Below are positions 1 through 64,000 of a stretch of 64,000 nucleotides of DNA, piece by piece; within the stretch, counting starts at the first letter, position 1; every line of letters begins with the position of its first letter. The position numbers and the translations under genes were made by a program. The notes beneath the pieces were generated by a model. It did no database searches and was not told the origin of the DNA. It saw only the letters and a list, made by a program, of their open reading frames with translations. Location of the stretch: contig NZ_JTLD01000004.1 in assembly GCF_000798815.1 (NCBI RefSeq), positions 62,001-126,000 of the forward strand, in the 5' to 3' direction. This stretch comes from Alistipes sp. ZOR0009. GTDB lineage: Bacteria; Bacteroidota; Bacteroidia; Bacteroidales; ZOR0009.

Positions 1-135
1 CTCTATCATTTCATTAAAAAGGGTGCTAACCTTTTTTTCCCTACCATATCGGCCACCCCGGACTCCGCTGTAAAGGGTAGCCATTGGTGGGTAGGGTCAC
101 ATCTATCAATCCCTATGAATAACTACATATACAAA

Positions 136-151
136 ACGAATAGCCATTCGC
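136..151 (-). terminator. weak terminator after the S46 peptidase
   Basis: Short dyad (CGAAT, loop AGCC, ATTCG) just past the stop of the S46 gene; read on the minus strand it is followed by a T-rich stretch (GTTTTGTAT). The stem is only five to six pairs, so this is tentative. The remaining bases 1-135 hold no gene that I can support. Confidence 0.3.
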
Positions 152-155
152 CTAT

Positions 156-2210
156 TTATTGCAATTCTTTCACCACATTGGCAGATGGGGCAACAACCTT
201 CATAAATTCGACAACGGCCTGCATGCTTACGTTAACGGCTCTATTATACTGGGGCAGGTAGCGAACATCGCCAAGGAGCGATTCGAAATTTCCGTCGAAG
301 GCAAGACCAATAATGTTGCCGTCGGCATCGAGCACTGGGCTACCGGAGTTTCCGCCCGTAATATCGTTGGTAGAAGCAAAGCATAAGGCTTGCTTTGCCA
401 GCTTTTTATCGCTAGCAATTCTATCCAGCAGCCCCCTATCTACGTTGTAGGTTGGCTTTTTACCGTTTACGCGAGCCATATCGGCAAAGGTTGTTGCCAT
501 TGGCTTGGTAGCACCACCATAGGTGGGCGCATCGGCGGCAACACCTACGCTTAGGCGCATGGTAAAGTTGGCGTCGGGAGCGGTTTCTATGCCAGCCTTC
601 CTCCTTTCGTCCCAAAGCTTTTTAGAGTAAACGCGTACGCTATCCTGCCAAGGGTTGGCCAACCTCTTAAGCTCTACCGCAAAGTCGTAGGTTTCGTTGG
701 CAAGAATAAATATCGGATCGTTATTAAGCTGCTGCTCGGTACCGCTGGCAGCAAATGCGCTTAACCTTTTGGGCGAGGTAAAGATGCTATGCTCAAAAAC
801 GGAATCGCAGTAGCTGCGAAGGCGCTCGGAGCTTAAGGTTGCAATACGGCTGATGACGGCACTTTTAGAAAGTAAAGGAGCATGGCTTAGGTTGGCCAGC
901 TGGCTTTCGAAATGGGCTCGCTCCCTTCCAAAATCGGTAGTAGCAGCGTACTCGTCGTACCATTTCATTAGGTTGGCAATGGCCTTAGCGCGTGCAGCGG
1001 TATCCTTCCAGCTTTTGGATATTTGTCCTGCGCGCATACCGGGTATCAGCACCGAGGTTCCCTTAAACATGGTTTCGATAAGGGTAGTGTGGGTGCTAAC
1101 TATGGGGCGCATCTCAATGGCAAAGCGGTTAATCTTATCTACTAGCATCTTTTGGGTGGCCGCAAGCTTTGCTTCGTCGCCCCTTAGCATACCGTAAAGG
1201 TTGCACCTACGGTAACCCTCAAATCTCCCCTCGGAATACTTTGCAGCGTTGGCATACGAAAATATCTTTTCGCTCAAATCGCGCTCCGCGCTGGTATTTA
1301 AAGGAAGCGGATCGGCATAAAATGCTAGATGGCGGTTACGTACGGTAGCCGTTATGGAGTCGGCATTGGCAACAAAGGTCTTTACCTGCTCCGAAGTTAC
1401 ATATCGGCTGGTAGAGCCCGGATAGCCAACGGTGTAAAGGGGCATTCCCTTCTTTACCTTCTTAGCCGATAGGGCAAACCAGCTGCTAGGCACAAATGGC
1501 TTATTGTTGGCATTGTACTCTACCCCCTTACCTTCGTTGCTAGAGTAGGCTCTAAAGAGCGAGAAGTCGAGCTGGTAGCGCTCCCACTCAAAGTTGTCGG
1601 CGTTACCACCAAATCGGCCCAGCTGCATTGATGGGGCAGCCACCAAGCGAACATCGTTAAGCACCTCGTAGGCATAAAGCTTCGTTTTGCCGGTGGTTTG
1701 CTCGTTATCGATCTCGCATTCGAAGTCGGTTTTTGGGAAGTACTTCTTCTGAAGCACGGTGATAATACGCTTGGTAATAAACATGGGGTTGTTGTTGGCC
1801 AGCAGCTTGCGCAACGAGTCGGCCTCGGGGGTAACATCCACCACCTTATGTAAAATCTTAACGGACAAGCCAGGTACGGGAATCTCCTGCTCGCGGGTAT
1901 TGGCAACAAAGCCATCGCGGAGGATATTTTTGGCGTCAGCCGAGAGCTGCTTCAGGTAATCGGCGGCACAGTGGTGGTTGGTAAGGATAAGTCCGTTGCT
2001 GGAGATGAACGATCCCGTACAGCCACGTCCGAAAATTACCACCGCCTTCTGCTTCTTGAGCATGCTGCCATCAAGCAGGGCGCCAGCGCCATCGGTCTGC
2101 AGCTTTTTAATAATAGACGAAGGTATTGATTCGACAGGCCACATGCCCCCGTCGGCCTTTGAGCTGCTGGCGGCAAAAAGTACGGCAACCAGCAATGCAA
2201 TTTTTTTCAT
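156..2210 (-). CDS. S46 family dipeptidyl-peptidase, DPP7-type
   Basis: Secreted or periplasmic serine exopeptidase that removes dipeptides from peptide N-termini, feeding peptide catabolism. 684 residues, close to the usual S46 length (about 700), with an N-terminal signal peptide ending near residue 20. The chymotrypsin-like triad is visible: His80 in TNHHC, Asp215 in LDFSLFR, Ser622 in GGNSGSPV. The residue 18 positions after the catalytic Ser is Gly640. In characterised S46 enzymes Gly here accompanies hydrophobic/broad P1 preference (DPP7, DAP BII), while Arg marks the Asp/Glu-specific DPP11, so DPP7-like specificity is inferred. Transcribed alone; no TAnnTTTG box was found just upstream. 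The family assignment is firm; specificity rests on one residue. Confidence 0.95.
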   Translation of the reverse strand: MKKIALLVAVLFAASSSKADGGMWPVESIPSSIIKKLQTDGAGALLDGSMLKKQKAVVIFGRGCTGSFISSNGLILTNHHCAADYLKQLSADAKNILRDGFVANTREQEIPVPGLSVKILHKVVDVTPEADSLRKLLANNNPMFITKRIITVLQKKYFPKTDFECEIDNEQTTGKTKLYAYEVLNDVRLVAAPSMQLGRFGGNADNFEWERYQLDFSLFRAYSSNEGKGVEYNANNKPFVPSSWFALSAKKVKKGMPLYTVGYPGSTSRYVTSEQVKTFVANADSITATVRNRHLAFYADPLPLNTSAERDLSEKIFSYANAAKYSEGRFEGYRRCNLYGMLRGDEAKLAATQKMLVDKINRFAIEMRPIVSTHTTLIETMFKGTSVLIPGMRAGQISKSWKDTAARAKAIANLMKWYDEYAATTDFGRERAHFESQLANLSHAPLLSKSAVISRIATLSSERLRSYCDSVFEHSIFTSPKRLSAFAASGTEQQLNNDPIFILANETYDFAVELKRLANPWQDSVRVYSKKLWDERRKAGIETAPDANFTMRLSVGVAADAPTYGGATKPMATTFADMARVNGKKPTYNVDRGLLDRIASDKKLAKQALCFASTNDITGGNSGSPVLDADGNIIGLAFDGNFESLLGDVRYLPQYNRAVNVSMQAVVEFMKVVAPSANVVKELQ

Positions 2211-2251
2211 TGGTAAGCGAATATAGTGCTACGATTAAAGCGTGATAGAAG

Positions 2252-2286
2252 AACAAGCCTCTTCTCCAGAGAAGAAAAGGCTTGTT
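2252..2286 (-). terminator. hairpin terminator after the OB-fold-like protein gene
   Basis: Nine-pair perfect outer stem AACAAGCCT/AGGCTTGTT enclosing a further partly paired CTTCTC/GAAGAA. It lies directly downstream of the minus-strand gene ending at 2307 and upstream of the S46 gene start, so it separates the two. Confidence 0.6.
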
Positions 2287-2306
2287 TGATGATTGATTTT
2301 GAACTA

Positions 2307-2729
2307 CTACTCTACTGCGTAAGATTGGCAAAGCACATAGTATATGGTTTTGCCATCAGCCGAAGCTTTTTTATCATCGTCGCAGGCCTTTCCGCCATCA
2401 CATCCCTTGGCGGTAGCCAGCTCTAGCGCCTCTACCTTGCCAACAATGGCAATATCCTTACCTATAAGATTCTTGGCAAACTTATCCTTGCCCTCTATGT
2501 TAACCCTTACAAACCCCTTACCATCGTCGGTGGTAAGAAATAGCTTCTGAAACGAACGGGAGCAGATGTGCTTAACAACACCCTTAACAATAACCGTTTG
2601 TCCCTTATATTTTGGAGCATTGGCGTAAAACTCGTTGGCAGTAATGGTAGCGGTACCAGCCTTTTTCTGGGCGAAGATGTAGCTGCTTGCTAGCATAACG
2701 CAAAGCATCATAAGAATAATTCTCTTCAT
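2307..2729 (-). CDS. small exported OB-fold-like protein
   Basis: 140 residues with a clear signal peptide (hydrophobic residues 5-18, cleavage near FAQ at 21). The mature part reads like a bacterial OB-fold (tRNA_anti-like) domain: GQTVIVKGVVKHI, then FVRVNIEGK and GKDIAIVGKVEAL. Two cysteines bracket a Lys/Asp-rich insert near residues 109-116. Likely periplasmic; function unknown. A minus-strand -7 box (TACCTTTG) sits at 2795-2802, implying a leader of about 60 nt. No operon partner is evident. The fold is inferred from sequence pattern only. Confidence 0.75.
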   Translation of the reverse strand: MKRIILMMLCVMLASSYIFAQKKAGTATITANEFYANAPKYKGQTVIVKGVVKHICSRSFQKLFLTTDDGKGFVRVNIEGKDKFAKNLIGKDIAIVGKVEALELATAKGCDGGKACDDDKKASADGKTIYYVLCQSYAVE

Positions 2730-2911
2730 TTTGGATGAGTCGTAATTTGGTTTTTCAAAATTGGTTTAACCACCGCCCTAGCGGTAGGGTGCGACAAAGG
2801 TATAGCGCCCACAGCCCTCTAAAAATCCCCAATGAAGGGGAATAATGGCTACCACCATACCATAAATATGGGATAAGCAGCTAAGGTTGGATGGTTGGAC
2901 GCTATACGCAA

Positions 2912-2933
2912 ACCGTCCCATAAGTGGGACGGT
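2912..2933 (-). terminator. hairpin after the LuxR-type regulator
   Basis: Perfect nine-pair stem ACCGTCCCA, loop TAAG, TGGGACGGT, 45 bp beyond the stop of the LuxR-type gene. Only a short T-run follows on the minus strand, so it may be a terminator or a 3'-end stabiliser. Confidence 0.5.
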
Positions 2934-2977
2934 AGTAGGAGGGTTTTATAGAAGAATACTACTAAAGAAAATGCCAG

Positions 2978-3571
2978 CTACTGCAGCATATTCTGCATCT
3001 CTTCTGGAGCAATTAGGTTATTCAGAATGGCATAAACGGTTAACCCCGATGCCGATTTAATTCCCAGCTTCTGCGATATATTTTTACGGTGGGTAACAAC
3101 GGTATGGATGCTTATAAATAGCTCGTCAGATATCTCCTTATGCGAGTACCCCTTGGCAATAAGGTGCAGCACCTCGCGCTCGCGGTCAGACAGGTCTGTA
3201 CTTAGCTTAGCGGCTGGCACATGCTCCTTTTCCACAAGCATCTGCAGCTTTTTGGCTATCTTATCCAACGGGTCGTTTAGGTATATCAGCTCGTCGAAAA
3301 AGCTACCTATCTTTTCATCGAACATGTTGGAAACAACGCCCACCATAAGAGGCCTTTCGGAAGGAAGCTTGGCAACAATACAGCGCAGATCGTTGTAAAA
3401 TATGGTATTACAAACCATAATATCTACCTTATTACGCTCCAACCACGAGCACAGGTTCGAAGCCTCCTCGTGCTGATGGCAATGGCCTACAGAAAGACCC
3501 AAAGAAATGGCCTTACACATCCCAATGCGTATAAGCTCAGAGCTATCGAGTATAAGAACGTTGTAGGTCAT
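2978..3571 (-). CDS. LuxR/NarL-type regulator with degenerate receiver
   Basis: 197-residue transcription factor. Residues 128-185 form a LuxR-type helix-turn-helix (LSDREREVLHLIAKGYSHKE, then ISIHTVVTHRKNI). Residues 1-110 resemble a response-regulator receiver, but the acidic pocket is reduced to one Asp (LILDSS) and the position of the phospho-accepting Asp is Asn55 (IMVCNT). Classical phosphorylation is therefore unlikely; activation may depend on another ligand or on a partner. Its start codon overlaps the stop of the hemerythrin-like gene by 4 bp, so the two are translationally coupled. No histidine kinase is adjacent. Inference: regulator responding to what the di-iron partner senses. 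Confidence 0.85.
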   Translation of the reverse strand: MTYNVLILDSSELIRIGMCKAISLGLSVGHCHQHEEASNLCSWLERNKVDIMVCNTIFYNDLRCIVAKLPSERPLMVGVVSNMFDEKIGSFFDELIYLNDPLDKIAKKLQMLVEKEHVPAAKLSTDLSDREREVLHLIAKGYSHKEISDELFISIHTVVTHRKNISQKLGIKSASGLTVYAILNNLIAPEEMQNMLQ

Positions 3572-4281
3572 AACTGTATGTTCTCCTGCGTAAGCTGTTT
3601 TACCAACGGTATAAGCACAAAGTTCTCCACCTGCTGATGGAGCTGCAAATCCTCCTCTAGCTCAAAAAGATCCTTAAGTATGCGGTGGCGGTTACGCTCC
3701 TTTTCGGTGAGCGGGAAATACTTAATAAGCAAATTTTTGAGGTCCATCAGCGCCTCGGCAATGTCGTCGTGGTTTTCTTCGAACTGCTGGATAAACTGTA
3801 GCCCTTCTAGGGGGAAGCTTTTCTGCTCGTAAAGGGAGATGATAAGCGGAAAAACCTGACGATTCTCGTATCCCATGTGCTTCTCCACCTCGCGGGCGTA
3901 CTCGCTCCAAAAGCGCTCCAACAATCCGTGCCCACCATGCTCTAACGACGCCGAGAAATCCTTAATTGCGGCATCAATTTCCACAATCTTCTCCTTTAGG
4001 AAGTAGTCGTGCGAGTTGCGGAGAAAAAGTACGAGGTTAGGAAAGTATCGCCGCTCTACGGGAGAGGTAATCAAAACCTTCCCTTCGTTGTAAAGCTTAA
4101 CAAGAATACAAAAGAATCCGGGGGCAATGCCATGTTCGCGGCATACCTCCTCAACCGACAAATCTTTAAAGCCCAAACCGATGTTTAACCGCTGTAGCAC
4201 CAGCAGTAACCGGTAGTTTTTGTTGATTAAATCGGACATTTTCAGCTCCAGCAGCAGCTTATCGCTCGTTATCATACCCAT
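3568..4281 (-). CDS. hemerythrin/RIC-like di-iron protein
   Basis: 237 residues from the ATG at 4281, which is preceded by GGGGAA at good spacing; an upstream ATG at 4344 is in frame but has less support. The C-terminal half carries the full hemerythrin-like ligand pattern: His91, His135xxxGlu139, His171, His215xxxGlu219. The N-terminal part resembles the ScdA/RIC N-terminal region (DLSVEEVCREHGI). The RIC/YtfE family repairs iron-sulfur clusters after nitric oxide or oxidative damage; other hemerythrin-like proteins sense O2 or NO. The gene is followed with a 4-bp overlap by a LuxR-type regulator, favouring a sensory or stress role. A TACCTTTG -7 box lies at 4369-4376. Confidence 0.85.
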   Translation of the reverse strand: MGMITSDKLLLELKMSDLINKNYRLLLVLQRLNIGLGFKDLSVEEVCREHGIAPGFFCILVKLYNEGKVLITSPVERRYFPNLVLFLRNSHDYFLKEKIVEIDAAIKDFSASLEHGGHGLLERFWSEYAREVEKHMGYENRQVFPLIISLYEQKSFPLEGLQFIQQFEENHDDIAEALMDLKNLLIKYFPLTEKERNRHRILKDLFELEEDLQLHQQVENFVLIPLVKQLTQENIQL

Positions 4282-4446
4282 ATTGTTAGTTCCCCACCAG
4301 AATGTATGCCTACCATGCCACTTTGGATGCATGCGGTAGGACAATCCTTAGCATATATTTTATTTCTACAAAGGTAACGAACGTGGCAGGGCGTGTCCAT
4401 CCCCATTATTAGGTATATGTAGCCCATCTTTTCATGGGATAATGGG

Positions 4447-4478
4447 ATTGCCCTCCGCGACATGCCAGGATACATTTG
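4447..4478 (+). promoter_or_regulatory. Bacteroidota-type promoter for the TonB receptor operon
   Basis: TTG at 4448-4450, 20 bp, then TACATTTG at 4471-4478, matching the Bacteroidota housekeeping pattern. It ends 28 bp before the ATG at 4507 and overlaps the in-frame ATG at 4462, which argues for 4507 as the true start. Confidence 0.65.
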
Positions 4479-4506
4479 TGAACTTTTTTTAGAGATACGC
4501 ACTACC

Positions 4507-7233
4507 ATGTTTTCACGAAAGCTTTTCCTATTCCTTTTAATCGCATTTCAAGCATTGCTGGCCTACCCTCAAAATGGCATAGTAACAGGGCGAATAACCG
4601 ACCTACGCACGGGAAAACCGTTGCAGTACGCCTCCATATCGGTAAAGGATGGGGTAAAAGGTGCGGTAACAAGCAAAGATGGAACATTTCGGTTGGCACT
4701 TGAGAAGGGCGAGACGGTACTACAGTTCTCGATGTTAGGCTACGTGCCCCAAGAAAAGGTAGTTGTAGTGGGCGATAGCATAAGGCAGGTAGATGCCTTT
4801 ATGGTACAAGCCGACCTACGCATAAAAGATTTAGTGGTTACGGCAAAACGAAGCTCCGGAATAACCTCCACCTCGCGCATTGGAGAGGCGGCAATTGGGC
4901 ACCTGCAAGCTTCGTCGCTGGCTGATGTCATGCAGCTGCTACCGGGAATGCTATCGCGAGATGGATCGATAGCCAACGCACAGCAGCTTAACCTTAGGCA
5001 GATAAAAACAGACAACAACACGGCGCTGGGAACGGCCATCGTGGTAGATGGAGCCCCCATAAGCAACGATGCCAACATGCAGGTAAACAATACAGCAGGT
5101 GCTAGCGAAAAATACTCGACCGTGGCAGCTGGCGGGGTAGATGTACGAAGCATTACCACCGATAGGCTACAGGAGGTGGAGGTTATTAGAGGAATACCAT
5201 CGGCTCAGTACGGAGAGGTTACCGGTGGCATGATGATTTTGAAAAGTAAAACAGGCGAAACGCCGCTATACATCCGCATAAAATCGGAACCAGCGCTTAA
5301 GCTGGTAAGTGTAGGGAAAGGGGTTGCCCTTACAAAAGGTAGAGGGGTGGTGAACGTCGACTTCGACTATGCCCGCTCGTACTCCGACCTGCGTACGCCA
5401 TATATTGGGTACGATAGGTACACCTCGCAGCTAGGATGGGCGCGCACCTTTGCCAAAAGAGAGCTTCAGCATAAGGTTGACGCCAAGCTGGGGCTAAGCT
5501 ACTCTAGCGATGTACGAAAAAGCGACCCTGAGCTAATAACGCTGGAGGAGAAATACTCGTCGACAGAAAAAGGAATACGCCTCAACGCAGGTGGAACGCT
5601 ATCGCCCAAGGAGAAAGGAACCTGGCAGCTTACCTATAGGCTATCGGGCAGCTATGCGCACCAAGAGAGCATGGAGAAAAAGATAGTTGCCCTAAAGGGA
5701 CCTCAACCGCTAGCCCTTAGCAGGGTATCGGGCGAGTACGAGGGGATATACCTACCAAGCGAATACTATGCAAAGCTGCTGATAGATGGTAAACCGCTAA
5801 ACCTAGCGGCAAATGCATCGCTTACCAACCGCTTTAAGCTGCTTGGCCTACGCCATAAGCTGCTTACTGGGGTAGATATCCGAACCGATGCCAACCTTGG
5901 CGCCGGACAGGTATTCGACCCAACACGCCCACCGCTGGCCAATACGCTGGGAGCAACACGCCCACGAGCATACCACTCGCTTCCTTGGATGAAAAAGGGG
6001 GCGCTATTCGTAGAGGATGAGATAAACGTGAAGATGGGGCAATCGGTGCTGCAGCTACAAGGTGGAGTAAGGCTTAACACCTACCATGCGGCGGGTAAAA
6101 CATCGGCCGAGGGGACAATCTTTGTAGAGCCACGATTCAACATGCGATATCTTGCTTACGCCAACAGGGATAACGGCTGGTGCCACCTGCTAGCCGTAAG
6201 AGCAGGAGCAGGAACATCGTCTAAAACACCTACCCTGCTACATCTATATCCAGATAAAGACTACGAGGATATTGTTGAGCTAAACTACTTCTCGCAAAAC
6301 GAAGCGAAAAGGCTACTTTGGGTAAATACAATGGTAAGGGAGACAACCAACAGGAACATAAAGCCTGTAAAAACCACCAAATGGGAGGCCGGAATTGATT
6401 GGGACAACGCGCTTTTTAGCACAAACATCACCCTTTTTCACGAAGTTCAAAAAAATGGGTTTGACTTTAGGAGCACCATATTCCCCATAATCTACAAGGA
6501 GTACGACAACAGCAGCTACAATGGAAGTAACCCTGGTAAACCTAGCATTTCCGATTTTAAATGGAATCCCGACACCCTATTTACCGGCATTACCACCCCT
6601 GTAAATAGCATATACACCCTACGAAAAGGGATGGAGTACGCCCTTTCGTCGAAAAGAATCGAAGCAATAAACACCTCCATCATCGTAGATGGTGCCTTCT
6701 TTTACCAAAAGACAAGACCCGACAGCCGCACCTACAGCTACCCTGCTGGTCGTATTTTGGGAGAGCCCTACCGCTATGTTGGAATCTTTGATAAGGGCGA
6801 GGAAAGCACCTACAAGCAGCTAAACACCAACCTACGGATTGTTACCAACATCCCAGCCTATAGGTTAATCGTTTCGTGCGTTATCCAAAACGTATGGTTT
6901 AGCTCGGTACGCTACGGAAAACGTACTGGACTTCCCCGCGCCTACCTCGACTTGGCTGGCGTAGAGCATCCCTTTACCGCTGATATGGCAAACGATCCCT
7001 ACATGAGCCGTATGGTCGAAAAGTATTCGGACTACTACTTCAACGAGCGCAGGGTACCTATGATGACCGAGGTAAACCTTCGCCTAACAAAGGAATTCTG
7101 GAAAAACGCACAGGTTTCGATGCTGGTAAACCGCATTGCAGAGTACAAACCCAGCTACAAGCTTATATCTGGAACAAAAGTAAAGGTTAGCTCTATCCCC
7201 TTCTTTGGAGTAGAGCTAAAGGTGGGCATTTAG
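4507..7233 (+). CDS. TonB-dependent outer-membrane receptor
   Basis: 908 residues from the ATG at 4507, chosen because it begins the signal peptide (MFSRKLFLFLLIAFQALLA) and follows a good promoter. After the signal comes a carboxypeptidase-regulatory-like beta domain (GRITDLRTGKPLQYASISVK through ~100), a TonB-box/plug region (near 105-250, with TAIVVDGAPIS and VEVIRGIPSAQYGEVTGG), then a 22-strand type barrel ending in an aromatic-poor GVELKVGI. It imports a substrate across the outer membrane using TonB energy. It is not a SusC type because no SusD follows; instead it heads a three-gene unit with a DUF4876 lipoprotein and a second barrel protein. Substrate unknown. Confidence 0.93.
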   Translation: MFSRKLFLFLLIAFQALLAYPQNGIVTGRITDLRTGKPLQYASISVKDGVKGAVTSKDGTFRLALEKGETVLQFSMLGYVPQEKVVVVGDSIRQVDAFMVQADLRIKDLVVTAKRSSGITSTSRIGEAAIGHLQASSLADVMQLLPGMLSRDGSIANAQQLNLRQIKTDNNTALGTAIVVDGAPISNDANMQVNNTAGASEKYSTVAAGGVDVRSITTDRLQEVEVIRGIPSAQYGEVTGGMMILKSKTGETPLYIRIKSEPALKLVSVGKGVALTKGRGVVNVDFDYARSYSDLRTPYIGYDRYTSQLGWARTFAKRELQHKVDAKLGLSYSSDVRKSDPELITLEEKYSSTEKGIRLNAGGTLSPKEKGTWQLTYRLSGSYAHQESMEKKIVALKGPQPLALSRVSGEYEGIYLPSEYYAKLLIDGKPLNLAANASLTNRFKLLGLRHKLLTGVDIRTDANLGAGQVFDPTRPPLANTLGATRPRAYHSLPWMKKGALFVEDEINVKMGQSVLQLQGGVRLNTYHAAGKTSAEGTIFVEPRFNMRYLAYANRDNGWCHLLAVRAGAGTSSKTPTLLHLYPDKDYEDIVELNYFSQNEAKRLLWVNTMVRETTNRNIKPVKTTKWEAGIDWDNALFSTNITLFHEVQKNGFDFRSTIFPIIYKEYDNSSYNGSNPGKPSISDFKWNPDTLFTGITTPVNSIYTLRKGMEYALSSKRIEAINTSIIVDGAFFYQKTRPDSRTYSYPAGRILGEPYRYVGIFDKGEESTYKQLNTNLRIVTNIPAYRLIVSCVIQNVWFSSVRYGKRTGLPRAYLDLAGVEHPFTADMANDPYMSRMVEKYSDYYFNERRVPMMTEVNLRLTKEFWKNAQVSMLVNRIAEYKPSYKLISGTKVKVSSIPFFGVELKVGI

Positions 7234-7294
7234 CAATGCCCTACAACCACCAAAATAGACAACGAAACAAGTATCAATCAAACATAACACAGTC

Positions 7295-8491
7295 ATGAGA
7301 AAAACTCTCTTAGGATTATTTGCAGCGCTGGCGATCTTTTCGTCATGTAGCAAAGACGACGACTCGGTTGCAACAACCAAGCTGGCCGTTAAGGTGGAAT
7401 TCCCTACAGACTATTCGGACGCTAAGGCAGAAGGAATAGAGGTTAACCTAAAAAACGCCACCTCGGGAATAGTTTACAAGGCAAAGGTAGGAAGCAACTC
7501 GGTTGCAGAAGCAATGGTAGAATCGGGAACCTATACCATATCGGTAGAATCGAAGCAAACAGTAAAGACATCACTAGGTAGCGGCGATGCACAAAAGGAA
7601 TTTACGCAGGAGATGATTTTTAGAGGGCTTACCGAAAGTGTTTCGGTTGTCGGCAAAGAGTTCTCGGTAGCCGTTTCGCTAACACCATCGATGGCAAGCG
7701 GAGGTTTTATTATAAAGGAGGCCTACTTTGCCGGAGTAAGCACCCCGCTAAACAAGACATACTGGAAGGATCAGTACATAGAGCTATACAACAACTCGGA
7801 TAAGGAGTTTTATGCCGATGGGCTATCCATTTGCGAGGTAGATTTTACAACCACGCTGGATGTTAATCCGTGGGCCGAGCTCGTAAAAGATGGCGTAGTA
7901 GTAAACTGCATATATACCATACCCGGATCAGGGAAAGAGGTACCCGTAAAGCCAGGACAAAGCATCGTACTGGCAAATATTGCGATGGATCATCGAAAAG
8001 AAAATGCCAATAGCATAGATCTAACAAAGGCAAACTACGAGTGGTACGATAAGAGTAGTATTGATGTGGATGTTCCTGAAGTTCCCAACCTAATCCCAAA
8101 CCATGTATCGTCTAACACCCTATGGGTGCTGCATCAAAAAGGATATCGAGGCTACCTAATATTCCAGGAGGCAAAAATGGCAGATTTTATAACAGCCAAT
8201 ACCGTTAAGCGCACAGTTTCGGCAGGAAAAGATCCTTTAATAAGAGTAAAGATACCCTACGATAGGATAATTGATGGAGTGGAGCTAAGCCATCCATCAG
8301 CCTTTAAGCAAAAAGCGCTACCTGTAAGCGTAGACGCCAGCTACACCTACGTAGATGCCTCCAACTCGGGCCTATGCGTACGCCGCAAGGTGGAAAAAAG
8401 GGTAAACGGAAGGGTAGTGTATAAGGATACCAACAACTCGGCTAAAGATTTTGAGATAAATCAGAAGACAGCACCCGGAGTTAACAACTAA
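7295..8491 (+). CDS. DUF4876-type lipoprotein
   Basis: 398 residues beginning with a lipoprotein signal (AIFSSC, lipidated Cys at 18) followed by acidic residues, as in surface-exposed Bacteroidota lipoproteins. Residues 25-130 look like a beta-sandwich; residues 136-260 contain a lamin-tail-like stretch (FIIKEAYFAG, then QYIELYNNSDKEFYADG). This matches the DUF4876 proteins commonly found beside TonB receptors. It lies 61 bp after the receptor and 30 bp before a beta-barrel gene, so it probably works with them, perhaps capturing substrate at the surface. Biochemical role unknown; the DUF name is from memory of the family pattern. Confidence 0.85.
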   Translation: MRKTLLGLFAALAIFSSCSKDDDSVATTKLAVKVEFPTDYSDAKAEGIEVNLKNATSGIVYKAKVGSNSVAEAMVESGTYTISVESKQTVKTSLGSGDAQKEFTQEMIFRGLTESVSVVGKEFSVAVSLTPSMASGGFIIKEAYFAGVSTPLNKTYWKDQYIELYNNSDKEFYADGLSICEVDFTTTLDVNPWAELVKDGVVVNCIYTIPGSGKEVPVKPGQSIVLANIAMDHRKENANSIDLTKANYEWYDKSSIDVDVPEVPNLIPNHVSSNTLWVLHQKGYRGYLIFQEAKMADFITANTVKRTVSAGKDPLIRVKIPYDRIIDGVELSHPSAFKQKALPVSVDASYTYVDASNSGLCVRRKVEKRVNGRVVYKDTNNSAKDFEINQKTAPGVNN

Positions 8492-8521
8492 AACCCTTAA
8501 CAACGAAGGCAAATTATAGCT

Positions 8522-10090
8522 ATGCACTTAACCAAACATTATAGTGTTGTTCTAGTTATGCTCCTTTGCATGGCATCGATCGGGGTTTCGGCTCAGATCG
8601 ATGCCTCTAAGGGGGCTACCCCCTACGTACACTTTGCCCCCTCTGCCTTGCACCTCGACTCGTTAACCTTTCGTACACGCATGGTACTACAACATTGGGA
8701 CGAATCGAAAAGTAAACGGTACGTGCTAACAGAGGGAAACAGCGCAGAGGAAACCCGCTTTGTGGTAGATGGAGGAATAAGAGGCGATAAGCTGGCGAGC
8801 ATAGGATATGCATCCTATCAACGAGGTATGAGGGCAGGCGCAAAGTGGATAAATGCATTAACGCTGGCGCAGGGTAATCCGTATCAGGTGGCCGATACTT
8901 CTACAGGACGTTTTTATACAGAAAGCTACGCCTTTGGAGGAATGCTATCGTACAGGTTACGTCCGAAGCTGCTGGTAGGGGCAAACTTTGGATACAATGC
9001 GGGTACCGCATTCAAAACGGCAGATCCTCGACCTAAAAATACCTTCTTCGATCTGCAGGTTGGGCTATCGGCTCACTATAATGATGAAAAATGGCTGATG
9101 GGAGCAGCCTTTAGCTTGGGTAACTCGGCAGAAGATTTGGATATACGGGTCTTTACACCCAGCAAAAAGGTGCTTTTACTGCGCCCACTAGGGCTGCATC
9201 GGTTCGATTACCAGTGGACAGAGGAGGAAACCTACCAGCAAACAAAGTATGTAGGCACTACAACGCTGCTCGAATCGACCCTACAGCGCAAGCTTGGGGC
9301 AACCACCCTCTCGTTAGACATGCAGCTGAGAGGCATAAAACAGGAGCAACAAAAATCATCGCTGCTCACCCCCTACATCTATAAGCTAACAGAGGCCACC
9401 TATCGTGCTTCGCTAGAATCGCAAAAAGAGCTGAGCTATCAGCTATTTCAGGTATTTGCAGCTACATTTAATGGAAAAGGAACAGAGAATACCTTTACCA
9501 AGGTACTGGCCAACCCAACTACAACGGAATATAACTGGATAAAAACGGCCAGCTCGCAAAAGTATAGCTATAGCACAGCTAGCTACGGAGCAAGATATAT
9601 CTACCAAAAAGGCCGCGCAACCACAAAAAATTATAGCAAAATAGAGCTCGTAGCCAGCGAGCAGAGCTACAAGGAGACCTACGCCATCCCCCGCGAAAAA
9701 GCCTCCTACTCCATCACGTCGGTTAATGCCAGCATCGACCACCAGCTTAAATGGAGACGCCTCTACCTGATACCACATGCAGGAGTAGCCGCCCGCTTTA
9801 GCCATAGCAGCACCATTTCCCTCACCCCCATCGATGCAGCAACCGAAAATGCTGCCAGCGATGACCCCAAAGCCATACAGCTACGCCCCATAGCCGAGCA
9901 ATTTAGAAATGCCTACATCAACAACTACGAGGTGCTAAGCGCAAATACCTACTCGGGCGAATTAGGCGTTACCGTAACCACCCAGTATGGCCGTTCGCGC
10001 ATAGAAATCTTCCCCAAAGCAAGGTTAGTACACCTACCAAACCTTGGAAACTATAAGCTATACAGCATCACCCTTACCGTATTTATCTGA
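8522..10090 (+). CDS. outer-membrane beta-barrel protein (DUF6850-like)
   Basis: 522 residues with a signal peptide (MHLTKHYSVVLVMLLCMASI, cleavage after SAQ near 25). The body is rich in alternating polar/aromatic strands typical of outer-membrane barrels and ends in a terminal strand LYSITLTVFI. It is the third gene of the TonB-receptor/DUF4876 unit; this arrangement is what leads me to the DUF6850 barrel family. Probably an outer-membrane partner of the receptor. A terminator follows at once, closing the operon. Confidence 0.75.
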   Translation: MHLTKHYSVVLVMLLCMASIGVSAQIDASKGATPYVHFAPSALHLDSLTFRTRMVLQHWDESKSKRYVLTEGNSAEETRFVVDGGIRGDKLASIGYASYQRGMRAGAKWINALTLAQGNPYQVADTSTGRFYTESYAFGGMLSYRLRPKLLVGANFGYNAGTAFKTADPRPKNTFFDLQVGLSAHYNDEKWLMGAAFSLGNSAEDLDIRVFTPSKKVLLLRPLGLHRFDYQWTEEETYQQTKYVGTTTLLESTLQRKLGATTLSLDMQLRGIKQEQQKSSLLTPYIYKLTEATYRASLESQKELSYQLFQVFAATFNGKGTENTFTKVLANPTTTEYNWIKTASSQKYSYSTASYGARYIYQKGRATTKNYSKIELVASEQSYKETYAIPREKASYSITSVNASIDHQLKWRRLYLIPHAGVAARFSHSSTISLTPIDAATENAASDDPKAIQLRPIAEQFRNAYINNYEVLSANTYSGELGVTVTTQYGRSRIEIFPKARLVHLPNLGNYKLYSITLTVFI

Positions 10091-10107
10091 GATAAGGCTT
10101 TACATGC

Positions 10108-10142
10108 AAAAAGGGGAATAGCAATTAAGCTACTCCCCTTTC
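10108..10142. terminator. bidirectional terminator
   Basis: Stem AAAGGGGAATAGC / GCTACTCCCCTTT with one mismatch, flanked by A- and T-runs, between the convergent barrel gene and purF-like gene. Confidence 0.75.
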
Positions 10143-10162
10143 TATATTGTAAAAATATCGGC

Positions 10163-12055
10163 TTAGTAAGCGCGCTGGTTCTTTCCCTCGATGTAGTTGA
10201 TGAAAGCGGTGTTTACCACGCGATTTCCACCATCGGTTGGATAGTTTCCGGTAAAGTACCAGTCACCAAGGTCGTTCGGACAAGCTTCGTGAAGCCCCTC
10301 AACGGTTTGGTAAACAATTTCCAAGTCAGATTTCATGGCTTTAGGACGAAGCATCTCCGCAATCTTAGCAGATACCTGCTCGTCGGTAAAAGGACGGTAG
10401 ATATCCTTAACATGGTTGATGATCTCCTCCTTAGGAAGGTACTGCTGAGCCTTACAGCGCTGGTATACATCCTCGATAATGCTCTCCATTCCCTTCTCTT
10501 TTAGCAGCTCGATGGCAGCAGTAAAGGCAATAAAGTCACCCATCTTGGTCATATCTATACCATAGCAGTCGGGATAGCGAATTTGCGGAGCCGAGCTAAC
10601 GATAACAATCTTTTTAGGGCTAAGCCTGTCAAGCATTCTAAGAATACTTTGGCGTAGGGTTGTACCACGAACAATAGAATCGTCGATGATAACCAGGTTG
10701 TCTACGTTAGGAACAACGGTTCCGTAGGTAATATCGTAAACGTGGGCAACCATATCGTCGCGGTCCTGATCCTGCGTGATGAAGGTGCGCATTTTTACGT
10801 CCTTAACGGCAATCTTCTCAATTCTTGGGCGCTCGGAGATAATCTCAATAAGCCTTTCTTGGGTAATATTGCCGTTTGCCTCAATGATCTGCTGCTTTTT
10901 TTGCTCGGCCATGTAGCGTTCAACGCCCTCAACAAGACCGTAAAAGGCAGTTTCGGCAGTATTTGGGATGAAGGAGAACACGGTATTCTTCAAGTCGTAA
11001 TCAACCGTCTTTAAAACTTGGTTGGCAACCCCTTTTCCAAGGGCCTTACGCTCTATATAGATGTTTTTATCGGTTCCACGAGAGAAGTAGATGCGCTCGA
11101 AGGAGCATGACTTGCGGGTTTGGGGTACGCGAATCTGCTCGAGGGCTACATCGCCATTCTTACGGATAATAAGTGCCGTTCCGGGCTTAACCTGATGCAC
11201 CTCGCTGGCAGGAACGTTCATCACAGTTTGAATTACGGCACGTTCGGAGGCAACCACCACAATCTCATCATCGATGTAGTAGTTGGCAGGACGAATTCCC
11301 CAAGGGTCGCGAGCAACAAACGCATCGCCATGCCCAATAAGGCCAGCAAGCGCGTAACCGCCATCAAAATCTTTGGTGGCTATCTCAAGCACCTTTCTAA
11401 TATCGAGGTTGTCCTCAATCAGCTTGGTGATCTCCTTATTGTTGAAGCCCTCATTCTTGTACTTACGGAAGAGCATCTGGTTCTCCTCGTCGAGGAAGAA
11501 GCCCATCATCTCAAGAATGGTAACGGTGTCGGTAAAATCTTTTGGATGCTGTCCCAGATCAACAAGGTGCTTAAAGAGCTCGTCGACGTTGGTTAGGTTG
11601 AAGTTACCTGCAAGCACCAAGCTGCGAGTACGCCAGTTGTTGGCGCGCATCACCGGGTGAACAAAATCGATGGAGTGGTTACCAAATGTACCATAACGAA
11701 GGTGCCCTAGGTAAAGTTCTCCAGCAAAAGGGACATTTTCCTTGGCCCAAGCAGGGTCTAGCACCAGCGAGGAGTCTGCCATAGCAATTCCTTTACGAAT
11801 GTTGTCGAAAACATCCTTAATAGGAGCGGCGTTGTTAGAACGGTAGCGGTCGAAGTAGCGTTTACCTGGTTCGAGGTCTATTTTAACGCTAGCAACACCA
11901 GCACCGTCTTGTCCTCTGTTGTGCTGCTTTTCCATTAGGAGGTAAAGCTTCTGGATTCCATAAGTCCACGAGCCATATTTTTCCTTGTAGTACTCCATCG
12001 GTTTGCGAAGTCTAATCAGGGCTATGCCACACTCGTGCTTAATTTGGTCGCTCAT
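10163..12055 (-). CDS. purF: PurF-type glutamine amidotransferase/phosphoribosyltransferase
   Basis: 630-residue homologue of amidophosphoribosyltransferase, which makes 5-phosphoribosylamine from PRPP and glutamine at the first step of purine synthesis. The N-terminal Ntn glutaminase has its likely nucleophile at Cys9 (KHECGIA), implying removal of an eight-residue propeptide as in Bacillus-type PurF. The C-terminal phosphoribosyltransferase has the PRPP motif VIIDDSIVRGTTL near residue 455. It is 130-150 residues longer than ordinary PurF, with extra sequence in both domains; Bacteroidota often encode such a long form, sometimes beside a standard-length PurF, so its exact role here could be specialised. 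Followed by no cotranscribed gene. Confidence 0.9.
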   Translation of the reverse strand: MSDQIKHECGIALIRLRKPMEYYKEKYGSWTYGIQKLYLLMEKQHNRGQDGAGVASVKIDLEPGKRYFDRYRSNNAAPIKDVFDNIRKGIAMADSSLVLDPAWAKENVPFAGELYLGHLRYGTFGNHSIDFVHPVMRANNWRTRSLVLAGNFNLTNVDELFKHLVDLGQHPKDFTDTVTILEMMGFFLDEENQMLFRKYKNEGFNNKEITKLIEDNLDIRKVLEIATKDFDGGYALAGLIGHGDAFVARDPWGIRPANYYIDDEIVVVASERAVIQTVMNVPASEVHQVKPGTALIIRKNGDVALEQIRVPQTRKSCSFERIYFSRGTDKNIYIERKALGKGVANQVLKTVDYDLKNTVFSFIPNTAETAFYGLVEGVERYMAEQKKQQIIEANGNITQERLIEIISERPRIEKIAVKDVKMRTFITQDQDRDDMVAHVYDITYGTVVPNVDNLVIIDDSIVRGTTLRQSILRMLDRLSPKKIVIVSSAPQIRYPDCYGIDMTKMGDFIAFTAAIELLKEKGMESIIEDVYQRCKAQQYLPKEEIINHVKDIYRPFTDEQVSAKIAEMLRPKAMKSDLEIVYQTVEGLHEACPNDLGDWYFTGNYPTDGGNRVVNTAFINYIEGKNQRAY

Positions 12056-12103
12056 CTTTTGTTCTGATCTATTTTGTTTTCAAGAATTTCGGGAATAAAA
12101 AAA

Positions 12104-12121
12104 TCCCACTATAAGGGTGGG
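12104..12121 (-). terminator. terminator overlapping the SPOR gene stop
   Basis: On the minus strand TCCCACC, loop, GGTGGGA-type hairpin followed directly by seven T. The stem includes the TAG stop codon of the SPOR protein gene at 12109. Confidence 0.75.
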
Positions 12122-12588
12122 AAGCTGATCTTTTCCTTTACAGGATAAGCCTTAGGGTACTCCAACTTAATGATCTCGAGGAAGGCTCGGGCCTCACTTA
12201 AGGTTCTAAAGTTGCCAATAGAAACACGGAAGTAGGGCGATGAGTAGGTTCGATATGCCTTTTCGTTGGGATACTTCAGGGCAAGATCGTTAACCATAGC
12301 TTCGGATGCCTGTCGGGAGTTTTGTTTGTTGTCGGAATAGAGCCTTATACGGTAACCATCCATGCTAAATGCGCCGTCATTTCTAGATATCTGCAGCTGC
12401 ATGGCCATTTTTAGGAAAGAGGGTTCATTAAGGGTCACTTCAGCCCCTTTGTCGCCCTGTTTTGCCAGCTCGTCGTAGATGTTATAGCTAACAACGTGCT
12501 GTGTCGTATCTGTAGGATTGTAGTTTTGGGCAAATCCAGCCTTTAATCCTCCAATCAGAAGTACGGTGGCAATCAACAATTTCTTCAT
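12109..12588 (-). CDS. exported SPOR-domain protein
   Basis: 159 residues with signal peptide (cleavage after GFAQ near 21). Residues about 75-155 form a SPOR repeat pair: YRIRLYSDNKQNSRQAS, then YFRVSIGNFRTLSEARAFLE. SPOR domains bind denuded peptidoglycan glycans, often at the septum, so a periplasmic cell-wall role is likely. No enzymatic domain is present. A TACCTTTG -7 box lies at 12630-12637, about 40 bp upstream. Single-gene unit; terminator overlaps the stop. Confidence 0.85.
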   Translation of the reverse strand: MKKLLIATVLLIGGLKAGFAQNYNPTDTTQHVVSYNIYDELAKQGDKGAEVTLNEPSFLKMAMQLQISRNDGAFSMDGYRIRLYSDNKQNSRQASEAMVNDLALKYPNEKAYRTYSSPYFRVSIGNFRTLSEARAFLEIIKLEYPKAYPVKEKISFPPL

Positions 12589-12686
12589 TATTCAGTTCGT
12601 TTGCTGTTCTGGTGCGAACTATTTGGTTTCAAAGGTAGCAAAATCAATTTACTAATTAGCATCCACGGGCAATCAAAGCCTTCGTC

Positions 12687-13175
12687 TTACCGCTTAGCTC
12701 CCGGCATCAAGGTTTCTAGCCCTTTCACTAGGCTACCTACCTTTTGGTTTTCCACCTTTATCTTTTTCGAAAAGGGAAATGAGCTTACCTTTATATATCC
12801 GTTGGCGGTAAAGTCGTCAGGATTCAACTTTTTGCCAAGCAGCATCATGCCCGACGATAGAATGTTGGTAATGCGCACCTCCAAGGTTAGCGTCCGCTCC
12901 GAAACAGAGCGTGCTGGCACCACAACCTTCCCTACCGACGATATGTGGGCAAATTTTGCATCTTTTTTGATGATATCGAGGTTAACTTCGTTGAGTTTTA
13001 CCCGGCTACCGGTAGGATTGTTGACTTGCAGGTTCAAATCAACAATTATGGAGGATCCGTTAATCTCCTTAACGTTTACATTAGACACCTTTTCGATAGT
13101 GATATCCTTATAGCTGCTACATGAAGCAACCGTTAAGGCTATCAGCATAGCAATTACGAGTTTCGCTAGTCGCAT
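12687..13175 (-). CDS. LEA14-like (WHy-domain) lipoprotein
   Basis: 162 residues; lipoprotein signal ending in LTVASC with lipidated Cys at about 19. The rest matches the LEA type-2/water-stress-hypersensitive-response fold: strand pattern with LNLQVNNPTGSRVKLNEVNL (residues near 50-68), then a second sheet. In bacteria these small lipoproteins are of unknown function. It lies divergently from the lacI-type gene across an intergenic region with LacI-like operators, so shared control is possible but unproven. Confidence 0.82.
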   Translation of the reverse strand: MRLAKLVIAMLIALTVASCSSYKDITIEKVSNVNVKEINGSSIIVDLNLQVNNPTGSRVKLNEVNLDIIKKDAKFAHISSVGKVVVPARSVSERTLTLEVRITNILSSGMMLLGKKLNPDDFTANGYIKVSSFPFSKKIKVENQKVGSLVKGLETLMPGAKR

Positions 13176-13265
13176 AAGTTAGATTTTGTGGGGGCTAAAA
13201 TAGTAAAATAGGTGCGGTGAACCATTCTTTTTCCTGTAAAAAGCATTAATTCAGCAATTGGATGA

Positions 13266-13338
13266 AATTGCGCAATTATTTGAATAAAAAACTTGGATTT
13301 GCGCAAGGCATATTGTTTTTTATTGTAAAATTGTGCAA
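13266..13338. promoter_or_regulatory. array of three LacI-type operator-like palindromes
   Basis: AATTGCGCAATT at 13266-13277, TTGCGCAA at 13299-13306 and TTGTGCAA (one mismatch) at 13331-13338. The three cores are 31 and 32 bp apart, close to three helical turns, and have the central CG typical of LacI-family operators. They lie just upstream of the lacI-type gene at 13356 and downstream of the divergent LEA14-like start. Inferred autoregulatory sites. Confidence 0.5.
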
Positions 13339-13355
13339 ACAAAAGTGTCCTTTTT

Positions 13356-14378
13356 ATGAAACGGATGGATATAACCATAGATGACATCGCAAGCGAGCTG
13401 GGTATTTCGGTATCAACAGTATCGCGCGCGCTAAACAACCATCCTCGTATAAGCGATGCTACTAAGCAGAAGGTTTTAAAGATGGCCAAAGAGTTGGGCT
13501 ACAAACCAGGTTTGTCGGATTACGGCAAGCGGTTGGTTTCCACAGGGCAAATTGTTGCGCTGGTATGCCCCCACTTGAATAGCCGAATGTACCGAACCGC
13601 TCTAGATAAGCTTCAAAAGGTTCTACTTCCGAAAGGGATTATCGTTTCATCATTCTTTACAGGGAATGATACGATAGTGGAGAAGCAAATTGTAGAGCGA
13701 ATTATCGAAGTAAAACCTGCGCTTGTAGTGCTTTCAACCTCTGTAGACACCACCGACTATAGCCACTTTGGGCAGCTCATTGATGCGGGTATTCCGCTAG
13801 TTTGCTTTAACCGTGTAAACTTCGACTATCCCGTGCCCAAGATCATTGCAGATAATTTCCAAGGGGCTTTTTCTGCCGCTAGCAAGTTTATTAATAGCGG
13901 CGCTAATCGGATTGGGGTTATAGTAGGTAGCCGTCGCTGCCCCATTTACGAGGAGATTGTAAAAGGTATCAAGCAGGCCGTATACAAGGCTGGAATGGCT
14001 TGGAGATCGGAGTATGTCGTTAACTGCGATTTGGAAGACAACTCGGTAGACCATGCCATTGAGTACCTATTCTCACTACCTGAGCCTCCCAACGCAATGA
14101 TCGTAGCCAAACCGCACAATGTGCTGCTGCTAATACAGTCGTTGAAGGCCAAAAACATCAACGTACCTAACGACATTCCGGTGATAGCCTTTGGTTCGTT
14201 CGAATACAACAAATTTATAACCCCCTCTATTTCGACCATAGAGGTAGATGCCAACCGAATGGCCGACGAGCTAGCGGCCAAGGTTGAGGAGATGCTCTCG
14301 GAAGATAATGAGCACATCACCTCCAATACGATTATTGTTCCAACCGATCTTTTTGTGCGAGGAACAAGCTTTAGGTAA
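13356..14378 (+). CDS. LacI-family transcriptional regulator
   Basis: 340 residues. N-terminal LacI helix-turn-helix with hinge: ITIDDIASELGISVSTVSRA, followed by LNNHPRISDATKQKV (residues 4-40). The remaining residues 65-335 form the periplasmic-binding-protein-like effector domain ending in VDLFVRGTSF-like PTDLFVRGTSFR. It probably senses a sugar or nucleoside. The gene is 26 bp upstream of a ROK-family gene and preceded by three operator-like palindromes. The usual partner set (sugar transporter, glycosidase) is not adjacent, so the regulon may lie elsewhere. Confidence 0.93.
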   Translation: MKRMDITIDDIASELGISVSTVSRALNNHPRISDATKQKVLKMAKELGYKPGLSDYGKRLVSTGQIVALVCPHLNSRMYRTALDKLQKVLLPKGIIVSSFFTGNDTIVEKQIVERIIEVKPALVVLSTSVDTTDYSHFGQLIDAGIPLVCFNRVNFDYPVPKIIADNFQGAFSAASKFINSGANRIGVIVGSRRCPIYEEIVKGIKQAVYKAGMAWRSEYVVNCDLEDNSVDHAIEYLFSLPEPPNAMIVAKPHNVLLLIQSLKAKNINVPNDIPVIAFGSFEYNKFITPSISTIEVDANRMADELAAKVEEMLSEDNEHITSNTIIVPTDLFVRGTSFR

Positions 14379-14404
14379 TTCAACTAATGAAAAGATATTA
14401 AGCT

Positions 14405-15286
14405 ATGATATTTACAGGAGATACCGAAGAGGTTATTGTTGGCGTTAACATGAGCGGGCGCAACATCCAGGTAGGCCGTATAAAAGGCGAAGCTATCGAA
14501 CAGAAGACTTCGCGCAAGATAAATAACCGTGAGGTTGAAGATGTAATTCTTCGCGAGCTAATCTCCACCATTGAGGAGGTAATGACCCCTGAAGTTACCA
14601 GCATTGGCATTGGAGTTCCAAGCGTTGTAGATGTAAAGGAAGGAATTGTCTACAAGGTAATCAACATCCCTTCGTGGCGGAAGGTACACCTTAAAGCCAT
14701 CCTCGAGCAGCAATTCGGGGTTACCGTTTACGTAAACAACAACGCCAACTGCTTTGCTATTGGCGAAAAATACTTCGGCCACGGGCTTTCGTATGACAAT
14801 CTTGTTGGCCTAACAATAGGAACGGGCGTAGGTGCTGGCATTATCTTTAACGGGCACCTCTACTCTGGAAGAAACTGTGTGGCCGGAGAGTTTGGACTTA
14901 TTCCATACAAAGAAAAAGACTACGAATTCTACTGCTCCGAAGGGTATTTCGAGGAAAAATATGGCATTAAGGCCGAAACTTTCTTGGATAGAGCCGAAGA
15001 TGGAGATAAAATTGCGCTGGCCATATTCGAGCAATTCGGATACGATGTGGGAAACCTCATCAAAACCATCATGTACTCGGTAGACCCAGACATCATTGTC
15101 ATTGGAGGTGCACTATCTAAGGCATTTTCTTACTTCGAGAAGACAATGCTAGAGCAAATTCGCTCATTCTACTACCGCGAGCCAGCCGAGCGGTTAAAAA
15201 TTGTACAGACAGAAACGCCTGATATTGCAATTTTTGGAGCGGCAGCACTTTGCCTTGACGCCAAAAACAAGATACTTTTTAAATAG
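14405..15286 (+). CDS. ROK-family protein with degraded kinase motifs
   Basis: 293 residues with the ROK/actin-like ATPase fold: GLTIGTGVGAGIIFNGHLYS (near 134-153), AGEFG, and DIIVIGGALS (near 230). ROK sugar kinases need an N-terminal DxGGT phosphate loop, a catalytic Asp in a NDAN motif and a His/CxCGxxGC zinc site. Here they read NMSGR (residues 15-19), NNAN with Asn113 in place of the catalytic Asp, and GEFGLIP followed by a Cys-poor segment. It is therefore probably a non-catalytic sugar- or nucleotide-binding protein, perhaps a sensor partner of the LacI protein encoded just upstream. A weakly active kinase cannot be excluded. A strong terminator follows. Confidence 0.85.
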   Translation: MIFTGDTEEVIVGVNMSGRNIQVGRIKGEAIEQKTSRKINNREVEDVILRELISTIEEVMTPEVTSIGIGVPSVVDVKEGIVYKVINIPSWRKVHLKAILEQQFGVTVYVNNNANCFAIGEKYFGHGLSYDNLVGLTIGTGVGAGIIFNGHLYSGRNCVAGEFGLIPYKEKDYEFYCSEGYFEEKYGIKAETFLDRAEDGDKIALAIFEQFGYDVGNLIKTIMYSVDPDIIVIGGALSKAFSYFEKTMLEQIRSFYYREPAERLKIVQTETPDIAIFGAAALCLDAKNKILFK

Positions 15287-15306
15287 GCTTCCTTAACAGG
15301 AAAGGC

Positions 15307-15342
15307 AAAAGGGGACAAGCAATGTAGCTTATCCCCTTTTTT
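15307..15342 (+). terminator. terminator of the lacI-ROK operon
   Basis: AAAAGGGGACAAGC / GCTTATCCCCTTTT stem with one mismatch followed by six T. Confidence 0.8.
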
Positions 15343-15452
15343 CATCTTATCGATCCTATGACCTATTTTTGAAGAAAAAAGAAAAAAATTACCGCTTCGG
15401 TGTAATAGATCCCCATGAATTTCGTCTTCTCTATAAACAAGCAAATCAAGGA

Positions 15453-15971
15453 ATGCTAAGGGTAAACAGTCCAACCATACGGGATAGGTTATTAAGGGTG
15501 GCGCAACGCCTACTCGGTAGTAAAGAGGAGGCCGAAGATGTTGCTCAGGAAGTGCTACTAAAGCTTTGCCAACGAAACGACATACAATCGTTGCAAAACG
15601 TGGAGGCATACGCCGTAACTATGGCAAAAAATCTATGCTTCGATATAAAAAGAAAGCTAGGGCGAACTAGGATGGTGGAATTAGACAAGGCCTCCCATAA
15701 GTTGGACAACCACACCCCCGAAACATGCCTTGAAAGTAGCGAAAGCTACAGCCTAATAAGGCAAACAATGGAGCAACTTAACGACAGCTACAAGCTGGTT
15801 ATCCATTTGAGGGATATTGAAGAGCTGGAGTATTCGGAAATATCATCCATCATGCAAATGACGGAAAATCAGGTAAGGGTAACACTCTCGCGAGCTAGAA
15901 AAAAACTGAGAGACTCCCTGCTTAACGAACAAAACAAGGAATATGAAACAAGTAGAAGAGCTGCTAGATAA
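15453..15971 (+). CDS. ECF-type RNA polymerase sigma factor
   Basis: 172 residues from the ATG at 15453; the longer frame would need a TTG at 15369 and 172 is the usual ECF size. Region 2 is seen in LLGSKEEAEDVAQEVLLKL with the following AYAVTMAKNLCFDIKR; region 4 is SYKLVIHLRDIEELEYSEIS then TENQVRVTLSRARKKLR. Its 3' end overlaps the next gene by 29 bp. The three-gene arrangement (sigma, single-TM protein, DUF4252 protein) is a known Bacteroidota module. The start is uncertain because AAGGA sits immediately against the ATG. Confidence 0.88.
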   Translation: MLRVNSPTIRDRLLRVAQRLLGSKEEAEDVAQEVLLKLCQRNDIQSLQNVEAYAVTMAKNLCFDIKRKLGRTRMVELDKASHKLDNHTPETCLESSESYSLIRQTMEQLNDSYKLVIHLRDIEELEYSEISSIMQMTENQVRVTLSRARKKLRDSLLNEQNKEYETSRRAAR

Positions 15972-16557
15972 ATATTTTGAGGGAGAAACCTCTATCGAAG
16001 AGGAGAAGTGGCTTAAAGAATACTTCCGAACAACCTTCGTTTTGCCATCACATTTAGAGCAATACCGTTCATTATTTGGCTATTTCGAAAATGAACGGAC
16101 AATAACAAGCAGCAGAACTAATCTACGCAGCTCGATGCCTAATAGGCGACAAATGGTATGGGGAATTGTAGCGGCAACAGCAGCATGCATAGCCTACCTT
16201 ATCATACCTCAAGTAGAACAGCCAAACCTACCTTCGCTGGCACCAGCACCCGTTGTGGAGGTTGTTAGGCCAAAGCCTAATGTTTCTATCGAGGTAAAGA
16301 TAAAGCCAACAGAACAAAAAAATATTGGGTTAGCACCCCAAAAGAATCGAATAAAAAAGACGGAGACACCAAAAGAAAGGAAAGTCCCCAAGCAACGATC
16401 GCGCAAAAAGGATGCTTTTGATCCAATCAAAAATGTAAACCAGGTGGAAAAAAGCATGCGTAAGCTGGATGTGATACAAGAGATGAACAGTTCTCTGGCA
16501 CCACTAACAAGTTTAGCCTACTTAGAGGAGTACCTCCAAAATAAAAACAGTAACTAA
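15943..16557 (+). CDS. single-pass membrane protein, anti-sigma candidate
   Basis: 204 residues. Residues 1-50 are an acidic, helical cytoplasmic segment (VEELLDKYFEGETSIEEEKW) of the kind seen in Bacteroidota anti-sigma partners. One transmembrane helix lies at about 72-88 (VWGIVAATAACIAYLIIP). The periplasmic part is basic and Pro-rich with no recognised domain. Overlap with the sigma gene by 29 bp implies coupled translation. No zinc anti-sigma (HxxxCxxC) motif is present, so the anti-sigma role is inferred from context. Confidence 0.75.
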   Translation: MKQVEELLDKYFEGETSIEEEKWLKEYFRTTFVLPSHLEQYRSLFGYFENERTITSSRTNLRSSMPNRRQMVWGIVAATAACIAYLIIPQVEQPNLPSLAPAPVVEVVRPKPNVSIEVKIKPTEQKNIGLAPQKNRIKKTETPKERKVPKQRSRKKDAFDPIKNVNQVEKSMRKLDVIQEMNSSLAPLTSLAYLEEYLQNKNSN

Positions 16558-16568
16558 AAACAAACAAT

Positions 16569-17252
16569 ATGAAGAAGTTTAGAAGGATGGCCATACTTGC
16601 CATCGCAGGTGTAGTAGCTTTTGCAAGCAGCGCAAACGCCCAGTGTAAGGTCGAAGATGTTATTGAAAAGTATAAATCCGACAATCGATGCAACAGCGTC
16701 AACATGAGCAAGGCAATGCTCAATATTTTGATGAAACAGCGTGGATTTAACGATCATGATAGTGATTTGAAGAATTTGAACGTTGTAAAAATTTTATCGG
16801 TAAAAATACCTAAAAGCAAAATTTCGACATTTATTATGGGGCCTAATGACAGCTTTTACTTTGATACCGACAACATGACCTTAGAAACAAAAACAGGCAG
16901 AGACAAGGAGGCGCAAGAAAAGCTTAGAAAGGAGAAAAAATTACAAAAAGAGGCTGAACAAAAAAGAATACAGGAGGAGTATAAAGATCTTGGAGAAACC
17001 ATCCTTAAGGAAGCGAACGCTTGTATTGATGCGGCTAAGTATACCGAGATGATGAGCGTTAACGACAACGGTAAAAAAGTGAAGTACTACGCCATGCAGG
17101 AGGGCGAAAAAATTAAAGAGTTTATCGTTATAACTCAAAGCAACAAGGAGAATAGCCTAATTCTAATTAAAGGCAGCGACATTCAAATATCGTCATTAGG
17201 CCAACTAAGCGGACTAATTCCTAGCGCTGATATAGACATCGACTTGTACTAA
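16569..17252 (+). CDS. DUF4252-type exported protein
   Basis: 227 residues; signal peptide ending SSANAQ near 25. It follows the anti-sigma candidate by 11 bp. Pattern and position match DUF4252 proteins, often associated with ECF sigma operons in Bacteroidota. Between the two recognisable halves is a strongly charged helical insert (residues near 108-140, rich in Lys/Glu, likely coiled coil) that separates the N-terminal part from the C-terminal ITQSNKENSLILIKGSDIQI. Function unknown; perhaps envelope sensing. Ends in a bidirectional terminator. Confidence 0.75.
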   Translation: MKKFRRMAILAIAGVVAFASSANAQCKVEDVIEKYKSDNRCNSVNMSKAMLNILMKQRGFNDHDSDLKNLNVVKILSVKIPKSKISTFIMGPNDSFYFDTDNMTLETKTGRDKEAQEKLRKEKKLQKEAEQKRIQEEYKDLGETILKEANACIDAAKYTEMMSVNDNGKKVKYYAMQEGEKIKEFIVITQSNKENSLILIKGSDIQISSLGQLSGLIPSADIDIDLY

Positions 17253-17280
17253 TTAGCATACGAAAGAGCAACTAAATAGG

Positions 17281-17307
17281 AAGAGGTGGATACTATTTCC
17301 ACCTCTT
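17281..17307. terminator. bidirectional terminator
   Basis: Perfect ten-pair stem AAGAGGTGGA / TCCACCTCTT with a seven-base loop between the convergent DUF4252 and miaB genes. Confidence 0.8.
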
Positions 17308-17318
17308 CTTGTTTATTA

Positions 17319-18716
17319 TTACTCTACAGATTCGCCTTTTAATGTTGCCGATGATGCCTGGTTAATCTTTACCTTGACAAAATCGCCAATCTTATAATCT
17401 TTTCGTGGAAATACCACCACCTTATTTTGCGAATTACGACCAAAAAGTTCTTCCTTAGAACGCTTTGAGGTTCCCTCTACAAGAACTTCGAACACCTGTC
17501 CTATATCTTTTTGGTTGCTTTTAAGCGACAACCTATTTTGGAGTTCGATGATTTCATTCAAACGACGAGTTTTTACATCGTCTGAGACATCATCTGCTAA
17601 GGTGCGCTGCGCTTTAGTATTTGGACGCTCGCTGTACTTAAACATGTAGGCAAACTCGTAACCAACCTCCTCCATTAAAGACAAGGTATCCTGATGCTCC
17701 TCCTCGCTCTCAGTACAAAATCCTGCAATAATATCGGTGGATATAGCACAATCTGGCATATATCTACGGATAGCTGCAATACGATCGAGGTACCACTCGC
17801 GAGTATAGCCCCTATTCATCTGTTTTAGCATACGGGTATTCCCCGATTGCGCAGGAAGGTGTATGTACTTGCAGATATTTTCGTGAGCAGCCATAACCTT
17901 TAGCACCTCATCGGTCATATCTTTAGGATGCGACGTTGAGAAACGGAAGCGCATGGTTGGATTTTGCTTTGCAGCCATATCCAGCAGCGCGGCAAAATTT
18001 ACCTCTTCATCTTGGTTTTCGGGATTAATCCAAAGATAGGAGTCTACATTCTGACCAAGTAAGGTAACCTCCTTATAGCCATTATCAGCCAGTTCCTGAA
18101 CCTCGCGAAGAATGGTATGCGGATCGCGGCTACGTTCTCCACCACGGGTGTAAGGAACAACACAGTAGGTACACATCTTGTTGCATCCTCTCATGATGGA
18201 TACAAACGCTGTAACCCCATTTTGATCGAGACGAACAGGACTAAGATCGGCGTAAGTTTCCTCGCGCGATAGCAGAACGTTTATCCCTTTTTGCCCACCT
18301 TCGGCTCCATGCACTAGGTTAGGAAGGTCGCGGTAGGCATCTGGTCCAACCACAATATCCACCACCTTATCCTCCTCTAGGAGCTTGTTTTTTAGCCGTT
18401 CGGCCATACAACCAATAACGCCCACTAACACCGAGCGCTTTTTCTTCTGCTGCTTAAATACATCCAGACGTCCCCATACACGCTGTTCTGCGTTATCGCG
18501 AATAGAGCAGGTGTTGATGAGAATAAGGTCCGCCTTCGTCATATCCTGTGTCAACGAGTAGCCGTTATTCTGCATGATGGACACCACAACTTCAGAGTCG
18601 TTTACGTTCATCTGGCAGCCATAAGTCTCGATGTACAACTTGGGCAGCGTGTCGTTAATTAAAGGCCTGATGGATTTAAAGTCCACTGCGCCTCTATTGT
18701 CCAAACTAGTACTCAT
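17319..18716 (-). CDS. miaB: tRNA-2-methylthio-N6-dimethylallyladenosine synthase MiaB
   Basis: 465 residues from the ATG at 18716; the upstream in-frame ATG at 18752 overlaps the -7 box TAACTTTG (18735-18742), so 18716 is preferred. Radical-SAM methylthiotransferase that modifies A37 of tRNAs reading U-starting codons. N-terminal UPF0004 domain with cluster cysteines (ETYGCQMN near 34, INTCSIR near 70, GCMAERL near 104), radical-SAM motif CNKMCTYC near 177-184, and a C-terminal TRAM domain ([10 protein letters not shown]). Single gene. Confidence 0.96.
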
Positions 18717-18799
18717 AGTCGTAAAAAATTTGTGCAAAGTTAGCATTTTCATCGAAAGCAGGGTGGTAAAGAAAGACTAACAGCCTGTTGCTTCTATGC

Positions 18800-18918
18800 T
18801 ATAAAACAAAAACCCTCGACATCTCGTCGAGGGTTAAGTATTGTCAACCAAAATTTAAATCATGAAAAATAAACCAACTAAAACAAACTGCTAATTTGTA
18901 TCTATGTCTTTGCGATTT
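18800..18918 (-). ncRNA. candidate small RNA or attenuated leader upstream of miaB
   Basis: No gene lies on the minus strand here, yet a -7 box TATATTTG is present at 18925-18932 (minus strand) and a perfect intrinsic terminator (GTCGAGGGTT/AACCCTCGAC stem then TTTTTGTTTT) ends at about 18801. Together they would define a transcript of roughly 115 nt. It contains only a two-codon ORF, ATG ATT TAA. Alternatives: a 5' leader of miaB with an attenuator, though miaB has its own -7 box. No -33 box at ideal spacing was found. I recognise no known RNA family. Confidence 0.4.
18801..18835 (-). terminator. intrinsic terminator of the candidate small RNA
   Basis: Ten-pair perfect stem (18811-18820 with 18826-18835), loop of five, followed on the minus strand by TTTTTGTTTTAT. 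It points away from the ABC-F gene and ends before miaB begins. Confidence 0.75.
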
Positions 18919-19131
18919 CTGATACAAATATAAGGCGATCAGCCATCCAACGGGGTTAACACCTTGTTAGTTCCAGCTAAGGCTTTGTTAATTGTTTTCC
19001 GCCACACCCCATTTCCCTTAAAAACAGTAAAAAACATAGCTTTTTACCAGACTAAGTGGAGCCAAAAAACAATCTTCATCCTTTCGCAATTCTATTTTTC
19101 TATCTTTGCCCCTCAAATTTTTTATTTCGAG

Positions 19132-20769
19132 ATGATTGCTGCAGATGGGCTTAGCGTAGAGTTTGGGGGCACCACCCTGTTTAAGGATGTTACCTTTGTT
19201 GTTAACGAGAAAGACCGTATCGCCCTGATGGGCAAGAACGGTGCAGGAAAATCGACCCTGCTAAAGATACTTGCTGGCGCTCGCCAACCAACTGCAGGTC
19301 GAGTATCGGCCCCTAAGGATGCCGTAATAGCCTACCTTCCCCAGCACCTAATGACCGAGAATAGCCGCACCGTATTTGAGGAAGCCTCGTTGGCATTCTC
19401 AAATATTCACGAAATGGAGCGACGCATACAGGAAATTAACGAGGAGCTGGGCATTCGCACCGACTACGAAAGCGACGAATACTCTAGGCTTATAGAGGAG
19501 GTATCTACCCTTAGCGAAAAATTCTACTCTATCGAAGATATCAACTATGACGCCGAGGTTGAGAAAATACTACTTGGCCTTGGCTTCGTTCGTGAAGACT
19601 TTACCCGCCCCACTGGCGACTTTAGCGGGGGATGGCGTATGCGCATAGAGCTGGCAAAAATTCTCTTACGGAAGCCAGACCTCATACTTCTGGATGAGCC
19701 CACCAACCACATGGACATCGAATCGATACAGTGGCTCGAAGAGTTCCTAATTAACAGCGCCAAGGCAGTTATCGTGATCAGCCACGACCGCGCTTTTGTT
19801 GACAATATAACCACCCGAACAATAGAGGTAACCATGGGTCGTATCTACGACTACAAGGTTAACTACTCAAAATATCTAGAGCTGCGCAAAGAACGCCGCG
19901 AGCAGCAACAAAAGCAGTACGACGATCAGCAAAAAATGATTGCCGACAACATGGAGTTCATAGAGCGCTTTAAGGGAACCTACTCCAAGACGCTACAGGT
20001 GCAATCGCGCGTTAAGATGCTAGAAAAGCTCGAACTTGTAGAGATTGACGAAGAGGATACCTCTTCGCTACGCCTGAAGTTTCCACCATCACCACGCGCA
20101 GGTAGCTACCCTGTTATTGCCGATGGCGTTGGAAAAACCTATGGCGACCATGCTGTTTTCCAAAACGCATCGTTTACCATCGAGCGTGGCGAACGTGTTG
20201 CGTTTGTAGGAAAGAATGGTGAAGGAAAATCGACTATGGTAAAATCCATCATGAAGGAGATTGAGCATGACGGAACCCTAACTATAGGCCACAACGTGAT
20301 GATAGGCTACTTTGCCCAAAATCAGGCCTCACTGCTCGACGAGGATGTAACCGTTTTTCAAACTATTGATGATGTTGCCAAAGGCGATATCCGCACCAAA
20401 ATAAAAGACATCTTAGGGGCGTTTATGTTTGGCGGCGACAATTCCACCAAAAAGGTAAAAGTTCTCTCGGGAGGCGAACGTACCCGACTAGCCATGATCA
20501 AGCTGCTGCTCGAGCCTGTTAACCTGCTAATACTCGATGAGCCAACCAACCACCTCGATATTAAAACTAAGGATATCCTAAAAGAAGCCTTAAAAGATTA
20601 CGACGGAACGCTGATTGTGGTGTCGCACGACCGCGACTTCCTAGATGGCCTAGTTAGCAAGGTGTACGAATTTGGAAACAAGAAGGTGAAGGAGCACCTT
20701 GGTGATATTAAATACTTCTTGGAGACCAAAAAGATGGAAAACCTGAGAGAAATTGAAAGAAAGAGTTAG
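19132..20769 (+). CDS. ABC-F family ATPase
   Basis: 545 residues from ATG 19132; the frame is open further upstream but a -7 box TATCTTTG (19101-19108) lies 23 bp before this ATG and homologues begin at MIAADGLSVEFGG. Soluble twin-ATPase: first Walker A GKNGAGKST with SGGWRMR signature and LLDEPTNHMD, linker with charged helices (near 230-275), second Walker A GKNGEGKST with LSGGERTRL and LILDEPTNHLD. ABC-F proteins act on the ribosome E site in translation control or antibiotic protection. Uup/EttA-like housekeeping role is more likely than resistance. Confidence 0.93.
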   Translation: MIAADGLSVEFGGTTLFKDVTFVVNEKDRIALMGKNGAGKSTLLKILAGARQPTAGRVSAPKDAVIAYLPQHLMTENSRTVFEEASLAFSNIHEMERRIQEINEELGIRTDYESDEYSRLIEEVSTLSEKFYSIEDINYDAEVEKILLGLGFVREDFTRPTGDFSGGWRMRIELAKILLRKPDLILLDEPTNHMDIESIQWLEEFLINSAKAVIVISHDRAFVDNITTRTIEVTMGRIYDYKVNYSKYLELRKERREQQQKQYDDQQKMIADNMEFIERFKGTYSKTLQVQSRVKMLEKLELVEIDEEDTSSLRLKFPPSPRAGSYPVIADGVGKTYGDHAVFQNASFTIERGERVAFVGKNGEGKSTMVKSIMKEIEHDGTLTIGHNVMIGYFAQNQASLLDEDVTVFQTIDDVAKGDIRTKIKDILGAFMFGGDNSTKKVKVLSGGERTRLAMIKLLLEPVNLLILDEPTNHLDIKTKDILKEALKDYDGTLIVVSHDRDFLDGLVSKVYEFGNKKVKEHLGDIKYFLETKKMENLREIERKS

Positions 20770-20907
20770 CGGAGCAATATTCCTGTCAAAAACTCCCATC
20801 AATAAAAAATTAAACTAGCTTGCATTCATTTCCCTTAAATAAAGCAATATGTATCATTCGAATATAACAAAACGATATATTTGACATCAAATTTAAAACA
20901 AATCAGT

Positions 20908-22446
20908 ATGAAAATTTCTAATTTAACTTTTTTATTATTGTCTTTTTTTTTCTTCTACTCATGTAGTGACATTACACCATTAGATAAGGAAGAGACCTTA
21001 AAACTTAATCAAACTCCTAAAGGACCAATGCGTAGCCTACAAAATTCAGACTATTATAGTTATCTTGGCTTTGGAGTTAAAGATGTCACAGATGAAGTTA
21101 CTACAAATAAAATATTTGTTGACAATTTCGAAATTCGTCCAGTTGATTGTTCTGAACAATCAGGATGGGACTATACTATCACAACCGAAGCATCTGAACT
21201 TCGAGATAAAATTGTAAGCAAATTCTCTACAAGTGCCAAAGGAGGGTATGCAGGATTTAGTATGTCTGCGAGTTTTGAGAAAGAATTAACTCAAGAGAAC
21301 ACTAATAAAACCAATAACATATACGGTGTTGCATTGATGAAAATTGTTAAAGGAGAAATCACAATGTATCCTTTTGATCCAAATCTAAAAAATTCAATTA
21401 GAGATATCCTTTACAAAAGCAAATCTCCTTCAGACTTCAGAAATATATATGGAGATAAATTTATATCAGGAGCTGTATTAGGGGGGGTTATCATGGTTAA
21501 ATTTGAATTCTCCAACGTTGATTATTCATCGAATAGTTCTCTGAGTATCAAAACAAATGCTGAAATTGCCTTCAAATCTATAATGTCGGCTAAAATTAGT
21601 TTTGAAGAAGTTAAAACAAAATATTCAGAATTCAAAAATTCAAATTTGAGAATTAGTTGTACTTCAGGGGGACCAATTTTAAGTTTTACAGACAACATAA
21701 GTGGAATTCCTTCAATAATTAACAATGCAATAGATGAGATTAACAACAATAAAAATTTAACTCGTATACTAAATAAATACACCTACTATAGTGATATTAT
21801 AAATGATTATTCTTTCATTTCAACAAAAAAACATAACGAAAATAAAAAAGAATGGGTTAAATACAGATCAAATCTAATCAATGCGTTACCTTGTTTTGAT
21901 CCAACATCAGACAAATACACTGAAATTGTAAAAAAAATCAACATGTGTAATTCAAATATAAAACGCATAGAAAACATAGAAAACATAGGCGAACCAACAA
22001 ATGATGTAAAAAAGACTTGTCTTTATCCGTGTACACGCAGAATTATTCGCTTCTATACAAATTTAGCAAGACACGATGACACATTTCTTATTACACCACC
22101 GACAGAACCTATTATTAATGAATTCTCAAGAGATATTTACATGTATTCGAATCCAGATATAATCCCTAACGAATTAATCGCATTGTATGCTGTGAACAAC
22201 GACTATGAATATAGATATACAACTTCAGCGGATATTATTAGCAAATATCCTCGCAAACGATTAGTTGGATATATTTTTAAGTCATACCATGAAGGAACTG
22301 TGCCTCTTGTTGAAAAAGTTCTAAGTTCTCAAGTCAAAAAGAAACAGGTTGGACTTCCAATGTATAAAGAAGAACCCCTCAGCAATGGGGAAATGAAAGA
22401 AACATTAGGATTTGTTGTTGAAAATCCAAACCTTATTTTGGACTAA
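20908..22446 (+). CDS. MACPF-like lipoprotein, possible secreted antimicrobial protein
   Basis: 512 residues from ATG 20908 (a TTG at 20881 overlaps the -7 box TATATTTG at 20876-20883, so it is not the start). Lipoprotein-type signal ending FFYSC, Cys19. Residues 50-62 (YYSYLGFGVKDVT) and the signature YGDKFISGAVLGG at 181-193 match the membrane-attack-complex/perforin hallmark YGTHFxxxxxxGG; a later SCTSGGPILSF fits the second conserved Gly-Gly region. Bacteroidales MACPF lipoproteins (BSAP type) kill competing strains by pore formation. The gene is markedly AT-rich (17 of 60 bases G/C in 21301-21360 against 32 of 60 in 19321-19380 of the neighbour), suggesting acquisition. Residues 300-512 have no recognised domain. 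Toxin function is inferred. Confidence 0.75.
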   Translation: MKISNLTFLLLSFFFFYSCSDITPLDKEETLKLNQTPKGPMRSLQNSDYYSYLGFGVKDVTDEVTTNKIFVDNFEIRPVDCSEQSGWDYTITTEASELRDKIVSKFSTSAKGGYAGFSMSASFEKELTQENTNKTNNIYGVALMKIVKGEITMYPFDPNLKNSIRDILYKSKSPSDFRNIYGDKFISGAVLGGVIMVKFEFSNVDYSSNSSLSIKTNAEIAFKSIMSAKISFEEVKTKYSEFKNSNLRISCTSGGPILSFTDNISGIPSIINNAIDEINNNKNLTRILNKYTYYSDIINDYSFISTKKHNENKKEWVKYRSNLINALPCFDPTSDKYTEIVKKINMCNSNIKRIENIENIGEPTNDVKKTCLYPCTRRIIRFYTNLARHDDTFLITPPTEPIINEFSRDIYMYSNPDIIPNELIALYAVNNDYEYRYTTSADIISKYPRKRLVGYIFKSYHEGTVPLVEKVLSSQVKKKQVGLPMYKEEPLSNGEMKETLGFVVENPNLILD

Positions 22447-22499
22447 TTCTTTTAACAACTTCAATTCTTTAATATAAAAACTCAATTCACTAAAAATAA

Positions 22500-22530
22500 A
22501 AAAGGCTCCAATATTGGAGCCTTTTTATTT
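22500..22530. terminator. bidirectional terminator
   Basis: Perfect palindrome AAAAGGCTCCAATATTGG continuing to a T-run, between the convergent MACPF-like gene and the gene ending at 22525. Confidence 0.85.
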
Positions 22531-22920
22531 TATCGCCGCTTTTACAGCTTCTGAAATGCCTTTTTCTAAAATCAAAGCAGCATACTTTTCATACTTAGCC
22601 TTAAGGGTATCCACCACCGTATCGTCGGCTACGAATACCACCTCTGCCATCCCCTCCAACTCTTCGGGCGTATGGTTATCCACCAAAGTTCGAATCACCA
22701 TGTAGGGTAACGTTTCGGCTACGTGCTCCTGAACGTAGGTTTCCATGGTTTGCTCAAGAAGTGCCTCCACCTCCAGAATGCCTCCCTTAATGGTGGCGTT
22801 ACCGCTATCGTCCAAGATTAAATAGTACTCTATGGTAACCATCTTGCCCACTTGGCTGGCATCGAAAAGCGCGTAGGCATTACCAAATTTACCTACCGCT
22901 GCCGAGTATTGTTGAAACAT
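22525..22920 (-). CDS. conserved-looking cytoplasmic protein of unknown function
   Basis: 131 residues from the ATG at 22920; an upstream in-frame start at 22974 lies within the promoter (boxes at 22944-22951 and 22972-22974), which fixes the later start. No signal or membrane segment. Sequence alternates strands and helices (MVTIEYYLILDDSGNATI, then VEALLEQTMETYVQEHVAE) and is acidic. I do not recognise the family. It is monocistronic, convergent with the MACPF-like gene and downstream of, but separately promoted from, the ECF module. Confidence 0.7.
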   Translation of the reverse strand: MFQQYSAAVGKFGNAYALFDASQVGKMVTIEYYLILDDSGNATIKGGILEVEALLEQTMETYVQEHVAETLPYMVIRTLVDNHTPEELEGMAEVVFVADDTVVDTLKAKYEKYAALILEKGISEAVKAAIK

Positions 22921-22943
22921 GCTTGCTATCTTTTTGTATGGGG

Positions 22944-22974
22944 CAAAGGTAGCATCTTTAGAACCTTCATCCAA
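22944..22974 (-). promoter_or_regulatory. promoter of the gene ending at 22525
   Basis: Minus-strand TTG (22972-22974), 20-bp spacer, TACCTTTG (22944-22951); the ATG follows 23 bp later. Confidence 0.65.
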
Positions 22975-22994
22975 CCCCCTTTACGGCAAATGCG

Positions 22995-23339
22995 CTAGTG
23001 CTGATAACGAGAAGCAAGGTAAGACAGCACCACCCGATCCATAAACAGGATAAAAAGCACCAAAAACGCAAGCCCACCGGCCACGTTTAGGCTAACGCTA
23101 TAGTCGCTGTACTTGGGTAAATAGTGAGCAATTATGTAGTTGCCTGCAAGCATTAGCCCCAATATCGAAGCAAGGATGATAACGTACCCACCCATCATCT
23201 TTAGGTGGACCCGAAAAGCTAGCTTACGGGCAAGCCGCTCGTTTACTCCTTTTATAAAATAGTCAGGAAGCTGGTAACCCGGTTCTTGGCGCATTGCGCT
23301 CTCGAACAAATCGTCAAAATTATGCTTTTCCTTCATCAT
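22995..23339 (-). CDS. two-TM protein, anti-sigma candidate
   Basis: 114 residues from the ATG at 23339 (5 bp after the sigma stop); a GTG at 23354 would overlap the sigma gene. N-terminal cytoplasmic part (KHNFDDLFESAMRQEPGYQLPDYF) resembles the leading segment of Bacteroidota sigma-operon membrane proteins; two transmembrane helices at about 48-68 and 82-102. Position behind the ECF sigma gene suggests it holds the sigma factor at the membrane. No zinc-binding anti-sigma motif. Function inferred from context. Confidence 0.7.
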   Translation of the reverse strand: MMKEKHNFDDLFESAMRQEPGYQLPDYFIKGVNERLARKLAFRVHLKMMGGYVIILASILGLMLAGNYIIAHYLPKYSDYSVSLNVAGGLAFLVLFILFMDRVVLSYLASRYQH

Positions 23340-23344
23340 CACTG

Positions 23345-23905
23345 TTACCCCCACATCTCTTGTTTTACAAATGTAAGCTTTTCTCGGAGCATGCTTTTTG
23401 CTCGCGAAAGGTAGCTTTTCACCGTTCCCTCAGGCATCCCTGTCACCTCCTCAATCTCCTTGTACGAAAATTCTTCGAGGTAAAATAAGGTAAGCACCAC
23501 CCTGTACTGCTGAGGAAGTTCCTCCACCTTTTGTAGCAGCAAGCGCCTCACATCCTCGTCCATAGTAACAGGCTCCTCGTAATGCACGGCGCTCACCTGA
23601 CGCTCTACCGCGATCGATTCGTCCACCGAAATCTCCATCAGCTGCTTCTTTTTTCGAAGGTAGTTGATACCATGATGGTAGGCAATCTGAGCAATCCATG
23701 TCGATAGCTTTGCATGCCCCCTGAATTCTCCCAACTTTTGGTACACCTTCACAAACACATCCTGACAAATATCGGCAGCCACCTCGTCGTTGGTAACCAT
23801 ACGACGAACAATGTGCAGCACCAACTTCTGGTGGATGCTCACCAGGTAGCTAAATGCTGACATATTTCCGTTAAGGATACTCTGTATAAGATCTGCGTCG
23901 TTCAT
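23345..23905 (-). CDS. ECF-type RNA polymerase sigma factor
   Basis: 186 residues, full ECF length. Region 2: HIVRRMVTNDEVAADICQDV, FVKVYQKLGEFRG, LSTWIAQIAYHHGINYLRKK; region 4: LPQQYRVVLTLFYLEEFSYK, then GMPEGTVKSYLSRAKSMLRE. Directs transcription of an envelope or stress regulon. Followed by a two-TM protein. Upstream (24.1-24.4 kb) lies a structured tandem repeat and then a divergent small membrane-protein gene. Confidence 0.93.
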   Translation of the reverse strand: MNDADLIQSILNGNMSAFSYLVSIHQKLVLHIVRRMVTNDEVAADICQDVFVKVYQKLGEFRGHAKLSTWIAQIAYHHGINYLRKKKQLMEISVDESIAVERQVSAVHYEEPVTMDEDVRRLLLQKVEELPQQYRVVLTLFYLEEFSYKEIEEVTGMPEGTVKSYLSRAKSMLREKLTFVKQEMWG

Positions 23906-24127
23906 CGGCTATATGACGCTAAAATATCCTATAAGGTTTCAACTTTTCTCATTTTTTTAAAAGAAAGTTTATCGGCTTATGCTCTACCTACAAGCGCCGG
24001 ATACCCTTTAGGCGGCAAAGCATTGAAATGCAGCGATGAATTTGCTCCGCAAGGGTTGTTATTTTACCAACTTTACACCTTGCTCATCAGCACTACCCAC
24101 CGCTGGTTGCTTTTGCTACTTGGCTTC
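23906..24127. other. intergenic spacer before the repeat array
   Basis: Upstream region of the ECF sigma gene. I see no clear TAnnTTTG box or conserved ORF; short frames here are not supported. Confidence 0.5.
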
Positions 24128-24394
24128 CGTCAGAGCCTCTGACGGGCCCAACTCGTTCCGGTTCTATCCGTCAGAGTCTCGGATGAGCCCAACTTGCTCC
24201 AGTTCTAGCCGTCAGAGCCTCTGACGGGCCCAACTCGTTCCGGTTCTATCCGTCAGAGTCTCTGATGAGCCCAACTCGCTCCAGTTCTATCCGTCAGAGT
24301 CTCGGATGGGCTCAACTCGCTCCGGTTCTACCCGTCAGAAGCTCGGACGGGCCCAACTTGCTCCAGTTCTATCCGTCAGAGCCTCGGATGGAGC
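24128..24394. repeat. 41-bp tandem repeat, about 6.5 copies
   Basis: Units start at 24128, 24169, 24210, 24251, 24292, 24333 and 24374 (partial), exactly 41 bp apart. Each begins CGTCAGAG and contains an inverted repeat near its start: nine-pair CCGTCAGAG/CTCTGACGG in units 1 and 3, ATCCG/CGGAT in units 2 and 5, TCAGAG/CTCTGA plus a G-T wobble in unit 4, CCCGTC/GACGGG in unit 6. Because 41 is not a multiple of three it does not encode a peptide repeat. Not a CRISPR: no spacers. Confidence 0.9.
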
Positions 24395-24574
24395 TATTCA
24401 TCACCAGTATTGCAGCAAACAGCCGATATGCAGAACTCCGACACGGAACACGAGGCTGCCGATAACGCTTACCCATTTTATAGGGATATAAACCTACCTG
24501 TAATTTTTTTCGCAAAAGCTGCAACCTTTACGACTGGAGCCGTGTCATATAGGCAAATCAAAATTAACACAGCC

Positions 24575-24940
24575 ATGTCAGAAGGAGTTTTCATTACGGC
24601 GATTATTTTTTACGCCATGTACGCCATTTTTAAGCTATGGTCAAACCACAGCATCAAAAGGTTGCTCATAAAGAACAACATGGTCGACCAGTCGGACAAA
24701 CTTATTGTTAGAGAAAATCCAACGGTAGAGACCTCCAGCCAGCCTTCGCTTAAATGGGGCATTGTAGCGCTTTTTACGGGTGTAGGTTCACTAATCTCAA
24801 CCAGCCTTTACCCCTTTCTAATGAATTATGGAGAGAACTCGTGGTATCTGGTTAACGGTATTATTCCGTCTATCATTCTAATCTTTATTTCGGCGGGATT
24901 TCTCACCTACTTCTTTATCGCACAGCGCACGAAAAAGTAA
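24575..24940 (+). CDS. small membrane protein (DUF6249-like)
   Basis: 121 residues from ATG 24575; the longer frame from 24410 begins next to the repeats and lacks support. N-terminal transmembrane helix (VFITAIIFYAMYAIFKL), a basic loop KRLLIKNN, then two helices (LKWGIVALFTGVGSLIS and near 92-113). This layout resembles the small DUF6249 membrane proteins found beside ECF sigma modules in Bacteroidota. Divergent from the sigma gene, separated by the repeat array. Function unknown. Confidence 0.7.
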   Translation: MSEGVFITAIIFYAMYAIFKLWSNHSIKRLLIKNNMVDQSDKLIVRENPTVETSSQPSLKWGIVALFTGVGSLISTSLYPFLMNYGENSWYLVNGIIPSIILIFISAGFLTYFFIAQRTKK

Positions 24941-24969
24941 AAAAGGGTAGCACATGCTACCCTTTTTTT
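24941..24969. terminator. bidirectional terminator
   Basis: Stem GGGTAGCA/TGCTACCC with two-base loop centre and A/T flanks, between convergent genes; it includes the TAG stop of the U32 gene. Confidence 0.85.
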
Positions 24970-26777
24970 ATCATCATCTGGCATCGGTTGCAGTCAAACG
25001 TCAGCCTAAATCGCTTTCCATTATTCTCGAGATAGAGCATTACGGGCAGCTTACTTCCCGCATCGGTTCTTAAACAGGCGCCAAGTTCGTGGCGGATACA
25101 ATACTTGGTGGTCATCAGGTTCGCCGATTCGCAATGGCTCAGCTCATAGCCCTGATCAATGGATGTAACCCCATGCCGCTCATAAAACTTTCGGGCTAGA
25201 GAGTTCACCACGTTGGCCGAATAGTCGAGTACCTTTTCAGGAAATGGTATATCGGAAGGAATAACCACCTGGCCAGCCTTAGGAAGCGCGCTCATACGTC
25301 GCTCCTCGAGCAGCCCAAGTATCAGACGCCGGTAGCCGTTTAACATCGACATAGGAACAAACGGTACGTCTGCGCAGCCAATCTCCACCCGCGTAATTCG
25401 GAACATTCCGCCTCCCGACTTGCCGAGCTGCTGCTCGATTGTCTGAATGGCCCGTTCGGGCTTTTGCGCTACCTCCAGCTCTACAGCACAAGTATGCGAC
25501 ACCGTAAAGCCATCCTCATCTACGGCTGAGAGCGCCACATTAGCTCCATCGTAATCGAAGCGAAGTTCGGCATCGACCAACCTTTCGGTGGCATTGCTCT
25601 CCAAGGTTTTGGCAAACTGATGGTCGTAGTTTCGGAATATCTGAATCCCCTTGGTAATACCATCCATCTTAAAGGGGTATACCGTACGTCCCTCTACCCT
25701 ATTGACGTTGGTACCAACAAGCCCCCCTTGCTTAGATATGAAGCAGATGCCATCGCCGTTAGCAAGCGAAGTGCTGCCATCAATCACAAAGCTGCCTTTC
25801 ATCACCTCCTTTACCCGGCCTACTAGTGCACCTGTAGCCTTAGCGGTATTAAATCCAGTTAGGTCGGCAAGACGATTCTCCGTGAAGTAAGAGGTAAAAC
25901 CACGATTGAAGCTCTTTTCGGCATCGGGAGTAAAGCCCAGATAAACTTTTCCCGACGAAGCTTTAGCATAAGTTCCATCCGATAGAATAGCATCCAGCTC
26001 CCGCCTATACAGCGCCGTTATATTTTTGACATAGTCGATATTCTTTAACCGCCCCTCTACCTTAAAGGAGGAGATACCGGCATTTGCCAGCTCCCTTATG
26101 CTATGGGAAAGGTTAAAGTCTTTTAGTGAAAGTAAATGCTTGTTTTTTACTAGAATTTTACCCGAATCATCAACCAAGTTGTACGACGAGCGGCAAGGCT
26201 GCGCGCAAGCACCTCTATTGGCGCTACGGCCTACAAGCGACTCGCTAAGGTAGCACTGACCGCTGTAGCTAACGCAAAGCGCACCATGCACAAAGGCCTC
26301 CAATTCTACGTTGGTTTGGGATCGTATTTCCTCAATTTGCCTAAGCGATAGCTCCCGGGCTAGAATTACTCGCTCAAAGCCCACCTCCTGAAAAAATCGC
26401 ACCTTATCGGCGCTAATATTATGGGTTTGAGTAGACGCATGCAACGCTATGGGAGGTAGCCCCATCTCCAAAAAGGCCATATCCTGTATAATCAGCGCAT
26501 CGGCACCAGCCTGGTAGGCCCAGTTGGCCATACGTTCGGCCTCCTCAAGCTCATGCTCGTACACAATGGTATTCATCACCACAAACACCTTCGCTCCATA
26601 GCGATGCGCATAACGAATTAGCGCTTCCACGTCCGCAACCGAATTTGAGGCTCCTTCGCGAGCACCAAATCGGGGTGCACCAACATACAGCGCATCGGCG
26701 CCATAGCTGACGGCAGCCATCCCCTGCTCTAAATTTTTAGCCGGCGATAACAATTCTAGCGTTCGTTTAGTATTCAT
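24957..26777 (-). CDS. U32-family protein (peptidase U32/RNA hydroxylase type)
   Basis: 606 residues. N-terminal TIM-barrel U32 domain: LELLSPAKNLEQGMAAVSYG, VFVVMNTIVYEHE, FVHGALCVSYSGQC, GACAQPCR and SFKVEGRLKNIDYV. The Cys pattern (CVSYSGQC, CAQPC) is that of family members such as RlhA/TrhP, which hydroxylate rRNA or tRNA using prephenate-dependent chemistry; some relatives are called collagenases. A C-terminal extension carries CNRC near the end. A TAACTTTG box at 26783-26790 lies only 5 bp before the ATG, so the mRNA may be nearly leaderless. Substrate not determinable here. Confidence 0.9.
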   Translation of the reverse strand: MNTKRTLELLSPAKNLEQGMAAVSYGADALYVGAPRFGAREGASNSVADVEALIRYAHRYGAKVFVVMNTIVYEHELEEAERMANWAYQAGADALIIQDMAFLEMGLPPIALHASTQTHNISADKVRFFQEVGFERVILARELSLRQIEEIRSQTNVELEAFVHGALCVSYSGQCYLSESLVGRSANRGACAQPCRSSYNLVDDSGKILVKNKHLLSLKDFNLSHSIRELANAGISSFKVEGRLKNIDYVKNITALYRRELDAILSDGTYAKASSGKVYLGFTPDAEKSFNRGFTSYFTENRLADLTGFNTAKATGALVGRVKEVMKGSFVIDGSTSLANGDGICFISKQGGLVGTNVNRVEGRTVYPFKMDGITKGIQIFRNYDHQFAKTLESNATERLVDAELRFDYDGANVALSAVDEDGFTVSHTCAVELEVAQKPERAIQTIEQQLGKSGGGMFRITRVEIGCADVPFVPMSMLNGYRRLILGLLEERRMSALPKAGQVVIPSDIPFPEKVLDYSANVVNSLARKFYERHGVTSIDQGYELSHCESANLMTTKYCIRHELGACLRTDAGSKLPVMLYLENNGKRFRLTFDCNRCQMMIKKG

Positions 26778-26810
26778 ACAGGCAAAGTTAGCACTATCTT
26801 TTAACTAATA

Positions 26811-26835
26811 AAGGGCAGCCCTAAAGCCGCCCTCC
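26811..26835 (-). terminator. terminator after the HAD hydrolase
   Basis: On the minus strand GGGCGGC, short loop, GCTGCCC then TTTATTAG; 19 bp past the stop at 26854. Confidence 0.55.
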
Positions 26836-26853
26836 TATATAAGTAGTCACATA

Positions 26854-27687
26854 TTATAGGTTGAATAACCGTATTAATTCATGAGCCAGCCCATCCTCCT
26901 TGTGGTGCAATCCAACAACATTTGCTGCCTTTTTCACCTTATCAGGAGAGTTCCCCATTGCCACTCCATGTCCCACCTCCTTCAGCATTTCCACATCGTT
27001 GTAGTTATCGCCAAAGGCAGCGGCGTCCGCAGCATCAACACCAAGCACCGAAAGCACCTTGTGCATTGCCAACGCCTTGTTAGTTCCTGTTGGGGTAATT
27101 TCTAAATAGGTATCCTTAGAGCGATACGAATTGGCGTTGCCCTTATGATTCTTTTTCATGAAAATCTCTAGCTCCTCTATGGCGCCAGCATCGCCCATAC
27201 ACATTATCTTGTGCACCCCAAGTCCCTTGTGTGCCCACCTATCAACAGTTTGTTCGATAGGAGCAAACTCGGGCATAACTCGAGTATTATTTATCTCGCG
27301 CTTCGCCCAAAAATCCTCGGTTTCTGCCACCCATTCGTCCTCTCTAAAGAGGCTGATGTGAACATCTGTCTCCTTTAGGAAAGAGTAAACATCATAGGCA
27401 ACATCAGTAGGAATGGTGAGATTTTGATGGATGGTTCGGTTAGCGTCGTTGCTGAAAATGAGGCCTCCGTTGTAGGCAATAATTGGATCCCGGATTTCAA
27501 GCGTATCGGCAAGGTGAGTTATTGCCTTGGGCATTCGAGCCGAGATTAGAATAAAAGGAATGCCATACTCCTTTTTGATCGTCTTAATGGTATCAATAGT
27601 TAACTTAGAGAGAACGCGATCCTTATTCAGAATAGTACCATCTATATCTGAAAGGATGGCCTTTACAGGTTTTGTATTATCTGCCAT
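26854..27687 (-). CDS. Cof-type HAD-superfamily phosphatase
   Basis: 277 residues. HAD motif I at ILSDIDGTIL (Asp14/Asp16), motif II ILISAR (near 52-57), a C2B cap domain of about 100 residues, Lys in TNKALAMHK (near 208), and motif IV AAFGDNYNDVEM with GHGVAMGNS. Such enzymes dephosphorylate sugar phosphates, flavin or cofactor phosphates; substrate unknown. Cytoplasmic, single gene. Its promoter lies inside the terminator of the upstream TPR gene, so the two are insulated but adjacent. Confidence 0.92.
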   Translation of the reverse strand: MADNTKPVKAILSDIDGTILNKDRVLSKLTIDTIKTIKKEYGIPFILISARMPKAITHLADTLEIRDPIIAYNGGLIFSNDANRTIHQNLTIPTDVAYDVYSFLKETDVHISLFREDEWVAETEDFWAKREINNTRVMPEFAPIEQTVDRWAHKGLGVHKIMCMGDAGAIEELEIFMKKNHKGNANSYRSKDTYLEITPTGTNKALAMHKVLSVLGVDAADAAAFGDNYNDVEMLKEVGHGVAMGNSPDKVKKAANVVGLHHKEDGLAHELIRLFNL

Positions 27688-27710
27688 TTTACATTTTCAG
27701 TAAACGCCTA

Positions 27711-27741
27711 CAAATGTAGGCAAAAAAAGAGGGCTTCGAAA
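27711..27741 (-). promoter_or_regulatory. promoter of the HAD gene
   Basis: TACATTTG at 27711-27718 (minus) with TTCG about 19 bp upstream at 27738-27741; ATG follows 23 bp after the -7 box. The -33 region falls within the hairpin of the terminator. Confidence 0.5.
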
Positions 27742-27753
27742 TTCGAAGCCCCC
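27722..27753 (-). terminator. terminator of the TPR gene
   Basis: GGGCTTCGAA/TTCGAAGCCC hairpin followed on the minus strand by TCTTTTTTTG. Confidence 0.85.
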
Positions 27754-27774
27754 GCACAAGTATCTAATTAAGAA

Positions 27775-28752
27775 TTATTGACACTTTAAAGCCTTAATAC
27801 GAGCTGCAGCTTGAGCTTTGTACTTTGGATTAGTTATTGCCTTCTTGTAGTTGGCACAAGCGTTTGGAATGTCCTTTCTAGACTCGGCAACACCTGCAAG
27901 TAGGAAGTAAACCTTTGCCTTATCTGCAGGATTCAAGGTATACTCTAGCGCCTTGTTAGCGGCATTTTCAGCATCTTCCCACTTAGACATGGTGTAGTTG
28001 CAGAAAGCCAACTTGTAGTATACAACCTCACTTTGAGGGGCATACTTAAGAGCCGAGTTGTAATCGTTAACAGCCTCTTCGTACTTCTTTGCCTTTTCTG
28101 CATTAGAAGCTTGCTCTAGCATCAAGTCTCTAGCTTGAGAGTTTGCTTTAGCTACCTCATCAAGCTTGTTGGTGCTCTTTCCAATTTCAATGACCTTATC
28201 GAAGTATACCAAAGCAGAGTCAACCTTGTTTTGCTTAGCATAAACTAAACCTAATCCAAGCAAGCTATTGGTTGCTTCTGGGTTAAGCTGAAGCCCCATG
28301 TTGTAGTACTCCTTTGCCTTATCGTAGTTGCCCGAAGTATACTCTTGATTTCCCATAATACGGTAAAGCTGAGGAACTGCATTAGAAGCAGAAGCAACAA
28401 CCTTCGTATCATTATACTTTTTACCAACTTGGATAGCCGTATTGAACTCCTTAATGGACTCTACAAACTTCTTATCCTTGTAGAATAGCATAGCATTCTG
28501 AAGGTGGCTACTAGGAAGAAGCTTTATACTACCTTCTTTCACATCATTGGCCTCATCGCCTACCTGCTCGGCTAAAGCAATAGCCTTGTCAAAAGCAGCA
28601 ATAGCCACAGCATAGTTCTTTGCGTTAAAAGCGGTAACTCCGTCGTTATACTGCTGCGCAGCATCCGCCTTTGTTTGTGCAGATGCATTAAGCGTAAATG
28701 CCAAAGCAAATACACCTAACAATCCGAAAAATTTAATTGTCTTACTTCTCAT
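27775..28752 (-). CDS. exported tetratricopeptide-repeat protein
   Basis: 325 residues from ATG 28752 (the frame is open to 28812 but this ATG begins a signal peptide, FFGLLGVFALAFTLNASAQ). The mature part is TPR repeats, for example AQQYNDGVTAFNAKNYAVAI, AKEYYNMGLQLNPEATNSLL and AVNDYNSALKYAPQSEVVYY. Predicted periplasmic or outer-membrane-associated scaffold; partner unknown. Single gene between tadA and the HAD gene, all on the minus strand, closed by its own terminator. Confidence 0.88.
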   Translation of the reverse strand: MRSKTIKFFGLLGVFALAFTLNASAQTKADAAQQYNDGVTAFNAKNYAVAIAAFDKAIALAEQVGDEANDVKEGSIKLLPSSHLQNAMLFYKDKKFVESIKEFNTAIQVGKKYNDTKVVASASNAVPQLYRIMGNQEYTSGNYDKAKEYYNMGLQLNPEATNSLLGLGLVYAKQNKVDSALVYFDKVIEIGKSTNKLDEVAKANSQARDLMLEQASNAEKAKKYEEAVNDYNSALKYAPQSEVVYYKLAFCNYTMSKWEDAENAANKALEYTLNPADKAKVYFLLAGVAESRKDIPNACANYKKAITNPKYKAQAAARIKALKCQ

Positions 28753-28834
28753 AGGTTTATTCTGTGTTTTATTGATTCTAAAAACTGTTGAATGGATGCA
28801 AAGAAATGGCAAAATTTTTACTGTGCAATAGAGC

Positions 28835-29290
28835 TCATATTTTTTGTCTCTTATTTTTGAAAAAATTTACCATTAAAGCGGCACATTCGTCCTGAAGCAC
28901 TCCCGCCTTAACCACTGTCCGTGGATGAAGTAGCTTATCTCCAAATTTTTGGTAGCCCCTCTTTTCATCCTTGGCACCATATACGATACGTCCGACATGG
29001 GTCCAGTACGATGCCGAAGCGCACATAGGACAAGGTTCCACTGTGACAAAAAGCGTACATCTATCCAAGTACTTTCCACCAATAGTATTGGCTGCTGCGG
29101 TGAGAGCCTGCATTTCGGCATGTGCCGTTGCATCATTTAAGGCCTCCGTCAGGTTGTGAGCACGAGCCACAACTCTTCCATCTAGCACTACTACTGCACC
29201 AATAGGAATCTCATCCCTACTTAACGCAATAAGGGCCTCTTTTAGTGCCTCTCTCATAAATTTTTCGTCGCTCTCTTCGATTTCGTTCAT
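28835..29290 (-). CDS. tadA: tRNA-specific adenosine deaminase TadA
   Basis: 151 residues. Converts A34 to inosine in tRNA-Arg(ACG). Zinc-deaminase motifs HAEMQAL (His/Glu near 57-59) and PCPMCASA (near 86-91), plus N-terminal FMREALKEALIALSRDEIPI and GAVVV. Length fits TadA. A TACCTTTG box at 29323-29330 lies 32 bp upstream. Divergent from aspS, which has its own -7 box. Confidence 0.93.
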   Translation of the reverse strand: MNEIEESDEKFMREALKEALIALSRDEIPIGAVVVLDGRVVARAHNLTEALNDATAHAEMQALTAAANTIGGKYLDRCTLFVTVEPCPMCASASYWTHVGRIVYGAKDEKRGYQKFGDKLLHPRTVVKAGVLQDECAALMVNFFKNKRQKI

Positions 29291-29392
29291 TTAATAGCAG
29301 TTAAAAATATCAGCCTCTAAAGCAAAGGTAAATATAAATTTAATCAATTTCCCGAAAAATTGTACCTTCGCACAACTAGAAATTAAGGAATT

Positions 29393-31147
29393 ATGTATAG
29401 AACACATACGTGTGGCGAATTACGCCAAGAAAATGTGGGAGCGGAAGTTACGCTTTCAGGATGGGTTCAACGCGTGCGTAAGCTCGGCGGAATGACCTTT
29501 GTAGACCTTAGAGACAGGTACGGCATCACCCAGCTAGTTGTTGATGACAATGCTGCTCAAAATATTAAGGATACCGTTAGCCATCTTGGCCGCGAATACG
29601 TAATTAATGCAACCGGAAAAGTTGTTGAGCGTGCAAGCAAAAACTCAAAAATTCCAACTGGGAGCATCGAAATAATCCTTAACGATATAACAATACTTAA
29701 TAAATCGGAGCTTCCTCCATTTACCATCGAAGATGACACGGATGGTGGCGACGATTTACGCATGAAGTATCGCTACCTCGATTTACGACGTAGCGTTGTC
29801 CGCAACAACATGATTTTACGCCACCAAATCGCATTCGAAACCCGCAGATACCTCGATCAGATGGACTTCTTAGAAGTAGAAACCCCCATTTTGATTGGCT
29901 CGACACCCGAAGGTGCTCGCGATTTTGTGGTACCATCTCGTATGAATTTGGGGCATTTCTACGCACTTCCACAGTCGCCTCAGCTTTTTAAGCAGCTTCT
30001 GATGGTATCGGGATTCGATCGTTACTTTCAAATTGCAAAGTGTTTTAGAGACGAAGATTTACGAGCTGACCGTCAACCTGAATTTACCCAGATAGACTGT
30101 GAGATGTCGTTTGTTGAGCAGGAGGACGTACTCCTACTTTTTGAAGGAATGGTTAAGCATCTCTTCAAATTTGTAAAGAATGTCGATTTTGATAGCGCAT
30201 TCCCCCGCATGACATGGCATGATGCAATGAAGTTCTACGGATCAGACAAACCGGACATCCGCTTTGAGATGAAGTTTGTAGAACTTAAAGAGGCTGTTTC
30301 TGGCCGCGATTTCGTTGTTTTTGATAGCGCTAGCTACGTTGCTGGAATATGTGCCGAGGGTTGTGCAAGCTATACCCGCAAGCAAATCGATGAGCTTACA
30401 GAGTTCGTTAAACGCCCTCAAATAGGAGCTAAAGGCCTTGTATACATTCGATGCGAGGCCAACGGCGCGTTTAAATCTTCCGTGGATAAGTTTTACTCCC
30501 CCGAAGACTTAAAAGCAATTGCAAGCATGTTTAATGCAAAAGAGGGCGATTTAATTTTGATCCTAGCAGGCGACAAATCAAAAACTCAGAAAGCATTATG
30601 CGAACTACGCCTAGAAATGGGTGCTCGACTTGGACTTCGCGATAAGAATATATTTAAACCTCTTTGGGTAATTGACTTCCCTCTTTTCGAATGGGATGAG
30701 GAAACTCAACGATTCTACGCCATGCACCACCCATTTACGTCACCAAAACCTGAAGACATCCAGTATTTGGATAGCGATCCAGGTCGAGTTCGTGCCAATG
30801 CCTACGACATGGTTGTTAATGGAGTAGAACTAGGAGGTGGGTCAATCCGTATTCACGATAGCCAGCTGCAGAATAAGATGTTTGAACTGCTTGGCTTTAC
30901 ACCAGAAACCGCAGAATCTCAGTTCGGATTCTTAATGAACGCCTTTAAATATGGAGCGCCTCCTCATGGCGGATTAGCATTCGGCTTAGACAGATTAGTC
31001 TCCCTATTTGCAGGACTCGATAGCATCCGAGACTGTATTGCCTTCCCTAAAAACAACTCAGGTAGAGATGTAATGACTGATGCTCCTTCAACAATTTCGG
31101 AAGAGCAGCTAAAGGAGTTATCCCTAACAATCCAACCTCAAAAATAG
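29393..31147 (+). CDS. aspS: aspartyl-tRNA synthetase
   Basis: 584 residues, bacterial-type AspRS length. N-terminal OB anticodon-binding domain ([20 protein letters not shown]), class II motif 2 region [18 protein letters not shown], the bacterial GAD insertion (near 280-420), and motif 3 GLAFGLDRL near 545. Attaches Asp to tRNA-Asp in the cytoplasm. A -7-like box TACCTTCG lies at 29363-29370, 22 bp before the ATG. Followed by a terminator. Confidence 0.97.
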
Positions 31148-31148
31148 C

Positions 31149-31176
31149 AAAAGGGAACTCTTTAGTTCCCTTTTAT
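31149..31176 (+). terminator. aspS terminator
   Basis: AAAAGGGAAC / GTTCCCTTTT perfect stem with T-run. Confidence 0.85.
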
Positions 31177-31194
31177 TATACATAATCCTAATAA

Positions 31195-31221
31195 GAAAGG
31201 GCTCCTTTTAGGAGCCCTTTC
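31195..31221 (-). terminator. terminator of the exbB operon
   Basis: GAAAGGGCTCC / GGAGCCCTTTC perfect 11-pair stem, 22 bp past the last exbD stop on the minus strand. Confidence 0.7.
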
Positions 31222-31242
31222 TATATCGTGGTACGAAAAGTT

Positions 31243-31725
31243 TTATTCAACCAATGCGAGGTTGTCAACCTTACGCGCAATGTAACTAATCTTTAAAGCA
31301 CTTGCCTTTCTTAGCTCCTGCTTTACGTCTGTAACCTGACCCATTCTTGCCTCTTCGTCAATCTTAAGCGCAACAGTCATAAAGCCACGATCAGCCTCAT
31401 CAAGGCTTTCACGTTCCGCTGAAATGAAGTCGCGTATATCTGTCAACGTCTTAAACGAGTCGTTCAACTGTATACGAGCATCTGTTCCGAATAGAGCCTG
31501 ATACTCACGAGTTGGCTGACCGATAAAGATGAAGCTGGTTAACGACTTCTTTTCCAACTTGGCAACTTCAGTTGCTGCAGGCAGCTTAACTTTTACCTTA
31601 AGTTCCTGCTCTCTCATGGTGGTTGTCACCATGAAAAAGAATAGAAGCATAAACACGATATCAGGCAGCGACGCTGTTGATAGGGCGGGCATACCGCCTT
31701 TTCCTTTTCTAGAAAATTTTGCCAT
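31243..31725 (-). CDS. exbD: ExbD/TolR-family biopolymer transport protein (second copy)
   Basis: 160 residues. N-terminal FSRKGKGGMPALSTASLPDI then a single transmembrane helix (VFMLLFFFMVTTTM) with the conserved Asp at the membrane entry, followed by a periplasmic domain. Component of the proton-driven ExbB-ExbD motor that energises TonB. Last gene of the operon, 2 bp after the previous exbD. Two ExbD types in one operon are common in Bacteroidota and may build hetero-oligomers. Confidence 0.92.
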   Translation of the reverse strand: MAKFSRKGKGGMPALSTASLPDIVFMLLFFFMVTTTMREQELKVKVKLPAATEVAKLEKKSLTSFIFIGQPTREYQALFGTDARIQLNDSFKTLTDIRDFISAERESLDEADRGFMTVALKIDEEARMGQVTDVKQELRKASALKISYIARKVDNLALVE

Positions 31726-31727
31726 CG

Positions 31728-32306
31728 CTATTTAACTCCTGCTGCGTTACGTGGGTTAGCCTCAGATATTTGCTGAGGATACATCTTTTTTATCGCTTCT
31801 TGCTCGTCATTGGAAAGAAGATCATACTTTTTTCCAAATTTTTCCTGAGAAGCCTTTTCACGAAGTACGTTGTAAGCCGCTACAATTTCGTTTTGCACTT
31901 TCATGTACATCTTGTAGCTGGTACCACGGTCGTTTTGCAACGATATAACCCCCTTCGAAATCCTCACATTGCCCAACATAGGTATGTTTTTGGCAATTTG
32001 TTCCGATAGGTTTGGGTTATTCTGAGGGTTTTCAACGAACTCGATTACTTTTTCTCTTAACTGGGTAACATCCATGCGCTGCCCGTTCACCATCAACCAG
32101 TCGCGACCGTTAACGAGAACTTGGAACACATTCCTTTGGTTTACCTCCTGATCTTGGGCGTTAGTCTCCTGAGTCCATGGTGGAAGCCTACGTTGTAGAC
32201 CTGTATCCGTGTTCATGGTAGTAGTCACCAAGAAGAAGATTAGCAATAGGAAGGCGATGTCGGCCATTGAACCTGCATTTACTTCAGGTGTAGCTCTTCC
32301 TGCCAT
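31728..32306 (-). CDS. exbD: ExbD/TolR-family biopolymer transport protein (first copy)
   Basis: 192 residues. N-terminal NAGSMADIAFLLLIFFLVTT holds the transmembrane helix and the conserved proton-carrying Asp, followed by a periplasmic domain with RLPPWTQE and long C-terminal tail (KKMYPQQISEANPRNAAG). Longer than the second ExbD by 32 residues. Lies 32 bp after the four-TM gene. Partner of ExbB in the inner membrane. Confidence 0.92.
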   Translation of the reverse strand: MAGRATPEVNAGSMADIAFLLLIFFLVTTTMNTDTGLQRRLPPWTQETNAQDQEVNQRNVFQVLVNGRDWLMVNGQRMDVTQLREKVIEFVENPQNNPNLSEQIAKNIPMLGNVRISKGVISLQNDRGTSYKMYMKVQNEIVAAYNVLREKASQEKFGKKYDLLSNDEQEAIKKMYPQQISEANPRNAAGVK

Positions 32307-32338
32307 ATTATTTATCTTTTAATCACCTAAGTGACGTT

Positions 32339-32797
32339 CTAACGTTTAAAAAAGTCCTTTAGCTCAGTAAATAGCATACCAACTATAGAAACTCCGAATA
32401 GGATGTAAGCAGTTATAAGACCTGCATCTGTCCACTTTAGAGTTGCAGTATCGCCATTATACTGGGCAGCAACTTCCTTAGAGGTAAAGTTTAGTGGAGC
32501 ATCAGAAGCTAGCAAGTAGCTAATAATTACAATCACCAATATTCCTCCTATCCCGACTAGAGCCGATTTAAGATTTGCTGGATTTACAAAGATGTTAACG
32601 ACGGAAAACACTAGCACTAATCCAATTGCAATGGCAGCAAGCACGTACGAATATGAAAGGTAAGGCCCTGCTGCGGCAATATTCTGTTCAGTCTTTCCAT
32701 CAGTACCATCCAATCCCATAAAAAACATCACTGTAAAAACAATTGCCAAGGCGTAGGCAACGTACAGGAATGTTTTTGAAAATTTAGTTATGGTCAT
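32339..32797 (-). CDS. four-TM protein of the ExbB/ExbD operon
   Basis: 152 residues, about four transmembrane helices (near 8-28, 48-70, 78-97, 125-147) and a basic C-terminus KDFFKR. Located 6 bp after exbB and before the two exbD genes, an arrangement seen in Bacteroidota TonB-energising operons. No catalytic motif. Probably an accessory membrane component of the motor; function unknown. Confidence 0.8.
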   Translation of the reverse strand: MTITKFSKTFLYVAYALAIVFTVMFFMGLDGTDGKTEQNIAAAGPYLSYSYVLAAIAIGLVLVFSVVNIFVNPANLKSALVGIGGILVIVIISYLLASDAPLNFTSKEVAAQYNGDTATLKWTDAGLITAYILFGVSIVGMLFTELKDFFKR

Positions 32798-32803
32798 GGT
32801 TAA

Positions 32804-33592
32804 TTACTTTTTAAGGTTGTACTTTACAAGAATGTCGATTAGAGAAATAGAAGCGTCTTCCATTTCCATTACAAGAGTATCAATCTTAGAAACTAGGTAG
32901 TTGTAGAATACCTGAAGAATCATCGCAACGATAAGACCTGTTACAGTCGTGATAAGAGCGATCTTAATACCTCCAGCAACAAGGGTTGGTGCAATATCTC
33001 CAGCCTTTTCAATGTTGTCGAACGCAATAATCATACCTACTACAGTACCCAAGAAACCTAACATAGGAGCAATAGCAATGAAAAGAGCAATCCATGTAAG
33101 ACCACTTTCCATTTGAGACATTTGCACCCCACCATAAGAAACTACAGATTTTTCAACTACGTCAACACCTTCGCTAGAGCGATCAAGGCCTTGGTAGAAA
33201 ATAGAAGCAACAGGGCCACGAGTGTTACGGCAAACTTCCTTTGCAGCTTCAATACCACCCTTATTAAGAGCATCTTCAATGTTAAGAAGAAGTTTCTTAG
33301 TATTGGTCGTAGCCATGTTTAGATAGATGATTCTTTCAATTGCAATTGCAAGACCGAAAATTAAGCAAAGAAGAATTGGGGCCATGTAAAGAGGACCTCC
33401 TTCAATGAACTTAGTTTTAATTTGCTGGTGAACTGGCATGTCGCCTTCTGCAGAAACAGCAGCCTGATCGGCAGCAGCATCTACCTGAGTAGTAGCAGCG
33501 CTATCGGTCTTTGCCGAATCATTTTGAGCAAAAGCAGCAGGTGCTACGAATAGCATACCAACTACTGCAACCATTGCAAGAATTTTTTTCAT
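32804..33592 (-). CDS. exbB: ExbB/MotA/TolQ-family proton channel protein
   Basis: 262 residues. The long N-terminus carries a hydrophobic signal-like segment (ILAMVAVVGMLFVAPAAFAQ) and an Ala/Asp/Thr-rich linker before the ExbB core, a layout typical of Bacteroidota ExbB. Core helices: GPLYMAPILLCLIFGLAIAI, WIALFIAIAPMLGFLGTVVG and KIALITTVTGLIVAMILQVF. Forms the inner-membrane stator with the ExbD proteins downstream, powering TonB and so probably the receptors at 4.5 and 53.7 kb. Confidence 0.94.
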   Translation of the reverse strand: MKKILAMVAVVGMLFVAPAAFAQNDSAKTDSAATTQVDAAADQAAVSAEGDMPVHQQIKTKFIEGGPLYMAPILLCLIFGLAIAIERIIYLNMATTNTKKLLLNIEDALNKGGIEAAKEVCRNTRGPVASIFYQGLDRSSEGVDVVEKSVVSYGGVQMSQMESGLTWIALFIAIAPMLGFLGTVVGMIIAFDNIEKAGDIAPTLVAGGIKIALITTVTGLIVAMILQVFYNYLVSKIDTLVMEMEDASISLIDILVKYNLKK

Positions 33593-33654
33593 GGTCGATG
33601 TCGATTAATTTAAATAAAAAGAACGTAATTGTGGTTAATTTTCTCTTACGAGAG

Positions 33655-33742
33655 CGGAGAGAATGGGATTCGAACCCATGAACCACTTTTGGCGGTTACA
33701 CACTTTCCAGGCGTGCGCCTTCGACCACTCGGCCATCTCTCC
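33655..33742 (-). tRNA. tRNA-Ser(GGA)
   Basis: 88-nt class II tRNA: acceptor GGAGAGA/TCTCTCC, long variable arm (ACCGCCAAAAGTGGTT region), T-loop GGTTCGAATCC. Anticodon loop CTGGAAA gives GGA (complement at 33706-33708), reading UCC/UCU. CCA is not encoded. Confidence 0.95.
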
Positions 33743-33794
33743 AACTATTTGTAGGTTCCGCAAATTAGGGAAAAAAAATCCAGAAATCCTACTT

Positions 33795-34820
33795 CTAACC
33801 CATTTCACCAGCTAAAGAGAGCTCAAATTTCTCCTTAACCTCTGAACTTGAGTAGTTTTGTCCAAACAGGTACATTAACTTTACAATAGCCGCTTCAAAC
33901 GTTATATCGATACCAGTTAAAACGCCCATATTTTTTAACAAGCGTCCTGTTTCGTAGCTTTCCATATTTACGCTGCCTCCACGACATTGAGATACGTTAA
34001 CGATAACAACCCCTCGCTTAATCGCAGCATCCAGTTCCGCAATAAACCAAGGGTAGGTAGGAGCATTACCAGAACCAAATGTCTCTAAAACGACACCCTT
34101 AACCCCGCCTATGTTTAAAATGGAATTTACGACTTTTTGGCTTATTCCAGGGAAAAGAGCCAACGTAACAACACTAGGGTCAAAGTTGGAGTTAAACAGG
34201 ACAGGCTGGGTAAAGTCAACCTTTCGAACATACGGCAGGTGATACTGAACCTCAATTCCTGCGGTTGCCAGTTCCGGATAATTTTCACTTCTAAAGGCCT
34301 TAAAGCTTTGAGCATTATACTTAAATGTTCTATTCCCTCGGTAAAGCACGTTATCAAACAAGATACACACTTCAGGAATAAGGGGCTTCCCCTCCTTGTA
34401 GGCAGCAGCAACCTCCACCGCAGAAAGAAGATTCTCTCTTCCATCTGTTCTCACCTCTCCGATCGGAAGCTGGCTCCCTGTAAGAATAATTGGTTTGGTC
34501 AGATTCTGAATCATAAAACTCAAAGCGGTTGCGGTATACGACATCGTATCTGTACCATGCAGAATAACAAAACCATCGTATTTGTCATAATTCAACTTAA
34601 CCTGCTCGGCCAAATTTTGCCAAAATTCAGGTTGTATGTTGGAGGAATCCACGGGTGGATCAAAGGATATTGTATCTAACGCAAAGTTGAACTTCGAAAG
34701 TTCTGGAACTTCATCAACAATTTGCTCAAAGTTAAAAGGTGAAAGCGAGCCCGTTTCGGGATTACGTTTCATCCCAATAGTTCCGCCTGTGTATATGATA
34801 AGTATCGCCGTTTTATTCAT
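33795..34820 (-). CDS. type I L-asparaginase
   Basis: 341 residues from ATG 34820, which lies 4 bp after the tatD stop; the upstream frame to 34871 overlaps tatD and is rejected. Hydrolyses asparagine to aspartate and ammonia. Active-site threonines in IYTGGTIGM (residues ~7-15) and HGTDTM (near 92-97), with Lys in the C-terminal region (ITGSQLPIGEVRTDGRENLL). No signal peptide, so cytoplasmic type I. Cotranscribed with tatD. Confidence 0.94.
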   Translation of the reverse strand: MNKTAILIIYTGGTIGMKRNPETGSLSPFNFEQIVDEVPELSKFNFALDTISFDPPVDSSNIQPEFWQNLAEQVKLNYDKYDGFVILHGTDTMSYTATALSFMIQNLTKPIILTGSQLPIGEVRTDGRENLLSAVEVAAAYKEGKPLIPEVCILFDNVLYRGNRTFKYNAQSFKAFRSENYPELATAGIEVQYHLPYVRKVDFTQPVLFNSNFDPSVVTLALFPGISQKVVNSILNIGGVKGVVLETFGSGNAPTYPWFIAELDAAIKRGVVIVNVSQCRGGSVNMESYETGRLLKNMGVLTGIDITFEAAIVKLMYLFGQNYSSSEVKEKFELSLAGEMG

Positions 34821-34824
34821 TAGG

Positions 34825-35592
34825 TTAGATTTTAAAGATTCGTTTAGCAGTCGTAGTTGTAACATCGGCAACCTGCTCGATAGTTACATTTTTTACAGCA
34901 GCAATCTTTGCTGCTATCAATGGAATATAGGAAGGCGCATTTCGTTTTCCTCGATGAGGTGTTGGCGCTAAGTAAGGTGAGTCTGTCTCCAGAACAATTC
35001 TATCCAACGGGATTTGTTCAACAACATCAGCCAATCCTGAGTTTTTAAAAGTCACAATTCCACCTATGCCAACAGCAAAATCTCCCAGTTCCGCCATTTT
35101 TTTATACGTATCAAGATCGCCCGTGAAAGCATGAAACACTCCAAAAATTGAGCTATTCTTGTACGCTTTAAGAACATCAAATATTTCAGGAAAAGCATCT
35201 CTCGAATGGATTACCAAAGGTAACCGATGCTGAAGAGATAGCTGTATTTGGTAATCGAACGCATAAACCTGCTCCTTCTTAAACTCTTTCGACCAGTAGA
35301 GGTCAATCCCCACCTCTCCAATACCATACACCTTTTTACTCGAAAGATACTTTTCGACCAAAAGAAGTTCCTCCTTAAAATTCTCATTTACAGACGTTGG
35401 ATGAAGCCCAATCAATGGGTAGAAAGAGGCATGCTGCTCTGCCAGCTGAAATAAATGCTCGTGGGTTTCCCCATCTATTGCAGGCAAAATAATTGAATTT
35501 ACGCTCAGATCTCGCGCCTTATCCAATTCCTGTAAATAGTCAGAACGAAATTCCTCGGCATAAAGGTGACAATGGGTATCTACAAATTCCAT
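34825..35592 (-). CDS. tatD: TatD-family metal-dependent hydrolase
   Basis: 255 residues. Metal motifs: FVDTHCHLY (residues 3-11), Glu in YGIGEVGIDLYW (near 90), HSRDAF, FHAFTGD and ETDSPYLAP (near 205). Family members are 3'-5' exo-deoxyribonucleases and phosphodiesterases acting in DNA quality control or repair. Start supported by a TAGATTTG -7 box at 35632-35639. Leads the tatD-asparaginase pair. Confidence 0.93.
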   Translation of the reverse strand: MEFVDTHCHLYAEEFRSDYLQELDKARDLSVNSIILPAIDGETHEHLFQLAEQHASFYPLIGLHPTSVNENFKEELLLVEKYLSSKKVYGIGEVGIDLYWSKEFKKEQVYAFDYQIQLSLQHRLPLVIHSRDAFPEIFDVLKAYKNSSIFGVFHAFTGDLDTYKKMAELGDFAVGIGGIVTFKNSGLADVVEQIPLDRIVLETDSPYLAPTPHRGKRNAPSYIPLIAAKIAAVKNVTIEQVADVTTTTAKRIFKI

Positions 35593-35647
35593 TTAAGCGC
35601 AAAATATTACAGGTTAAAATAAAATTCGCTACAAATCTACAAATTTG

Positions 35648-36781
35648 TTACCTTAACGCATAACTATTCGACAAACTGTAAATTTTTCCAGGAAAACTTT
35701 TCACAACCCCATCGAATTCAAGGGTTAACAAAGTAGCAGAAGTTGCTGGCATAGACAAACCTGTAGCGAATGAAATTGTATCAATACTTTCAGAATCAAC
35801 CTCTTTTAGCACACTAACAATCAGTTGCTCCTCGCTAGTAAAATCTCTAAAAATTGACAGCTGCTGAGGCGAACGCACAGATGGGTGCCCCGAATTCCAA
35901 TTAAGCGCCAATTCGACATCTTCTGCTGATTCCACAAGCGCAGCTCTATTGGTTCTAATAAGCGCATTACAACCTAAAGAAAACTTATCAGTCGCCCGTC
36001 CAGGACAAGCCAGCACATCTCTACTATAAGAGAAAGCCAAATCTGCTGTTACCAGCGCACCTCCCTTCTCTCCTGATTCAACAACAAGAGTAGCATCTGC
36101 CAGTCCTGCTATAATCCTGTTTCGCCTCAAAAAGTTATTTCTTTCAGGCATTGTGCCGGTTATAAAATCGGTAACAAGCGCACCATTTGCAAGCATTTCC
36201 TTTGCAAGTCCACGATTAGCAGATGGATAAATCATATTCAGCCCATGCGCCAAAACAGCAACGGTAGGAAATCCGTTTTTTATGGCATTTCGATGAGCTG
36301 CGGTATCAATTCCATGAGCCAATCCACTAATAATCAAAACAGAGTAGCCTTTTAATCGAAGTCCCTCAACAATCGTAGCACATAGCTCACGCCCATACTC
36401 TGTTGCATTTCGGGTTCCTACAATTGAAAGAACCTTTTCGTGTGATAAAGAAGTATTTCCTTTATAGTAAAGTAAAATCGGAGAGTCATCGCATTGTTTT
36501 AACCGATATGGATAGTCCTCGTCCAAATAGTAAAGAGGCTTAATTTCATACCTTTGCAAAAATTCGATCTCCTTGTCGGCTCTATCCAACACCTTTTGGT
36601 TAGAAACGGCATACGCTAAAGCCTCTCCTACACCTGGAATCTTCAATAACGCTTTTTTCGACTGAATAAAAACCTCCTCAACACCTCCACTGTAGGCAAT
36701 TAGCCGTTTTGCAGTAATGCTTCCTATATGTGGAATCATTTCCAATGCAATTTTATACCGGAGGAGGTTGTCGTCCTGCAT
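35648..36781 (-). CDS. dprA: DNA-processing protein DprA
   Basis: 377 residues. N-terminal SAM/HhH-like region (IGSITAKRLIAYSGGVEEVF, IPGVGEALAYAV), then Rossmann-fold DprA core: VLSIVGTRNATEYGRELC, LIISGLAHGIDTAAHRNA, TVAVLAHGLNMIYPSANRGL, ERNNFLRRNRIIAGL and GALVTADLA. Loads RecA on incoming single-stranded DNA during transformation. C-terminal winged helix (near 305-370). Separated by 3 bp from the upstream membrane-protein gene. Confidence 0.95.
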   Translation of the reverse strand: MQDDNLLRYKIALEMIPHIGSITAKRLIAYSGGVEEVFIQSKKALLKIPGVGEALAYAVSNQKVLDRADKEIEFLQRYEIKPLYYLDEDYPYRLKQCDDSPILLYYKGNTSLSHEKVLSIVGTRNATEYGRELCATIVEGLRLKGYSVLIISGLAHGIDTAAHRNAIKNGFPTVAVLAHGLNMIYPSANRGLAKEMLANGALVTDFITGTMPERNNFLRRNRIIAGLADATLVVESGEKGGALVTADLAFSYSRDVLACPGRATDKFSLGCNALIRTNRAALVESAEDVELALNWNSGHPSVRSPQQLSIFRDFTSEEQLIVSVLKEVDSESIDTISFATGLSMPATSATLLTLEFDGVVKSFPGKIYSLSNSYALR

Positions 36782-36784
36782 ATA

Positions 36785-37279
36785 CTATGGTTTTAGTTCA
36801 GTCCCAAATTTACGAAGTTCCAGCAAAACTTCATTTTGCTTTTCTACAAACAAATTTCCTATCGGAATAGGTGGATATTCAAACAGTTTTCCCTCTCTCT
36901 CTTGATATAATATGAGCTTTTTTTTGATCCCAAACAACGATGGCTTAACCGCAAACGCATAAAGATTTTCGGTAGGAATCCGCACCATTCTCTTTGCACC
37001 AAAAGGAGAGGTCAAAACATAATAGCGAAATTCGTATACGTTATCATCAAATGTAAACTCCACAAACCAGACACCTCCATTAAACCAAACTAGCAACGAC
37101 AATAAAACATAGAAAGTTCCATAAGAATGGCCAATAATTTTCACTAAATGATTTCCTGCCCAAGAAAAATATTCAGGAAATATCCAAAGACTTACAACAT
37201 ACGCCGTAAATAAAGTTGCCAATAAAATCCGAATTATGTGATAGGCCGCAACCTCATTCTCATTGTTTACTTTTACCAT
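36785..37279 (-). CDS. two-TM membrane protein of unknown function
   Basis: 164 residues with two transmembrane helices (near 15-34 and 52-72) and a C-terminal soluble beta-rich domain carrying FDDNVYEFRYYVLTSPFGAK, a pattern similar to PH-like or DUF304-type domains. I do not recognise the family with certainty. Start overlaps the end of proline dehydrogenase by 7 bp; 3 bp precede dprA, so it sits inside a compact operon. Confidence 0.75.
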   Translation of the reverse strand: MVKVNNENEVAAYHIIRILLATLFTAYVVSLWIFPEYFSWAGNHLVKIIGHSYGTFYVLLSLLVWFNGGVWFVEFTFDDNVYEFRYYVLTSPFGAKRMVRIPTENLYAFAVKPSLFGIKKKLILYQEREGKLFEYPPIPIGNLFVEKQNEVLLELRKFGTELKP

Positions 37280-38448
37280 TCCTTATATGCTTTACGACGT
37301 TCTATTTCCTGGTTTATCAAGTTTAATTCACGAGAAGTTTGACCTGCAACTGCCGTATTTTCGGTTGCCCTTCTTATTAAATATGGCAAAACTTCCTTTA
37401 CAGGACCGTATGGAAGATATTTTGCGACGTTAAAACCTTCGTAGGCCAAATTAAATGATAGATTATCGCTCATCCCATATAGCTGAGAAAGCCAAATTCG
37501 AGAATCTTTAACATCAATATCATACTTGTAAACCAACTCAACAAGCAGCTTGATGCTATCTTCATTATGAGTTCCCACAAAAATTGCAAAATCGTCTATA
37601 TTTTGCATGGTATAGATTAACGCATCATCATACATCTGGTCTGTAACCTCTTTTGTTGGGTTAATTGGAGACGGATAGCCTCTTTCGGTTGCACGCAACC
37701 GCTCTTTTTCCATATAAGCACCTCTAACAAATTTAACCCCCGCCTTAAAACCTACTTCTCGGGCTTTCTGATGCAACATCTTTAGGTAATCCAACCTATC
37801 AGTACGGTACATTTGTAGCGTATTATAAACAACAGCCTTCTCCTTGTTATAGCGCTCCATCATCATTTCGACCACCTCATCAATTGCTTTTTGGTAGCAG
37901 TAATCTTCAGCATCAATTAAAATAGGAGTACCAACTTGAGCGGCTAAAGCACAAAGAACGTCAACTCGCTTGACAAATCGCTCATACTCTCTTTGCTCTT
38001 CTTCGGACAGCTGGATTTCCGATGAGACCTTTTCCAAAATCTGAGCATGAGTAATCCCTGTAGGCTTAAAAACCGCAAAGGCAACATAGCTCCTCTTCGC
38101 TCCAAATAGAACGCTTTGCTTAATTTCTTCAAAGCACGCTTCTATCGATTCGCCATCCTCCTTTCCTTCTACCGAATAGTCTAAAATAGAACTAACACCA
38201 TAAGCCGAAAGTTTTTGAGCGGTTTTATCGCAATCCGACAACCGCTCTCCTCCTACAAACTGCACATACAATGTCGGTTTAACAAGCCACCCCACCGGGA
38301 ATCCTACTTTTAAGGCAAACGAGGTTATTCCGTTTAATGCTTTTACCATAGCGGGATTTTTCACTGCTCCAAAAAGCAGCTTCGCTTTTATCAGTTCGCC
38401 TTTAGAGCGAATTCGAAATGCTATCTCTGTATTGTTGAAATCAATCAT
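37273..38448 (-). CDS. proline dehydrogenase
   Basis: 391 residues. FAD-dependent oxidation of proline to pyrroline-5-carboxylate. TIM-barrel PRODH motifs: VGTPILIDAEDYCYQKA, YRTDRLDYLKMLHQ, FKAGVKFVRGAYMEKERLRA, FVGTHNEDSI, and the family motif RRATENTAVAGQ near 362. Monofunctional: the P5C dehydrogenase domain is absent. Upstream -7 box TATATTTG at 38470-38477, 21 bp before the ATG. Starts a minus-strand run PRODH - membrane protein - dprA. Confidence 0.94.
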   Translation of the reverse strand: MIDFNNTEIAFRIRSKGELIKAKLLFGAVKNPAMVKALNGITSFALKVGFPVGWLVKPTLYVQFVGGERLSDCDKTAQKLSAYGVSSILDYSVEGKEDGESIEACFEEIKQSVLFGAKRSYVAFAVFKPTGITHAQILEKVSSEIQLSEEEQREYERFVKRVDVLCALAAQVGTPILIDAEDYCYQKAIDEVVEMMMERYNKEKAVVYNTLQMYRTDRLDYLKMLHQKAREVGFKAGVKFVRGAYMEKERLRATERGYPSPINPTKEVTDQMYDDALIYTMQNIDDFAIFVGTHNEDSIKLLVELVYKYDIDVKDSRIWLSQLYGMSDNLSFNLAYEGFNVAKYLPYGPVKEVLPYLIRRATENTAVAGQTSRELNLINQEIERRKAYKEW

Positions 38449-38510
38449 TGTAGTAGGATGTTTCTATTTCAAATATAATAGCACATTTCTGTTTTCTGAT
38501 ACTTTTATAC

Positions 38511-38536
38511 AAAAAAAGAGGCACTTGAAGCCTCTT
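38511..38536 (-). terminator. tRNA-Arg terminator
   Basis: AAGAGGC, six-base loop, GCCTCTT, followed on the minus strand by seven T. It lies downstream of tRNA-Arg and upstream of PRODH. Confidence 0.7.
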
Positions 38537-38710
38537 GGTTTACTTATTATCAATTATAGCAATTAGTGCAAAAGAAATATTAATCTCAAAATTATGTCCC
38601 CTAGTACTAAACCCAATATAGATGGAGTGATTTTAGATAATCAAAAGAGCCTCCCTCATGCAATTTAGCAGGATCTTGTGGAATAAAATTATAAAATTAG
38701 TGGAAAAAAG

Positions 38711-38784
38711 TGACCCCGACGGGATTCAAACCCATGACCTTCAGAACCGGAATCTGACGTTCTATTCAGCTGAACTACGGGGTC
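38711..38784 (-). tRNA. tRNA-Arg(CCG)
   Basis: 74-nt cloverleaf: acceptor GACCCCG/CGGGGTC, D-arm AGTTCAGCTGAATAGAAC, T-loop GGTTTGAATCC. Anticodon loop TTCCGGT gives CCG (complement 38748-38750), reading CGG. CCA not encoded. Confidence 0.95.
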
Positions 38785-38878
38785 GCTAAAGAAGCTGCAA
38801 ATCTAGGAATATTTATTTCATATAAAAAGCTAGCAGACAAAAATATTTTTCAAAAACCATCATTTTTCATCCAAAAAA

Positions 38879-38908
38879 TTTGCAGATATTCTAATTCTCC
38901 TACATTTG
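38879..38908 (+). promoter_or_regulatory. promoter of the lipocalin-like lipoprotein gene
   Basis: TTTG (38879-38882), 18 bp, TACATTTG (38901-38908), ATG 23 bp later. Confidence 0.7.
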
Positions 38909-38931
38909 CATTACAATAATTTAACACTGCC

Positions 38932-39366
38932 ATGTTATCCCATATACTAAAATTATCGCTAGCAATAGCTGTTAGCTGGCTATTGCTATCAAGTTGTAGC
39001 AAGGAAGTTCAGCCCTCCAATGTCAATTTGGACGGTACAGAATGGAGGCTCCTAGCGTCAATAAACGCCCTTAATGGAGAGAAAGAGGTAACACCTAATT
39101 CTGAAGGCATCTTTCTAAATTTTCAAAAAGGCTACAGGTACACGTTGAATGCTGGAGAAGAGGCTCTATCAGCACGATACCATCTAGATGAACAAAATAA
39201 GAAGGCTATTTTCTACAGAACAAGCAAAGCTATTCTTAACAGCAAAAAAATTGGCAAAACTTATGAGGCTACGGTTATGGCAAGTAGCATTGAACTTATA
39301 GGTTCAACGCTAAAACTAATCAATGCCAAATCCAATAAATTTTTGGTATTTGAAAGGATTAAATAG
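38932..39366 (+). CDS. small lipoprotein, lipocalin-like
   Basis: 144 residues; lipoprotein signal ending LLLSSC (Cys22). The mature part has the strand pattern and first-strand motif (NVNLDGTEWRLL) of lipocalin-like small Bacteroidota lipoproteins: LNFQKGYRYTL, ARYHLDEQNKKAIFY, and TLKLINAKSNKFLVFERI at the C-terminus. Envelope-located; ligand unknown. Single gene with a strong promoter, upstream of the leucine leader. Confidence 0.75.
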   Translation: MLSHILKLSLAIAVSWLLLSSCSKEVQPSNVNLDGTEWRLLASINALNGEKEVTPNSEGIFLNFQKGYRYTLNAGEEALSARYHLDEQNKKAIFYRTSKAILNSKKIGKTYEATVMASSIELIGSTLKLINAKSNKFLVFERIK

Positions 39367-39511
39367 GAGGGCAATTTGCTCTCCTATTATTTTTGTTATT
39401 TTTAACATTGTTTTAATCCGTCTGCTACAAATCCTCTTCTCCAAAAATAGAAAGAAAGTTTCCCTTCTTTTCCTTTCATTTTTCTACAAAAAATCTCCCT
39501 TTCGATAAAAA

Positions 39512-39541
39512 TTGCAACAAATAACCTTGTTGCTAACTTTC
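39512..39541 (+). promoter_or_regulatory. promoter of the leucine operon
   Basis: TTG at 39512-39514, 19 bp, TAACTTTC at 39534-39541, which fits the Bacteroidota pattern. A transcript would begin near 39548 and leave a leader of about 260 nt before leuA. Confidence 0.5.
39514..39533. promoter_or_regulatory. dyad filling the leu promoter spacer
   Basis: Perfect inverted repeat GCAACAA, six bases, TTGTTGC, occupying exactly the spacer between the -33 and -7 boxes. Placed to act as a repressor operator; the binding protein is unknown. Confidence 0.5.
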
Positions 39542-39611
39542 TTGACTTTACAAAATAATCCATAAGATTGCAGAAAGTGAAATGCTTACCGAAGCATAAA
39601 TATCCACCAAT

Positions 39612-39728
39612 ATGCAATACACGCAGGATTACATTGATATGCCTTTTGATACAAGTACCCCAATACCATATTGGGATATGCTCATCGCGCTTGCCAATAT
39701 CCTCAACCGACGCTTTTTACTGCTCTAG
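39612..39728 (+). CDS. candidate leucine leader peptide
   Basis: 38-codon frame not otherwise called, 70 bp after the -7 box and 77 bp before leuA. Its last 15 residues read LIALANILNRRFLLL: six Leu and two Ile, ending in three consecutive Leu codons directly before the stop. This is the composition expected of a leucine-operon leader peptide whose translation gauges charged tRNA-Leu. A hairpin CCCAAT/ATTGGG (39659-39675) lies within it and ATGCTT/AAGCAT precedes it. The only later hairpin with a T-run is weak (39767-39785). No strong ribosome site is visible, which is usual in this phylum. Coding status is inferred. Confidence 0.5.
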   Translation: MQYTQDYIDMPFDTSTPIPYWDMLIALANILNRRFLLL

Positions 39729-39766
39729 AACCTGCGTTAACCGCCTCCCTTTATGTTCTTTCGAGC

Positions 39767-39787
39767 AAAACTTTCAGCTAGTTTTTT
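39767..39787 (+). terminator. weak attenuator-like hairpin before leuA
   Basis: AAAACT, seven-base loop, AGTTTT and further T. A/T-rich and short, so of doubtful strength, but it is the only terminator-like hairpin between leader peptide and leuA. Confidence 0.3.
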
Positions 39788-39805
39788 AATCTAAATCAGA
39801 ATACC

Positions 39806-41302
39806 ATGAGCAAAGAAAAGGTGTACATCTTTGACACAACGCTACGAGATGGAGAGCAAGTTCCAGGCTGCCAACTTAACACTCTCGAAAAAATTGAAGT
39901 TGCCCAATCGCTAGAACTGCTCGGTGTCGATATCATTGAAGCAGGATTCCCCGTTTCTTCGCCTGGAGACTTTACGTCTGTGGTAGAGATATCGAAAGCA
40001 GTAAACCAACCAACTATTTGCGCCCTTACTCGTGCCGTTGAGAAAGATATTGACGTTGCAGCAGACGCTTTACGCTTTGCCAAGCATCCTCGCATACATA
40101 CTGGAATTGGAGTTTCTCCCCATCATATGAAGTACAAGTTTAATGCAACGCCAGAACAAATAGTTGAAAGGGCTGTTGCTGCTGTCAAGTACGCAAAAAA
40201 GTATGTAGAAGACATCGAATTCTATGCTGAAGATGCAGGGCGTTCAGAAAATCGTTTTTTGGCAAAAGTTATTGAAGCGGTTATTGCAGCAGGAGCAACC
40301 GTTGTTAACATCCCCGACACAACAGGATACTGCTTACCTGATGAGTATGGTGCCAAAATACGTTACCTCAAAGAAAACGTAAAAAATATAGACAAGGCAA
40401 TAATAGCAACCCACTGCCACAACGATTTAGGACTTGCAACGGCTAACTCTATTGCTGGCGTCATTAACGGAGCTCGCCAAATAGAGTGCACCATAAATGG
40501 AATAGGAGAAAGAGCCGGAAATACTTCGTTAGAAGAAGCGGTAATGATTATCAACAGCCACAAAAGGCTTTCGCTAGAAACGTCTATTAACACCAAGCGC
40601 CTTTACCCTACCAGTAGATTGGTTTCTACGCTAATGAGAATGCCCGTACAAGCAAACAAGGCCATTGTTGGACGTAACGCATTTGCTCACTCATCAGGAA
40701 TACATCAAGATGGGGTGCTAAAAAAACGAGAAACCTACGAAATCATGAATCCTAAACAGGTAGGTGTTAACGAATCGTCGATTGTGCTGACTGCAAGAAG
40801 TGGAAGAGCAGCGCTAAAGCATCGGTTAACATCTTTAGGATACAAGTTAGACCAGAAAGAACTCGACGAAGCCTATAAGGAGTTCCTCGACCTAGCTGAT
40901 AAAAAAAGAGAAGTTCATAACGATGACTTAATGGCACTTATGGGCAAAACAGCTAGACATGATCGCAAAATACAGCTCGAATCGCTACAGGTTTTATGCG
41001 GTAAATCGGCTATTCCAACTGCTACCATCCGCTTAAAATACGAGGGACAGACATGGGAAGGAACCGACACTGGTAATGGACCTATTGATGCAGCTATCAA
41101 CGCGGTTAAAACTATTATAACAACCAAAACAACACTCGAAGAGCTGCTTATACATACCATAACACGCGGTAGCGATGATATGGGAAAAGTCCACGTACAG
41201 GTAGAAAGCAAAGGAAAAGTCTTTTACGGCTTTAGTGCTAACACAGATATCATAACGGCAACCATCGAGGCCTATCTGGAGGCTCTTTCGCAAGTTGTAT
41301 AA
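39806..41302 (+). CDS. leuA: 2-isopropylmalate synthase
   Basis: 498 residues, full-length LeuA type 1. Condenses 2-ketoisovalerate with acetyl-CoA, the first committed step to leucine. HMGL-like catalytic barrel: [63 protein letters not shown]-terminal LeuA regulatory domain (near 390-495) for leucine feedback. First gene of leuACDB, downstream of a leader with a candidate leader peptide. Confidence 0.96.
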
Positions 41303-41319
41303 CTCTTAACGAATATCTA

Positions 41320-42720
41320 ATGGGCAAAACACTTTTTGATAAGATCTGGGATGCGCACGTTGTGCATCAAAATACCGATGGAGCAGATATATTGTACATC
41401 GATCGCCATTTTATACACGAAGTAACCTCTCCGCAAGCCTTCGATGGGCTTAAAAAGCGCGGGATTGGCATTTTTAGACCGCAACAAACCGTTGCAACAG
41501 CCGATCATAACGTTCCAACCACCAACCAGCATCTTCCAATTGTAGAAGAACAGTCGCGCAAGCAGGTGACGCAGCTTATACAAAACTGCAACGATTTTGG
41601 ACTGGAACTATACGGGCTTGGTCACCCCTATCAAGGGATTGTACACATAATTGGTCCAGAGTTAGGAATAACCCAACCGGGTAGTACCTACGTTTGTGGC
41701 GATAGCCACACAGCAACGCATGGTGCATTCGGATCTATCGCCTTTGGCATCGGAACCTCTGAGGTTGAAATGGTGTTTGCCTCGCAAACACTTCCACAGG
41801 TTAAGCCTAAAACCATGCGAATTACGGTTAGTGGCACGTTAGAACCTTTTGTTACCGCAAAAGATGTCATTCTATACATCATAAGCAAGCTTAGCGCCAA
41901 AGGTGGCACCGGTTTCTTTGTAGAGTATGCAGGCGAAGCCATTCGTTCCCTTTCTATGGAAGGACGAATGACCATTTGCAACATGAGCATCGAAATGGGA
42001 GCTCGTGGCGGACTTATAGCCCCCGACAAAACAACCTTCGAATACATCAAAAATCGTCCTTTTGCCCCTAAAAATAGCTTATGGGACAAAGCGCAGGCTT
42101 ACTGGGAGACTTTGTACACCGACGAAGACGCCCTGTTCGATGCTGAATACACTTTTGATGCCTCAGAAATTAAACCAATGGTAACCTATGGCACCAATCC
42201 GGGGATGGGCATTGCCATAGATGCTTTAGTACCTTATCAGAGTGATTTTGAAGATGCCAGCGATAAGCTGATGCTCAAAAAAGCGCTAGAGTATATGGAT
42301 TTCCATGAAGGACAATCATTGGAGGGGCTTAAAATATCGCATGTGTTTATTGGCAGCTGCACCAATGGTCGTATAGAAGACTTTAGAGCAGCAGCAAAGC
42401 TTATTAAGGGCAAAAAAGTCTCTTCGGAGGTAACCGCATGGTTTGTACCTGGATCAAAACAGGTAGAGGCAGCCTGCAAAGCCGAAGGAATTACCCAAAT
42501 ATTCGAAGAGGCAGGTATTTACCTCCGTCAACCAGGGTGCTCGGCATGCCTAGCTATGAATGAGGACAAAGTTCCAGCCGGGAAGTACTGCGTGTCGACT
42601 TCGAACCGTAACTTCGAAGGACGGCAGGGGCCTGGAGCCCGCACAATACTGGCTAGTCCGCTTACAGCTGCCGCTGCTGCCATTATGGGAGTTATCACCG
42701 ACCCTCGTAAGCTGGCGTGA
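41320..42720 (+). CDS. leuC: 3-isopropylmalate dehydratase large subunit
   Basis: 466 residues. Aconitase-family subunit that isomerises 2- to 3-isopropylmalate with LeuD. 4Fe-4S ligands in [17 protein letters not shown] (near 343-359) and [13 protein letters not shown] (two Cys near 406-409). N-terminal [10 protein letters not shown] and [14 protein letters not shown] are conserved. Starts 17 bp after leuA. Confidence 0.96.
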
Positions 42721-42883
42721 CGAATATCAACAAAAAATGTGCGCATAAAAAGGCCCCCTTACCCTATAAAATACGTTTAACGCAAATAGGAAAGGCGTAA
42801 AACCTCCTTAGATGGAAATGGATAGGTCTAAAACAAGCACATCCTCCATTTAATGCGACTTTTAACTGAAATAAAAAGGCATC

Positions 42884-43471
42884 ATGGCAAATGAGAAGAT
42901 AAAACAAATAGTATCGACAGCCGTACCGCTTAACGTGGACAATGTGGATACTGACCAAATTATACCCGCCCGCTTTTTGAAGGCAACCACCCGAGAAGGA
43001 TTTGGTGATAACCTTTTTAGAGACTGGCGCTACGATTCGAATAACGAAAAGGTTACCTCTTTTCCCCTAAACAATCCGCTTTACAGCGGTAAAATTTTAG
43101 TTGCCGGCAAAAATTTCGGCTGCGGATCGAGCCGCGAGCATGCCGCATGGGCTGTAAAAGACTACGGATTTGCAGCGGTAGTTTCCAGCATGTTTGCTGA
43201 CATTTTCAAAAACAATGCGCTCAACACCGCGCTGCTTCCGGTACAGGTAAGCGAACTATTTCTGGACCTGCTATTCAACGCCATCGACAAAAATCCGGCG
43301 ACGGAAATCTCGATAGACCTAGAAAAGCAGCAGATAACCGTAAATGGCGTTTCGGAAACATTCCCCATTTCAGGATATAAGAAGGAATGCCTTATGAATG
43401 GCTACGATGATGTTGATTACCTCATCAGCCTAAAGGAAAAGATTGTTGAATTTGAACAGAAACGTGTATGA
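42884..43471 (+). CDS. leuD: 3-isopropylmalate dehydratase small subunit
   Basis: 195 residues. Swivel-domain partner of LeuC: VDTDQIIPARFLK, GKNFGCGSSREHAAWAVKDY and SSMFADIFKNNALN. The gap to leuC is 163 bp, unusually large for this operon, and holds no gene; a modest inverted repeat (ATGGA/TCCAT arms around 42812-42850) is visible. The stop overlaps the leuB start by 4 bp. Confidence 0.95.
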   Translation: MANEKIKQIVSTAVPLNVDNVDTDQIIPARFLKATTREGFGDNLFRDWRYDSNNEKVTSFPLNNPLYSGKILVAGKNFGCGSSREHAAWAVKDYGFAAVVSSMFADIFKNNALNTALLPVQVSELFLDLLFNAIDKNPATEISIDLEKQQITVNGVSETFPISGYKKECLMNGYDDVDYLISLKEKIVEFEQKRV

Positions 43472-44529
43472 ACACCTACAAAATAGCCGTACTTAAGGGC
43501 GACGGCATTGGACCAGAGATAGTAGACGAAGCCATAAACGTGCTAAACGCGGTTGGACATAAGTACAACATCGAATTCGATTATAATGAGGGACTGGTTG
43601 GTGGAATAGCCATCGACACCGTTGGAGATCCCTTTCCCGCCGAAACGCAGGCCATTTGCGAAGCTTCGGATGCCATTCTTTTCGGTGCGATAGGCGATCC
43701 GAAGTTTGATAATAACCCCAACGCCAAGGTGCGACCCGAGCAGGGCCTTTTGAAGATGCGCAAAACCCTTGGGTTATTCGCAAACATTCGTCCAGTAAAG
43801 GCATACGACAGCTTGCTACAGCTTTCGCCCCTTAAGGAGCAGATCACCAAAGGTTCGAACTTCGTGGTGATACGCGAGCTAACCGGTGGAATCTACTTTG
43901 GAGAGCCTCGCGGACGTAGTGAGAATGGTGAAACAGCCTTCGACACCTGCGTATACACCCGCGAAGAGATTGTGCGCGTTGCCAAAATGGCTTTCGAGTA
44001 CGCCAAAACCCGCAGAAATAAGCTAACGGTGGTAGATAAGGCCAACGTACTGGCCACATCTCGCCTGTGGCGCGAAACCGTTCAATCGATGGAGCAAAAT
44101 TACCCTTCGGTAGAAGTTGACTACATGTTTGTAGACAATGCGGCCATGAAGCTCATACAGCAACCCTCCTATTTCGACGTAGTGCTAACCGAGAATATGT
44201 TTGGAGATATTTTGACCGATGAGGCAAGCGTTATTACAGGCTCGCTCGGCATGCTGCCATCCGCCTCTAAGGGCTCGAAGGTGGCACTTTACGAGCCAAT
44301 ACACGGCAGCTTCCCCCAGGCAAAGGGTAAGGGCATTGCAAACCCCATCGCCACCATCTTGTCGGCCGCCATGATGCTCGAGGATCTTGGCGAGGTGGCT
44401 GCGGCAAAGGCCATCTACCAATCGATAGACAATGTTGTAAACGAGAATTATCTTACTGTTGACCTAAACCCCGTCAATCCCGTTTCGACCGCAGAAGTTG
44501 GACGAAGGATTGTGGAATACATTAAATAG
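43468..44529 (+). CDS. leuB: 3-isopropylmalate dehydrogenase
   Basis: 353 residues. NAD-dependent oxidative decarboxylation of 3-isopropylmalate. Motifs: VLKGDGIGPEIVDEAINVL, LRKTLG-type MRKTLGLFANIRPVK, RELTGGIYFGEPRG, and FGDILTDEASVITGSLGMLP with metal-binding Asp residues. Final gene of the leucine operon, followed by a terminator. Confidence 0.96.
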   Translation: MNTYKIAVLKGDGIGPEIVDEAINVLNAVGHKYNIEFDYNEGLVGGIAIDTVGDPFPAETQAICEASDAILFGAIGDPKFDNNPNAKVRPEQGLLKMRKTLGLFANIRPVKAYDSLLQLSPLKEQITKGSNFVVIRELTGGIYFGEPRGRSENGETAFDTCVYTREEIVRVAKMAFEYAKTRRNKLTVVDKANVLATSRLWRETVQSMEQNYPSVEVDYMFVDNAAMKLIQQPSYFDVVLTENMFGDILTDEASVITGSLGMLPSASKGSKVALYEPIHGSFPQAKGKGIANPIATILSAAMMLEDLGEVAAAKAIYQSIDNVVNENYLTVDLNPVNPVSTAEVGRRIVEYIK

Positions 44530-44547
44530 GTTGACCTTTTTGCAAAT

Positions 44548-44578
44548 AAAAAGCGCAGATTTTTCATCTGCGCTTTTA
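44548..44578. terminator. leucine operon terminator (bidirectional)
   Basis: Twelve-pair stem AAAAGCGCAGAT / ATCTGCGCTTTT with a five-base loop, between convergent leuB and the barrel gene. Confidence 0.85.
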
Positions 44579-44612
44579 CTATTTCTTCTGAACAGCATAA
44601 AACGGCTATAAG

Positions 44613-45185
44613 CTAGAACTTGTAGCCAATAGTTATTCCTGCTCCATTATTGGTAATCCCCAAATTATATCTTGTTGATTCTATATCATCTATTTCATCT
44701 CGCACAAACATAAAATTCGGAACTATTTCGGCTGATACCGATATTTTAGGATTAACAGCGTAAGAAAAACCCAGAACAACACCTAAACCCACTCCATATG
44801 TTTTCTTGCTCTTTTTCGGCTCAATATAAATATTATAATCACCATCTCTCTTTATAGAATTGTAGCTGCTCTGTATTTCTCCACCATAGAAAAAGCTAAA
44901 ACTGTCGTCTATTTTTATGGGACACTCCAACCCAACATTTAAACCAAATCCAGCCGTTTTTCGCTCCTTCTCTACGGCATTATCCGAACTTTCTGCTTTA
45001 CCAAACGAAAGAGATAGGCCTGTAACCCTAAGTTTACAAACATCACCTCCATGCTTATACCTGAAACCATACGCATTTAGATTTTGAAAGAATAAACCAA
45101 CCTCATTCTTCTTAACACTCTCCTGAGACTGGGCGCTAAACCCAAATACCGCAACCAAACTTAATAAAAGAAGGATTTTTTTCAT
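44613..45185 (-). CDS. small outer-membrane beta-barrel protein
   Basis: 190 residues. Signal peptide (LLLLSLVAVFGFSAQSQ) and an OmpX/OprF-like eight-stranded barrel pattern: alternating hydrophobic strands such as GLGVVLGFSYAVNPKISVSA, terminal strand GAGITIGYKF ending in Phe, the usual barrel-assembly signal. Role unknown. Single gene. The 260 bp upstream contain nothing I can call. Confidence 0.8.
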   Translation of the reverse strand: MKKILLLLSLVAVFGFSAQSQESVKKNEVGLFFQNLNAYGFRYKHGGDVCKLRVTGLSLSFGKAESSDNAVEKERKTAGFGLNVGLECPIKIDDSFSFFYGGEIQSSYNSIKRDGDYNIYIEPKKSKKTYGVGLGVVLGFSYAVNPKISVSAEIVPNFMFVRDEIDDIESTRYNLGITNNGAGITIGYKF

Positions 45186-45448
45186 TACATTAAATGATTA
45201 TGATGTTAACTTAAAAGAAAGATATATAGCCTCAAAAATATTTCCTTACCAAATAAAGAAGCTTTTAATACATACTTTCCCTGATTTTGCCGCAAATTAA
45301 CATCATTTTATAGCAACAAGAACATATAAGCACAACCTATTTAACCATAGTTTGTGTTGAGACCTGATGTTTAATCCTTTTTTTATACATTGCCACAAAT
45401 ATTAAAATCCACATACTATATTACGAACTACTAATAGCAACTTCATCT

Positions 45449-45748
45449 ATGGCAAAACAGGTTAGCAAGCTTACAAAGCTTCCGAATATAGGCAAATCGT
45501 TGGAGGAGCTGCTCTTGAAGGTGGAGATAGACACCCCGCAAAAGCTGCAGGAGGTTGGTACGGAGAATACCTTCATCAGAATTATGGCTGTAGATAGCGA
45601 AGCCTGCTTTAGCAAGCTTTGTGCCATAGAGGGAGCCATTCGAGGCATACGCTGGCATCTTATCGATAGGCCCAGAAAAGATGAGCTTCGCCAGTTCTTT
45701 TCTATGGTTAAAAAAAGTGCCGACGAAGCCGATGACGACCTTAGCTAA
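45449..45748 (+). CDS. TfoX C-terminal domain protein
   Basis: 99 residues. The whole protein is a TfoX/Sxy C-terminal-type domain: LTKLPNIGKSLEELLLKVEI (helix-hairpin-helix-like), DTPQKLQEVGTENTFIRI, then CFSKLCAIEGAIRGIRWHLI. The N-terminal TfoX domain used for competence control in Proteobacteria is absent, so a DNA-related but unspecified role. Convergent with the MscS gene, only 5 bp between stops. Confidence 0.88.
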   Translation: MAKQVSKLTKLPNIGKSLEELLLKVEIDTPQKLQEVGTENTFIRIMAVDSEACFSKLCAIEGAIRGIRWHLIDRPRKDELRQFFSMVKKSADEADDDLS

Positions 45749-45753
45749 GTCCT

Positions 45754-47628
45754 TCAATCCTCCTTTTTATCCACCTTTACGTTAAACGAAGGTACCTGGT
45801 AATCCTTAGGCAAGTAGCTGGCCGGTATGGTGGTGGTATTACCATCCCTAGCGGCACGATAGTGGGGAGACATGATCTCTATTCCCCGCTCGTTGCACAC
45901 ATCCTGTATATTTTGGTGCAGCTGCGAGTAGATGCCACCCTGCCGACTCGCCTCGTGGATGTAGGCATTTATTTGGTAGGCAACATAAAAATCCTCGAGG
46001 CTGGTTTGAAGCACAAAAGGACGCGGATTATCCAGCACAAAATCCGTTCGAAGCGCCGCGTCGATCAGCGCTTGGTGCATGTCCTTCCAAGGAACGTCAT
46101 AGCCAATGGTTACCGTGGTATGGATAATCAAACCAACACCTTCGGCCTCGCTAGTATAGTTTGTGGTATTGCTCGATAGGATCGAGGAGTTGGGTATCGT
46201 TATTATTTCGTTCTTAATCGTCTTTATGCGGGTTACCAGCAGCGTCTTTTCCACCACATCGCCCGTTGCGTCGCCAATTTTTATCCTATCGCCAATCTTA
46301 AACGGTCTCATGTAGGTGATTACCAATCCTGCAACCATGTTAGCAATGGCCGAGGAAGATCCCAGCGAAAATAAAATACCGATAAACACCGACACGCCCT
46401 TAAAAATATTGGAATCGGAGCCCGGCAGATAGGGAAAAATTAGCACAAACATAAACGCGTAAAGCAGTATCCGCACAATGCTATAGGTTGGCATTGCCCA
46501 ATCGGCATGAAAACCCGCTAGCTTCAGCTTGTCGGCCTCTATTTCGTGGAAAATGTACTTCACAAAGCGTATAAAGTACTTCATCACAAAATAAATAACC
46601 AAGATGCTAAACAGGTTGGGCAGATAGCGCCATACCGCCATTAAAATGGTTTTAAAAGGCGCCCAAACAAGGTGAAACAGCGAATCGGCCCAATCGCGCG
46701 AGAACGGGAAGATGCTAAAAATGATTGGGAGGGAGATGTAGAGCAGCATGACATAGATAAACCATCTAAAAATCTTCAGAAAGAAGAGTATAACCTGCAG
46801 CTCCTGCTCTGCCGAAAGAAACGTGTAGTCTTTATACGATAAATCCTTAAGCCACCTCCCCTTGTTGGTTCTTATATGGAGCAAAAGCCGCCTATAACCT
46901 CGGCCGATAGCCCAAAATATAAGCCATGTAAGGGCTATAACCAGCAGCACCAGCCCTATACGGATACCGAGCTTCTTTAGGCTGTTCTCCTGACGTGCTT
47001 TAACGATGGAATCCTTTATAGCTTTATGGTAGTGGGTGGTCAACGCTAAAAGGTTCTCTCCCGACCAAAGCGCGTCGTTTTCGGTAACCGACATAACCAC
47101 CATTTCGCCGTAAACAATGTCGTAAGCATTCTCCGATTTGACCACCAAAATGGAGTCGACCTTCAAAAAATCGTCATCGTAGAGCTTTTGTATACGCCGG
47201 CTGATGTTCGCGGCACGTTCCTGTGCCGTGAGCGATCCCAAGCGGGCATAAAGGGTAAATAGCGTATCTTCCATAACGCCCACCGCCTGGTAGCCCTTGG
47301 CCGAACGCCTTAAGGAATCGATACGCGCCTTTTTGGCGGCAATGCGCTGCTGCTCGTTGTCCGCAATCTCCTTTAGTTTACGCAGCAGCTCCTCCTTTTG
47401 CAGGTTATCGGTAGTTTTTAAGCGCTTCAACTGCGCCTCGAGATCGGCCTTTTTCACCGAGTCGGCAATCCGATTCCTTTCGATATCGGCCATCTGCCTA
47501 TGGTAGCTATGCAGCGCTGCAGAATTGAGAGAATCGCTCGTTTGAGCCACATTCCCAGCCTGCGCCAATGCAACACCCCCTATAAAAACGAGGGTAAGGC
47601 ATGCCATTCCCTTAAGCACTCTTTTCAT
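45754..47628 (-). CDS. MscS-family mechanosensitive channel with large periplasmic domain
   Basis: 624 residues from ATG 47628 (signal peptide MACLTLVFIGGVALAQAG; an earlier in-frame ATG at 47670 is less likely). Residues 25-200 form a long charged coiled coil in the periplasm (LKRLKTTDNLQKEELLRKLK), then four or five transmembrane helices (about 225-440), and the MscS pore and beta domain: GSSSAIANMVAGLVITYMRP, FKIGDRIKIGDATGDVVEKT, IPNSSILSSNTTNYT. Releases solutes under hypo-osmotic shock. Single gene. Confidence 0.93.
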   Translation of the reverse strand: MKRVLKGMACLTLVFIGGVALAQAGNVAQTSDSLNSAALHSYHRQMADIERNRIADSVKKADLEAQLKRLKTTDNLQKEELLRKLKEIADNEQQRIAAKKARIDSLRRSAKGYQAVGVMEDTLFTLYARLGSLTAQERAANISRRIQKLYDDDFLKVDSILVVKSENAYDIVYGEMVVMSVTENDALWSGENLLALTTHYHKAIKDSIVKARQENSLKKLGIRIGLVLLVIALTWLIFWAIGRGYRRLLLHIRTNKGRWLKDLSYKDYTFLSAEQELQVILFFLKIFRWFIYVMLLYISLPIIFSIFPFSRDWADSLFHLVWAPFKTILMAVWRYLPNLFSILVIYFVMKYFIRFVKYIFHEIEADKLKLAGFHADWAMPTYSIVRILLYAFMFVLIFPYLPGSDSNIFKGVSVFIGILFSLGSSSAIANMVAGLVITYMRPFKIGDRIKIGDATGDVVEKTLLVTRIKTIKNEIITIPNSSILSSNTTNYTSEAEGVGLIIHTTVTIGYDVPWKDMHQALIDAALRTDFVLDNPRPFVLQTSLEDFYVAYQINAYIHEASRQGGIYSQLHQNIQDVCNERGIEIMSPHYRAARDGNTTTIPASYLPKDYQVPSFNVKVDKKED

Positions 47629-47988
47629 ACACCTTGCATTATTTAAAGGGTAAGTTACAAAAAAGGTCACACATAGCGAACTACAAGCCTGCCATTCTAC
47701 CAGTTATGCTCCCCTTTTATTTAATTTAATAGGCCATCAAAAACACCCACATTAAATAAGTATACCCCCATATCCCTTCAAAAAGGCTATAGGGGCATAC
47801 AAAAACCTAAAAAAGTCTGATTATAACAAACAAAGTATATATTCTTTCTATATGGCTTCCATGCAAAATATTAATCCGTTTGACTTAAATCTTACAGCAT
47901 TAGCAGCAGCCTAAAGCTAAAGCTTAAAGATCTTACGCGTCCAATAGCTTGTGAATCTCCGCTACACCTGCTTAGCATCCCTAAAATC

Positions 47989-48021
47989 TCCCATAGCACC
48001 TTAGTAAAGGATGCTATGGGA
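47989..48021 (-). other. hairpin A of the repeat region
   Basis: Perfect ten-pair stem TCCCATAGCA / TGCTATGGGA. Related hairpins at 48304-48328 and 48495-48522 share the arm UCYCAUAGC on the minus strand. Confidence 0.6.
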
Positions 48022-48303
48022 TGGTTTTAATCCAAATACTAAAAAGTTCTCGATTCACATCGAACCTTAACTCTAAGAATATTAAGAATGACAAAAATTC
48101 CACGATTATGAATAGTAATTCCTAAAATCCAAAACCTATATAATATTCTTACCTCTATGCGGCTTTCAATCCTACATTATACCAAGCTGCTTAAACCTTA
48201 CAGCAGCTATCTTTATGTAGAATGTGATAGTAGATACTTCTCCTTCCTAAAAGCAGGCTTACACCCAGCTAGCCAAACTTAGCACCGAAAAATTAGCTAC
48301 AGC

Positions 48304-48328
48304 ATCCCATTTTAGGCGGCTATGAGAT
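48304..48328 (-). other. hairpin C of the repeat region
   Basis: Minus-strand AUCUCAU / AUGGGAU stem of seven pairs including one U-G pair that would be an unpaired C-A on the plus strand, pointing to a minus-strand RNA. Confidence 0.45.
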
Positions 48329-48482
48329 AAGCTCTGCTTTTACAAAACAAGGGTTCAGATTCACATCAACTCCTTGCTTTAGTAACCTAAAAATGAATCT
48401 CTAACAAAGAAAAAAAAATCTAACTCATTCAAGAAAATGCTTTATATCCTACCATTTTATATCCTTTTAGCCTAACAAACCT

Positions 48483-48522
48483 GGCTGTGAAATATCCCAC
48501 AGCCCTGCAAGCAAGGCTATGG
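48483..48522 (-). other. hairpin B with two alternative pairings
   Basis: Minus-strand UCCCAUAGCC pairs with GGCUGUGGGA (ten pairs, one U-G), while the same GGCUGUG arm can instead pair with CACAGCC (48483-48489 with 48498-48504). The two structures exclude each other. It lies about 55-90 nt past the stop of the gene at 48575. Confidence 0.5.
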
Positions 48523-48574
48523 GACCAACACCAATGCAACATCACTAAAATCGGAATACCTCCTTTAGCAACTC

Positions 48575-49294
48575 CTAAATATCATCTGGCATATCGTTCT
48601 TATTCTCGTCTGGATTCTCTGGCTTCTTAGGAGCAGGAGAATCGTATAGCTGGTACTGCTGCAATTTTGCAGGTCTACCATAAAAAGCAATCTTAGCGAC
48701 CTCGTTTATAAAACGAATATTGTTCCAAATAGCATTATACCTAAGTACTCTGGCTTCAGTTTCGGCTGGTTGATTTGCCTTTGCCAAGTTTTGGGCTGCC
48801 AAAGCAGCCTGTAGATTCGCTTGCAAATCCGTTAATTCGGTAAAGAAATTATCCCCAAGACGCTTAGTTAGCTTAGCCATATACTCTGGCTTTTTGCCGG
48901 TAGTTACAATAAGGTTAATTTGGCGCACCATCTTCTCAGGGTTCTTTCTGGCCTCATCAAAACCCCTTCGTCCAAATAAAACCTCAATGTTAGGGATATC
49001 GATTAAGGCCCGATCAAGATGGTAGTAAAATAGGGACGTCTTTCCCTTACAAACATCCATTGCGTCGTTTACCCGTTTTGTCTCTAAGGATATGGCACTT
49101 TTAGAGCCTAGGCTCGAAAAGTCGGAGGAACACTCTTTTGCTTCGTTCTGCCAGGTGGTTAGCTGGTCGCGGGTTAATTCTGGCTCTACTGCAGATAGCT
49201 CTCCAAAATCATTCTGAGCTAAAGCAAATATGGTATTTGCCTCCCCAAGCATAGAGTCGTCAGACATGGCGTAAGATCGTTTCACATCTTTCAT
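48575..49294 (-). CDS. helical cytoplasmic protein of unknown function
   Basis: 239 residues, almost entirely helix-forming and charged, with no signal peptide or membrane segment and a Pro/Asp/Asn-rich acidic tail (SPAPKKPENPDENKNDMPDD). Central region includes YHLDRALIDIPNIEVLFGRR and GDNFFTELTDLQANLQAAL. I recognise no family; it has the look of the DUF6261-type helical proteins of Bacteroidota, but this is a guess. Isolated between two gene-poor stretches, long 3' region with hairpins. Confidence 0.65.
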   Translation of the reverse strand: MKDVKRSYAMSDDSMLGEANTIFALAQNDFGELSAVEPELTRDQLTTWQNEAKECSSDFSSLGSKSAISLETKRVNDAMDVCKGKTSLFYYHLDRALIDIPNIEVLFGRRGFDEARKNPEKMVRQINLIVTTGKKPEYMAKLTKRLGDNFFTELTDLQANLQAALAAQNLAKANQPAETEARVLRYNAIWNNIRFINEVAKIAFYGRPAKLQQYQLYDSPAPKKPENPDENKNDMPDDI

Positions 49295-50052
49295 TGTCTT
49301 ACTTTTTTAATAAATAAAGCGTTAACTCTAAAAGCTAGGTACAGCACGAAAGGAAGTTAAGCTACCAACGTTGAAATAAATCATGCTTCGCTAGCCTCTT
49401 ATAGACACAAGTTACGAAAGTTAAAAAATAGCGCGCAAGTATTTTTACAAATATTTTTATATGTTTTACAACATATTTTTAAGCTGCTTTTATAACGGCT
49501 ATCACCATATTCCATCTGTTATCCACTCAGAATCTACTGCATATAATTTTTAAGACCTGCGGAAGCTCAAATTCGTTTAGTAAACTTTTAGCTACACCTT
49601 GCAACGCCTTTTCGGCATTTAGCGGCAGACTTGCCCATCTTAGCATAACCTTTCTTATATCTGCCTAACAATGCAAAAGCTTAGCTGCAGGTTTCCTCCA
49701 TTTAGCTGCACCTTTCCGACGTTTAGCTACACGTTTCCGAAAGCTAAAAGCGGAATTCCGAGCGGATTGTGGCCAGCTAAACAAAAAAAGTGTAATGCTA
49801 AGCTTACCAAACGCGTAGCTAAACATGTACAACCCCATTAAAAAAAAGAAAAAGACTAGGCAGAAAGTCTTTACGCGTATATAAACCACCATTCTTTGCA
49901 GCTAAAAGCCAGAAACAAGCTACTAAACCCTCATTATTGCTAGCTATAGCCATTGGTAATTCTGCAAGAACAGGCAGCCAGCGGCGGCGGCTATTCGGCA
50001 GGGCACAGGCCATAACAGCAGCATAAGCGTAAGCAATGAGCATTTTTTAAGC
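49295..50052. other. gene-poor intergenic region
   Basis: About 760 bp between divergent genes. No supported ORF; holds three 21-bp repeats (separate entry), and a -7 box for the MutS-like gene just beyond its right edge. Confidence 0.55.
49680..49742. repeat. three 21-bp imperfect tandem repeats
   Basis: Units at 49680, 49701 and 49722, each CTTAGCTGCAGGTTTCC-like or TTTAGCTxCACxTTTCC; a fourth diverged copy lies near 49587. The period is a multiple of three, giving a Lys/Arg-rich heptad in a minus-strand frame, but that frame is not convincing as a gene. Confidence 0.7.
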
Positions 50053-50084
50053 TAGATTTGGCTTCAAATAAAGGCTTGCAATAA

Positions 50085-51875
50085 ATGACTAGCAGAATAG
50101 AAATATACGAGAAGCGCATTGAGGCGCTCGAAAGGCAGAAGGAGATGGCCATTAAGCGTGGCAAAAGGCTTATGTGGATGAGGCTGCTCTCCTTTGCAGC
50201 GGCTGTTGCTGCACTATTTGGGCTATTTGCCATTTCGGTGGTGGCAGCGGTGGGGCTAAGCCTGCTGCTAATGGGGCTATTTGCGCTTGTTGCTACGCGC
50301 GACGTGAAAAACCAGCGGCTAGTAGCCTACTACGATAGCCTAATAGCGATATGCCGCAACGAGGTAGCTTGCATCAACGGAGACACCAGCGCGTTTGATA
50401 CAGGCGCCATCTACTTCGACATAAGGCATGCCTACACGTACGATTTGGATATTTTTGGCGACAGGTCAATTTTTCAGCTGCTGTGCCGGGCCAGCACCGC
50501 CAAAGGTAAGCAACTGCTGGCACAGCGCCTGCAACACCCCCTAAAGAGGGAGGAAATTGCCCGCAACCAGCAGTCGGTAGACGAACTAGCTAACGAGATG
50601 GAGTGGAGACAGGAGTTGCAGGCCGTTGCAACGGAAATGGAGGCCGACAAGGAGAATCTGACCAGCATCAAAACGTGGCTAACGGCCGACAATGACGGTT
50701 TGAGCAGCTTTGGGCTACGCCTTATGGTAGTTGGATACCCAATTTTAGTTGTCGGGCTGATGGTGCTTTGGGGCGTAGGCATTCTCAACGGCCTTGTAAC
50801 GCTGTCGCTGTTCCCCTACTTTATTATATACGGTAAATATGGCAATCGGATTGCCGTTGTACAGTCGTTGGTGGGTAAATCGGCCGACGAGCTGCGCTCC
50901 TATGCGCGCCTGCTGAAGGTTGTAGAGGCAAAAACGTTCCGCTCGCCACAGCTGATGGAGCTAAAGAGCCGAATCACCAAGTCTGGCAGGCAGCCATCGG
51001 CCATCACAGCCGAGTTTGCGCAGCTTGTACAGCAGCTCGATGTCCGCAACAATGCAGCATTCATGCTCCTAGTGGGCGCATACATCTTCTGGGACTTTAG
51101 GGTGGTATTTAAGCTAAACCGATGGAAGCGCAAGTACCAGCTGCTGATAGACGAATGGGTAGCGGTGGTTGGCGAAATGGAGGTGCTGGCATCCTTGGCT
51201 ACGCTAGCGTACAACAATCCCAGCTGGACGATGCCCGAAGTGGCCGAAGGCTACTTTAGGCTTGAGGCAACCGAGGCGGGCCATCCGCTGATACCCGCTA
51301 AGCAGCGCGTATGCAATACGTTTAGCATTACAGATAGTAAAACCATCCTTCTAACCGGATCTAACATGGCCGGAAAGAGCACCTTCCTCCGCACCTTAGG
51401 CGTTAACATGGTGCTAGCCTACGCAGGTGCGCCCGTTTGCGCGCAGCGCCTTACGGTGAGCTACGTACCCATTCGGACCAGCATGCGAATTACCGACTCG
51501 CTGGTAGAGAACACCTCGTCGTTTTACGCGGAGATTAAACGCCTTGGCGAAATTGTAAAGGCGGTAAAAGAGGGCGAGAAGGCGTTCCTCCTACTGGATG
51601 AAATACTCCGCGGAACCAACTCCAACGACCGCCATATAGGTTCGAAAGCGCTCGTAGACCTGCTGGTGGAAAGCCAAGTGTGCGGCATCATTGCCACGCA
51701 CGACCTATCGCTCTCCGAAGCGCAGCACACCTACCCCAAAGCCATTGCGAACTACCACTTCGATGTGCAGGTAGATGAAAAGGACGAGCTGTATTTCGAC
51801 TATAAGGTAAAAACGGGTGTTTGTACCAGCCTTAACGCCTCCATACTAATGCGAAAGATTGGCCTAAAGGTATAA
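50085..51875 (+). CDS. membrane-anchored MutS-like ATPase
   Basis: 596 residues. Residues 1-27 charged helix; two transmembrane helices at about 30-68 (MRLLSFAAAVAALFGLFAIS) and a further hydrophobic pair near 220-250; then MutS core helices and the MutS ATPase: Walker A TGSNMAGKSTFLRT (near 426), ENTSSFYAEIKRLGEIV, Walker B FLLLDEILRGTNSNDRHIGS (near 502), IIATHDLSLSE. The mismatch-recognition and connector domains of MutS are missing. A -7 box TAGATTTG at 50053-50060 lies 24 bp before the ATG. Family occurs in Bacteroidota and Firmicutes; function unknown, possibly membrane-associated DNA processing. Confidence 0.9.
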   Translation: MTSRIEIYEKRIEALERQKEMAIKRGKRLMWMRLLSFAAAVAALFGLFAISVVAAVGLSLLLMGLFALVATRDVKNQRLVAYYDSLIAICRNEVACINGDTSAFDTGAIYFDIRHAYTYDLDIFGDRSIFQLLCRASTAKGKQLLAQRLQHPLKREEIARNQQSVDELANEMEWRQELQAVATEMEADKENLTSIKTWLTADNDGLSSFGLRLMVVGYPILVVGLMVLWGVGILNGLVTLSLFPYFIIYGKYGNRIAVVQSLVGKSADELRSYARLLKVVEAKTFRSPQLMELKSRITKSGRQPSAITAEFAQLVQQLDVRNNAAFMLLVGAYIFWDFRVVFKLNRWKRKYQLLIDEWVAVVGEMEVLASLATLAYNNPSWTMPEVAEGYFRLEATEAGHPLIPAKQRVCNTFSITDSKTILLTGSNMAGKSTFLRTLGVNMVLAYAGAPVCAQRLTVSYVPIRTSMRITDSLVENTSSFYAEIKRLGEIVKAVKEGEKAFLLLDEILRGTNSNDRHIGSKALVDLLVESQVCGIIATHDLSLSEAQHTYPKAIANYHFDVQVDEKDELYFDYKVKTGVCTSLNASILMRKIGLKV

Positions 51876-51934
51876 GAGAATTGCTATTGCCTCCGCTAAC
51901 GTTGGAGCAGCTGATAAACTACTGCGAAGGTATG

Positions 51935-64000: not shown

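Follow-up and report, generated by a model that had tools for sequence, protein, structure and literature searches.

How might a leucine-rich leader control the leuACDB operon when no classic terminator stands between the two? The question arises from a locus in a 64,000-nucleotide stretch of the Alistipes sp. ZOR0009 genome (contig NZ_JTLD01000004.1, positions 62,001 to 126,000; hereafter the window), which contains the following features, numbered from the first letter of the window:

39542-39570, + strand: promoter read from the sequence, with a -33-like TTGAC (39542-39546) and a -7-like TAAGATTG (39563-39570), TTGCA spacing kept
39612-39728, + strand: predicted leader peptide ORF of 38 codons from the sequence and the ORF list, MQYTQDYIDMPFDTSTPIPYWDMLIALANILNRRFLLL, starting with ATG and stopping with TAG
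39681-39725, + strand: control-codon stretch, leader codons 24-38, with the Leu codons CTC, CTT, CTC, TTA, CTG and CTC (codon list)
39694-39753, + strand: C-rich, G-poor segment of 60 nt (22 C, 7 G), a candidate Rho loading site that is weak here and whose putative function is drawn from the congeners
39767-39785, + strand: weak hairpin AAAACTTTCAGCTAGTTTT (-1.4 kcal/mol), the nearest approach to an intrinsic terminator
39806-41302, + strand: leuA, 2-isopropylmalate synthase, 498 aa, first gene of the operon, assigned by family and protein matches
41320-42720, + strand: presumably leuC, 466 aa, recognized from its sequence and gene position only
42884-43471, + strand: presumably leuD, 195 aa, recognized in the same way
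43468-44529, + strand: presumably leuB, 353 aa, recognized in the same way

The layout is as the original prediction had described it: a 38-codon frame with six Leu among its last 15 residues, closing on Phe-Leu-Leu-Leu-stop (TTT TTA CTG CTC TAG), precedes leuACDB, and its stop codon lies 77 nt upstream of the leuA start. CTC is the rarest Leu codon among the window ORFs (9.2%). Of the 20 best named LeuA relatives, 16 are labeled Bacteroidales, or a family or genus within that order. Upstream of the frame, TTGAC and TAAGATTG match the Bacteroidota -7/-33 promoter pattern; a generic sigma-70 scan returned one site against 2.1 expected. We infer a transcription start at about 39575, and the position of the promoter implies a leader RNA of about 230 nt. 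In an alignment, the distance from the promoter element TTGCA to the leader ATG is the same, 38 nt, in all three genomes of the genus. The promoter is parted from a small upstream gene (38932-39366) by a strong terminator-like hairpin at 39362-39388. A 20-nt inverted repeat, GCAACAAATAACCTTGTTGC, lies just 5' of the promoter (39514-39533) and is, by eye, absent from the corresponding place in both congeners; it is possibly an operator, possibly a product of chance.

Taken alone, the Leu content of the window's frame is modest (6 of 38 residues; P=0.14, given a Leu fraction of 0.093 across 51 window ORFs). The clustering of these residues is less common: an ATG frame with six Leu in its last 15 residues appeared in 0.6% of 2000 dinucleotide shuffles of the window's upstream stretch, the shuffled stretch being 17 nt shorter than the observed one. 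The original prediction had proposed comparing the leuA upstream regions of related genomes, and we made this comparison within a sample of three genomes, the sole members of the family in the collection and all of a single genus (L003 denotes the leuA region of the window, L004 and L005 those of the congeners). Both congeners carry a Leu-rich ORF at the same place, MQNHQVYIHYFINSILALRVDAAAHLILALLLLLLSNLLLLR in L004 (14 Leu in 42 residues) and MQNHQVYIYDSINAIRELRVDAAAHLLLALLLLLLSNLLLLLL in L005 (16 in 43), so that in all three genomes the short ORF between promoter and leuA, whose translation is predicted, is enriched in codons for the amino acid of the pathway, least so in the window. The last 15 residues hold 11 Leu in L004 and 12 in L005, values reached by none of 2000 shuffles in either case. 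The three leaders also share an MQxxQxYI start, and their stop codons stand 77 (window), 76 (L004) and 73 nt (L005) from leuA. The terminal LeuA branches of L004 and L005 are short (0.002 and 0.022), and the close relationship of these two means that the genus offers about two independent lineages rather than three. Over the whole ORF, the codon differences between L004 and L005 do not strongly favor the frame (7 synonymous, 8 nonsynonymous); within the Leu run, third positions hold five of the eight differences. Because the congeners retain the Leu-rich ORF, its position, the promoter spacing and the shared start, the frame is very likely a real leader peptide in the genus. The leader-peptide claim thus gained support from conservation in both congeners as well as from the shuffles (0.6%, 0 and 0); this reading appears right for the genus and is likely for the window's own genome. 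That the leader senses charged tRNA-Leu, i.e., that its Leu codons are read, we regard as probable.

A second claim of the original prediction, the lack of a classic GC-rich terminator, was borne out as well: none stands before leuA in any of the three genomes, against 12 of 12 for the other attenuators of the same genomes. Within 150 nt upstream of leuA, the best hairpin flush with a T run reaches -0.7 kcal/mol in the window and -1.4 kcal/mol in L004, with none in L005; under a looser rule extended to 330 nt, these values become -1.4, -3.4 and again none. The hairpin at 39767-39785 was considered as a terminator and rejected, given its stability of -1.4 kcal/mol and its absence as a conserved element from L004 and L005. 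By comparison, the regions before ilvD, hisG, pheA and trpE all combine a leader with a terminator in the three genomes (12/12, -13.9 to -24.6 kcal/mol), their leaders including MRLFTLHHHHHYC... (L116), ...AWWWRNKYLLC (L129) and Phe/Tyr-rich frames before pheA.

To place the genus among its relatives, we surveyed leuA upstream regions across the order. A LeuA match was present in 114 of 295 genomes, three of them the genus and 111 others, from which partial genes (G141, G239) and loci without a usable start (L216, L225) were left out, leaving 107; six duplicate loci were dropped. A further 80 named loci were scanned (77 with a result; not L060, L061 and L071) and kept outside all counts because several repeat surveyed genomes (L038 and L007, for example) and the rest are more distant. 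An automatic rule scored a leader where 14 residues contained 8 or more Leu/Ile/Val, or 6 Leu, and a terminator where a hairpin no weaker than -10 kcal/mol stood close to the leader stop or beyond it. By this rule, 55 of the 107 regions carry a leader and a terminator, 12 a leader alone and 40 neither. A hairpin terminator therefore accompanies 55 of the 67 leader-bearing regions, a figure that represents a lower bound, since strong hairpins are visible by eye in at least eight regions scored as neither (L026, L143, L147, L148, L153, L173, L174 and L211), and four of those scored as leader only (L019, L172, L178 and L197) do have a hairpin, though its stem is imperfect or its T run poor or absent. 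Several more of these 12 resemble chance frames by eye. In 17 of the 40 regions with neither element, an open frame 90 codons or longer stops no more than 110 nt before leuA, so leuA may simply follow another gene there. Hairpin attenuation is thus the common design in the order where a leader exists, and the missing leuA terminator is a real departure both from the other attenuators of the genus and from most leuA leaders of the order. Terminator-less Leu leaders are not strictly limited to the genus, since the Leu-rich leaders of L021 and L232 (both family f11) also lack a GC-rich terminator. In a LeuA tree of 48 rows the genus stands beside L009 (family f44) with moderate support (93/76), and no leader was found before leuA in L009; the genus may have lost the terminator or may have gained the leader anew.

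Two further observations emerged from the survey. Leaders in family f59 (L152, L194 and L195; MQNSQIHILLLSNLLLL..., MQSNYLLPFLLWTLLLNNL...) resemble those of the genus in their MQ start and, for L152, in the shared LLSNLLLL, and they keep a strong terminator. L008, L009 and L030, from three families, have no convincing leader before leuA and share an A/TATAGCATAT motif 61-73 nt upstream of the gene, perhaps an operator for a DNA-binding regulator.

If no terminator is present, the leader could control the translation of leuA, as the original prediction had suggested by way of example; our results do not support this part of it. The minimum-energy fold of 39560-39830 has a z of -0.71, with 51 of 200 shuffles equally stable, so the leader fold is not unusual overall, and a consensus fold of the three sequences incurs a covariation penalty of +2.23. 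No conserved pair of antiterminator and terminator helices was found among the three sequences. Folds of the RNA downstream of a ribosome, positioned in turn at several Leu codons and at the stop, were likewise tried and set aside: small hairpins form around the last Leu codons and the stop in single sequences only and disagree across the three. Sequestration of the leuA start was rejected too: across nine settings, the unpaired probability of the start region (0.51-0.61) was never low relative to 100 upstream shuffles. Synonymous changes are scarce in the first 12 leuA codons (3/11, 3/11 and 0/11), and 2.4%, 2.7% and 3.4% of gene stretches elsewhere in leuA are as poor in them; gene starts commonly change little at synonymous sites for unrelated reasons. 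By eye, no G-rich site is present within 20 nt before leuA in L003-L005. Rfam at gathering score returned tRNAs and no leader family in the window and 15 loci, and the six matches of a permissive scan of 39350-39860 all fall below gathering score, none overlapping the leader ORF.

Rho loading sites are typically rich in C and poor in G, and the leader RNA has such a segment, which in the window spans the last Leu codons, the stop codon and 25 nt beyond; in both congeners it likewise covers the Leu codons and the stop. The best 60 nt contain 22 C and 7 G in L003, 26 C and 6 G in L004 and 29 C and 4 G in L005, corresponding to C-G excesses of 0.25, 0.333 and 0.417. The 12 other attenuators range from 0.05 to 0.233; L194, a member of the order with an ordinary terminator, also reaches 0.25. 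A control against single 60-nt stretches (0.44%, 0.01% and 0% for L003, L004 and L005) flattered the leaders and was replaced by one matched for length, in which 9.1%, 0.28% and 0% of 6378 window stretches (232 nt long for the window leader) were as strong, the background for L004 and L005 being the window, i.e., a different genome of the genus. Under a rut-like rule (78 nt, C/G above 1, six spaced C) the corresponding shares were 5.6%, 0.16% and 0.63% of 1276 stretches, and among the 107 other leuA upstream regions three, one and none were as strong in C-G excess. The excess of C in the ORF goes beyond what peptide and codon usage explain in L005 (0/2000) and L004 (P=0.032), and does not in L003 (P=0.60). 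CTC and CTA make up 10 of 14 Leu codons in L004 (P=0.002) and 13 of 16 in L005 (P=4e-5), compared with 510 of 1680 in the window ORFs; the leader of the window has 3 of 6 (P=0.38). The C-rich stretch is a little more open than the remaining leader RNA in L003 and L004 (unpaired probability 0.59 versus 0.47 and 0.60 versus 0.50) and not at all in L005 (0.50 versus 0.49). A rho gene is present in all three genomes (TIGR00767, over cut-off). In short, both congeners show a strong C excess, and the leader of the window does not reach significance; a Rho-type transcriptional mechanism would fit the congeners better than translational control does, and the window's leader less clearly.

Our best explanation, which we hold tentatively, is that the leuACDB leader acts as a leader-peptide attenuator reading charged tRNA-Leu, without an intrinsic terminator and with slowed ribosomes shielding a Rho site. 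When leucine is plentiful, ribosomes would run off at the leader stop, and the bare C-rich RNA would let Rho load and end transcription before leuA. When Leu-tRNA runs short, ribosomes would slow and queue on the Leu codons and cover the C-rich RNA, and with Rho kept off, RNA polymerase would read into leuACDB. Termination by Rho, blocked where slowed or queued ribosomes cover its site, appears the likeliest output, short of an even chance in our judgment; the length-matched control lowered our confidence in this step slightly. Two considerations bear on it. Shielding requires that ribosomes queue or stall late, since one that stopped at the first Leu codon would expose the C-rich RNA further on. 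The main weakness is that CTC is the rarest Leu codon and may have been selected purely for slow decoding, in which case the C-richness would be a by-product; Leu codons are in any case inherently rich in C. A broader proposal, that in this genus a Rho-gated leucine attenuator replaces the hairpin type of the order and that the Leu codons, biased to CTC and CTA, serve as both sensor and Rho loading site, we consider doubtful. Were it true, the waiting ribosomes would directly cover the Rho site, and coding and rut function would reside in the same nucleotides.

The evidence can also be read in other ways. The leader might be a ribosome-mediated attenuator of the ordinary kind, its intrinsic terminator being unusually weak or of a form that hairpin rules miss, as could be expected from a genus whose ilvD, hisG, pheA and trpE attenuators all use hairpins (12/12). 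T tracts do occur downstream in all three leaders, and in L004 and L005 small, mutually similar CACC/GGTG hairpins, with two pairs kept by two-sided change, lie a few bases before a T5-T6 tract. This hairpin is broken in L003, however, where the T tract is also at a different place, and the energies at hand (-0.7, -1.4 and none for flush hairpins; -1.4, -3.4 and none under the looser rule) and the covariation penalty of the consensus fold (+2.23) make such a terminator unlikely. We give still less credit to the idea that the leader or a stalled ribosome alters a structure hiding the leuA start, as the actinobacterial LEU element might: the few synonymous changes in the first 12 leuA codons and the local minimum-energy folds of L004 and L005, which pair early leuA codons with the T-tract region, are the two results that would agree with it, but the start region is no less accessible than in shuffles (0.51-0.61) and no pairing is conserved.

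Two more readings concern the status of the window's frame. It could be a decaying relic, with expression set by the promoter and the Leu run still in use only in the congeners, and its 6 Leu against 14 and 16, its lack of a long run and its lack of a significant C excess would be in keeping with decay. Against this stand the open frame, the promoter spacing, the N-terminal motif and the terminal Leu triplet, all of which are kept, and the rarity in shuffles (0.6%) of six Leu in the last 15 residues; moreover, a short run can be enough, as in E. coli leuL with its four adjacent Leu codons. We consider decay quite improbable. That the frame is open by chance and functionless is very improbable indeed: the window's Leu content alone is not significant (P=0.14) and the L004/L005 differences over the whole ORF are split almost evenly (7 synonymous, 8 not), yet Leu-rich ORFs stand at the same place in both congeners, were matched in none of 2000 shuffles each, and differ within the Leu run mostly at third positions (5/8).

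Because an intrinsic terminator and alternative helices were both sought and neither was found, we do not file the leuA leader as a classical attenuator, although it would seem to work like a leader-peptide attenuator. It resembles enterobacterial leuL, as well as the leuA leaders of the order, in having a short ORF rich in control codons between the promoter and leuA, in the same pathway, and certain leaders of the order are similar to it (e.g., L152, MQNSQIHILLLSNLLLLTMGHESGCL). It differs in that most leuA leaders of the order possess a strong hairpin and T-run terminator (55/67), whereas the genus has none before leuA. In E. coli tnaC, ribosome stalling on a short leader affects whether Rho acts downstream. 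Work on the E. coli topAI uORF toiL describes a similar effect on Rho access (PMC12121999); stalling in these two systems is caused by free Trp or antibiotics rather than by a lack of charged tRNA (PMC12121999 for toiL). The Salmonella speF leader is comparable in another respect: it contains a short upstream ORF (orf34) with amino-acid-specific codons and no intrinsic terminator was found in it, and Rho ends transcription when orf34 is incompletely translated (PMC6386406). There, the gene encodes a polyamine enzyme, the leader is 516 nt long and the effect of the arginine codons runs through the structure and stability of the mRNA (PMC6386406); here, the operon is biosynthetic, the leader measures about 230 nt and the action of Rho is putative.

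The closest parallel in gene content is the actinobacterial LEU element, which places a Leu-codon leader before leuA with the other attenuator parts missing, and whose authors suggest Rho for similar cys leaders (PMC1262725). LEU forms a conserved pseudoknot in which its Leu codons pair with the Shine-Dalgarno box of leuA, and a protein ligand is favored by the authors (PMC1262725); the leaders of the genus, in contrast, have no conserved fold among the nested folds examined. According to evidence cited in the same source, changing the Leu codons of an actinobacterial leader before leuA had no effect, which serves as a warning for the leader described here (PMC1262725). In Bacteroidota, transcriptome studies of Bacteroides thetaiotaomicron (PMC7366714) and Flavobacterium psychrophilum (PMC9723704) have led to suggestions of leader-peptide attenuation, and the examined parts of these two reports do not describe a terminator-less Leu leader. 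In the open-licence literature we found neither a Rho-gated leucine leader in Bacteroidota nor a study of Rho-gated leaders in this group.

Amino-acid attenuators are textbook examples of hairpin terminators. Within one genome of this genus, four operons keep that design and one has a sensor without the hairpin. Judged from the sequences of the three genomes, Rho is the best candidate for the output of the leuA leader. If Rho does act here, the genus would offer a natural comparison of two modes of termination under the same kind of sensor, and scans based on terminators would be expected to miss such leaders, which should be taken as a warning.

Several features of the other amino-acid operons deserve mention. 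Upstream of pheA (L119, L120 and L121), two Phe/Tyr-rich leader-plus-terminator units are apparently arranged in tandem, the end of an F/Y-rich frame and a terminator being followed by a second leader with its own terminator. In the congeners, a Thr/Ile-rich frame precedes the bifunctional thrA (L233 in G001, L234 in G002); in L234 it ends ...CPTITITITTATTTTL, and L233 has the same frame minus that ATG. The accompanying hairpin reaches -12.2 kcal/mol with a short T run in G001 and lacks a T run in G002, and this terminator-poor leader means that leuA may not be the sole exception in the genus. A search for the homoserine dehydrogenase family recovered two genes in each congener and one in the window's genome (G000), where the bifunctional thrA may be missing or may lie in an assembly gap. 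Finally, ilvD encodes 557 aa in the window's genome (L113) and 609 aa in the congeners (L114 and L115), with different starts, so that the proteins look like different subtypes; a Val/Ile/Leu-rich leader followed by a terminator precedes the gene in all three.
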